A stretch of 41,773 bases of DNA from NCBI GenBank assembly GCA_012837895.1, contig DUQH01000146.1:1-41773 (forward strand). The letters run 5' to 3'. Made by a program: the position numbers and the translations under genes. Of the stretch, positions 1 through 41,773 are shown in pieces. The notes beneath the pieces are model-generated. The model worked only from the letters and a program-made list of their open reading frames with translations, did no database searches and was not told the origin of the DNA. The stretch comes from Candidatus Fermentithermobacillaceae bacterium. Its GTDB lineage: Bacteria > Bacillota > Sulfobacillia > Fermentithermobacillales > Fermentithermobacillaceae. Numbering within the stretch: the stretch's first letter is position 1; the number at the start of each line of letters is the position of its first letter.

Positions 1-40
1 AACCGGAGGGTTGCAGGTTCGAGTCCTGCTCGAGGAGCCA
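1..40 (+). tRNA. tRNA-Asn (3' part, cut by the window edge)
   Basis: Only the 3' half is present: the last two bases of the anticodon loop, the 3' side of the anticodon stem, the variable loop, a T arm (GCAGG/CCTGC around TTCGAGT), the acceptor strand TCGAGGA, discriminator G and an encoded CCA. The G discriminator and the GAGGAGCCA end resemble tRNA-Asn, in which GTT would lie just outside the window. The anticodon itself is not visible, so the identity is inferred. It is the first of three closely spaced tRNAs on this strand. Confidence 0.75.
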
Positions 41-46
41 TCATCT

Positions 47-121
47 GCGCCCGTAGCTCAGTGGCAGAGCGGTCGGCTCATAACCGATTGGTCGGGTGTT
101 CGATGCACCCCGGGCGCACCA
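47..121 (+). tRNA. tRNA-Met (anticodon CAT)
   Basis: A full cloverleaf can be folded: acceptor GCGCCCG/CGGGCGC, D arm containing GCTCAGTGGCAGAGC, anticodon stem GTCGG/CCGAT around CTCATAA (anticodon CAT), T arm, discriminator A and encoded CCA. The paired first base (G1-C72) argues against initiator tRNA, so this is elongator tRNA-Met. A tRNA-Ile with modified CAT cannot be excluded by eye. It lies 6 bp after tRNA-Asn and 11 bp before tRNA-Glu, probably in one transcript. Confidence 0.93.
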
Positions 122-132
122 TTCATTCATGT

Positions 133-207
133 GGCCCCATGGTCAAGTGGTTAAGACACCGCCCTTTCAAGGCGGCGACACGGGTTCGATCCCCGTTGGG
201 GCCACCA
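133..207 (+). tRNA. tRNA-Glu (anticodon TTC)
   Basis: Acceptor GGCCCCA pairs with TGGGGCC. The anticodon stem CCGCC/GGCGG encloses the loop CTTTCAA with anticodon TTC. The T arm is CGGG-TTCGATC-CCCG, followed by discriminator A and an encoded CCA. It is the last gene of the tRNA cluster. A T-rich stretch just after it (about 208-217) may help end transcription, although no hairpin precedes it apart from the tRNA. The convergent amidase gene ends 18 bp further on. Confidence 0.95.
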
Positions 208-225
208 TTTATTTTTGGGAAAGCC

Positions 226-1779
226 TTAATAGGTTATCTTTATGAACCAAAACACAGTGCTGTCGTCCCAGCCGAGGTCCCAGGGGAAATACAACCTGTC
301 AGCTGTATGGCTGGCGATGGTGACGTAGCCCCGGGGATCTTTACCTGCCACCACTGCCACGTGACAAAGTTGCCCTTTTATTTCGTAGGCAATAATGTCA
401 CCTGGTTCCAATTCGCCTGCCGGTGAATCCGATTGGACGCCCGAACCGGCTTCGCTGAACGTACCTCTGAATAACCTGATACCTTTACTGCTTGACAATA
501 AGTGCCATACCAGACTTTCGCTCTGCACCCACGCAGTACTTCCCTCTTTGGCATAATGCCATCCACCGCCCATTGGAAGGCCGCCTGCATGAAGCACCTG
601 GGACGCAAAGTTGGCACAGTCTCCTCCGGCAAACGTATATATCTTGTACTTGGGGTTGTACTTGCCACCTTCAGGTAATGCCCTCACTCCTGAGTGCTTG
701 ACTGCGTACCGTAAAGCTTTCTCCCTGTCGAACACACCTCCGGCAGCAGCACTTATTGCATAGTTGTCCCCACCGCTAAGTGCATTAACGGCTGTACTGC
801 CGGCTACAATGCTGGCTCCGTCTCCAGTCTCACTACTGCCTGAATAGTCTCCAGGGAACGACCCAGCCGCATCACTCGCTTGCCCAGGCTCAGCCACGTT
901 GTTGCCTAAAGGATCCTGGTACCAGTCTTTGCGTATCTTCCATCGGCTTCCTGCCTTTATCACTTCGATTACATGGACTGTTCTTGACCCGAATTCATGA
1001 CGGACTGAAGGCTCATCCGTGCCAAGGGCTGGATCTGAAACAGAGACTGACAAGACACTCGATAACAAACCGGGAGCGCCATCAATGATATCAGGGCTAC
1101 GCGGCCAGGAGCTTATGCGGACCTCGGAACGCAAGGGAAACGCTCCCACAGTCCCCGGTCGCAGACTTGCTTCCAAAGCCCATGTAGGCTCAATCAGATC
1201 GCTGTGGGGGTATTCATAGGCATATACCGTATGCTCAGTTAGCTCAATCCAGTAGTAACCGTCATCCTCTCTGATAACAGAATCCACCTCAAAGGTACTT
1301 ACCGCTTCTACCATACGGACGTTCCTTGCCTGCACCCACTTCCTCAGGTAGGCAATCCGGTTGACTTCGTTCTCATACGCCCATGTGCCCGGTGAACTGT
1401 CCAAGTCGTAGTTATCTATTATATCTTCAGCATCGCCCGCCAAAAGCAGCGCTGTTCTCTGCTCCAAAGCCCACTGGACAAACTTAACCGCTTCATCCTG
1501 CTCAGAGTCGAACTTGGATGCAATGAACAGCTTGACTGCCCGGACCAACCGCGATTGCTCAAAGCCCCGCTTCATCACGGGAAGATAGCCGGCCAGGTAC
1601 AAAACCAAGGCAGCAACAAGTATCAGCAAACACAGATACACGGTTAACCGCCTGCGTATTGCACGGATACGCTTGTCCTGAAACGATAAGGCCTGGTTTG
1701 CGGGAAGCACCTTGCCCGGCGATCCACCTAAGCGGCTCTTCCTGCGCCTCAAAGATATGACGCGAAGCGGCTTCCGCAT
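226..1779 (-). CDS. Membrane-anchored putative amidase (Amidase_6 domain)
   Basis: The C-terminal ~165 residues match the Amidase_6 family, a papain/NlpC-like fold thought to act on cell-wall or other amide bonds. The likely nucleophile Cys lies in GGDCANFASQ about 130 residues from the end, and a candidate catalytic His in CHVAVVAG. A basic N-terminus is followed by one membrane segment at about residues 48-70, then a long extracytoplasmic linker and a Ser/Gly-rich stretch before the domain, so the enzyme probably faces outward. Start choice: an ATG at 1785 directly abuts GGAGGA (complement of 1786-1791), leaving no spacer, whereas the ATG at 1779 has a 6-nt spacer and is preferred. The gene converges on the tRNA cluster. 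The substrate is unknown. Confidence 0.85.
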   Translation of the reverse strand: MRKPLRVISLRRRKSRLGGSPGKVLPANQALSFQDKRIRAIRRRLTVYLCLLILVAALVLYLAGYLPVMKRGFEQSRLVRAVKLFIASKFDSEQDEAVKFVQWALEQRTALLLAGDAEDIIDNYDLDSSPGTWAYENEVNRIAYLRKWVQARNVRMVEAVSTFEVDSVIREDDGYYWIELTEHTVYAYEYPHSDLIEPTWALEASLRPGTVGAFPLRSEVRISSWPRSPDIIDGAPGLLSSVLSVSVSDPALGTDEPSVRHEFGSRTVHVIEVIKAGSRWKIRKDWYQDPLGNNVAEPGQASDAAGSFPGDYSGSSETGDGASIVAGSTAVNALSGGDNYAISAAAGGVFDREKALRYAVKHSGVRALPEGGKYNPKYKIYTFAGGDCANFASQVLHAGGLPMGGGWHYAKEGSTAWVQSESLVWHLLSSSKGIRLFRGTFSEAGSGVQSDSPAGELEPGDIIAYEIKGQLCHVAVVAGKDPRGYVTIASHTADRLYFPWDLGWDDSTVFWFIKITY

Positions 1780-1785
1780 GTACAT

Positions 1786-1994
1786 TCCTCCAACCAGGGG
1801 GGTTCAGAAGAATGATATGGGCAGGAACACCGTCATATGAAGCTTTTCGAGCTAGAATCGCAGAAGCCAGCTTCGGCTCGAAACTGGACTATTCGAGACC
1901 AGTCCCGACCCGTAGGAAGGACTTGACTTCCATTATCAAGACTAAATTAGTATAATATTCGCTACACAGACTATAATGATGGAAACCATCTATA
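1786..1994. other. Divergent intergenic region, amidase / valS leader
   Basis: No gene is visible. It holds the amidase ribosome binding site (1786-1791), an inverted repeat TTCGAGC ... GCTCGAA (1846-1882, 23-nt centre), and on the plus strand two TATAAT hexamers (1951-1956 and 1972-1977), one of which probably serves the valS leader. No well-spaced -35 is clear: TTGACT at 1923-1928 is 22 bp from the first hexamer. Confidence 0.4.
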
Positions 1995-2330
1995 TTGCGC
2001 AGATTCGATGATGGGGAGGAGTAGGCAAAACACCTCCTACAGAGAATAGGGTCGTTGGCTGAGAGCCCTAGCGAAAGGGTTTTGCTGAAGGTCGCCCCTG
2101 AGAATTCAAGCTGAAAAGTTTGACCGGGAACAGCCCGTTACAGCTAAGAGTGCCTGGCATCTGTGGGTGCTCGGTGTTGCGTGAGGCATCTTGAATGCAG
2201 CTCTCACAAGAAGGTCTTGCGAACCATCTAACGAACCATCTCACGCACTACCCAAAGACAGCCAGGAAACAAGGTGGTACCGCGAATCAGGCCCCTTCGT
2301 CCTTGTGCCGGAGGGGCCATAAGTTTAATG
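1995..2330 (+). promoter_or_regulatory. T-box leader (tRNA-Val sensing) of valS
   Basis: The conserved T-box sequence AAGGTGGTACCGCG is at 2271-2284. It is followed by a terminator-type hairpin with arms GGCCCCT/AGGGGCC (about 2290-2318). Upstream lies a stem-I-like region with AGAGA at 2041 and the specifier context CTGAAGGTCGCCC. GTC at 2091-2093 fits a Val specifier codon, agreeing with the downstream gene. T-boxes sense uncharged tRNA and then allow read-through. The U-run after the terminator is poor (CATAAGTTT), so termination may be weak or the mechanism partly translational. A short direct repeat AACGAACCATCT precedes the T-box. Confidence 0.9.
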
Positions 2331-2366
2331 ACCGTCACGGTACTTTTTCATGAGAGGTGAGTAAGA

Positions 2367-5207
2367 TTGGGAAACAACCAGAAGCAGGAACCCAAGACCC
2401 TGCCCAAAGCTTATGAACCCAAGAGTTTCGAAAGCAAGTGGTACAAGTATTGGATGGATAATGAGTTGTTCAAGGCCTCGGTTGTTCCAGGCAAACCCAG
2501 GTTCTGTATCGTAATACCGCCGCCCAACGTAACTGGAGCGCTTCACATGGGCCACGCCCTGGACACTACGCTCCAGGACATATTTATCAGGTACAACAGG
2601 ATGCTGGGCTATGAGACCCTTTGGCTGCCCGGGACAGACCACGCTTCGATCGCCACCCATGCCAAGATTGAAGAAATGCTGGCAGAAGAGGGTGCTTCCC
2701 GCTGGGAACTTGGGCGGGAGAAGTTCCTGGAACGTGCGTGGGAATGGAAAGAGAAGTACGGGCACATCATCACCGACCAGCTCAAGACCATGGGCGCATC
2801 GTGCGACTGGTCAAGGGAACGCTTTACCATGGACGAAGTGTGCTCCAGGGCGGTAACCGAAGTGTTCGTAAGGCTCTACGAAAAAGGCCTTATCTACCGC
2901 GGCAAGTACATGGTGAACTTCTGCCCAGGGTGCCGCACGGTAATCTCAGACATCGAGGTGAACCACGAGGACACCAACGGATACCTGTACTACATCAAGT
3001 ACCCCCTTCTGGGTGAAGGAGACTTACCAGAAACTCTTGCAGGCGCTTCCCAAGGGGCAAGCGAAACAAACGGCGTAAACGGGGCACACGGCGCTCCCCG
3101 AACCCGGGCCTTGCGTTCCTTTGAATCTGCATCTCACGCAGGAACGCCTGCCGGCGATTATACAGAATTCATGGCAGTTGCCACCACAAGGCCTGAGACA
3201 ATGCTGGGCGACACGGCTGTAGCGGTAAACCCTGAGGATCCGAGATACGGCCACCTTGTGGGTAGGTACGCCGTGTTGCCTCTGGTGGGCCGCATCATAC
3301 CCATAATAGCTGACGAGCATGTAGACCCTGAGTTCGGCACAGGGGCCGTCAAGATAACCCCTGCCCATGACCCGAATGACTTCGATATGGGGCTCAGGCA
3401 CGGCCTTGATTTCGTTTCAGTAATCAATACCGAAGGTAACATGACAGGTGAAGCAGGCAAGTACGCAGGGCTGGAAAGGTACCAGTGCCGCCACCAGGTG
3501 CTGGCAGACCTGAAGCAGCTGGGCTACATGGTAAAGACTGAAGAACACAGGCACTCAGTAGGCCATTGCGACAGGTGCAGTTCTGCCGTAGAGCCTCTCA
3601 TATCAGAGCAATGGTTCGTCAAGATGAAACCCCTGGCAGGGCCGGCTTTGGACGTGGTACGCCAGGGCGAAGTGTCTTTTGTGCCTGAGCGGTTCACCAA
3701 GATATACCAACACTGGATGGAAAACATCAGGGACTGGTGTATTTCCAGGCAGCTTTGGTGGGGACACAGGATACCCGCGTGGTACTGCGATGATTGTGGC
3801 GAGGTCATTGTAGCCAGAACCGCTCCTGAGAAGTGTACCAAGTGCGGCGGCACGGTGCACCAGGATGAAGATGTGCTTGACACCTGGTTCTCATCAGCTC
3901 TCTGGCCGTTTTCCACAATGGGCTGGCCTGATGATACAGAGGATCTTAGGTATTTCTTCCCCACCGACATCCTGATTACCGGGTACGACATCATCTTCTT
4001 CTGGGTGGCAAGGATGATCTTTTCATCAATGGAGTTTATGAACCAGCCTCCCTTCCACCACGTGCTCATCCACGGCCTGGTAAGGGATGCACTGGGCAGG
4101 AAAATGTCCAAGAGTCTGGGCAACGGCATAGACCCGTTGGAGGTAGTCGATAAATATGGTGCCGATGCGCTGAGGATATCCCTGGTGAGCGGGGTGGCCA
4201 TGGGCAGCGATATGCGCTTCTATGACGAAAAGGTTGAAGGCGCAAGGAACTTCTGCAACAAACTTTGGAACGCTGCAAGGTACTGCCAGTCCAACTTGGA
4301 AGGCTGGACGCCGCCAGCGCCAGGCAACCAGCCCAAACAAGGGGAACTCTCCACAATAACATCCAGGTGGATCCTGTCCAGGCTAGAGCGCACCATCGAG
4401 GCAGTGGAAGATGCCTTGAAGCGGTATGAGCCAGGCGAAGCTATCGATACGATAATCGACTTTGTGTGGAACCAGTTCTGCGACTGGTACATCGAGTTCT
4501 CAAAAGAATCCCTGGCAGACCCTGAGACCCGGGAAGAAACCCAATTTGTGCTCTGGCTCGTGCTCAGGCAGTCCCTGGCACTGCTCCATCCCTTTGCACC
4601 GTTCATAACGGAAGAGCTGTGGTCTTACCTGCCAGAGCCAGCGGGAGCAGAAGCCCGCCCGCTCATAGTGTCTGACTACCCGGCGCCTGGCAATCTCTCT
4701 GTCGATGCTGAAGCAGAAGAACTGATTGGCAACTTGATAGAAGTGATAAAGGGCATCCGTAACATGCGGGCTGAAGTGAATATCCCCACAGGCAAGAGGG
4801 AGAAAGCAGTGATCCTGGCTGAGAAGCCCGGTCTGTGGGAAACCTTTGCCCCGTACATCAAGAGGCTGTCCTGGACAGAGCCCCTGGAAATCCTTGGCCA
4901 GGGAGACCCGGATATCGAAGCAAAGCGCCCCAGGCAGGCCCTGGTATCAGTGGCAACAGGTGCTGAAGTATTCCTGCCCCTCGAAGGTGTAATTGACATT
5001 GACAAAGAAATATCCAGACTGGAGAAGACTATCGGGGAAATCCAGCAGGAGCTGGACAAAACAGCAAAGCGTTTGTCTGACAAGGAGTTTCTTGAAAAAG
5101 CTCCCGAGCACATTATAGAAAACCACCGGAAGAGGCATCAGGACAACCAAGAAAAACTCCAAGCTCTCAAGAACAGGGTGGAACTGCTGCTCAAGATAAG
5201 AGAATGA
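2367..5207 (+). CDS. valS: Valyl-tRNA synthetase
   Basis: Class I aminoacyl-tRNA synthetase that charges tRNA-Val with valine in the cytoplasm. The signature NVTGALHMGHA carries the HIGH-type motif (HMGH, residues 60-63), and KMSKS lies at about 579-583. The editing domain, anticodon-binding domain and C-terminal coiled coil (about 875-946) are all present. The length of 946 aa is longer than usual for the family. Much of the excess is a low-complexity segment at residues ~218-265, rich in Gly/Ala/Ser/Thr, near the start of the editing domain. The start is TTG with GAGAGGTGAG just upstream. The T-box leader controls it. Confidence 0.98.
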   Translation: MGNNQKQEPKTLPKAYEPKSFESKWYKYWMDNELFKASVVPGKPRFCIVIPPPNVTGALHMGHALDTTLQDIFIRYNRMLGYETLWLPGTDHASIATHAKIEEMLAEEGASRWELGREKFLERAWEWKEKYGHIITDQLKTMGASCDWSRERFTMDEVCSRAVTEVFVRLYEKGLIYRGKYMVNFCPGCRTVISDIEVNHEDTNGYLYYIKYPLLGEGDLPETLAGASQGASETNGVNGAHGAPRTRALRSFESASHAGTPAGDYTEFMAVATTRPETMLGDTAVAVNPEDPRYGHLVGRYAVLPLVGRIIPIIADEHVDPEFGTGAVKITPAHDPNDFDMGLRHGLDFVSVINTEGNMTGEAGKYAGLERYQCRHQVLADLKQLGYMVKTEEHRHSVGHCDRCSSAVEPLISEQWFVKMKPLAGPALDVVRQGEVSFVPERFTKIYQHWMENIRDWCISRQLWWGHRIPAWYCDDCGEVIVARTAPEKCTKCGGTVHQDEDVLDTWFSSALWPFSTMGWPDDTEDLRYFFPTDILITGYDIIFFWVARMIFSSMEFMNQPPFHHVLIHGLVRDALGRKMSKSLGNGIDPLEVVDKYGADALRISLVSGVAMGSDMRFYDEKVEGARNFCNKLWNAARYCQSNLEGWTPPAPGNQPKQGELSTITSRWILSRLERTIEAVEDALKRYEPGEAIDTIIDFVWNQFCDWYIEFSKESLADPETREETQFVLWLVLRQSLALLHPFAPFITEELWSYLPEPAGAEARPLIVSDYPAPGNLSVDAEAEELIGNLIEVIKGIRNMRAEVNIPTGKREKAVILAEKPGLWETFAPYIKRLSWTEPLEILGQGDPDIEAKRPRQALVSVATGAEVFLPLEGVIDIDKEISRLEKTIGEIQQELDKTAKRLSDKEFLEKAPEHIIENHRKRHQDNQEKLQALKNRVELLLKIRE

Positions 5208-5234
5208 CAAGCCAAGAACGACAAGGCAGAAGCA

Positions 5235-5278
5235 ACTGAAGAGTGACTGAAGAGTGACAGAAGAATGATAGAAGATTA
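5235..5278. repeat. Four tandem copies of an 11-bp unit between valS and folC
   Basis: Units ACTGAAGAGTG, ACTGAAGAGTG, ACAGAAGAATG and ATAGAAGATTA follow one another exactly in the valS-folC gap, decaying toward the 3' end. The first two are identical. No gene is visible in this 135-bp gap. Confidence 0.9.
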
Positions 5279-5342
5279 GCATAGCGGCAAGAAAGCAAGC
5301 GCAACGAGGAGCTTCTCTTGGGAACGAAACGAGGCATGACAT

Positions 5343-6884
5343 ATGCAACTTAAAGGCAATCACCGGGACATTGAAACAGCTTACCGGGATACACTCAAGT
5401 GGATCCATTCCACCATGCGGTTTGGTTCAAGGTTGGGCCTGGAGCGCATCTCCAGGCTCCTTGAACTCATGGGAAACCCGCATGAGTACCTGAAGTTCAT
5501 ACATGTGACAGGAACCAACGGGAAAGGTTCAGTAACGGCGATGGCTGCTTCTATCCTGAAACAAGCAGGGTACAAAACGGGAATGTTCACCTCGCCGTAT
5601 CTTGAGGAATACCGGGAGCGGATAATGCTCAACGGCAAGAAAATACCAAAGCAGGCGCTGGTGGAAGTCACCTCTCTGGTACGGGAGAAGGTAGAGCGGC
5701 TATTGGAAGAAGGGTTCGACCATCCAACAGAGTTTGAGATCAACACGGCCATTGCCTTTGAGTACTTCGCCCGGGAACGGTGCGACTACGTGGTGCTTGA
5801 AGTAGGGTTAGGCGGCAGGTTCGATGCAACCAACGTGGTTACTCCCGTGGTCTCGGTTATAACAACCATCGATTTCGACCACATGGACAGGCTTGGGAAC
5901 ACCCTGCCTCAAATCGCTTTTGAGAAAGCAGGCATCATCAAACCAGGGGTTCCCTTGGTGACAGGGGTAACCCAGGAGGAAATCCTTGCCGTGATTCGTG
6001 CTCGTGCTGAGCAGTGCAATGCTGATGTCACCATTGTAGGCCAGGTGCCTTTTGCCCACATTACGTGGACTGATTCACACGCTTCAACGGATTCAGTGAG
6101 CATCTCCGGACCTGATTTCGCCTACGAAAACCTTAGCTTATCTCTCTTAGGCAGGCACCAGCGGCTTAACGCGGCCCTGGCTGTGGCAACCCTCAAGGTT
6201 GCCAAAACGCCCCCGCTGGCATTGACTGCACTGGGATCGCCAGCATCACAAGCATTAGCGTCATGCCCGGAGTCGCAGACCGTACCGGCGTCTTTGACGT
6301 CTGAGCAACACAGGTGCAGGCGGAACCAGGGCATACAGCTGGACGGTTATGCCGCCAGTTGGGCTCCTCCTACAGATCCGTGCAAGTGGAACCAGGGTAT
6401 ACCCCTGGATGAGCAGGCAGTTAGGGCCGGCCTTGCCAAGACTGAATGGCCGGGACGGCTAGAGGTAATACACCAGGAACCTATGATAATCCTGGACGGT
6501 GCACACAACCCCCAGGGAGCGATGGTGCTCGCCGATTTTGTCAAACAAAACCTGTCCGGGCGGAAGGTCATATGTGTGTTTGGAATCCTGAGCGACAAGT
6601 GCTACCAGAAACCAACATCATATATCGCGCCTCTGTGCGACGAGATGATAATCACCCGTCCTCATTCTCCAAGAGCGCTGGATCCGGAAATACTTGCACG
6701 GGAAGCACGGCGGTATACGAACAATGTGATAACCGAAGACGATTCGGACAAAGCAATGGAACTAGCTATAAGTAAAGCAGCGTCTGACGATGTAGTACTG
6801 TGCTGCGGCTCTTTGTACCTTGTGGGAGCGGCAAGGACATACATTCGGAAGAGGTTTGGTATTTCACCATATGGTGGAGAATAA
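5343..6884 (+). CDS. folC: Folylpolyglutamate / dihydrofolate synthase
   Basis: Mur-ligase-family enzyme that adds glutamate to folates, using ATP in the cytoplasm. Visible motifs are the P-loop VTGTNGKGSVTAM (about residues 55-67), LEVGLGGRFDATN, the metal/ATP region TTIDFDHMDRLG, and the C-terminal-domain motif LDGAHNPQGA. At 513 aa it is about 80 residues longer than typical. The excess lies at about 285-360 and includes a 22-codon tandem duplication. The start ATG has ACGAGG 8 nt upstream. It follows valS by 135 bp, a common pairing in Bacillota. Confidence 0.97.
   Translation: MQLKGNHRDIETAYRDTLKWIHSTMRFGSRLGLERISRLLELMGNPHEYLKFIHVTGTNGKGSVTAMAASILKQAGYKTGMFTSPYLEEYRERIMLNGKKIPKQALVEVTSLVREKVERLLEEGFDHPTEFEINTAIAFEYFARERCDYVVLEVGLGGRFDATNVVTPVVSVITTIDFDHMDRLGNTLPQIAFEKAGIIKPGVPLVTGVTQEEILAVIRARAEQCNADVTIVGQVPFAHITWTDSHASTDSVSISGPDFAYENLSLSLLGRHQRLNAALAVATLKVAKTPPLALTALGSPASQALASCPESQTVPASLTSEQHRCRRNQGIQLDGYAASWAPPTDPCKWNQGIPLDEQAVRAGLAKTEWPGRLEVIHQEPMIILDGAHNPQGAMVLADFVKQNLSGRKVICVFGILSDKCYQKPTSYIAPLCDEMIITRPHSPRALDPEILAREARRYTNNVITEDDSDKAMELAISKAASDDVVLCCGSLYLVGAARTYIRKRFGISPYGGE
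6314..6445 (+). repeat. 66-bp tandem duplication inside folC
   Basis: Bases 6314-6343 and 6380-6409 align closely across the stretch encoding NQGIQLD / NQGIPLD, exactly 66 bp (22 codons) apart. The second copy looks like the native folC sequence (NQGIPLDEQAVRAGLAKTEWPGR). The first copy sits at the end of a low-complexity insert, and its alignment weakens after about 30 bp. The frame is kept. Confidence 0.8.
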
Positions 6885-6903
6885 CAATTGGTAGAGTAAG
6901 AAT

Positions 6904-7404
6904 TTGCATACGGGGGAAGTGTTAGTGCTTTCCGGTTTGGGGAACATCTTAGCGGGAAGGAATAGCACGATCCGGTGGCTTCCGCTGGCTGTGGACCCGG
7001 GACATTGCCAGGAAATATTGAAGCAGCGGGAATTCTTTGTGTTTGAAAGCAAAGAGCGGTTCTTGCAAACGTATTGCATATCATCTGAACCTGAAGCGCT
7101 GTCTGCCGTCGACTTCGATAAATCCTACGTCGTAGGCATACACCAGGGTCTCTGCCCCACAGGCGGCTACCGGATCCATGTGCAAGATGTCAGGGTGTCT
7201 AAGGGCATAGTTGAGATCACTGTGGATTTCCAGGAGCCGGCACCCGACGAAATCGTCACGCTAGCTATGACAACCCCGACGGCGTTCTTCACAGTTCCCC
7301 GCCAGGCAGGAGAACACAAACCGCCGGTATTCCGCTTCCGTACTGCCGGTGGAACTGTACTGGCAGAACGAGTACCCAAATTCGGCAAACAAGAGGGGGT
7401 GTAG
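6904..7404 (+). CDS. PrcB C-terminal domain-like protein
   Basis: A 166-aa protein whose second half (about residues 75-150: VVGIHQGLCPTGGYRI, then VEITVDFQEPAPDE and AFFTVPRQ) resembles the PrcB C-terminal domain, first described in a subunit of the dentilisin protease complex and common as a small stand-alone domain in Bacillota. No signal peptide or membrane helix is obvious, and the biochemical role is unknown. The TTG start at 6904 has little Shine-Dalgarno. GTG at 6925, 6 nt after GGGGGAA, is an equally plausible start. It lies 19 bp after folC and 4 bp before the SPOR gene, so likely co-transcribed. Confidence 0.75.
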   Translation: MHTGEVLVLSGLGNILAGRNSTIRWLPLAVDPGHCQEILKQREFFVFESKERFLQTYCISSEPEALSAVDFDKSYVVGIHQGLCPTGGYRIHVQDVRVSKGIVEITVDFQEPAPDEIVTLAMTTPTAFFTVPRQAGEHKPPVFRFRTAGGTVLAERVPKFGKQEGV

Positions 7405-7408
7405 AGGG

Positions 7409-8248
7409 ATGAGACGGACCCGCATGTCGAAAAACCGCACCTTATCAGGACTTGTCACGTTCTTGATACTTGCCATCGTATTTGTGGGTTCAGGTTACCT
7501 AATAGGGAAGTACTTGCTCGCATCTTTACTCCAGCGCCCGCCTGAGGGGCAGCCTGTGTCAGGAGACCAGCCTAAGCAGCCAACCGGAGGCGGGGAGACA
7601 ACTACAGTTCACATCAGCACTAAGCCTTTGACCCTTTACAGGGTGCAGATAGGGGCGTTTTCCACCAGGGAGAGGGCTGAAAACACTGCGCAGATGGCAA
7701 TAGATAAAGGGGTTCCTGCCGGGGTAATGAGCCCGGATCCGCTCCATAAAGTATACTGTGGAGTGACAAGTTCCAAGGAAGCTGCCCAGAAGCTTGCGGA
7801 AGATGCCCTTCCCAGACTATCCGGGATTGTGGGTGAGGACGATAACCTTTACGTTGCGACTATGGAGGTCGACGCCTGCAATTTCTCGCTCACAGGAAAC
7901 GAAGGTGTAGTGGGTGAGATTGAAAGAGCTTTTTCAACCATTGATAATGCGATAGCATCCTTAATAGGATTTTGGGATGAATACTACCTTAAGCAGCAAA
8001 TCAGCGTGAACTTAGCTTCTATGAAATCAGATATAGCTGCAGTAAAAGCAGGTTTGGACGGCATTACGCCCGATTCGGGCACGCAAGCTGCCCACGGGGT
8101 TGCCCTTGCTCTGGCAACTGAGCTGGAAAGCGCCATAGGTGCAGCTATCCAGGCCCAGGGTGGCGACAGCGACGGCGAAGTCCAGGGGATGACGTCGGTA
8201 ATCAAGATCATTGATGCCTACGTCCAGGACTTGAAGGGGCTTGAGTGA
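7409..8248 (+). CDS. SPOR-domain membrane protein
   Basis: About 279 aa. A basic N-terminus leads into one membrane segment (about residues 14-38, TFLILAIVFVGSGYLIGKY). After a Pro/Gln/Thr-rich linker comes a SPOR domain at about 72-135 (YRVQIGAFSTRERAENTAQ ... VYCGVTSSKEAAQKLAE). SPOR domains bind denuded glycan strands of peptidoglycan, so an envelope or division/sporulation role is inferred. The C-terminal ~130 residues are helical and unrecognised. The ATG at 7409 is chosen because AGAGGGGG precedes it; the open frame extends to 7349 but would overlap the upstream gene by 56 bp. Three copies of CTTGAGTGA occur around the stop codon (8240-8282). Confidence 0.85.
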   Translation: MRRTRMSKNRTLSGLVTFLILAIVFVGSGYLIGKYLLASLLQRPPEGQPVSGDQPKQPTGGGETTTVHISTKPLTLYRVQIGAFSTRERAENTAQMAIDKGVPAGVMSPDPLHKVYCGVTSSKEAAQKLAEDALPRLSGIVGEDDNLYVATMEVDACNFSLTGNEGVVGEIERAFSTIDNAIASLIGFWDEYYLKQQISVNLASMKSDIAAVKAGLDGITPDSGTQAAHGVALALATELESAIGAAIQAQGGDSDGEVQGMTSVIKIIDAYVQDLKGLE

Positions 8249-8341
8249 GACTCGCCTTGCCTTGAGTGAAAGCCTTGAGTGAAACTCACCGGCTCACAAG
8301 TTAAATCCGCTACCGAGAGAGATTGCATACTGAATCCGGGA

Positions 8342-8404
8342 CTGGGGACGGCCCTAGTTGTTTCACAGTACACTGTGAAGTGGAACGCTTAGGACCGTCC
8401 CCAG
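8342..8404. repeat. REP/MITE-like nested palindrome
   Basis: Outer arms CTGGGGACGG(C)CCTAG and CTTAGGACCGTCCCCAG enclose a perfect inner palindrome TTCACAGT-AC-ACTGTGAA. Short GGGGACGGTCC-type inverted repeats are a recurring dispersed element in Bacillota genomes, often mobilised in trans by REP-associated transposases. The sequence shows the palindrome only; mobility is inferred. It lies 94 bp after the SPOR gene and 78 bp before rpsT, and could also act as a terminator stem, although no T-run follows. Confidence 0.7.
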
Positions 8405-8481
8405 CATTTCAACTTGTCTTGCCGCGTCATTGATGGTAAGATTTTGTGATGTCACGAGAAGTTTTGGTGGAGGTGCCGTTT

Positions 8482-8733
8482 TTGGCTAACATTAAATCCA
8501 GCATAAAAGATATAGAACGTTCAAGACGACGCCGGATAAGAAACAGGGCTGTCAAGTCCAGAGTCAGGACATATATCCGCAAGTTCCGTGAAGCAGCCGC
8601 TTCAGGCGACAAAGAACTGGCTCTAGAAGCTTACAAAGCAGCCCAGTCCCAGATTGACAGGGCTGTATCCAAAGGTGTGCTCAAACCCAACACCGGCGCA
8701 CGCTACAAGTCAAGACTGGCTTCATTGTTGTAA
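8482..8733 (+). CDS. rpsT: Ribosomal protein S20
   Basis: 83-aa small-subunit protein. The sequence LANIKSSIKDIERSRRRR, followed by NRAVKSRVRTYIRKF and the C-terminal SKGVLKPNTGARYKSRL, is typical of S20, which binds 16S rRNA. The start is TTG at 8482, with GGAGGTG 6 nt upstream; the open frame reaches ATGs at 8446-8451, but those would add a non-family N-terminus. E. coli rpsT also uses a UUG start, linked there to autoregulation; whether that holds here is unknown. It converges on holA with an 8-bp gap and no visible terminator. Confidence 0.96.
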   Translation: MANIKSSIKDIERSRRRRIRNRAVKSRVRTYIRKFREAAASGDKELALEAYKAAQSQIDRAVSKGVLKPNTGARYKSRLASLL

Positions 8734-8741
8734 GGCCTGGA

Positions 8742-9719
8742 CTACTCTGCAAAGAGGTTTACAAGCATGTAATCCATAGAGGAAACCGGGTCTATCTTCC
8801 CTGTTTTCAGGGATTCATCAACATCGCATAGCAAGCGGATGGCCTTCTCAAGTTGAGAAAAGGTCCACCGCCGGGATTGTTCAAGAGCTTTTCTGGCTGC
8901 GTACGGATGAACTCCCAGGGCTTTTCCGAGAGAGTCCTGGGTAATTCCTTTATTGGAGGATTCTTTAGCTCTCCACATCAAGCCAAAATGAGAGCCAAGT
9001 ACTGCAATCATGAAAACCGGACTGACTCCACGCATCCGCAAGTCTTCAATCTCGGAAAAGGCCTTGGCCTTATCCTTGGTTGCGACTGCATCTACAAATG
9101 CAAACGTGTTCATCCCGGGATCAGGTGAGACACAAGCCAGGACGTGACCTGCCGTGATCCTGGTCTCAGGATGGACAAAGAGCTCGAGTTTTTCGATTTC
9201 CTTGTCCAGGCGCTCGATGCTCCTCCCTGCCACAAGGATCAGGTTTTCCACTGCATCCCTGGTTATGGTATACCCGTCAACCCTGAGTCGTTCCCGCACC
9301 CAGTTCGCTGCTTCGCGCCAGGTAGGCTCTGCGACCTTGATAACCACGCCCCCGGTTTCAGACACGGCCTGGGCAAACGCTTTGGGGGCCGGATTGGTCT
9401 TGGTTATGGTTGAAAGCAGCAAACAGTTACCCGGCGCAACTGCGGTGATCCAGGTGTCCGGCTTTTGATCGAAGAGGGATTTTGCTCCCCGGACAATCCA
9501 CAATCTGGGGCCAAAAAATGAAGGCTGGGCAAGCAAGTCCTGCAGTTCCTGCCAGCTTGTTTCGTCTCCGGATACATGCTCAGTCCCGTCGGGAAAAACA
9601 CCTGACAACAAGCTGATGAGCCTGTCGTGCCAGTAAGCTTCATCGCCGTATATGTAGTATACCGGGGCGAGTTTGCCTGACCGGATCTGCTTTTCAACCT
9701 CAGTTACTAACGTGGCAGC
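8742..9719 (-). CDS. holA: DNA polymerase III delta subunit; start codon unclear
   Basis: Clamp-loader subunit. The family pattern is visible: VYYIYGDEAYWHDRLI near the N-terminus, the AAA+-like middle, and the C-terminal collar domain (RRWTFSQLEKAIRLLCDVDESLKTG). The first ordinary start in frame is TTG at 9611 (289 aa), but the conserved N-terminus continues upstream in the same frame through codons 9612-9701 (reading VEKQIRSGKLAPVYYIYGDE), up to an in-frame TGA at 9720-9722. No ATG, GTG or TTG occurs in 9612-9719. Coordinates give the open frame after that stop. Either an unusual start codon, a sequence error, or a damaged gene explains this. The comEC/holA/rpsT neighbourhood is conserved in Bacillota. 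Confidence 0.9.
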   Translation of the reverse strand, partial: AATLVTEVEKQIRSGKLAPVYYIYGDEAYWHDRLISLLSGVFPDGTEHVSGDETSWQELQDLLAQPSFFGPRLWIVRGAKSLFDQKPDTWITAVAPGNCLLLSTITKTNPAPKAFAQAVSETGGVVIKVAEPTWREAANWVRERLRVDGYTITRDAVENLILVAGRSIERLDKEIEKLELFVHPETRITAGHVLACVSPDPGMNTFAFVDAVATKDKAKAFSEIEDLRMRGVSPVFMIAVLGSHFGLMWRAKESSNKGITQDSLGKALGVHPYAARKALEQSRRWTFSQLEKAIRLLCDVDESLKTGKIDPVSSMDYMLVNLFAE

Positions 9720-9778
9720 TCACTCCCGTACCCAGTTCCATGAGATGACTTTGGCGCACGAGTTTGCCCATGAGGCCA

Positions 9779-9809
9779 CCATGGCGCATTAGATCGCCTG
9801 GCGCCATGG
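9779..9809. repeat. Inverted repeat at the 3' end of the VanW-like gene
   Basis: Perfect 9-bp arms CCATGGCGC and GCGCCATGG with a 13-nt centre, 2 bp after the stop of the VanW-like gene on the minus strand. No T-run follows on either strand, so it is a poor intrinsic terminator. It may stabilise the mRNA end or attenuate read-through into holA. Variants of TTTGGCGCA / ATGGCGCA recur in the adjoining 60 bp. Confidence 0.65.
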
Positions 9810-9811
9810 GT

Positions 9812-11044
9812 TCACCTTGGATTTGGATAGCTGGGCAAGTAGTATGACCGCTCCAGAAGTTGCCTGTTCTTTATTTCATCACCCTGCTTTTCAACCCGGT
9901 ATGTCTCAACCAGCAACCCAGGGTTCATACCTTCTTGCGGATACTCCTCGAGGATAACAGGTTCGAGTTCATATGTGCTTTCCAAGGGCTTGCCGAACAC
10001 CCTCACCAGCACCGTCCCGTCTTCCACCCAAGCTCCGAGCACTACCGGATGATCGAAGTTGTTCTTGATCTTAAGGTCAAGGTAATTCCATGCCACAGCA
10101 GCGTCCAAGCCTGGCGGCGCGTAATCAACAGGTATGCCGTGGTTGTGGAGTTCAGGGAAGTCCAGGCCACCCTGTGCTGCAGCTATGAACAAGGTGGTTG
10201 TCACCTGGCATATGCCCCCGCCTATATCAGGCATCAGGGTATTCCCCACTACTACATTTGCATACCGGTAACCCCTTGCTTCGGATCTTTCACCTGCAGC
10301 CCTGTTAAAGCTGTATGTCTGCCCAGGCATAAGAACCTGCCCGTGGACGGCCTTAGCGGCGAGAGACAGGTTTACGTTCCTGTCGGTTTCCTCTAAGTCG
10401 TAATTGGTTTCAGCAGCAGCTACAAGTTCCAGGGGTTCCACACCCGCCGTTTCGGGTTCTGTAACCTCAAACGCAACTTCCACTGTGGTGTCTTCAAGAT
10501 GCTCAAGCGCTGCTAGCACATCCTCAGGGGTCACCCTTTGGCCGTTTTCAGCCGGTAAGATCACAAGATCGCGCCCGGAAAACCCGTACCTCTCAGAGAG
10601 GGGCTCCTTCGACAGGTTATCTGCGATTTTCTGCGCCACTTCGTTTAAGGCAGGCGATACAATTGCAGCTGTACCTTCCACAACCGTCTTGGGCCCTTTC
10701 CTGAAAAGGGTGGCTGGCAAGAATACAGACCTGGAGTCTATGTAAGCTTCAAGGCGGCTCTTTATCTGTCCGGGATCAAGCACGACTTCCAAATCGTCAG
10801 TAGATACCTCGTAAGATATGTTTCCTGCCTTGAACACCAACGGGCCCTGGTGGATCTGGTTGATCTTCTCCTCAATCAGTGAAACAGCTTCTTGCACACG
10901 GAGCCCGCCAAGGGGAACCCCAAAGGCCCACACGTTCTGGCTCACAACGTCTTCTTTGACACACGACACCGCAACCACTAAGACTGCTGCCACTAAGGCC
11001 ACGACTGCTACTGCCTTATGCTTGTCCCGGTTGACTATCATCAT
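9812..11044 (-). CDS. VanW family protein (YoaR-like)
   Basis: 410 aa. The N-terminal hydrophobic segment (about residues 11-28, VAVVALVAAVLVVAVSC) is either a membrane anchor or a lipoprotein-like signal. Residues ~35-200 resemble the putative peptidoglycan-binding domain that accompanies VanW proteins, and the VanW domain follows at ~235-365 with NYDLEETDRNVNLSLAA, YSFNRAAGERS and GGGICQVTTTLF. An envelope role is inferred and the activity is unknown; VanW itself is an accessory vancomycin-cluster gene and its presence here does not imply resistance. The start ATG has GGAG 9 nt upstream. It precedes holA on the same strand. Confidence 0.9.
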   Translation of the reverse strand: MMIVNRDKHKAVAVVALVAAVLVVAVSCVKEDVVSQNVWAFGVPLGGLRVQEAVSLIEEKINQIHQGPLVFKAGNISYEVSTDDLEVVLDPGQIKSRLEAYIDSRSVFLPATLFRKGPKTVVEGTAAIVSPALNEVAQKIADNLSKEPLSERYGFSGRDLVILPAENGQRVTPEDVLAALEHLEDTTVEVAFEVTEPETAGVEPLELVAAAETNYDLEETDRNVNLSLAAKAVHGQVLMPGQTYSFNRAAGERSEARGYRYANVVVGNTLMPDIGGGICQVTTTLFIAAAQGGLDFPELHNHGIPVDYAPPGLDAAVAWNYLDLKIKNNFDHPVVLGAWVEDGTVLVRVFGKPLESTYELEPVILEEYPQEGMNPGLLVETYRVEKQGDEIKNRQLLERSYYLPSYPNPR

Positions 11045-11145
11045 TTACCACTCCGATTAGAAACCTGTTATGCAGCATACTCAATTCTACCACGAATCAC
11101 TGACAGCTTGGGATACTTCCACCGGCGGCTGTTCCCTCCTATGGC

Positions 11146-13971
11146 TCATTTCACAAACTTGGATACCTTCACCCTCGCGGGATATATCGTGACTTTCACG
11201 GCACCATCTATATCTGTCCTGAATACTGCAAGCCCGCTTTCCCCTGCAGCATGGATCACATCAGGCGAAGGATGCCCATACGAGTTGGGCCCTACTGAAA
11301 TCACAGCTACCCCGCTTTGCACCCTCCGGTAGAACCCGTACACCAGGGAGTCTGGGCTTCCGTGGTGGGGCACCTTTATAATAGAAACGACGCCGGTTTG
11401 TCCGTTATGTTCCAAGCCTGCCGGTCCACCTAAGCCACTGGTATCCCAGGCTCCCAGCAGTTCCATTACAACAGCGCCAGGAGCATCTCCCCAAAACTCA
11501 ACATGGGCCGGCAGATCGCCGAAGCCAATCCCGATCACCAGGGAATCCTCGTTTGCAGACCCTGCGGTACCCTTCTGAACACCCTGGGCCGGAACGTCAC
11601 CTCCGGCAGGGCCATCCTGCCCCTCAAGCCTACTTAGTTTTGGGGGATGAAGAACAGTCAGCACAGCACCGCCGGTTGCGTACACATCGCCTGCTCCTGC
11701 TTCAATAATGTTGAGAGCCTCATGATTTGTAGCGTTTGTGATAGCCTGGGGGCCTGACATGAGCTCCCTCGCCATTTGATCTACTGCCTGCTTGCTTCCA
11801 GGGCACGTCATGACCGTGCGTACTTTGAAGTTCCGGCACAATTCTCCCAGCCCACCTACATGGTCAGAGTGGAGGTGGGAGATGATGCACAGATCGATTT
11901 GCCTGACTCCCTCCCGCTTTAGGTATGGAACCAACACCCGTCTCGCTGAAACCTCAGTGCCGGTATCCACAACGATAACGGCGCCTTTTGTACGTACAAC
12001 AGCACTGTCTGCCTGGCCCACGCTTAGAAAGATCACCTGCGGCCACAGCACATAGTGGCGGAAGCATACTGAAAGGCACAGCACAGAAGACAGGATTAGT
12101 ACCATAAGTCTGCGTATCAGCGTCCTTGAGGGGGTATGGGTATCTCCTAGTCGCCTGCCTTCACACCTTGCCCCAGCGGCCCTGATGGTGATAAAGCCCG
12201 GAGTCCCGGTGCCGGTTGCCTGGCCGCATCCTCCAACCCAATCGAGCAGCAAGAACACAAGCCCCAAGTATGACACTATTTCAACTGATTTGGGTGCGGG
12301 GCAAGCCAATGAGGCCATAGGCAGCTTAGCCGCTACGGAACTTACTTGTCTCAGCCCTCTCCCCACAAAGAAAGGAAACCAGCCTAAAGAACCGGCGAGC
12401 GCCGTGGGCAAACACAACACAGGAAGTGTGGACAGGGTGACTGCTACCGAAAGCAGCGCCCACAAACCTCCTAGGAAAAACCCTGCGATTGAGACATCTT
12501 GAAAATGAGTTGCCAGCAAGGGAAGGAGAAGCGCTGCAATGAGGAAAGATTGGAGCAAACTGCGCCTTGCCAGCCCCAGCTCATATTTCCTGGTGAAAGC
12601 TTGAGTCCATTCACGGGCTACACACCCTGCAAGCATCCCTGCAAAGCTTAGCTGGAAAGATACATCCATCAGGGGATATGGGATACGCCATCCTATGATG
12701 ATGCTGCTTACCGCAAATGCGGCCAGGGTATCGTATTTCCTACGGCACCAGAAGGCAACATGCCTCAACAGGACACACAAGAACGCCCTTAGGGGGCCTA
12801 CTGACCATCCTGACAAACCGGCAAGCAAAAGCGCTGCGATTATTCCGGCCATCCTCGAAACATGCACGTGTTTTGTCAGCCGCCTGAGAGCACGCTCTAC
12901 GGCTCCGGCTACCAGTTGCACATGAAAACCGGCTATGGCGATGAACCTGTAAAGGCCAGCCGCGCGGAAATGCTCCGAATCCTCAGGCGAAAGGTCCCTC
13001 TTATCACCCAGAAGCAACGCCTTTACGATTCCCCACTCATCCTTGACTTGTTCTCCGGGGAATGCCGCGCTTATCCGGGTTTCGATGTGATGTGCCAGCC
13101 GCTGAAAGGTACAATCAAATATTCGCCAGCCACCATTCCGGCTATCGCCGGAAGCCAGCTGAGTAAGCCCCCTGTCTACTTCCCCAAAGCCCGCGACCGT
13201 ACCCTCTAGCTCAATAAACACCTGCTTGCCCATGAGATATCGTCTATAGTCAAACTCGCCCGGATTCTTAGCAGGTGATGGGATACTCAGTTTGCCTTTG
13301 ACAACCACGAAGTCACCGGGTTTTACCATAGCCTCGTTCCCGTACAGGTGGACATTCACCTTAAGAGCCTTGCACCGGGCGGGCAGCTCACCCTGGAGTC
13401 CACCTTGTGGTAAGCACGGATCGACGGGATGCAAGCTGCCTTCGTCAATAAGGCCACGTAGTTTTCCTATGAATGTGGTGCTGTCTTGGCCCTTCCTGGG
13501 GTTGTCCACAACTTGAACTACCACAAGATTAGATCCGGTCCGGGCTTGTTGATACACTAGTTCTTCTGCATCACAAATCCGGCTGGCCCAAAGGGTCCCC
13601 CTGAAGCTCCCTGCCATGTACCCGGCCGCGATCAGCAGCAACACAATTACCTTCCGGGACTTTGTGAACGCATGGCCTTCAAGATACCGGGATGACCCGA
13701 TACGCCCGGAACCCCTGAAAACAAGAAGCAAGCAAGTGAGACAGGCGGCGACTGCGAAAAGCAGCAACATCCAAAGTGAGGGTTTCAACGTAGGAACTTG
13801 GCAAGTAGCACCTATTAAGAACCCTACCGCGGGCCAAAACAAGGGCCTGTTGTGACGCTTCAGCAAGCCTGGCAGTCCAAAATGCTGTTCGCGGGCGTTT
13901 TCCCCGGCACATTCTCCCGGAGTTCCCTGGGAGCCGGGGTTCACTGTACCACAAAAACTAGGCGGTGCCAT
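11146..13971 (-). CDS. comEC: DNA uptake channel protein ComEC/Rec2
   Basis: A 941-aa polytopic protein. An N-terminal hydrophobic/OB-like region (residues ~40-260) is followed by the Competence domain with many membrane helices (~300-590) and a C-terminal metallo-beta-lactamase-fold domain with DTGTE, HLHSDHVGG and HHGSPDS (about 660-935). It forms the inner-membrane channel for transforming DNA; the C-terminal domain may be a nuclease. It is longer than the usual 750-800 aa. Extra low-complexity stretches occur at the N-terminus (first ~35 residues), between the two halves (~595-635, Gly/Thr/Arg-rich) and inside the MBL domain (about 800-825). No good ribosome binding site precedes the ATG, so an internal start is possible. 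Confidence 0.94.
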   Translation of the reverse strand: MAPPSFCGTVNPGSQGTPGECAGENAREQHFGLPGLLKRHNRPLFWPAVGFLIGATCQVPTLKPSLWMLLLFAVAACLTCLLLVFRGSGRIGSSRYLEGHAFTKSRKVIVLLLIAAGYMAGSFRGTLWASRICDAEELVYQQARTGSNLVVVQVVDNPRKGQDSTTFIGKLRGLIDEGSLHPVDPCLPQGGLQGELPARCKALKVNVHLYGNEAMVKPGDFVVVKGKLSIPSPAKNPGEFDYRRYLMGKQVFIELEGTVAGFGEVDRGLTQLASGDSRNGGWRIFDCTFQRLAHHIETRISAAFPGEQVKDEWGIVKALLLGDKRDLSPEDSEHFRAAGLYRFIAIAGFHVQLVAGAVERALRRLTKHVHVSRMAGIIAALLLAGLSGWSVGPLRAFLCVLLRHVAFWCRRKYDTLAAFAVSSIIIGWRIPYPLMDVSFQLSFAGMLAGCVAREWTQAFTRKYELGLARRSLLQSFLIAALLLPLLATHFQDVSIAGFFLGGLWALLSVAVTLSTLPVLCLPTALAGSLGWFPFFVGRGLRQVSSVAAKLPMASLACPAPKSVEIVSYLGLVFLLLDWVGGCGQATGTGTPGFITIRAAGARCEGRRLGDTHTPSRTLIRRLMVLILSSVLCLSVCFRHYVLWPQVIFLSVGQADSAVVRTKGAVIVVDTGTEVSARRVLVPYLKREGVRQIDLCIISHLHSDHVGGLGELCRNFKVRTVMTCPGSKQAVDQMARELMSGPQAITNATNHEALNIIEAGAGDVYATGGAVLTVLHPPKLSRLEGQDGPAGGDVPAQGVQKGTAGSANEDSLVIGIGFGDLPAHVEFWGDAPGAVVMELLGAWDTSGLGGPAGLEHNGQTGVVSIIKVPHHGSPDSLVYGFYRRVQSGVAVISVGPNSYGHPSPDVIHAAGESGLAVFRTDIDGAVKVTIYPARVKVSKFVK

Positions 13972-14084
13972 AATCTGACATTTCTATGGCGCCGCCCTTT
14001 ATCCCTTCCTAAATTATGTTAACCTAGCGAACCCTATCTTGTTCGCGCTATTATGTTAATCCGCCTGCACAGAGGCGGCTGCCT
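13972..14084. other. Short gap between comEC and the permease gene
   Basis: AT-richer than its surroundings. The 10-mer ATTATGTTAA occurs twice, about 38 bp apart, and the paired segments GCGAAC (14027-14032) and GTTCGC (14041-14046) could form a small hairpin. No gene is visible. Confidence 0.4.
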
Positions 14085-15245
14085 TCAATCGCTCCTCAAA
14101 GCTTCCACAGGTTCCAACCTAGCTGCGCGCATGGCAGGGTATACACCGAATATAAAACCTACAAGCACTGCAAACCCAAAAGCTACGCCGATGGATAGAG
14201 GCGATATGGCAGTCCTGGGCCCAAGTTTAGCGACTAGTCTGGACCCTCCTATACCTCCAAGCACACCGGCGATGCCTCCCAGCGCACACAGGCACGCTGA
14301 CTCCAACAAGAATTGGAGCAGTATGTGAGACTGCCTGGCACCCATGGCTTTCCTGAGGCCGATTTCCCTTGTGCGCTCTGTAACCGCCACAAGCATGATG
14401 TTCATCACGCCTATACCCCCGACAAGCAGCGACACTCCGGCAATCGCACCTAACATCAAGGTCATAGTCCTGGTGGATTCCTGGAGTTGTTCCAGCATGG
14501 ACTGCTGGGTCCATATCCACACTGAATCAGGCCCGTACCTGGCCTCGAAAATCCGCTCTACAGTGAGCTGGACCGCTTCCACGGTATCCCTGCTCTTTGC
14601 TTTCAGCAGCACCTCATCGACCCTGTCAGTGCCCCTCCGCCGCATGGCAACTGTGATAGGCACATAAATCGTGTGGTCAACTCCTTCACCCAGGTACTCG
14701 CCTTTTTCCTCCAGCACACCGACGATTTCAAAGGGTTCCTGCTCAATGTATATATATTTCCCTACAGGATTCCGCCCGGCAAACAGGTCTTGCATAATCT
14801 GCCAGCCTATAACCGCTACAGGACGGGCAATCTCCACTTCGACAGCTGTAAAAAACCTTCCCGTATAGAGATCGTGACTCCTTATATGCGGGAAGCTCTC
14901 AGTTACACCTTGGGTAGACCAATATCCTTCTTTTCCTTCGTAAGTTACCCGTTCACCCCACCACACTTGGGACAAGGTTCCTTCCAGGTCAGGGACCCTT
15001 TGCTTGAGTTCGTTCACCTGATCAAGGGTGAGCCTGGCATCCCACCGCTTCATATACAGCCTGAGGATATTAGTCCCAATGCTTTCAAAACTCTCGATAA
15101 CGTCTCTCCGGGCCCCTTCGCCTACTGATACTAAGGCGATGACTGAAGCCACGCCGATAATCACACCCAGCATAGTAAGAGCAGACCGCAGCTTGTTAGT
15201 TGTAAGCCCCCGCAAAGACACGCCGAAAAGGTCAGACAGTTTCAC
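14085..15245 (-). CDS. MacB/FtsX-type ABC transporter permease
   Basis: 386 aa. It has an N-terminal membrane helix after LRSALTMLGVIIGVASVIALV, a large extracytoplasmic MacB-type periplasmic-core-like domain (about 45-250), then three C-terminal helices of the FtsX fold, with the coupling motif ERTREIGLRKAMGA (about 290-303). These permeases work with an ATPase and an HlyD-like adaptor (compare YknXYZ in Bacillus) in mechanotransmission or efflux of peptides and toxins. The adaptor gene lies 42 bp upstream on the same strand, but no ATPase gene is found in the window. Confidence 0.94.
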   Translation of the reverse strand: MKLSDLFGVSLRGLTTNKLRSALTMLGVIIGVASVIALVSVGEGARRDVIESFESIGTNILRLYMKRWDARLTLDQVNELKQRVPDLEGTLSQVWWGERVTYEGKEGYWSTQGVTESFPHIRSHDLYTGRFFTAVEVEIARPVAVIGWQIMQDLFAGRNPVGKYIYIEQEPFEIVGVLEEKGEYLGEGVDHTIYVPITVAMRRRGTDRVDEVLLKAKSRDTVEAVQLTVERIFEARYGPDSVWIWTQQSMLEQLQESTRTMTLMLGAIAGVSLLVGGIGVMNIMLVAVTERTREIGLRKAMGARQSHILLQFLLESACLCALGGIAGVLGGIGGSRLVAKLGPRTAISPLSIGVAFGFAVLVGFIFGVYPAMRAARLEPVEALRSD

Positions 15246-15287
15246 GATATTCCCTCCTAATACAAGCCCACTCGCGTACCGGTAGGA

Positions 15288-16859
15288 TCAGTAACCGTAC
15301 GGGATCATTCCGCCTCCTCCGCCTTCTTCAGGGTCTTTGCTCATGGCCACGACTACTTCCTGGCCTTCCTCCAGTCCACTCAGGATCTCGGCATACATGT
15401 CATTCATAGCGCCCACTTCGAGCTCAACAGGTTTCCGCGAATCGCCGTCCTTGATATCGGCAAACCACTTGTCGTCTTCCTTGTAGAGGGCTTCCACAGG
15501 GCAAAGCAGCACATCATCTTTTTTGGATACGAAGATATAAGCAGTTGCGTGCATGTAGGGACGCAGGAAGCCAGGATTGACAACCCTTATGGTAACACCG
15601 AAAGATGACAGGCCGTCCTGCCTGTTACCTGACACTCCTACTTGGGACACTACACCTTCCACAATGTGCCTGCCTTCGGGGCCCCATACTTCCATCTGAG
15701 CTGTTTGACCTTCCTGGATCTTTGGCAGGTCTATCTCATCGATCTGCAGCTGTAGATCCAACTCATTGTAGTTGGATACCCTGGTCAGCACATTACCCTT
15801 TGCTATAGCCTGACCCTTGTTGACGGTTTTTGTCATGGCCACACCGTCAATCGGGCTCACGATTTCCAAATTTCCAAGCTGGCTTTTCTTGTCCTCTAAG
15901 TCGAGGAGAAGTGCTCTAAACTCAGCTTGTTTTTCCATAGCCCCAAATAGAGCTTCACCAGCTTCAAACTCGAGGATGGGATCACCAGCTTTTACGATAG
16001 CTCCTTCCTTAACGTACACAGCCTTCACCCGACCTGAGAGCGACGAGGATACGGTTTCTTCAAGCCCGTATGCGGTGATCTCAGCTTTTTGCTGAACGTC
16101 CCCGCCTGGAGCGTGTATTACCAGGGCGCCTGTGTCCCCCACCTTCAACAGCCCGGGGTTTTCCAGTTCAACCCACACTTCGTAGTAGTACGTTGCTTCG
16201 CCGGCGATAGGCGTTGGATCTGCCACTGTGACCACTCCAAGATCCATCCCGTCAAACCTGTCCGGCATGAAGGTGGTCTTCTGGCCCACTTCAACCTTAT
16301 CGAACAGTGGTTTTGGCAGAAGCAGTTGGATTTTGAGGGTAGAGTTGTCCACAACCCGGCATATAGTGCCTGACGAGTTGCTGCCCGCCCTGGCGGTCAA
16401 CCCCGTGATCCTGCCTGAAATCGGGCTGCGTACCACAAGCGCTGCCTCAGGATCTACGTCGGCCACTTGATCGGGAGATACACCGAATTCCCGGACAAGC
16501 TCGATCCTCTTCTGTTCTACTTGAAACTCCAGTTTCTTTATCTCCATCTCCAGGGAACCAGCATCTACTATAGCAAGCACCTGTCCGGCAGAAACATAAT
16601 CGCCGGGTTCAAAGAACACTTCTTTGAGTACACCGGCGGCTCCGGATATTGCATCCTGTTCCTCGCTTGCCACAAGGTTGCCCCAACCTCTCACGGTCAC
16701 TTCCAGCTCGCCGCGTATGACAGGCTTGGTGACCATTACAAGTTTGGTTTTCCCGCCAGTGGTAAGTGCTTTAATTCCCCAGTAACCAGCACCTGCAATA
16801 ACAAGTATGATTACGGAAATAATAATCAACTTTCTCCATTTATCCCAAAAACCTTTCAT
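15288..16859 (-). CDS. Efflux adaptor (HlyD/RND periplasmic adaptor family, YknX-like)
   Basis: About 523 aa with one N-terminal membrane anchor (residues ~12-30, IIISVIILVIAGAGYWGI). Two biotinyl-lipoyl half motifs follow (GVLKEVFFEPGDYVSAGQVL and GRVKAVYVKEGAIVKAGDPI), with a helical hairpin, beta-barrel and membrane-proximal domains, and a Gly-rich tail (EEGGGGGMIPYGY). The ATG at 16859 has GGAGAGGGG about 7 nt upstream and is preferred to an ATG 12 codons earlier. It is longer than the ~380 aa usual for YknX-type adaptors because the lipoyl module appears twice. It forms an operon with the MacB-type permease. Confidence 0.92.
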   Translation of the reverse strand: MKGFWDKWRKLIIISVIILVIAGAGYWGIKALTTGGKTKLVMVTKPVIRGELEVTVRGWGNLVASEEQDAISGAAGVLKEVFFEPGDYVSAGQVLAIVDAGSLEMEIKKLEFQVEQKRIELVREFGVSPDQVADVDPEAALVVRSPISGRITGLTARAGSNSSGTICRVVDNSTLKIQLLLPKPLFDKVEVGQKTTFMPDRFDGMDLGVVTVADPTPIAGEATYYYEVWVELENPGLLKVGDTGALVIHAPGGDVQQKAEITAYGLEETVSSSLSGRVKAVYVKEGAIVKAGDPILEFEAGEALFGAMEKQAEFRALLLDLEDKKSQLGNLEIVSPIDGVAMTKTVNKGQAIAKGNVLTRVSNYNELDLQLQIDEIDLPKIQEGQTAQMEVWGPEGRHIVEGVVSQVGVSGNRQDGLSSFGVTIRVVNPGFLRPYMHATAYIFVSKKDDVLLCPVEALYKEDDKWFADIKDGDSRKPVELEVGAMNDMYAEILSGLEEGQEVVVAMSKDPEEGGGGGMIPYGY

Positions 16860-17252
16860 GGAATCGCCCCTCTCCCACATCTCCCGTGCTTCCACCTATT
16901 GACGAATGCATATTCCAGTTTGTTCCCGTTTATTTCGGCCACTGTGTGGTCATCAGGTTAGGCTTCCGGACCAAGTCCCGCATCGGCCCGCATCCGGATC
17001 TTACCAGGTTAATTATAGCAATTAGAAGGATTCTTGGGTGAATGGATGTCTATTGAAGAGTCTCTATTGTCCTGCGTTGAAGCAGGACAGGCATAGGCCG
17101 TGGCAGAATCATTAGAACTACAAGCCAAGAGCATTGCAGGGCTCACGATTCAATGCCCGGTAATGTCCAAGAGATTGATGCGTGAGACAGCCTGATTTCC
17201 AGGGTAGAGCACTAAAGCAGGCTACCGGCGGAAAATAGAAAGGAGACGCATT
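16860..17252. other. Divergent intergenic region with one hairpin
   Basis: No gene is supported here. A perfect stem GTCCTGC/GCAGGAC with loop GTTGAA lies at 17069-17088. The AAGGAG at about 17239-17244 is the ribosome binding site of the next gene. I see no convincing promoter by eye. Confidence 0.45.
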
Positions 17253-17609
17253 ATGATATTCGTATGTTACCCGAGATGCGCCACTTGTGGTAAGGCAAAA
17301 AAGTGGCTAGAGGAAAACGGGGTTACCTTCGAAGAAAGGCATATCAAAGACGACAATCCTTCAGTTGAGGAATTGAAAGAGTGGCACAAGCTTAGCGGGC
17401 TACCGCTCAAGAGGTTTTTCAATACCAGCGGACAGCAGTACAGGCAGCTCAAGCTCAAGGATAAGCTGCCTACTATGCCAGAGGATGAACAGTATGAACT
17501 GCTTGCATCAGACGGCATGCTTGTAAAGCGTCCTATCCTCATCGGTGACAGCTTTGTTCTGGTAGGGTTCAAGGAAGCTGAGTGGAAAGATGCGCTAGGC
17601 ATTGAATAG
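17253..17609 (+). CDS. Spx/ArsC family thioredoxin-fold protein
   Basis: 118 aa, the usual length for the ArsC/Spx/YffB family. The N-terminal CXXC (C9-A-T-C12 in YPRCATCGKAKKWL) is followed by EERHIKDDNPSVEELKEWH and the cis-Pro-like KRPILIGD segment. Members are either glutaredoxin-linked reductases or Spx-type regulators that bind RNA polymerase; the sequence alone does not say which. The start ATG has AAGGAG 8 nt upstream. It stands alone, upstream of the damaged glycosylase gene. Confidence 0.9.
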   Translation: MIFVCYPRCATCGKAKKWLEENGVTFEERHIKDDNPSVEELKEWHKLSGLPLKRFFNTSGQQYRQLKLKDKLPTMPEDEQYELLASDGMLVKRPILIGDSFVLVGFKEAEWKDALGIE

Positions 17610-17744
17610 CGCCTTGGAGTCTTTGTCCTTTGTCCGACCCCAATTTGGATAGTTTTTGGGCGCGAGTGGCCGGTTATGACGCCACCATCCGGTGAGGGAT
17701 CAGGCTACACCGGTACTAACAGAAAGGAAAGAGGCGTGAACAAA

Positions 17745-18391
17745 ATGGCTGAACTGCCCGAGATCGCCAAGCTTGCGGGACAAATGAGACATACCCTGTG
17801 CGGAAAGACCATACAAGCCATTACGCTGCTGCAGGAAAAATGCGCCAACATCCCACCTGGTGAGTTTCAAGAACGAGTCATTGGCGCACAGATTGAGGAT
17901 ATCCGGAATAAAGGCAAATGGATCGTCACTTCGCTTGATAACGGTGAAAACATTCTTCTATCTCTTGGCACGGGCGCGGATATGACGAAAGATTTACCCT
18001 TGACCATTTCTCATCGCTCCTGAAAGGTAAGAAGGCACAGGTCAAATCTTTCTTGATGAACCAAAAGAACGTCAGTGGTATCGGCAACATGTATATGCAC
18101 GACATTTTGTTCAAGGCCCGCCTGCATCCCCAGAAGAAAATATCTAACATGGACGGGGATCAGATCAAACTGCTTTACGCCAGCATAACAGACATACTGA
18201 ACCTTTCGCGGCAAAAAGGCGGGTTCGCTTATGAAGGCGATTTCTTCGGGCAAAAAGGAGGCTACACAAGGGATTATTTCCTTGTGGGTTACAAGGAAAA
18301 CCAGCCCTGCCCGGTGTGCGGTGAGGCGATAGAGTTAATAAAGACGGGCAGCACATCTTCTTTCATATGCCCGGCGTGCCAGAAGCTATGA
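17745..18391 (+). pseudogene. Fpg/Nei-type DNA glycosylase, frameshifted with an internal deletion
   Basis: The N-terminal part (17745-18023) reads MAELPEIAKLAGQM ... NKGKWIVTSL ... LLSLGTGAD, like the N-lobe of formamidopyrimidine-DNA glycosylases. The C-terminal part is in another frame from about 17975 (GYDERFTLDHFSSLLKGKK, then the helix-two-turn-helix NQKNVSGIGNMY) and ends in a zinc finger (CPVCG ... CPACQ) at 18391. Compared with the ~270-residue family, about 60 residues between the lobes are missing and the frame changes at the junction (about 17975-17990), so a single out-of-frame deletion is the simplest explanation. Residue 2 is Ala where the family has the catalytic Pro. A functional enzyme is unlikely. 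Confidence 0.88.
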
Positions 18392-18507
18392 GATGGAATA
18401 CGGGGGTTTCAGAACAGCGGTTGGTTTTGGAAGCGGTCGAATACTATCCGACGGGGGCTTTTCGCCGGTAGATTCAATGAGTATAAACAAGACATAGCGA
18501 AACGGAA

Positions 18508-18537
18508 TTGAGCCAGGCCGGGTTGATCTATTATAAA
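18508..18537 (+). promoter_or_regulatory. Predicted sigma-A promoter of bacterioferritin
   Basis: TTGAGC (18508-18513) and TATAAA (18532-18537) are separated by 18 bp and lie about 54 bp before the start codon. No Fur-like operator was recognised by eye. Confidence 0.55.
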
Positions 18538-18590
18538 TATGGTAGTCGGCAGTTGATGATGAGCAAAAAAATAACAAAGGAGGCTTACCT

Positions 18591-19061
18591 ATGCAAGGCG
18601 ATCCCAAACTTATTGAAAAACTCAATGCTTTGCTGGCGGACGAGCTTGCAGCTATCAATCAGTACATCGTACATGCAGAGATGGCTGAAGACTGGGGCTA
18701 TGGTAAGTTACATGAAAGCTTTGAGAAGCGGGCACTCAAGGAAATGATCCACGCCGAGAGGCTTATCGGCAGGATTCTCTTCCTCGGTGGTAAACCCATC
18801 GTAACCGAACTCACTGAGATCAAGATCGGCGAGGACGTTCCTATGCAGCTGGAATTTGACCGCAGGGCAGAAGAAACAGCCATCAAGGCCTACAACGAAG
18901 CGATCAAGCTTGCAGCCGAAGTAGGCGACAATGCAACCAAGGACATGCTTGTGGAAATCCTCAAGGACGAAGATGAACACTTGGACGAGCTTGAGGAACT
19001 GTTGGATCAGATCGAGCACATGGGCCTGGCCATATTCTTGACAACTCAGGTGGGCGAGTAA
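18591..19061 (+). CDS. bfr: Bacterioferritin
   Basis: 156 aa, the full length of the family. All di-iron ferroxidase ligands can be counted: Glu18, Glu51, His54, Glu94, Glu127 and His130. Met52 in KEMIHAER matches the haem-ligand Met of E. coli Bfr. It should oxidise Fe(II) and store ferric iron in a 24-mer, binding haem at subunit interfaces. The start has AAAGGAGG about 7 nt upstream. It is monocistronic, with its own predicted promoter and terminator. Confidence 0.95.
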   Translation: MQGDPKLIEKLNALLADELAAINQYIVHAEMAEDWGYGKLHESFEKRALKEMIHAERLIGRILFLGGKPIVTELTEIKIGEDVPMQLEFDRRAEETAIKAYNEAIKLAAEVGDNATKDMLVEILKDEDEHLDELEELLDQIEHMGLAIFLTTQVGE

Positions 19062-19107
19062 TCCTCTGAACAGCGAGTGATCTTCCAGACAGGCATAAGT
19101 GATTCGA

Positions 19108-19143
19108 AGGAGCTGTAGCGAGAGGCTACAGCCCCTTTCCTTT
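19108..19143 (+). terminator. Intrinsic terminator after bacterioferritin
   Basis: Stem GCTGTAGC (19112-19119) / GCTACAGC (19125-19132) with loop GAGAG, extended by AAGG/CCTT, followed by a pyrimidine tract CCCTTTCCTTT. Confidence 0.8.
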
Positions 19144-19319
19144 GGATATCGCCAATGAATATTTCTTCGAAGACTATACATGCATGACTTTATAAGGCGC
19201 GGAGTAGGCTTTTGCATACTACATGGTGGAAGAACGTCAGCGCGGCTACATCAATCCCATCAGTTTTCGTTCTGTCTGGGTTTCGTAGTTTGCGGTAATG
19301 CAGAGTGTCAAGACAAACT
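19144..19319. other. Gap between the bacterioferritin and groEL terminators
   Basis: No gene, RNA or repeat recognised. An open frame on the minus strand crosses this region but only shadows bfr. Confidence 0.4.
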
Positions 19320-19346
19320 CACCCGGGAGGTTGGCCCTCCCGGGTG
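19320..19346 (-). terminator. Bidirectional intrinsic terminator (3' end of groEL transcript)
   Basis: Perfect 11-bp stem CACCCGGGAGG / CCTCCCGGGTG with a 5-nt loop. It is followed by ATTGTTTTG on the plus strand and AGTTTGTCTTG on the minus strand. It lies about 130 bp beyond the groEL stop codon. Confidence 0.88.
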
Positions 19347-19473
19347 ATTGTTTTGCAGCTCTGCCTGCACATTGGCATGCAGTTCTGCCCATATCTTTGC
19401 CCGCAGCTTTTCCTAACACTCCTGCGATTTAGATTGTAATCAAGCGGCTGCAGGCAAGTACATTGCAGCCTGA

Positions 19474-21093
<1,620 letters not shown>

Positions 21094-21194
21094 TTAACGA
21101 TTCCCTCCTTAAGAGATTAGCCTTAACAAGCCGTACAACTCTGGTTCAAGGCTCTGGTTCAAGGCATTTCGTAAGATTTCGTAAGTAAGATCAG

Positions 21195-21488
21195 TTACTC
21201 ATCCGTCCTGATTGCAAGGATGTCGCTTTCCCGGACGATCAGATATTCCTCGCCGTCAATCTTGATTTCCGTGCCACTGTACTTGGAGTAGATCACACGA
21301 TCTCCAACTTTGACTGTAGGCTCTAGTTTGGTGCCATTCTCGAGGATTCTGCCGGGGCCGACAGCAATCACTTCTCCTTCTTGCGGCTTATCTTTAGCAG
21401 TGTCAGGCAGAACGATACCGCCTTTTGTCTTCTCTTCTGCTTGGATGGGTTTGAGGACTACGCGATCTGAAAGCGGCTTAAGAACCAA
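21195..21488 (-). CDS. groES: Co-chaperonin GroES (10 kDa)
   Basis: 97 aa: [19 protein letters not shown], the mobile loop [17 protein letters not shown], then VIAVGPGR and [14 protein letters not shown]. It caps the GroEL ring. The start is TTG at 21488, preceded by GGGGGG about 6 nt upstream; longer versions from the open frame would add a non-family N-terminus encoded by the 5' leader and CIRCE. Confidence 0.97.
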
Positions 21489-21529
21489 AATGAACCCCCC
21501 TTGTAGTATTGGCTGATAAATCCTTGTTG

Positions 21530-21556
21530 TTAGCACTCGACACGGGTGAGTGCTAA
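21530..21556 (-). promoter_or_regulatory. CIRCE operator (HrcA binding site)
   Basis: Perfect inverted repeat TTAGCACTC - 9 nt - GAGTGCTAA, matching the classical CIRCE consensus. It lies just downstream of the predicted groES -10 box, overlapping the transcribed leader, so bound HrcA would block transcription until heat shock. No hrcA gene is in the window. Confidence 0.97.
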
Positions 21557-21565
21557 CTGAGGATT

Positions 21566-21595
21566 ATTATATGGATCGACAATACTAATTGTCAA
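21566..21595 (-). promoter_or_regulatory. groES-groEL sigma-A promoter
   Basis: On the minus strand, a perfect -35 TTGACA (21590-21595) and a perfect -10 TATAAT (21566-21571) with an 18-bp spacer, followed after 9 bp by CIRCE. Confidence 0.92.
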
Positions 21596-21800
21596 CGTTT
21601 TCTTCAATGTCCATACATTTGCTGCAGAAAACGTTGCAGTATATGGAGGGAAGCTTTGAGAATTGACTGAGAACCGGTTAGCGAGATGAGTTCCGTAATG
21701 GCAAGAGACCAATTGGAAACGGCGGTTAACCAATCATGCCGTAGCCATGCCGTAACGACTGCCCCTCTCGCTTTTCCTGAACCGCCCATCGCTTAGCCTC

Positions 21801-22547
21801 TTATCGGATGGTGATCAACGCCTCAATCTTGGAGTACGTCACATCACCTATCCCCGATACCTTCTTCAGGTCTTCTTTGCGGGCAAACGGCCCTCTCTGA
21901 AGGCGAAATTCGACTATCGCCGCGGCTTTAGCAGGGCCTATTCCAGGAAGGGCCTCCAACTCCCGGGCCGTTGCAGTATTTATGTTGATGGGAAAAGGCA
22001 CCCCCACTGGAGATGAACCGGACGGATGTGAACCGGAACCGCTTCTCTCTGATCCGTATCCGCCGGATCCGGACGGGGAGCCTCCCCCAGTGCCCGTATG
22101 GGAACCAGAAAACTCGCCCTTCTTTGGCACGTATATTTTATCTTGGTCGTAGAGCACACCTGCAAGATTCAGGTAATCCAAGTCCGCATCCTCTAGGGGA
22201 GCTGCCAGTTCCAGGGCTTCGTAAATCCTTTGTCCCTGTTTCAACTGATACACCCCTGGGGCCTCCACCGCACCGGCTATGTGTACAAAAATAACGTTAT
22301 CATCGTCTTGAGTCGGATCTTCCACAGCACCGCCGGAGCTCTGAGGGTCCCCCTCATCTATGGGCTCGTTGCGGCCGCCTTGGCCTTGGCCTGACTCCAA
22401 ATCGCCCCAGGCTGGCGATTGACCTTCTGGGATAAGCACGAGTTCGTCGCTTGCTGAAGGAAAAATGCCGCGCCACCATAAGCTGGCGGCTCCTATGAGC
22501 AGTAGAAGTGATAACGCGTAGATGATGATATCTGCCCGACGGTTCAT
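21801..22547 (-). CDS. comEA: ComEA-type DNA-binding competence protein
   Basis: 248 aa. An N-terminal membrane anchor (residues ~7-25, IIIYALSLLLLIGAASLWW) leads to a SLBB domain (about 95-150: VFVHIAGAVEAPGVYQLKQG ... LNLAGVLYDQDKIYVP). After a Gly/Ser-rich linker (~155-180) comes a helix-hairpin-helix domain at the C-terminus (INTATARELEALPGIGPAKA ... LKKVSGIGDVTYSKIEALI). It binds incoming double-stranded DNA at the cell surface and passes it toward ComEC. The start at 22547 is chosen because the hydrophobic anchor begins just after it and a promoter lies immediately upstream. ComEC is encoded about 8 kb away on the same strand. Confidence 0.95.
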   Translation of the reverse strand: MNRRADIIIYALSLLLLIGAASLWWRGIFPSASDELVLIPEGQSPAWGDLESGQGQGGRNEPIDEGDPQSSGGAVEDPTQDDDNVIFVHIAGAVEAPGVYQLKQGQRIYEALELAAPLEDADLDYLNLAGVLYDQDKIYVPKKGEFSGSHTGTGGGSPSGSGGYGSERSGSGSHPSGSSPVGVPFPININTATARELEALPGIGPAKAAAIVEFRLQRGPFARKEDLKKVSGIGDVTYSKIEALITIR

Positions 22548-22553
22548 GGCAAT

Positions 22554-22582
22554 ATAATACCAGAATTGGCACAACCTGACAA
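22554..22582 (-). promoter_or_regulatory. Predicted comEA promoter, apparently leaderless
   Basis: On the minus strand, TTGTCA (22577-22582), a 17-bp spacer and TATTAT (22554-22559). Only 6 bp separate the -10 box from the comEA ATG, so transcription would begin at or next to the start codon. No Shine-Dalgarno precedes the ATG. Confidence 0.6.
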
Positions 22583-22691
22583 GATCGAGGTGATTTTTGC
22601 TACTGACCAGGATCTTGTCACGCTGCAAATGGACAGAGAAAACGTCACCATGAACCAAGGCCGATCGATGTCCGCTACCTTATCCATTGGA

Positions 22692-23295
22692 ATGGTTCAC
22701 GACATGCACCAATCGTTTGGGCCTTCACCATTTTTCTGCCAAAGCGGTGCACCACATGCACCAATCTTTCTGTTTTTTGTCTCCTGGAAGGCTGAAATGG
22801 TGTACTACGTATACCATTCTTCCCGGTTTTGCGTAGGATGCCGCCCAAAATGGTGCACCACGTGCACCATTGTCTGGGTTTCGCCGTCCCATGAAGACTA
22901 TAATGGTGCACCACATGCGCCATTTTTCCGGTTTTCAGGTCTCATTACGGTCAGAATGGTGCACTGGATGCACCAATTACTCTGGTTTTCGGGATGAGTC
23001 CCGCCAAAACGGTGCACCAGGTGCACCATTGTCTAGGTTTCGCCGTCCTATGAAGACTAAAATGGTGCACCACATGCACCATTTTTCCGGTTTTCAGGTC
23101 TCATCGCGGCCAGAATGGTGTACTGGATGCACCAATTACTCTGGTTTTCGGGATGAGTCCCGCCAAAACGGCGCACCACATGCACCATTTTTCCGGTTTT
23201 CATGCCTCATTGCGGTCAGAATGGCGCACTGGATGCACCAATTACTCTGGTTTTCGGGATGCTCCTCGATAAAACGGCGCACAACGTGCACCAAT
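22692..23295. repeat. Array 1: twelve 53-bp palindromic units
   Basis: Units begin at 22692, 22744, 22797, 22850, 22903, 22956, 23009, 23062, 23115, 23168, 23221 and 23274: a 53-bp step with one 52. Each carries a palindrome near ATGGTGCAC-3 nt-GTGCACCAT; the unit at 22850 is perfect. The ~31-bp segments between them fall into recurring types. One contains GTTTCGCCGTCC-ATGAAGACTA (A), one CCGGTTTTCAGGTCTCAT (B), one CTGGTTTTCGGGATGAG (C), and they run in the order A-B-C-A-B-C-B-C from 22850. The A-B-C block is 159 bp long. The array fills the comEA-leuS gap. Open frames crossing it on both strands are by-products of the repeat. Confidence 0.95.
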
Positions 23296-23363
23296 CTTCT
23301 TGAATCCCCAAGGCGCCAGTCGCCCTACCGTCCGCCAAGATTTCTGCAGCGGTTTTTCTATAC

Positions 23364-23405
23364 AAAAAGCCGTTGACAGTGGCGCACTTGCTGCCCGTCA
23401 ACGGC
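23364..23405 (-). terminator. Intrinsic terminator of leuS
   Basis: On the minus strand, GCCGTTGAC (complement of 23397-23405) pairs with GTCAACGGC (complement of 23369-23377) across a 19-nt loop, followed directly by TTTTTGT (complement of 23362-23368). It is about 110 bp beyond the leuS stop codon. Confidence 0.85.
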
Positions 23406-23514
23406 TATGACTGCTCACATCAACAACATGGCGCGGCCCATGCCCCCCATGCCTGACAAAATCTCAAGGGCCATGCCCGACAGCATACATCATCATACTC
23501 TGATTCTCCGATTG

Positions 23515-26118
23515 TTAGCGCTTGGTGACTATGTTCACCAGTTTGTCCTTGACAACAACCACTTTGGCGATCTTGTCCCTGGCATCAGGACCCTCTCCCA
23601 GCAACTTCACGATCCTTTCAGACGCAAGAGCCCTATCTGTGACCTCTTCATCGCTGGAACCGGCTTCAATCTGGATCCGGTCACGCACCTTGCCGTTAAC
23701 CTGGACTACAACTGTTACGGTTCTTTCTGCAATAGTGGCCTGGTCATACTCAGGCCAGCCTGCTTCTTCAATCGTCCCGCTGTAGCCAAGTTTCTCCCAC
23801 AACTCTTGAGCCATATGCGGCGCAAACGGTGAGAGCAGCTTCAGCAAAGCTGTCTTAGCTTCTTCCAGTGCGTCTGCACTTTGTGAGTCCTTCGGAAGCC
23901 TCTGGTATCTGCCGATGTAGTTCGACAGCTCCATGAGCTGGGACACTGCCGTGTTGAGCGCTAACCTTTCCAGGTCCTCAGATACCTTCTTTATGCTCTG
24001 GTGAGCTATCCTCAGCAGCCCTTCTGTAGAAACCCCGTCACCGGGGGCTCCTTCTGCCCCTGGCTGCTCGCCGGTATGCTCCCCGGTAACCTGCCTCCAA
24101 ACCCGTCGCAGGAACCTGTTGGCACCCTCAACCCCCCGGTCAGACCACTCAAGGTCTCTTTCAGGAGGCGCCGCAAACATCATGAACACACGCATAACAT
24201 CGGCGCCAAACTTGCCGACTATTTCATCCGGGGAAACAACGTTGCCCTTGGACTTGGACATTTTGGCACCGTCCCGGACCACCATGCCCTGGGTGAGCAG
24301 GTTCTGGAAGGGCTCCTCAGCAGGAACCAATCCTGCGTCATACAGTACCTTTGTGATGAACCTTGCATACAGCAGGTGCATAACCGCATGCTCTACCCCG
24401 CCGATATACAAGTCCACCGGACTCCAGTAATCCACGTCTTCTTTGGCAAACGCTACGTCTGTGTTGTATGGGCTGGCAAACCGGAAGAAGTACCACGATG
24501 AGCACACGAACGTGTCCATAGTGTCTGTTTCCCTCCTGGCGCCCTCGCCACATACAGGACAAGTTGTATTCACAAATTCCTCGTGCCTTGCCAAAGGCGA
24601 GGGCCCTCCGGACGTAACCTTCAACCCCAACGGCAGAATCACAGGAAGATCCTCTTTAGGAACGGGCACTGTACCGCACTTGGGACAGTAGATCACCGGA
24701 ATAGGTGCTCCCCAATACCTTTGCCTGGAGATCAGCCAATCCCGCATCTTGTAGGTAACCTTACCCCGCCCCATGCCGTTTTCCTCGAGGAACCGGGTGA
24801 CCTCCGCCTGCCCTTCTTCGCTGCCAAGGCCCGTAAACTTGCCTGAGTCTACCATGATCCCGGGATCGACGTAGGCGTTCTCCATCTCCTCCAGCCTCAG
24901 GCTCTTATCTTCATTTTGAATCACTATCTTGATGGGCAGTCCGTATTTCCTTGCGAAATGGAAGTCCCTTTCGTCGTGGCCGGGCACTCCCATGACCGCT
25001 CCTGTACCGTATTCATAGATCACGTAATTGCCTATCCAAATCGGCACCTGGTCGCCTGACACTGGATTGGTGGCATAGGCGCCGGTAAATATACCTTCTT
25101 TCTCGAGAGTCTCGGCTGTCCTGTCGATCTCAGACATCCTCATCACTTTGTCAATGAATGCCCGTACAGGCGCTTCGTACTCTGTGCCCTGAATGATCTT
25201 CTCAACCAACGGATGTTCAGGCGCAAGCACCAGGTAGGTGACGCCGTAAATCGTGTCCTGGCGCGTTGTGAACACAGGAATCTTCTCGCCATCGGGCCCT
25301 GCAAAATCTATCTCCGCACCTTCACTCTTTCCGATCCAATTCGCCTGCATGATCTTGATGTGCTCAGGCCAGCCGTCGAGTTTCTCAAGGTCTGCCAGCA
25401 GCCGCTCGGCATAGTCAGTTATCTTGAAAAACCACTGGTCCATGCTCCGCCTTTCCACCAGGGAATCGCAGCGCCAGCACTTACCTTGCTCTACCTGCTC
25501 ATTAGCCAATACAGTATGACACTTGGGACACCAGTTGGCCGGAGCAGTCTTTTTGTACGCCAGCCCGCGCTCATAAAGCAGTAGGAACAGCCACTGGGTC
25601 CACTTGTAGTACTCTGGGAATGCCGTGGTAACTTCCCGAGACCAATCGTAAGTGAAACCCATCCTCTTGAGTTGCTCCCTCATGTGGGCGATGTTGTTCC
25701 ATGTCCAAGTATCAGGTTGTATGCCACGGTCGATGGCAGCATTTTCTGCAGGCAGCCCGAAAGAATCCCAGCCCATGGGATGGAGCACATTGTATCCCCT
25801 TGCCCGCTTATAGCGGCTGATCACATCGCCTATAGTGTAGTTTCTTACATGGCCTACGTGGAGTTCCCCAGACGGGTACGGGAACATCTCGAGCAAGTAG
25901 AATTTGGGTTTGGACGGGTCTTCTGTAACAACGTATGTCTCATTGTCCCGCCAAATCCCCTGCCATTTCACCTCGATTTGCCAGGGATTGTAACCTCCGT
26001 TGCCATTCCCGGAAGCTTCATTGTTCAGGGAAGCTCCGCTATTGCATGCACACTCGTTTGCTGCCCCTCCGGCACAGCAGTTATCTTCCTTATCCACACG
26101 GTTCTTGTCGTCATCCAT
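23515..26118 (-). CDS. leuS: Leucyl-tRNA synthetase
   Basis: Class I synthetase charging tRNA-Leu. The signature YPSGELHVGHVRNY carries HVGH (about residues 87-90), the editing domain follows, and KMSKS sits in GAKMSKSKGNVVSPD. The C-terminal domain ends VVVKDKLVNIVTKR. Length is about 867 aa. The first ~43 residues are a low-complexity Asn/Gly/Ala/Cys-rich extension before the native start of the fold (NPWQIEVKWQ). A second insert (GEHTGEQPGAEGAPGDG) lies in the anticodon-binding region. The ATG at 26118 is preferred, 9 nt after GGGGGG; a GTG two codons earlier is closer to it. It is controlled by an upstream T-box leader. Confidence 0.98.
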   Translation of the reverse strand: MDDDKNRVDKEDNCCAGGAANECACNSGASLNNEASGNGNGGYNPWQIEVKWQGIWRDNETYVVTEDPSKPKFYLLEMFPYPSGELHVGHVRNYTIGDVISRYKRARGYNVLHPMGWDSFGLPAENAAIDRGIQPDTWTWNNIAHMREQLKRMGFTYDWSREVTTAFPEYYKWTQWLFLLLYERGLAYKKTAPANWCPKCHTVLANEQVEQGKCWRCDSLVERRSMDQWFFKITDYAERLLADLEKLDGWPEHIKIMQANWIGKSEGAEIDFAGPDGEKIPVFTTRQDTIYGVTYLVLAPEHPLVEKIIQGTEYEAPVRAFIDKVMRMSEIDRTAETLEKEGIFTGAYATNPVSGDQVPIWIGNYVIYEYGTGAVMGVPGHDERDFHFARKYGLPIKIVIQNEDKSLRLEEMENAYVDPGIMVDSGKFTGLGSEEGQAEVTRFLEENGMGRGKVTYKMRDWLISRQRYWGAPIPVIYCPKCGTVPVPKEDLPVILPLGLKVTSGGPSPLARHEEFVNTTCPVCGEGARRETDTMDTFVCSSWYFFRFASPYNTDVAFAKEDVDYWSPVDLYIGGVEHAVMHLLYARFITKVLYDAGLVPAEEPFQNLLTQGMVVRDGAKMSKSKGNVVSPDEIVGKFGADVMRVFMMFAAPPERDLEWSDRGVEGANRFLRRVWRQVTGEHTGEQPGAEGAPGDGVSTEGLLRIAHQSIKKVSEDLERLALNTAVSQLMELSNYIGRYQRLPKDSQSADALEEAKTALLKLLSPFAPHMAQELWEKLGYSGTIEEAGWPEYDQATIAERTVTVVVQVNGKVRDRIQIEAGSSDEEVTDRALASERIVKLLGEGPDARDKIAKVVVVKDKLVNIVTKR

Positions 26119-26217
26119 AGTCACGTACCCCCCTGCTTATCATTTCCGCTCACTGAAACGCGATCCAATCCAAAACCCAGGCCAAGCAATCTTTCCGGGC
26201 CATCCGGTTTGCCCACT

Positions 26218-26268
26218 GTCGCAATAGGCACAAGACCCTCATCCGGCTCTCATCCTAAGGACGAGCGC
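26218..26268 (-). repeat. Second, degenerate copy of the leuS leader terminator
   Basis: The plus-strand segment GTCGCAATAGGCACAAGACCCTCATCC ... CATCCTAAGGACGAG repeats the sequence at 26301-26342 (GTCGCAATAAACACAAGGCCCTCATCCTAGGGACGAG). On the transcribed minus strand it can still form CTCGTCC-TTA-GGATGAG. It lies between the main terminator and leuS and could act as an extra attenuation hairpin, or it may be a duplication scar. Confidence 0.75.
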
Positions 26269-26295
26269 AACTGATTTGTAATCAGTAGGTCGTCG
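26263..26295 (+). other. tRNA-Thr (TGT) anticodon-arm fragment inside the leuS leader
   Basis: This 33-bp plus-strand segment reads as the middle of a tRNA-Thr: end of the D arm (GAGCGC), anticodon stem ACTGA/TCAGT around the loop TTTGTAA (anticodon TGT), variable loop and first part of the T stem (AGGTCGTCG). The 5' acceptor/D half and the 3' end are missing, so it is not a functional tRNA. It is antisense to the leuS leader and is flanked by the two terminator copies. Confidence 0.7.
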
Positions 26296-26317
26296 TTCCG
26301 GTCGCAATAAACACAAG

Positions 26318-26575
26318 GCCCTCATCCTAGGGACGAGGGCTCAGTCAGCTCAATCGTGGTACCACCCTGGTTCGGTTACCACTTAGCTATGCTTGCGTGA
26401 TAACCGCACTCTATGCGCTTAACGCGCGCCTTACGCGTGCTGCTACCAGGCTCAAGCCGTTCACAACACATGCTCCGGGACGAGTTCGGAATGTTCCACG
26501 GTACCGGGCTCGCACCTTTCCCCAGCTCTCTTAACCGGGAAGGAATCCCTACTGCTTCCCTTCATAGCGTGTATA
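26318..26575 (-). promoter_or_regulatory. T-box leader (tRNA-Leu sensing) of leuS
   Basis: On the minus strand the T-box AGGGTGGTACCACG is at 26355-26368. It is followed by the terminator GCCCTCGTCC-CTA-GGATGAGGGC (26318-26340) and CTTGTGTTTATT. Upstream, stem I (GAGAGCTGGGG from about 26530) contains CCGAACTCGTCCCGG, in which CTC (26483-26485) is a Leu codon in the specifier position, matching the gene. The leader is longer than needed between terminator and leuS because of a terminator duplication and a tRNA-like insert. Confidence 0.92.
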
Positions 26576-26610
26576 CAGATTATGTGATTCTACATGATGC
26601 ATATGATTAT

Positions 26611-26639
26611 CTTATATTATATGATCGTCCATGATGCAA
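26611..26639 (-). promoter_or_regulatory. Predicted promoter of the leuS leader
   Basis: On the minus strand, TTGCAT (26634-26639), a 17-bp spacer and TATAAG (26611-26616) within a strongly AT-rich patch. Other TATA-like hexamers nearby make the exact -10 uncertain. Confidence 0.5.
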
Positions 26640-26763
26640 TACATACCTCATGGTTGCCTGATTGACCGCATTATATGGAATGCCGCGCCTGAAGTCAATT
26701 GAATGGCAGAAGACACCCTTCCAAGAACTCAGACTCGTCAGAAAATGTTGACTTCCCAATCGG

Positions 26764-27350
26764 GACCGGCCTCAGATTGACCACTTCCAAACGAAACCTG
26801 GTTCAAAACCGACCACTTAGCCATCCTTCAGTCCTGAACTGGTTCCAAATCGTCCACTCCCAGGCCGAAACTGGTCTGAAATCATCCACTCATGACCGGG
26901 ATCTGGCTTAGAAGCGACCACCCATGCCTTTCTACAGTCTGACACTGGTCCCGAATCGTCCACTTCAAGCACGCAGTTGGTCAGAATTTGACCGTTTTTC
27001 ACCGAAATTTGGCCTATAATTGACCACTCCTCCTCACCAAGAGCCAGGAGCGGTTCCTAATTGTCCAGTGTCGAGCCGAACCTGGTCCAAAATTGACCAC
27101 TTCCGACCCAAACCTGGCTCATAATCGACCAATCTACCTTCCTACAGATCGACACTGGTCAGGAATCAGCCACCTCCGGGTTGGACCTGGTCGGAAATTG
27201 ACCACTTCTGGCCCTAATCTGGCTCAGAATCGACCACACCACTTTTCTAGAGGCTGGCGCGGTCCCGAATCGTCCACTTCAGGCACGCAGCTGGTCTGAA
27301 ATCCACCGTTTGTGACCTTCTGACCGGAATCCGGTTCAAATCCGTCACTT
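26764..27350. repeat. Array 2: about seventeen quasi-palindromes with a 105-bp super-period
   Basis: A motif close to CTGGTC-CNAAATT-GACCAC (arms TGGTC/GACCA, 7-nt centre) recurs about 17 times. Measured at the G of the right-hand GACC-type half, the sites are at 26779, 26811, 26852, 26884, 26916, 26958, 26990, 27022, 27063, 27095, 27127, 27168, 27200, 27232, 27272, 27304 and 27344. The spacings repeat as 32, 32, 41 (40-42). One subtype (GGTCCCGAATCGTCCAC) marks every third site, 104-106 bp apart. The array fills the space between the leuS promoter and the M14 peptidase gene and shares no sequence with arrays 1 and 3. No gene is visible within it. Confidence 0.92.
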
Positions 27351-27455
27351 AACCCTTTGGAGCTGCATGAAAGTGGCCGGTTTTTGCATCCCCTGGCTCG
27401 AGACCGGCCACTTCTACCCGAAACCCGACTGAAATCTATTCCAGCCTGATCGTCT

Positions 27456-29177
27456 CTATTGCAACTTAATCGCCTTGGTCACACACCCGGCCCTTGCACC
27501 TCTGGCCTTTATGGCAATTTCCGTTCCTGGTTTGGCCTTCACAACCCAGGTCACCCTCTTGACCCTCTCGTCCCTGGCAGAGCGCGGCGACCAGTGGGAG
27601 AAAGCTGACGTAGTGCCTGATCTGCCATCCAGGTGGCCCACAGCCTGCTTTGCTTTACCGATTACCTCGATACCCGCTGCTCCTTCAGCCTCATCTTCTT
27701 GGCTGCATGCGTACAACTCAGCGGTAACCGGCTCTACTTTCTTAAGCTGCAGTGCCTTTTGGCTTCCGTAAGTAGGCAGGAATCCCACATTCTTGACCAG
27801 AGCGCTCACTTCATAAACCCTATCGCCCAAAGCCCTGCACTTTACGTCATCGATGTCGATCCTGGGCAAGGCAGCAGCTGCCCTGATTATGAACATAGTG
27901 TTCTTGTGGCACTCAGCTTCAAGGAACTTGTGAGGAGCATTCTGGATTACATACTTCACATGCCAACCGCCAATTTCGACCTCGCCAAGTTGGGGGTGAT
28001 TGAACGGCCGCCAGTTCTCAAAGCCCCTGCCGGCCAGTTCCCTGTCGTTCCAGGCAAGCATCTTCAAGTAGTCTTCTTCTTGTTCCTGAACCGGCTTTTC
28101 CCTGGTCGGAAACTGGTGAATCCCGGAACGCTGGGTCAGATTCCAAGTCTCAACTGTATAAGCCAGGATGCCGCGGTGGTCAAACAGCCAGTCGTCAAAG
28201 GCGCCCCTGCTGTATCCCTCACCGCCGCCGTAGAATTCTTCAAAACAAGGCACACACGGGTAGCCTGTTTCCTCGGCACCCATTTCACCGATTGCTATCA
28301 AGGCCTGGATATCCTGGCGTGGGCTTTGTTTCGAGGAATGAGCTCCCGGAACCCTCAGGATCACCCCGCCTGTTGTGTGATAGGTAAGCCCAAGGGAAAT
28401 ATTGGGATGGTCCACGATGAACTCTGCAACCGCTCTTGTCTCCGGCTCGGACAGGGGATATTCGCCTGCGCCGGATTGCTCCACCTCAGGTACCCATCCA
28501 TAAGGGAAGTTGCGGTTGAAGTCTAGACCCCATTTTGGCGGGGCGTTCTTTATCCCACCGCCGTCATGTTCCCGCAAAAACCCTTCAACATACACACGGT
28601 AAAATGTGCCTTCGCCCTCGTCAGGCTTCCTTCGCACCAAGGCCCTGGGATCCTTAGGAGACACCTTCCACTCGCCTGTGTCGTCCTTGATCCTCATCAT
28701 CAGGATATGCCCGTCCCCGTCTACATCGGCGGGATACAGCCCTTCCAGTTCATCAGGATTGGGGAACGGATATGGCCTCGGGGCGGACCTGAGGGTCTCT
28801 GGCGATGTGAGATACACCTCGGCGCCATCAGGCGACACCCTGGGAATCACATAAAACGTATTGCGCTGGAGCAGTTTGGTGATGCGCTCTTCTTTACCGT
28901 AATTCTCAAGGATATACTTTATTGCGTAAAGGTTTATCATTGAACCGGTTACTTCACCGGCATGAAAGTTCCCGTCTATGTAGATTGCTGGTTTCTCATC
29001 AGGATTGCCTGTTTTCCTATCTGTAAGTGTGATAACCCAGATGTCCCGGCCCTCGCCGCTCTTCCCTGCTGATGACAGCTGGGCAAGGTCTGGATACCTG
29101 CTTGCCATAAGCTTCAGAAACGACTCCATTTCCTCAAAAGTAAAATAGTGGTCGAATCTTATCTGTGCAGGATCCAT
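27456..29177 (-). CDS. M14 family zinc carboxypeptidase
   Basis: 573 aa. The zinc-binding HxxE is H72-AG-E75 in IDGNFHAGEVTG; the third ligand lies in TYHTTGGVILR, and the likely catalytic Glu in LAYTVETWN. The core continues to about residue 390 and is followed by ~180 residues of beta-rich sequence (from about ALPRIDIDDVKC) resembling the C-terminal domain seen in some bacterial M14 proteins. No signal peptide is present, so cytoplasmic peptide or amino-acid-conjugate hydrolysis is inferred. The start ATG is preceded by AAGGGGGGAGAACT. It is monocistronic, with array 2 downstream. Confidence 0.93.
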   Translation of the reverse strand: MDPAQIRFDHYFTFEEMESFLKLMASRYPDLAQLSSAGKSGEGRDIWVITLTDRKTGNPDEKPAIYIDGNFHAGEVTGSMINLYAIKYILENYGKEERITKLLQRNTFYVIPRVSPDGAEVYLTSPETLRSAPRPYPFPNPDELEGLYPADVDGDGHILMMRIKDDTGEWKVSPKDPRALVRRKPDEGEGTFYRVYVEGFLREHDGGGIKNAPPKWGLDFNRNFPYGWVPEVEQSGAGEYPLSEPETRAVAEFIVDHPNISLGLTYHTTGGVILRVPGAHSSKQSPRQDIQALIAIGEMGAEETGYPCVPCFEEFYGGGEGYSRGAFDDWLFDHRGILAYTVETWNLTQRSGIHQFPTREKPVQEQEEDYLKMLAWNDRELAGRGFENWRPFNHPQLGEVEIGGWHVKYVIQNAPHKFLEAECHKNTMFIIRAAAALPRIDIDDVKCRALGDRVYEVSALVKNVGFLPTYGSQKALQLKKVEPVTAELYACSQEDEAEGAAGIEVIGKAKQAVGHLDGRSGTTSAFSHWSPRSARDERVKRVTWVVKAKPGTEIAIKARGARAGCVTKAIKLQ

Positions 29178-29402
29178 AGTTCTCCCCCCTTGCGTTTGTA
29201 AGCCCCTCTTGGATGATTTGTCTCGTGACTCTAAATTCTCCTATTCTACTTTCCCTTTGGGATACCTTCTACTGGGAGACCCTACGTACAAAACTGGACA
29301 ATGACAAACTCCGGAATGGGCGGATGCTTCTCAATCCAACCTGGCTTTGCGTTTGAACTGATTTGAGTCTTGGAATGGAATTGGAACGTGGGCTGCTGTT
29401 GC
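29178..29402. other. Gap upstream of the M14 peptidase gene
   Basis: It contains the M14 ribosome binding site (GGGGGGAG complement at about 29182-29190). No further gene, hairpin or repeat was recognised. Confidence 0.4.
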
Positions 29403-30857
29403 TTACTGATGCACGGAAAGATCGATGCTCGCGCGACGCGCCCTTTGCGCCAGCTGGTCTGCTATGTGGCGGAGGATAGTGCGGCCTGGGGAATCAGGCA
29501 ACCCGCTCAGATCCTGCACGGCTGAATCGAGCAGTGTGAAAGCTACCCGCCCGGCCCTTTTCACGTGTCCTCCAGACACGAGTTTCATCCGGAGTTCAGG
29601 GATCTTATGTTCAGGTACTGCCTTGGTTGCCAGGCACTCAAGAATGACACTGCCCATCTCCGCCTCCATGGCATATATAAGCGGCAGGGTGAGGATGCCG
29701 CGTCTTAGGTCGCTGAACACAGGTTTCCCCAAGAATTCCTCGTCAGACACAATATCCAAGATATCGTCTACAATCTGAAACGCAGTTCCCACCTTGATTC
29801 CAAACCGCCACAAGCAGTCCTGCACCTCTGCCGGCGCTCTTGCCGCCATCGCCCCGGCTTTACATGCAGCAGCTATGAGCGCAGCTGTCTTCCGCCCTGT
29901 CTGGTAGAAATAGTCAGAAACGTTGACGCCCGGGTCGTAGAACCGGCTGTCCTGGGCAACTTCTCCCCTGCACATCAGCCCGACAGCGTCAGTGAGGCAC
30001 GAAGCAATGCCCAACCCCGCATACTTGAGCGCTGCCTTGTTAGCTTCTGAGAACAGGAAGTCGCCTGCCAGGACGGCTGAATGTATGCCCCATGCAAGAT
30101 GAATCGTGGGCAGGCCGCGCCTTTGTGAAGACCCGTCGATGATATCATCATGAACCAGGGATGCCAAATGAACCATCTCAAACGCTGCTGCAACGTCTGT
30201 AATCATGTCAATCATCTCATCATCGAAATCAGGATCCCCGAAAGGGGTATCAGAGGTGCCTTCAGCAGTCTTTTCACTTGTGCCTACAGAACCAGCGTCA
30301 AAAGCAATTTGAGAGCCGCTCTCGAAAGCAGTCTCATCCACATTGCTGCAGTCCATTGGATTTGATATCCTCTTGCATTCCAACGAGGACATAAAGCACC
30401 TGACACATCTCTTCTTGTCCCTTATGTATGGAATGCATGCATAAGCACTTGAGATCACCATCCTGGGCCTGAAAAACTTGCCCCTAGCCGCCAAGAGGTG
30501 GGCCAGGATAGGCTCCAAGGGACCTGAATCCGCCAGGATCCCGTTGAGTTTTTCTTGGACCACAAGATCAAGATGACGCAAGTTGCGGTCACAGGATGCG
30601 TAGTCTTCTGATCCATAGCCTTCTGACTCATGGCCCCCTGATTCACATCTATGGTCTACTGATTCACCGGCCGGTACTTGGACCGCAAGGGAACCGGACA
30701 CCTCCTGGTCTGAATGTCTGACGTCATACCGTGGGGCTACTGCTGACTGGTTCAGCAGTCTTCCTTCAGACTGAAGAATTGCTACAGTTTCGCTTGTTGT
30801 GGGTCCCTTTAGTGAGTCCCAGATGTACTTGTCGATCCTGTCTATCCAGCTGTCCAA
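29403..30857 (-). CDS. Polyprenyl diphosphate synthase with two non-family inserts
   Basis: Trans-prenyltransferase (FPP/GGPP/heptaprenyl synthase superfamily) extending isoprenoid chains with IPP. First Asp-rich motif DDIID at 237-241 (LVHDDIIDGSSQRRG), second DDILD at 364-368, IPP-binding GKFFRPRM at 126-133. At 484 aa it is about 150 residues longer than usual. One insert at ~36-88 is Ser/Glu/Gly/His-rich. Another at ~146-212 is acidic and carries Cys151, 154, 161 and 170, a possible metal site. TTG start with AAAGGACG upstream. The neighbouring DUF2600 gene suggests a shared terpenoid pathway: YtpB, a DUF2600 protein, cyclises a long prenyl diphosphate. Confidence 0.93.
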   Translation of the reverse strand: MDSWIDRIDKYIWDSLKGPTTSETVAILQSEGRLLNQSAVAPRYDVRHSDQEVSGSLAVQVPAGESVDHRCESGGHESEGYGSEDYASCDRNLRHLDLVVQEKLNGILADSGPLEPILAHLLAARGKFFRPRMVISSAYACIPYIRDKKRCVRCFMSSLECKRISNPMDCSNVDETAFESGSQIAFDAGSVGTSEKTAEGTSDTPFGDPDFDDEMIDMITDVAAAFEMVHLASLVHDDIIDGSSQRRGLPTIHLAWGIHSAVLAGDFLFSEANKAALKYAGLGIASCLTDAVGLMCRGEVAQDSRFYDPGVNVSDYFYQTGRKTAALIAAACKAGAMAARAPAEVQDCLWRFGIKVGTAFQIVDDILDIVSDEEFLGKPVFSDLRRGILTLPLIYAMEAEMGSVILECLATKAVPEHKIPELRMKLVSGGHVKRAGRVAFTLLDSAVQDLSGLPDSPGRTILRHIADQLAQRARRASIDLSVHQ

Positions 30858-31014
30858 ATAATACGTCCTTTCTTTCCCGTTGTTGCCTCATCTAGTATCT
30901 GCCCCAACCATTCCCGGTATCCTGTACCGGATATGTCCATATATCACCAAATGGCCACTGCCATCTAACTAGACTGGCTTTTCGAGCACAGCAAACAAGA
31001 GGAGTAACAATGAA

Positions 31015-32355
31015 CTAGATGCCTGCAATTGCCCTGGTTAAGGCACACATCACCCGGAGCAGCCTGGCACCGCTAAGGGTCGTCAATTGGTTGGCAAACG
31101 AACCGAGACCGCAGCTTCTCACTTTGGAATCTGAAAAATACATGGCAAGCAGCCCCCTTATTACAGCCTTGTGAAACCAGGATTCGGGCAGGTTGCGTGT
31201 CATTTCAAGCGAAACACAGGTAAACCGGTTCAAGGCATCTACAGCGTCGCCAGCTGAATCGTAATAGCTGACGAAATTCAGGTCGCCTGACTCCCGGTCC
31301 TCTTCCTGATCGATGAAATAGTCAAGCAATATGTGAAGCGCACAAACCGGTGGGAAATAGGCACAGGCGATGCAATGCCCAGACCGGCGGCCAGACTGTT
31401 TGTGACCTATTGCACCACTGCCTTGCCCTCCGCCACTCCCACTCCGGCGACCTCCGGAGCCGTCCAATGAGGCATATGCAATCAGGGCGAAAATGGCAAG
31501 GGTAGAACCTGCGGCCGCTCCGAATTCCCACCATTTCAGGCTGCCTACCTGGCAGGCAAAGTTCGTGACAAAACAAGCCGGGGCAGAGTGCTCCAAGTTT
31601 CCAACAGCAAAGCCAGGCTGACCTGAACTCAGCTTGTATACAGCAGCATCATCCGGAAGCTTCTTGCCAGAGTACAGGGCAAACCATTGCTCCATAAGGG
31701 TGTCCCTGATTCCAGGAGAAAGGTGTTTTATTGACTGCATTTCAGAATACAGCCGGGTAAGAAACGTAGCCAGCGGCTTTACAGCGCTGTAGTTTTCAAG
31801 GCGCGTCAGTACTTCCTGGGATGTAGCTGCAAGCTGCATCAGGTATCCACCGTCATCCTGAGCTGGGTATTGACTGTAGAAGTTGCCCATAGGCCTTTCA
31901 GGGTCAACTGCGCACAGCATGGCTTCATGGAGCTTCATGGAACTGGAGAACCCCTGGGCGGCGGTTTCCAGGGCGCTACAACCTGAGACAGGATTCCAAA
32001 ATACTGCCCGGTCGCACAGGTTATCCAGGTAATCACTTATGGTTTGGATAGCTACAACGGCTTTTATCAGGTCTTCCATCCCAGGGCGATTTAGCAGCGC
32101 AAACACCGCTCCCCCTACGCTGTGAAAGCTCTTTTTGTGAATAGAGGCAAGCGCTTGCCTTCTTAACTCAGGGTTTGGGATACTCCGGGCCCTGTGTTCC
32201 CACAACCTCAGTTGCCTTTTTGCCAGTGGGAAGATGCGTCTGGCCATAGAAAAATATACGGACCATTCAGTGATAATAGCGCCAAGCTCCTGAGAAACAA
32301 CTTGAGCGATAACGGGAGGTGCGCCGGTTTGCTGTTCCATGGTACCGTGCTTCAA
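31015..32355 (-). CDS. DUF2600 (YtpB-like) terpene-synthase-like protein
   Basis: 446 aa. It matches the DUF2600 family, whose studied member YtpB of Bacillus is tetraprenyl-beta-curcumene synthase. Asp-rich segments that could bind Mg and diphosphate are SDYLDN (107-112) and DYFIDQEEDRESGD (345-358). A Gly/Ser/Arg-rich insert (~298-328, SLDGSGGRRSGSGGGQGSG) breaks the fold just before the second acidic motif. The TTG at 32355 directly follows AGGGG, leaving no spacer; an ATG at 32340 (residue 6) is an alternative. It lies 157 bp upstream of the polyprenyl synthase on the same strand, so product and substrate are probably linked; the product is unknown. Confidence 0.9.
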   Translation of the reverse strand: MKHGTMEQQTGAPPVIAQVVSQELGAIITEWSVYFSMARRIFPLAKRQLRLWEHRARSIPNPELRRQALASIHKKSFHSVGGAVFALLNRPGMEDLIKAVVAIQTISDYLDNLCDRAVFWNPVSGCSALETAAQGFSSSMKLHEAMLCAVDPERPMGNFYSQYPAQDDGGYLMQLAATSQEVLTRLENYSAVKPLATFLTRLYSEMQSIKHLSPGIRDTLMEQWFALYSGKKLPDDAAVYKLSSGQPGFAVGNLEHSAPACFVTNFACQVGSLKWWEFGAAAGSTLAIFALIAYASLDGSGGRRSGSGGGQGSGAIGHKQSGRRSGHCIACAYFPPVCALHILLDYFIDQEEDRESGDLNFVSYYDSAGDAVDALNRFTCVSLEMTRNLPESWFHKAVIRGLLAMYFSDSKVRSCGLGSFANQLTTLSGARLLRVMCALTRAIAGI

Positions 32356-32406
32356 CCCCTACTTTCACCCATGTTCAAGATAAGATCCAAGGCCGTCCCA
32401 GCTGCT

Positions 32407-33279
32407 TCAATTCTCAAACTGGCATGGCTCTTTCTTGAAACGCTCCAGGAATTTCCGGAGCATTGCCAAGTATCCCTTTGGCTTCTCTTGGTCTTGTGCC
32501 CCGTGACCGCCTGGCCGGTCCCTGAATCCACCGCCCCAATCTGTGTAGTTGCCGTCACGTGAGTATAACGCCCTGCCAACTGCCTCTAACTGGACTTCAC
32601 TAGCATGCTGCCAATCATAGTAGCTTATTCCCTTGAGACCGTTAGCCCATGCCAGCTCGGAAAAACGGAATATCTCTCCGGGGGTAGCTTCCCCGTAACA
32701 TTGTCCTACAGGGGCAATAGGCCGCCCATACTTAGCAAGCCCTCTTAAGCACATTGAAAGCGCTTCATCCAAGGGTATATTCATCACACCCCAATAAACC
32801 TGTGGCAGGCACACAGAGCAAAAAGACGAGAATTCGGTGTATGGGAAGTTCTCGTGATACTGGGGCAAGGCGAAGGTTGTATATCCCACTACAACATCAG
32901 TGCCTATGGCCCGGGTAACCTGGAGCCCTAACTCCAATGCTTTGTGCTTGCCTTCACGGTTCTCATATTCATCTTCCGCATCAATTACCAGCCAATCAGC
33001 TCCGGCATCGAGGGCTTTCTGCATCGCCTTGACCTCGCCGGAGATGTTGTTGCCATAGCTGTATCCCCACGCCCCTACGGCAAGCCCTGCATGGTGGGCA
33101 GGCTCGATAACCTGCTGCAACTGCTCAAGGAAGAGCCCGGAAGTCCCCCCGTCCCAGGCTTTGACCAGGAGCCCTGAGAGCCCCATGTCCACTGCCCTGC
33201 GTATCATATGATCCAAGGGGCCCACCTGCGATAGTATCCAAATCCATATATGTTTCCCTTCCCAGGGTTTTGTAACCAT
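32407..33279 (-). CDS. Predicted TIM-barrel glycosidase-like protein of unknown function
   Basis: About 290 aa. The repeating beta/alpha pattern (HIWIWILSQ, GLSGLLVKAWDG, GLAVGAWGYSYG, ADWLVIDAEDEYE, DVVVGYTTFALPQYH, FCSVCLPQVYWG, PIAPVGQCYG, GLKGISYYDWQHAS) looks like a glycosyl-hydrolase-type barrel. Acidic residues after beta strands (DAEDEYE) are candidate catalytic groups. I cannot assign a family. No signal peptide is seen. The C-terminal ~50 residues are charged and Gly-rich. The ATG at 33279 has AGGGAGG about 8 nt upstream and is preferred to the frame start at 33306. It is the first gene of a possible operon with DUF2600 and the polyprenyl synthase. Confidence 0.7.
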   Translation of the reverse strand: MVTKPWEGKHIWIWILSQVGPLDHMIRRAVDMGLSGLLVKAWDGGTSGLFLEQLQQVIEPAHHAGLAVGAWGYSYGNNISGEVKAMQKALDAGADWLVIDAEDEYENREGKHKALELGLQVTRAIGTDVVVGYTTFALPQYHENFPYTEFSSFCSVCLPQVYWGVMNIPLDEALSMCLRGLAKYGRPIAPVGQCYGEATPGEIFRFSELAWANGLKGISYYDWQHASEVQLEAVGRALYSRDGNYTDWGGGFRDRPGGHGAQDQEKPKGYLAMLRKFLERFKKEPCQFEN

Positions 33280-33864
33280 AAGATTCCTCCCTATACGTTT
33301 CTGCACCCGCCGGTTGACGGCAGGCGCAAATCCAAGTTTCCTGAAGCGATTAGTCCTTAGTACTCCGTTCTACTACTGTATGCAACCACTGATTATTATG
33401 TTAACTTGCCATCGCGAAAAAGAGGATATCACGATCCCCTCCTACCCAGGTGCGGTCCATATACCCCTCCGGCGCGTCCCGCTATGCGATCATACTTAAG
33501 CCTGCGCGTCCTGCTATGCGATCACATGAAAGCCTGCTGTCGTCATCCCCTATTCATCAATGCATAAAAAAGAAGGGAAACAAGGCGCGTAGGTCGAAAT
33601 GATGGCAGACAAGTTAAATATGAACAGAGTCAACATTTTTCGATCTTTGCGTAATTGCCGGTTGATGAGCCACTGATACAAAGAACCCAGCGCAACATAT
33701 AATCAACGCCCTACTGCCATAATACCGGTACATGCACACGGATAAGTCTTCAGGCTTGATGTAGACGCTTGCGCTTTGCTGTCATGCGAAGTGCCAGGCA
33801 TGCGAGGGACACAACAGACACCAGGGTCACAAAGAGCACGAGTGGATACAAAGGAGGCTAATAG
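33280..33864. other. Divergent intergenic region with a 32-bp tandem repeat
   Basis: No gene is supported. Two copies of a 32-bp unit (GCGCGTCC-GCTATGCGATCA ... AAGCCT) lie head to tail at 33472-33503 and 33504-33535. The rest looks like ordinary divergent promoter space; the AAAGGAGG at about 33850 is the ribosome binding site of the M20 gene. Confidence 0.6.
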
Positions 33865-35505
33865 ATGACTGTTTCAAGACAGGCGATTTACGATCTGATG
33901 CTGGACTTGGTGGCGGTTCCAAGCGTATCGCCAAGCCCGGCTGAAACAGAGTTGGCCGAACTCATATATAATAAACTCGCTGAACTTCCATACTTCAAGC
34001 AACACAAAGACGATCTGGTTTTCATCCCGATTCCTGAGGATCAGTTTGGCCGGAAAGCAGTGTTCGCAATTGTAAGGGCACAACCTGAGACCAAGCGCAC
34101 ACTCATCCTCACAGGCCACTTTGACGTAGTTGACACAAGCGTGGCAGGAGCGTTGGCCGACGTGGCCTTCCGGCCTGAAGAATACACCAAGAAGCTTGCG
34201 GAACTGGAATTGCCTAGAGAAGCCCGGGAGGATCTGGAATCAGGCAAGTTCCTTTTCGGCAGGGGTGTCATGGATATGAAGTTGGGTATCGCCATAGAAA
34301 TGGCACTGCTTACAGAGTACTCGCAACAACCGGAAAAGTTGCCTGTAAATATCGCATTCCTCGCGGTAGGTGACGAGGAGAACAACTCTGCCGGCATGCG
34401 TGCGGCCATCACCTACCTGACAGATATGCAGTCAGAAGGGTATGACTTTCTTGCTTGCATAAACAGCGAAGGCGTCATCCCCAAGTTCCCAGGCGACACA
34501 AACCGCTACATCGACATTGGGACGGTAGGCAAGATCATGCCCATGTTTTATTGCGTAGGACGGGAGTCCCATGTGGGCCAGTATTACGCCGGGCTCAACG
34601 CAAATCTGTTAGCTTCTGCAGTAACCATGGAACTTGAGGGGAGCCCGGAATGGGCTGAGGAGTGGAAAGGCGAAGTATACCCGCCTCCTGCATCCCTCAA
34701 GCTGAAAGACCTGAGGGAGATTTACTCTGTCACCCTCCCTGCAAGAGCTGTGGTGTATTTCAACCACCTGACTGTCACAAGCACTCCCGCCCAAATACTC
34801 GAAAAGATGAAAACCATCGCATACAAGGCATTTACAAGAACTGTTGACCACATGTCCCAGAGCGCTGCCAGGTTCTTTGAAAGATCTAACGCTCCTGTGC
34901 CGGTTCCATGGGAGCCAAAGGTTGTCACCATACAACAGCTGCACAACGAAGTGGCAAGCAATTTTGACGGGAACTTGAAAGAACACCTTGAAGCTTACAT
35001 CAATGGCTTACCGGACGAAGCAGACGAAAGGAACAAATCCCTGCTTGTGCTGGAGGAACTCCTGAGGTTCTACCCGGATAAGAACCCGATGATTGTAGTC
35101 GGATTCTTGCCACCTTACTACCCTCACAGGACGAACAAGCGGGAATCGGTAAGGGAAAAAGGCCTGCTTGAAGCCGTGAATGAGCTTATTGGCCAAGCTA
35201 AGGAAGAGTTTAACGAGACCCTGGTGATTTCAGAGCATTTTGCTTCCATCAGCGACCTGAGTTATGTCGGATTCCAGGGCAAACGGGAAGAACTGGTCCC
35301 CCTCGCCCACAACACTCCGGGATGGGGCGTTATCTACGACATTGACCTTGATAACTTGCTCAAGTTGGATATCCCGATGGTAAATCTAGGCCCGTGGGGC
35401 AAGGACGCCCACAAGTTCATGGAGAGAGTGGAGTTGGATTACTCCCTGGAAGTCGTCCCGAAACTGTTGAAGTCCCTGATTGAGAAGTTAGCTAAGTTGG
35501 AGTAA
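33865..35505 (+). CDS. M20 family peptidase, RocB-like
   Basis: 546 aa, matching the RocB (arginine utilisation) branch of the M20 metallopeptidases. Zinc-site motifs: TGHFDVVD (H85, D87), GRGVMDMKLG (bridging D137), GDEENNSAG (E171/E172), and the C-terminal His in WGKDAHKFMERV. The lid domain between is longer than in dipeptidases, as in RocB. RocB is encoded with arginine catabolism genes in Bacillus, but no other roc gene is here, so the substrate is open. The start ATG follows AAAGGAGG with a 7-nt spacer. A terminator-like hairpin follows the stop. Confidence 0.92.
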   Translation: MTVSRQAIYDLMLDLVAVPSVSPSPAETELAELIYNKLAELPYFKQHKDDLVFIPIPEDQFGRKAVFAIVRAQPETKRTLILTGHFDVVDTSVAGALADVAFRPEEYTKKLAELELPREAREDLESGKFLFGRGVMDMKLGIAIEMALLTEYSQQPEKLPVNIAFLAVGDEENNSAGMRAAITYLTDMQSEGYDFLACINSEGVIPKFPGDTNRYIDIGTVGKIMPMFYCVGRESHVGQYYAGLNANLLASAVTMELEGSPEWAEEWKGEVYPPPASLKLKDLREIYSVTLPARAVVYFNHLTVTSTPAQILEKMKTIAYKAFTRTVDHMSQSAARFFERSNAPVPVPWEPKVVTIQQLHNEVASNFDGNLKEHLEAYINGLPDEADERNKSLLVLEELLRFYPDKNPMIVVGFLPPYYPHRTNKRESVREKGLLEAVNELIGQAKEEFNETLVISEHFASISDLSYVGFQGKREELVPLAHNTPGWGVIYDIDLDNLLKLDIPMVNLGPWGKDAHKFMERVELDYSLEVVPKLLKSLIEKLAKLE

Positions 35506-35513
35506 GCACAACG

Positions 35514-35545
35514 AAACCGGGCTGCAACTACATGCGGCCCGGTTT
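35514..35545 (+). terminator. Terminator-like hairpin after the RocB-like gene
   Basis: Perfect 9-bp stem AAACCGGGC / GCCCGGTTT with a 14-nt loop, 8 bp after the stop codon. The arm itself ends in TTT but only GATATT follows, so the U-run is weak. Confidence 0.7.
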
Positions 35546-35616
35546 GATATTACCCAGATTCTTCACCGGATTGTTCAGTCGGTATGTAAATCTCAATCAC
35601 CTTAGGCTAAGCTGGG

Positions 35617-36711
35617 CTATTCCTCTGGCTCTTCCGGACATGTTTCTACCGTGCCGGCATGGTCATAGGGAATCTTCTCAAACACTGCTGTCAACTGTTC
35701 CCGCCTGATAGCTACAGGCTCTTTGATACGGGCCCATGCAAGATCCACGTACTTCCGGTTGATGTCATACCCTACGAAATGACGGCCCAGGTGGCGCGCC
35801 ACTTTGAGGGTCTGGCCGGAACCGCAAAAAGGATCAAGTACAAGATCACCCGGATATGAATACAGCTGGATCAACCTGTACGGGATTTCCTCAGGATATG
35901 GGCACGGGTGTTCGATATGGCCGGGCGGGACAGGGGCGATGTGCCATACTGTATTAGCTGTTTCGTTGGTGAAAAGCTTATCTGTGACTACCCTGGCACA
36001 TTGTTTTTCAGCATCTGACCGCCCTTTATAAATGGGTGGGCCAGGCTTCCTGAAAACGAGAATATACTCGGTCATTATGTTTGGATAATAGTATCCGGGG
36101 CGCGGGTGCTGGAGGAAAACCCCAGCCCTCTTCACCCCTCCGGTAACCTTATGCCATATTATATCCTGGTGAAATTCCCATGAAGGCCCGCACGATACAC
36201 CTGAGCCACCTGCCTGCGAATGGTCGTCCGGACCCGAATACTCATTGGCCGGGGAAAATCCTTCACTGGCCGGGGAAAACTCTTCACTCTCAGGAGTATA
36301 ACATCCGGTTTGACCGCCTTTACCGGCATTTCCGGCCAGAAGCGAAACCACATCAAAGGGAACAGGGTAATGTCTCCGGTCTAACAGTACCGTCCCAATC
36401 ACAAGCGCCATGAACCCTCCGGGCTTGGTGATACGGAAAACTTCGTCTGCGATCTTCTTGAGCCAAACCAGGTAGTCGCTGTATCCCTGGTATCCAACTG
36501 AATAACTGCGTGTGCGGTAGTTTTGGCTGGCGTCTTCAACGTGACGGTCGTAGTCGATTGCATTCCAGTAAGGAGGTGAAGTTACAGTCAGATCTACTGA
36601 ACCGCCGGGCAGTTCGTCCATATTCTCACATGACTTGCAGAAGATTGTATCTATGTACCCCCGGGACAATGTCAAAGTTTCCACCTCCGGATACGGGTTT
36701 CCCAGAGTCAT
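35617..36711 (-). CDS. Orphan site-specific DNA methyltransferase (amino-methyltransferase, beta class)
   Basis: 364 aa. The catalytic motif TSPPYW (44-49) precedes the SAM-binding DPFCGSGQT (293-301), followed by GRHFVGYDI. This order is that of beta-class N4-cytosine/N6-adenine methyltransferases; TSPPYW is often seen in N4-cytosine enzymes. A low-complexity insert at ~127-177 contains a 7-residue tandem repeat (EFSPASE/GFSPANE) and probably sits in the target-recognition region. No restriction endonuclease gene is adjacent. The ATG at 36711 lacks a strong ribosome binding site, so a slightly different start is possible. The recognition sequence cannot be read from the gene. Confidence 0.92.
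   Translation of the reverse strand: MTLGNPYPEVETLTLSRGYIDTIFCKSCENMDELPGGSVDLTVTSPPYWNAIDYDRHVEDASQNYRTRSYSVGYQGYSDYLVWLKKIADEVFRITKPGGFMALVIGTVLLDRRHYPVPFDVVSLLAGNAGKGGQTGCYTPESEEFSPASEGFSPANEYSGPDDHSQAGGSGVSCGPSWEFHQDIIWHKVTGGVKRAGVFLQHPRPGYYYPNIMTEYILVFRKPGPPIYKGRSDAEKQCARVVTDKLFTNETANTVWHIAPVPPGHIEHPCPYPEEIPYRLIQLYSYPGDLVLDPFCGSGQTLKVARHLGRHFVGYDINRKYVDLAWARIKEPVAIRREQLTAVFEKIPYDHAGTVETCPEEPEE
36242..36283. repeat. Two 21-bp tandem units inside the methyltransferase gene
   Basis: TCATTGGCCGGGGAAAA and TCACTGGCCGGGGAAAA begin 21 bp apart, adding seven codons in frame. A third degraded start (TTCACTCTCAGGA) follows. Confidence 0.85.
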
Positions 36712-36792
36712 TGTACCATCCCGGGCGTCTCCTGGCCCTCACTTCTCCCCATACCAGTTTGGGCCATCTGAAGTGGTTATTTCCCGAACGTT

Positions 36793-37923
36793 CTAGGGCT
36801 CAATAAATGGAACCAGGAGCATGAATATCAACTGTATCCCGAGAATAACTGACAGGAGAACCCAGGGCCACTGCCTTATCAATTCGCTAAACCGCGCCCC
36901 GGATTTGGGCTTTTCAGTAAACTCCTGCCATAAGCTGCGGAACTCATGCCATAGCCAGGCAAGTCTGTGACGGAACACAAATACTACTACTACAACCGCT
37001 AGACGGCCCCCGACGCAAATTATCTCAGCCCAAGAAGCCTTCACAAGATCGTGATACTTCCCCACCAGTTGGGGCAAGAGGTTACCTGCAGCATGAATAA
37101 GAACCGCGGGGACAAGGGAATCGTAGCGGAGCACAGCTAAAGCAGCAACAACTCCGATGACGAAAGCTCCTGGCATCACTGCGGGCTGATGTAACACAGC
37201 GAAAATAATGCTGGAGAAAATCACCGCCCATGCGGGGCCCCACTGGTAGAATGCCGTCACAAAAAATCCCCTGAACAGCAATTCTTCGGATATGGCAACC
37301 ACAACCGCGAAAAGGAACACGCGCCCTAGAAATGTTTCAGGCGCGTCAGTCTGGGAAAACCATTCCATCCACTCTGTGATCTTACCCTTAGAGAGCCAAT
37401 CAATTACCTGCCACAGCAGCGTTTCCGTTGATATAACTCCCGCACTGAACAAAGCTAGATGCACGAAGTCTGGATCCCAAGTGGGGCGCAGGTAAAACGT
37501 CTTTTTTGGACACAATCCTTTGGACCAGGTCAGGTAAATCGCCACTACCGGGAATCCCAAGGCGCTGACAACCTGTAACCAGTATCCGGACATGCCAAGG
37601 CCGCGGGCGATAAAGGAAGGCAGAAACATACCTATCAGAAGTGCTTTGCCGGCGTCAATCGGAGCAATTGTCTTAGGGGTTGATTCTGGCACTTCATCGC
37701 CCTGGGTTCCCGTCACTTCACAAGTTGAGCCTTCGCTCACATGATCGGTTTCAGGTACATCATGGTTTCCAAGCAAACCGTAGGTTTCCGGCTTACGGTG
37801 CGTTTCTGGCTTACCGTGCGTTTCTGGCTTACCGTGATTGTCCGGCGCTGCACTGTTATGGAGAATGCCGCCACCATTTTCAGCCGCACCATCGTTTCCG
37901 GGCATATGATTGCTATAGGGCAC
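36793..37923 (-). CDS. CPBP family intramembrane metalloprotease
   Basis: 376 aa. Residues ~1-90 are hydrophilic and repetitive (HGKPET, HGKPET, HRKPET at about 30-47); about eight membrane segments follow. The CAAX/Abi motifs are complete: EELLFRG (Glu213, Glu214, Arg218), FAVLHQP (His245) and HAAGN (His277, Asn281). Members cleave proteins within the membrane; bacterial roles include bacteriocin self-immunity and protein processing. The last ~70 residues contain a membrane-proximal basic stretch and a final hydrophobic helix. The start is ATG; an internal start after the repeat tract would leave the protease intact. It lies 81 bp upstream of the methyltransferase on the same strand. Confidence 0.93.
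   Translation of the reverse strand: MPYSNHMPGNDGAAENGGGILHNSAAPDNHGKPETHGKPETHRKPETYGLLGNHDVPETDHVSEGSTCEVTGTQGDEVPESTPKTIAPIDAGKALLIGMFLPSFIARGLGMSGYWLQVVSALGFPVVAIYLTWSKGLCPKKTFYLRPTWDPDFVHLALFSAGVISTETLLWQVIDWLSKGKITEWMEWFSQTDAPETFLGRVFLFAVVVAISEELLFRGFFVTAFYQWGPAWAVIFSSIIFAVLHQPAVMPGAFVIGVVAALAVLRYDSLVPAVLIHAAGNLLPQLVGKYHDLVKASWAEIICVGGRLAVVVVVFVFRHRLAWLWHEFRSLWQEFTEKPKSGARFSELIRQWPWVLLSVILGIQLIFMLLVPFIEP
37780..37833. repeat. Three 18-bp tandem units in the 5' end of the CPBP gene
   Basis: Units GTAGGTTTCCGGCTTACG, GTGCGTTTCTGGCTTACC and GTGCGTTTCTGGCTTACC (the last two identical) encode the GKPETH-type hexapeptide repeat on the minus strand. Confidence 0.9.
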
Positions 37924-38187
37924 TTGCTCCCCTCCCCGATCCCAAACCGGAAATGTGAGTCTTTCAAATGTCAGAATGTGAGGTAGCAGCTTGTCTTGCG
38001 GGGTACCATCCCCTGCAACCCTTGTTCTCCTTGAAGGAGGAATTTTCCTCTATTAGAAATTATGCTGTCTCGTCCAAACAAGTACACTTACTGCAAAGTC
38101 CGGAACCATGTATACTTACGATAAACTAAAGCAGATCGTCTAAGCTGTACGGTGGTTTTCTGGTATTCTTGAGATGAGCGGTGAAGC
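37924..38187. other. Divergent intergenic region, CPBP / NusG-II gene
   Basis: Two small palindromic patches are seen: GGGGTACCATCCCC at about 37999-38012, and TTCTCCTTGAAGGAGGAA at about 38026-38043. No gene or clear promoter was recognised. Confidence 0.4.
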
Positions 38188-38667
38188 TTGACCAACCCTA
38201 ACAAGAAGAAGGAGCCAAGGAGCAGAACTACGAGTATGTACTCAAAGGATAATGAGCGTACAAGCATTGGTTTTCACAGCAATCAGGACAGAAATCGTTA
38301 TGAAAAGAGCAGGGGCAAGAGAGCCCGCATGATTTTCGCATTGTCGATAGTCTTGGTTGCTGCAGCTGTAGGCATTTGGGTTTACTCGTCAGGCGTTTTC
38401 CTGGATGAACCGGATATGCTGCTTGTAACTTCAGGGGATAAGATGGTGATATGGCGACCGCTCAAGGATATCGCAGACGGGACCATACCTGTTGAAGGAC
38501 CTCTGGGAACTACTATTGTTGAAGTCAGTCAGGGACGTGTGCGCGTATTGAGTTCGCCGTGTCCTGAACATATCTGCATGAATACTGGCTGGATATCGAA
38601 GACCGGCCAGCTCATAGTGTGTATGCCCAACCGGATCGTAGTACGCCTTGTGAAAAAACCATCATAG
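38188..38667 (+). CDS. Membrane-anchored NusG domain II protein
   Basis: 159 aa. A charged N-terminal ~45 residues leads into one membrane helix (about 49-69, IFALSIVLVAAAVGIWVYSS) and an extracytoplasmic NusG_II domain (about 74-155, ending in VRVLSSPCPEHICMNTGWI and QLIVCMPNRIVVRLV), with Cys residues typical of the family. Its function is unknown in general; in Bacillota it often accompanies membrane or cofactor genes. The start is TTG with GCGGTGA upstream; no better start is in frame. The last 11 codons are part of a 71-bp duplication that continues past the stop. Confidence 0.85.
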   Translation: MTNPNKKKEPRSRTTSMYSKDNERTSIGFHSNQDRNRYEKSRGKRARMIFALSIVLVAAAVGIWVYSSGVFLDEPDMLLVTSGDKMVIWRPLKDIADGTIPVEGPLGTTIVEVSQGRVRVLSSPCPEHICMNTGWISKTGQLIVCMPNRIVVRLVKKPS

Positions 38668-38775
38668 GACCTCTGGACCCGCAAGGGTACGATTGAGGCA
38701 TCCAGATTGTAGCACGCCTTGTGAAAGCACCATCATATTCTCTGGAAGGATCCGCAAGGATACGATTGAAACATC
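38634..38775 (+). repeat. 71-bp tandem duplication across the 3' end of the NusG-II gene
   Basis: GATCGTAGTACGCCTTGTGA ... CCATCATAG ... GCAAGGGTACGATTGAGGCATCC (38634-38704) is repeated as GATTGTAGCACGCCTTGTGA ... CCATCATAT ... GCAAGGATACGATTGAAACATCC (38705-38775). The first copy includes the gene's stop codon; in the second copy TAG has become TAT. Confidence 0.85.
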
Positions 38776-38791
38776 CGCGGTCAAAGATACT

Positions 38792-39502
38792 CTAGAACCC
38801 GGCGCTTCCTCCAATCAATCCGACCAAATAGCAGATAGCCGGAGTTAGGAATATCGCAGGCAGCAGGTTGGCAACCCTGATTCTCTTGATTTCCAAGAGG
38901 CCTAGCCCTATAGCAAAGAGCAGAAGGCCGCCTGCTGCAGTCATTTCAGTTACCATTTGTTCAGTGAAAACCCTGTCGAAAAAGCCTGCTCCCAAGGTGA
39001 TTGCTCCCTGGTACAAAAACACAGGCAAGGCTGAGAAACCGACACCCAGTCCTAAGGATGAGGCGAACGCAATCGAGGTAAACCCGTCAATGGCTGCTTT
39101 GGCTGCAAGGGTGCTGTAGTCACCGGTAAGGCCATCTTGTATTCCTCCGATGATTGCCATCGGTCCGATACAGAACAGCAAGGTGGCCGATACAAAGCCT
39201 TTGGCAAACAGACCTTGTGATTGTTTTCCAAACCTCTTCTCGAGAGACTCGCCGAGGTTGTTGACCCACAGTTCAATATTCAACCATTCGCCGATAATCG
39301 CACCGGAAGCGACACCGGACAAGGGATAGAGGATATTCTGGGTTTCAAGAGCCATGCTGATTCCTATGATGCTGGTCACAAGACCCAGACCGTTCATCAC
39401 TGTCTCTTTCATTTTCTGCGGGTACTTCTGGCCCGCAAGCGTCCCGAGGATAGTCCCTGCTACGATTGTTACTGTATTGATCAGCGTACCTTTCAAAACC
39501 AT
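38792..39502 (-). CDS. DUF554 family membrane protein
   Basis: 236 aa, the normal family length. Several hydrophobic helices and the family segments TLINTVTIVAGTILGTLAG, GLGLVTSIIGISMAL, SGAIIGEWLNIE, FCIGPMAIIGGIQDGLTGD and GAGFFDRVFTEQMVTEM are visible. It is an integral membrane protein of unknown function (YdfK/YqgA-like). The start at 39502 follows AAAGGGCG; the open frame runs 71 codons further but that part is repeat-derived and not family-like. Confidence 0.93.
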   Translation of the reverse strand: MVLKGTLINTVTIVAGTILGTLAGQKYPQKMKETVMNGLGLVTSIIGISMALETQNILYPLSGVASGAIIGEWLNIELWVNNLGESLEKRFGKQSQGLFAKGFVSATLLFCIGPMAIIGGIQDGLTGDYSTLAAKAAIDGFTSIAFASSLGLGVGFSALPVFLYQGAITLGAGFFDRVFTEQMVTEMTAAGGLLLFAIGLGLLEIKRIRVANLLPAIFLTPAICYLVGLIGGSAGF

Positions 39503-39650
39503 TCGCCCTTTCCCAAGAAACATGCTCAAAACAAACCTGCTTGTAAACCGGCCTGTCATTAAGTTAAGTACCATATATTCTACACCGGATGTCAAAAAAG
39601 GAGAAATCAAAACAACATTTTGCCCGCCTGCGTCATTGTTGTGTGCTGTC

Positions 39651-39793
39651 CCTTGAGTTGCAGTCAACCTAAGCTCCCAGCTATAACCTAAGTTGCAGTC
39701 AATCCAAGTTCCCATCTGTAACCTAAGTTGCAGTCAAGCCCTGAGTTCCAGCCAAGACCTGAGTTGCAGTCGATCCCTGAGTTACAGTCAGCC
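39651..39793. repeat. 18-bp minisatellite, about eight degenerate units
   Basis: Units of the form CCTGAGTTGCAGTCAAG start near 39651, 39668, 39687, 39704, 39722, 39740, 39758 and 39776, 17-19 bp apart and settling at 18 in the right half. It lies between the DUF554 start and sfsA. A short plus-strand open frame from 39728 reads PELQS-type hexapeptide repeats, but I do not consider it a supported gene. Confidence 0.85.
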
Positions 39794-40076
39794 CCGCCAC
39801 CGGCGACGTGGAACCATCCGGACGCCTTCAACGGTCAACCTGCACCAACGGTGACAAGACCCCACGGACATGCTATCCTTAACAAAATCACCGGCTCTCT
39901 GGATCCAGTGGAACCTGCGGGCAAGCAATTGCAATCGCCAGCGGTTCCTGAAGTGGACACATAGCTGAAGGAAGGTCACATTCCCTAAGGTGAGTATGAC
40001 GCAAGGGACGGGTTACGCGGGGACTGCCAGCCACAGGTGTAAGCCGGGCAGGGGCTGCAAAGGAGGCAATATTCGA

Positions 40077-40874
40077 ATGAGTAATACCGCTAAGATCGAC
40101 CTTGCTATCCCCCTGGGCCATCTTGAAGAAGGCACTCTGGCTGAGCGGCCCAACAGGTTCGTGGCAGTAGTTAACTTAGACGGGCAGACCATCAACGCCC
40201 ATGTGCCCGATCCCGGCCGGCTTGAGGAGTTGCTGTACCCTGGAAACCCTGTTATGGTCCGGAACGCCGATGCACCTGCGCGGAAAACCCTATACGACCT
40301 TGTGCTTGCTGCGTTCGACGACATTTGGGTCTGCGTGGATACAAGGTACCCAAACCGCCTTTTTGAACGAGCTGCCAGACAAGGCGCCCTGGAGGCATTC
40401 AGCGGGTACACTTCGGTGCGGAGGGAAGTCACCCTGGAGCAAGCTCTCAAGAGCGTAGAAAGTCCCGCCCGACAAACCATACCAAGGGATAAGAAGTCCA
40501 AAGCATCCAAGACGCCTAAGAGCAGGTTCGATTTTCTGCTCCAAGGACCGGGGAAGCGTCCCCTGTTTGTTGAAGTGAAATCAGTCAGCTTGTGTGTTGA
40601 CGGAACAGGGCTGTTCCCCGATGCGCCTACACTGAGGGGCGCAAGGCACATCAATGAGATGAAGGAAGCCTTAGACCTGGGTTTGGACGCTTGCGTTGTG
40701 TTTATTGCCCAAAGGCAAGATGTGGCTCGGGTTTCAGCCCACAGGCAAATGGACCCAAGGTTTGCACAAGTTCTGGATGAAGCTGCTGAAGCAGGCGTCA
40801 GGGTTCATGCGTACCGGTGTGCGGTAAGCCCAGCTCACATCAGGTTGGAACCTGCTGAGGTGCCCTACTGTTGA
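40077..40874 (+). CDS. sfsA: SfsA family DNA-binding protein / nuclease-fold protein
   Basis: 265 aa. Its OB-like N-terminus (RPNRFVAVVNLDGQTINAHV, PDPGRLEELLYPG) is followed by a PD-(D/E)XK-type core (RFDFLL ... PLFVEVKSVSL) and the typical RGARHINEMKEALDLG and VFIAQRQDVARVSAH segments. SfsA was named for stimulating maltose gene expression in E. coli; its fold suggests nucleic-acid cleavage or binding. It is about 30 residues longer than usual because of a Lys/Ser/Pro-rich insert (PRDKKSKASKTPK). The ATG at 40077 has AAGGAGG about 9 nt upstream. Array 3 begins 11 bp after the stop codon. Confidence 0.95.
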   Translation: MSNTAKIDLAIPLGHLEEGTLAERPNRFVAVVNLDGQTINAHVPDPGRLEELLYPGNPVMVRNADAPARKTLYDLVLAAFDDIWVCVDTRYPNRLFERAARQGALEAFSGYTSVRREVTLEQALKSVESPARQTIPRDKKSKASKTPKSRFDFLLQGPGKRPLFVEVKSVSLCVDGTGLFPDAPTLRGARHINEMKEALDLGLDACVVFIAQRQDVARVSAHRQMDPRFAQVLDEAAEAGVRVHAYRCAVSPAHIRLEPAEVPYC

Positions 40875-40884
40875 AACATGCTAA

Positions 40885-41743
40885 ATGGTACACGTAGTGT
40901 ACCATCCTATCTCTCAGACAATCCAAGAATTGCTGAATCGGCATACGTAGTGCACCATTCTCATGGGAATAGCGTTGGCGTTCCGCAAGATTGGTACACG
41001 TAGTACACCGTTCCAGCCGCGTTCCAGCCGCCGGCGTGCACGAATGGCGGCATATTGGTGCACGTAGTGCACCATTCTAGCGGAAAACATTCTCACGGCC
41101 CCGGTGATTGGTGCATCCAGTGCACCATTTTGGACGGCAACCAACACAAAAATGGGAATAATGGTGCACGTAGTGCGCCATTTCAGCCCTCTAAGAGACG
41201 AAAAACAGAAAGATTGGTGCATCTGGTACACCATTTTGGTCGTCATAGCCCTGCGAAACCTAGAAAATGGTGCATCTGGTGCACCGTTTTGACGGGATTC
41301 GTTCCGAAAACCAGAGTGATTGGTGCAGCCAGTGCACCATTTTGGACGGCAGCCAACACAAGAATGGGAATAATGGTGCACGTGGTGCACCATTTCAGCC
41401 CTCCAAGAGACGAAAAACAGAAAGATTGGTGCATCTGGTACACCATTTTGGTCATCATAGCCCTGCGATACCTAGAAAATGGCGTACCTGGTGTACCGTT
41501 TTGGCGGGACTCGTTCCGAAAACCAGAGTGATTGGTGCATCCAGTGCACCATTTTGGACGACTGCCAACACAAGACTGGGAATGATGGTGCACGTGGTGT
41601 ACCATTTTAGCCCTCCAGAAGACGAAAAGCAGAAAGATTGGTGCATCTAGTGCACCATTTTAGTCTTCATAGGTCGGCGAAACCGGGAAAATGGTGCATG
41701 TGGTGCACCGTTTTGGCCGAAAGCGTGGTCTACGATCCCCGAC
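40885..41743. repeat. Array 3: sixteen 53-bp palindromic units, inverted relative of array 1
   Basis: Units begin at 40885, 40938, 40991, 41055, 41108, 41161, 41214, 41267, 41320, 41373, 41426, 41479, 41532, 41585, 41638 and 41691. Every step is 53 bp except one of 64, where an 11-bp tandem duplication (GTTCCAGCCGC twice, 41010-41031) has been added. Palindromes follow ATGGTGCAC-GTA-GTGCACCAT. From 41108 the inter-palindrome segments cycle through four types (TGGACGGCAGCCAACAC; CAGCCCTCCAAGAGACG; TGGTCGTCATAGCCCTG; TGGCGGGACTCGTTCCG), a 212-bp higher-order repeat. Several types are reverse complements of array 1 types. The array ends before the window does. Confidence 0.95.
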
Positions 41744-41773
41744 GTTTCCGGTAGCATTCCCAGCATTTTCTGT

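Follow-up and report, generated by a model that had tools for sequence, protein, structure and literature searches.

Dispersed arrays of helically phased palindromes as probable binding platforms for a putative dimeric protein in Candidatus Fermentithermobacillaceae

The window analysed here is the whole 41,773-nucleotide stretch of contig C79, one of the 146 contigs of a MAG (G000; 2.05 Mb, 96% complete) of Candidatus Fermentithermobacillaceae. It contains two arrays of regularly spaced palindromes: array 1 sits between a terminator-like hairpin behind leuS and the predicted promoter of a comEA-like gene, and array 2 starts just behind sfsA. The features at both loci are:

21801..22547, minus strand: comEA-like gene (SLBB and helix-hairpin-helix), conserved start ATG at 22547, downstream of array 1
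22554..22582, minus strand: predicted Sigma-70-like comEA promoter, TTGTCA-17-TATTAT with extended TG, ~110 bp from the closest array 1 site
22693..23293, no strand: array 1, twelve 19-bp palindromic sites with 53-bp spacing, one of 52; consensus with flanks AAAATGGTGCACnnnGTGCACCATTTT
22845..23189, no strand: 159-bp higher-order repeat of spacer types A, B and C, ~2.2 copies, 93% match
22851..22869, no strand: perfect array 1 site TGGTGCACCACGTGCACCA, 16/16 consensus match
23363..23406, minus strand: terminator-like hairpin of leuS, AGCCGTTGAC...GTCAACGGCT TTTTT, read from the sequence, between leuS and array 1
23515..26124, minus strand: leuS (leucyl-tRNA synthetase), 3′ end towards array 1
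39990..40874, plus strand: sfsA, with array 2 located 3′ of its stop codon
40886..41710, no strand: array 2, sixteen sites with the same palindrome as array 1, starting 12 bp past sfsA

A comparable hairpin is found 3′ of leuS in the congeners G004 and G001. A Pfam search of the ORF spanning array 1 gave no match. The window also carries two T-box leaders (26326-26574 on the minus strand and 1999-2307 on the plus strand), one of them directly upstream of leuS, as well as unrelated short tandem repeats at 33472-33537, 37784-37836 and 39656-39794 (32, 18 and 35 bp).

The sites of array 1 start at positions 22693, 22745, 22798, 22851, 22904, 22957, 23010, 23063, 23116, 23169, 23222 and 23275, that is, one interval of 52 bp is followed by ten of 53 bp. 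Each site agrees with the 8-3-8 consensus TGGTGCACnnnGTGCACCA at 13-16 of 16 positions and scores 29-40 bits with a 27-bp symmetric weight matrix. The site scan thus bears out, with coordinates, the twelve palindromes reported in the initial annotation at a spacing of 53 bp, once 52. That annotation had also described the spacers as types A, B and C recurring in order as a 159-bp repeat, and this part stands for ~2.2 copies only. The actual spacer order is x, y, z, A, B, C, A, B, C, B, C, in which the first three spacers differ from one another and a 106-bp BC repeat takes over after the 159-bp repeat. Tandem Repeats Finder returned periods of 53, 159 and 106 bp, which together with the spacer order indicates that the higher-order repeat is not fixed at three units. 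The label "array 1" in the initial annotation implies a further array, and array 2 is its counterpart. Array 2 has a spacing of 53 bp except for a single 64-bp interval, longer by 11 bp or one helical turn, periods of 53, 106 and 212 bp, and a higher-order repeat of 212 bp. As a general rule, the A/B/C order therefore fails: the repeat of array 2 comprises four units, and many arrays have unrelated spacers. A coding repeat was rejected, because 53 is not divisible by 3 and the repeat of array 2 measures 212 bp.

The two arrays belong to a larger family. Using the 27-bp symmetric matrix (consensus AAAATGGTGCACnnnGTGCACCATTTT), which gave no match of at least 8 bits in 459 kb of shuffled sequence, we identified ~20 arrays with ~170 sites in G000. 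The palindrome with up to two mismatches occurs 147 times in this genome, compared to 1-4 times for a reversed control pattern, and BLAST with array 1 combined with the site positions indicates 22 places. The true number of sites must exceed ~170, since many contigs end within an array, and some of the contig ends counted are two halves of one array. Tandem-repeat analysis and a profile search over the genome and its relatives, both proposed earlier as checks, confirmed the periods and revealed an element that recurs across the genome, a larger phenomenon than first noted.

Among the relatives, the congeneric MAGs AS09scLD_335 (G001), DTU015 (G002) and AS08sgBPME_372 (G004) of Candidatus Fermentithermobacillaceae harbor 11-51 sites each (at most one mismatch), while G003 of the same genus has one; the array-bearing MAG contig L131 derives from a near-identical strain of G002. 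Nine genomes from four other genera of the family contain essentially no sites and no comparable array. In a scan of a genome collection of ~85,000 species, arrays outside the genus were found only in Cohnella thailandensis, with a spacing of 51 bp. The exact consensus is present at seven sites in this species and at one site in a single one of the 149 other family genomes sampled (Paenibacillaceae side). Searches of plasmid and phage collections gave no match to the arrays, and a plasmid or phage origin is disfavoured, as three viral-contig matches have at most two sites and another spacing. Pattern matches in Citrobacter, Demequina and Ornithinimicrobium proved on inspection to lack a comparable array. 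Eight Citrobacter species share one conserved TGGTGCACAAATTGCACCA site with an additional half-site in front of it, always across a 34-bp gap (L094-L096, L098, L100, L115, L116, L118), which is unrelated to the arrays, and Ornithinimicrobium L112 carries four similar palindromes at 5111-5245, spaced by 29, 58 and 29 bp. No other palindrome family was found in 400 kb of the relative G006, with a strict search that also missed several known arrays. The loci L078 (G004) and L087 (G001) encode 99.8-100% identical proteins around one site, although they come from different species bins, which suggests cross-binning or very recent transfer.

The spacing between sites is exactly 53 bp in 288 of 326 intervals, though most spacers are unrelated; N runs are left out of this count, including intervals of 64 (L057) and 42 bp (L066) that span N. 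The deviating intervals measure 42 or 43 bp (21 cases), 51, 52 or 54 bp (11 cases), 95 bp (twice) and 63, 64, 105 and 48 bp (once each). Only the interval of 48 bp is clearly out of phase, nearly all exceptions being near whole helical turns. When each locus and length was counted once, a phase of 10.5 bp described the 15 locus-level deviating events better than uniform spacing in 50,000 of 50,000 trials. In G001, there are arrays that alternate between 43 and 53 bp, corresponding to four and five turns. Within many arrays, the spacers differ from each other like near-random sequence, still their length is kept. Such divergence implies that there was enough time for length changes, which were retained almost only if in phase, and no other observation speaks as strongly against a neutral minisatellite as this persistence of phase despite spacer saturation. 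The proposal that 53 bp represents five turns and places all sites on one face of the helix holds up well, since the phase survives length changes.

The palindrome itself is under strong constraint. At the GG/CC of each half-site, related units differ in only 0-0.2% of comparisons, whatever the divergence of the spacers, and saturation is reached at a plateau of 0.19 for the 16 palindrome positions, whereas the spacer reaches 0.69 and the 3-bp centre 0.66. A neutral minisatellite would show no such position-specific constraint. Changes in the two half-sites are nearly independent: at position 7, for example, both are changed 15 times with 20.5 expected. Position 4 counts against this, with 24 double changes where 15.1 are expected. 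Independent change fits a protein dimer on DNA and not a base-paired stem. Random spacing or a loss of palindromy in relatives, which the initial annotation would have taken as signs of a neutral minisatellite, was looked for and not observed, and the idea of a platform stands.

Across 90 non-redundant spacers, A/T content is highest at ~10.5 and 21 bp from the centre of each palindrome (z about –11 relative to within-spacer shuffles), and the five 42-bp spacers likewise show a peak near 20-21 bp. Such phasing is what minor-groove contacts or a bend towards one common face might produce, and it is supporting rather than decisive; part of it could have been left behind by a shared ancestral unit, because T prevails on one side and A on the other. 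The static curvature predicted by a wedge model is only weakly raised (46.6 versus 42.6 for shuffled spacers) and was dismissed as a general explanation.

All arrays lie between genes, apart from a 64-bp overlap of one predicted gene with an array edge, and no gene lies inside an array. Their neighbours are unrelated genes, and most arrays follow closely on a stop codon, at a distance from promoters; the median distance to 3′ ends is 92 bp and that to 5′ ends 236 bp. About a dozen orthologous array positions, with flanking proteins that are 66-92% identical, are common to different species (loci at the same position joined by a tilde):

Shared positions, part 1: L031~L052, L032~L051, L033~L076, L035/L042~L056, L036/L045~L079, L038~L054~L069
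Shared positions, part 2: L040~L070, L044~L064, L046~L075, L059~L072, L065~L077, L086~L053

The spacers at these syntenic arrays mostly lack recognisable similarity; leaving aside the near-identical strain pair L044/L082, the closest exceptions include L038~L069 and L065~L077. Compared with L044, unrelated sequence, possibly an inserted element, interrupts the array of L082 behind site seven (from ~4670). Array 1 is a gain specific to its lineage: in G004, G001 and G003, leuS and comEA are neighbours with no array between them, and G002 has an assembly gap there. Arrays must then also disperse, and, as G003 has a single site, no given array, or even the complete set, can be required by every member of the genus. 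Units of array 1 are 77-79% identical to units of the C121 array by BLAST, indicating that units move between arrays.

Based on these observations, we consider it probable that the arrays are conserved, dispersed and helically phased binding platforms for a putative dimeric protein. Phase, independent half-sites, invariance of GG/CC and synteny all speak for the platform suggested in the initial annotation; that a protein binds, and that it does so as a dimer, is what we infer from the sequence. Such a dimer would contact each palindrome through two half-sites TGGTGCAC around a free 3-bp centre, and the A/T-rich flanks ~10.5 bp from the palindrome centre would belong to each site. A winged-helix dimer could fit this geometry, with major-groove contacts at ~5-7 bp and A/T flanks at ~10 bp from the dyad. 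Neighbouring sites would be held at integral turns, five or less often four or six, and bound dimers would all lie on one face of the DNA, where they could touch or co-operate. The bound array would probably form a compact or bent nucleoprotein patch serving chromosome architecture or anchoring/partition and not the control of single genes, since the ~20 arrays are scattered among unrelated genes, for the most part directly 3′ of stop codons and not near promoters. In this they would act much as a plasmid centromere array such as sopC does, though spread over a chromosome. Satellite-like DNA of bacteria is usually dismissed as a neutral minisatellite, whereas here selection on phase can be read from the sequence alone. 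If a protein does bind, the arrays would make up an architectural or partition-like system not yet described, from an uncultured lineage of Bacillota, and the four-, five- and six-turn versions in related species would provide a natural test of inter-dimer spacing versus nucleoprotein assembly.

The main rival to a binding platform is a selfish or neutral dispersing repeat, REP/BIME-like or a minisatellite, which copies itself between intergenic sites and whose palindrome is kept by the copying machinery, through recognition by a transposase or recombinase, and not by use in the host. The gain of array 1 in one lineage and its absence from leuS-comEA in three congeners, the exchange of units with C121, higher-order repeats indicative of unequal exchange and the location behind genes, where insertion harms least, all agree with it. 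However, none of the five genomes of the genus encodes a Y1/RAYT-type transposase (Y1_Tnp, PF01797), whereas control genomes matched, which disfavours RAYT-driven REP elements; moreover, copying alone does not explain exact helical spacing with saturated spacers or the retention of about a dozen orthologous positions. We therefore regard a selfish repeat as unlikely.

Two further explanations were weighed, and to both we attach very little probability. Transcribed hairpin arrays, acting behind genes as RNA attenuators, 3′-end stabilisers or bidirectional terminators, are suggested by the potential of AAAATGGTGCACnnnGTGCACCATTTT to fold, T-runs on both strands, two array sites with terminator-like scores and the preference for 3′ ends. 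When each array is read in the direction of its upstream gene, single transitions yield slightly more G-U pairs than A-C mismatches (182:142), an excess that ordinary mutational strand bias could explain, but A-C mismatches still arise from 44% of single-sided transitions. Half-site changes are independent and not compensatory, RNA has no need of a 10.5-bp phase, and an Rfam search over the array detected no family (matches in the window are T-boxes and tRNAs only). Array 1 is moreover separated from leuS by a terminator-like hairpin and from comEA by that gene's promoter, so that the hairpin RNA offered as an alternative in the initial annotation is disfavoured. Operator or decoy arrays that titrate a transcription factor or control a neighbouring gene would be equally hard to sustain. 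Their dimer-type geometry with A/T-rich flanks, the ~170 sites per genome and the position of array 1 upstream of the predicted comEA promoter would be in line with this role, yet the flanking genes are unrelated across arrays, 5′ ends are avoided and isolated sites do not precede a recognisable regulator gene.

None of the candidates considered as the putative binder (ParB, a Noc-like paralogue, Lrp/AsnC, Y1/RAYT and a DNA methylase encoded in the window) fits the arrays. The ParB_N genes of array carriers encode the chromosomal ParB and the Noc-like paralogue, neither of which adjoins arrays. Each family genome, array carriers included, has a single canonical parS (TGTTTCACGTGAAACA), and chromosomal ParB is likewise present. 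A replacement of chromosomal parS by the arrays was rejected, as canonical parS is intact and the array site has a 3-bp centre. The paralogue is encoded in the order rsmG-noc-soj-spo0J and has the Noc-type residues Q173/K179/R201, based on a comparison with the published specificity residues of Noc (PMC7383237). It is found in the array carriers G000, G001, G002 and G004 but also in the array-poor G003 and the array-free G008 and G009; Noc as the binder is disfavoured by this distribution and by the difference between array sites and TATTTCCCGGGAAATA. At L187, L186 and L188, the paralogue lacks the usual GERR and ENLQR motifs of ParB and may thus not switch with CTP. An Lrp/AsnC protein wrapping the array was rejected because PF01037 is found in none of 14 family genomes, with matching controls. 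The methylase does not follow the arrays either, being present in array-free genera and only weakly matched in G004.

A literature search for the element returned nothing matching, and the arrays are not members of the sopC type or of any other family tested. The arrays of Cohnella thailandensis (L123-L130, G041) have the same half-site, TGGTGCAY...GTGCACCA, in a nearly identical palindrome (TGGTGCAYnnnRTGCACCA), and are likewise dispersed over several loci, but their spacing is 51 bp, their spacers are conserved, and the species belongs to a different bacterial class. A CRISPR array does not agree with degenerate repeats, spacers that recur in several arrays and the alternation of 43 and 53 bp in G001. 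Mycobacterial MIRU/VNTR loci consist of ~50-bp tandem units at dispersed intergenic places, in which the whole unit repeats and which are not known to form palindrome arrays with diverged spacers. The arrays match them in unit size and intergenic dispersal but are palindromes with diverged spacers. Like REP, REPIN and BIME elements, they are extragenic, dispersed and composed of repeated palindromes, and REP in Pseudomonas fluorescens sometimes also form tandem clusters with fixed spacings of 72 and 112 bp (PMC3116915); in contrast, the genus lacks RAYT, and the arrays combine 53-bp helical phasing with strongly constrained independent half-sites.

Further parallels lie in systems of chromosome and plasmid organisation. 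ParB and Noc systems also use dispersed palindromes for a dimeric chromosome-organising protein, and the array half-site TGGTGCAC is two changes away from the parS half-site TGTTTCAC, sharing 6 of 8 bases. In contrast to the arrays, parS and NBS have no 3-bp centre and form no phased arrays. In the F-plasmid centromere sopC, each repeat carries a palindrome bound by a SopB dimer. This centromere comprises about twelve 43-bp repeats (PMC9178275) and thus resembles the arrays in the tandem order of ~twelve regularly spaced palindromes, some arrays of G001 even having 42/43-bp spacing. A sopC-like plasmid centromere was nevertheless rejected, as the flanks in the window are leuS/comEA and sfsA and no parA/parB-type operon adjoins. 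Unlike sopC, ~20 arrays are dispersed on the chromosome here, with 53-bp units, spacers that differ within an array and a 3-bp centre. As a tentative proposal, less probable than the platforms themselves, these ~20 arrays and their putative dimeric protein might constitute a genus-specific chromosome-organising system, plasmid-centromere-like but scattered, which keeps orthologous sites and seeds new intergenic places.
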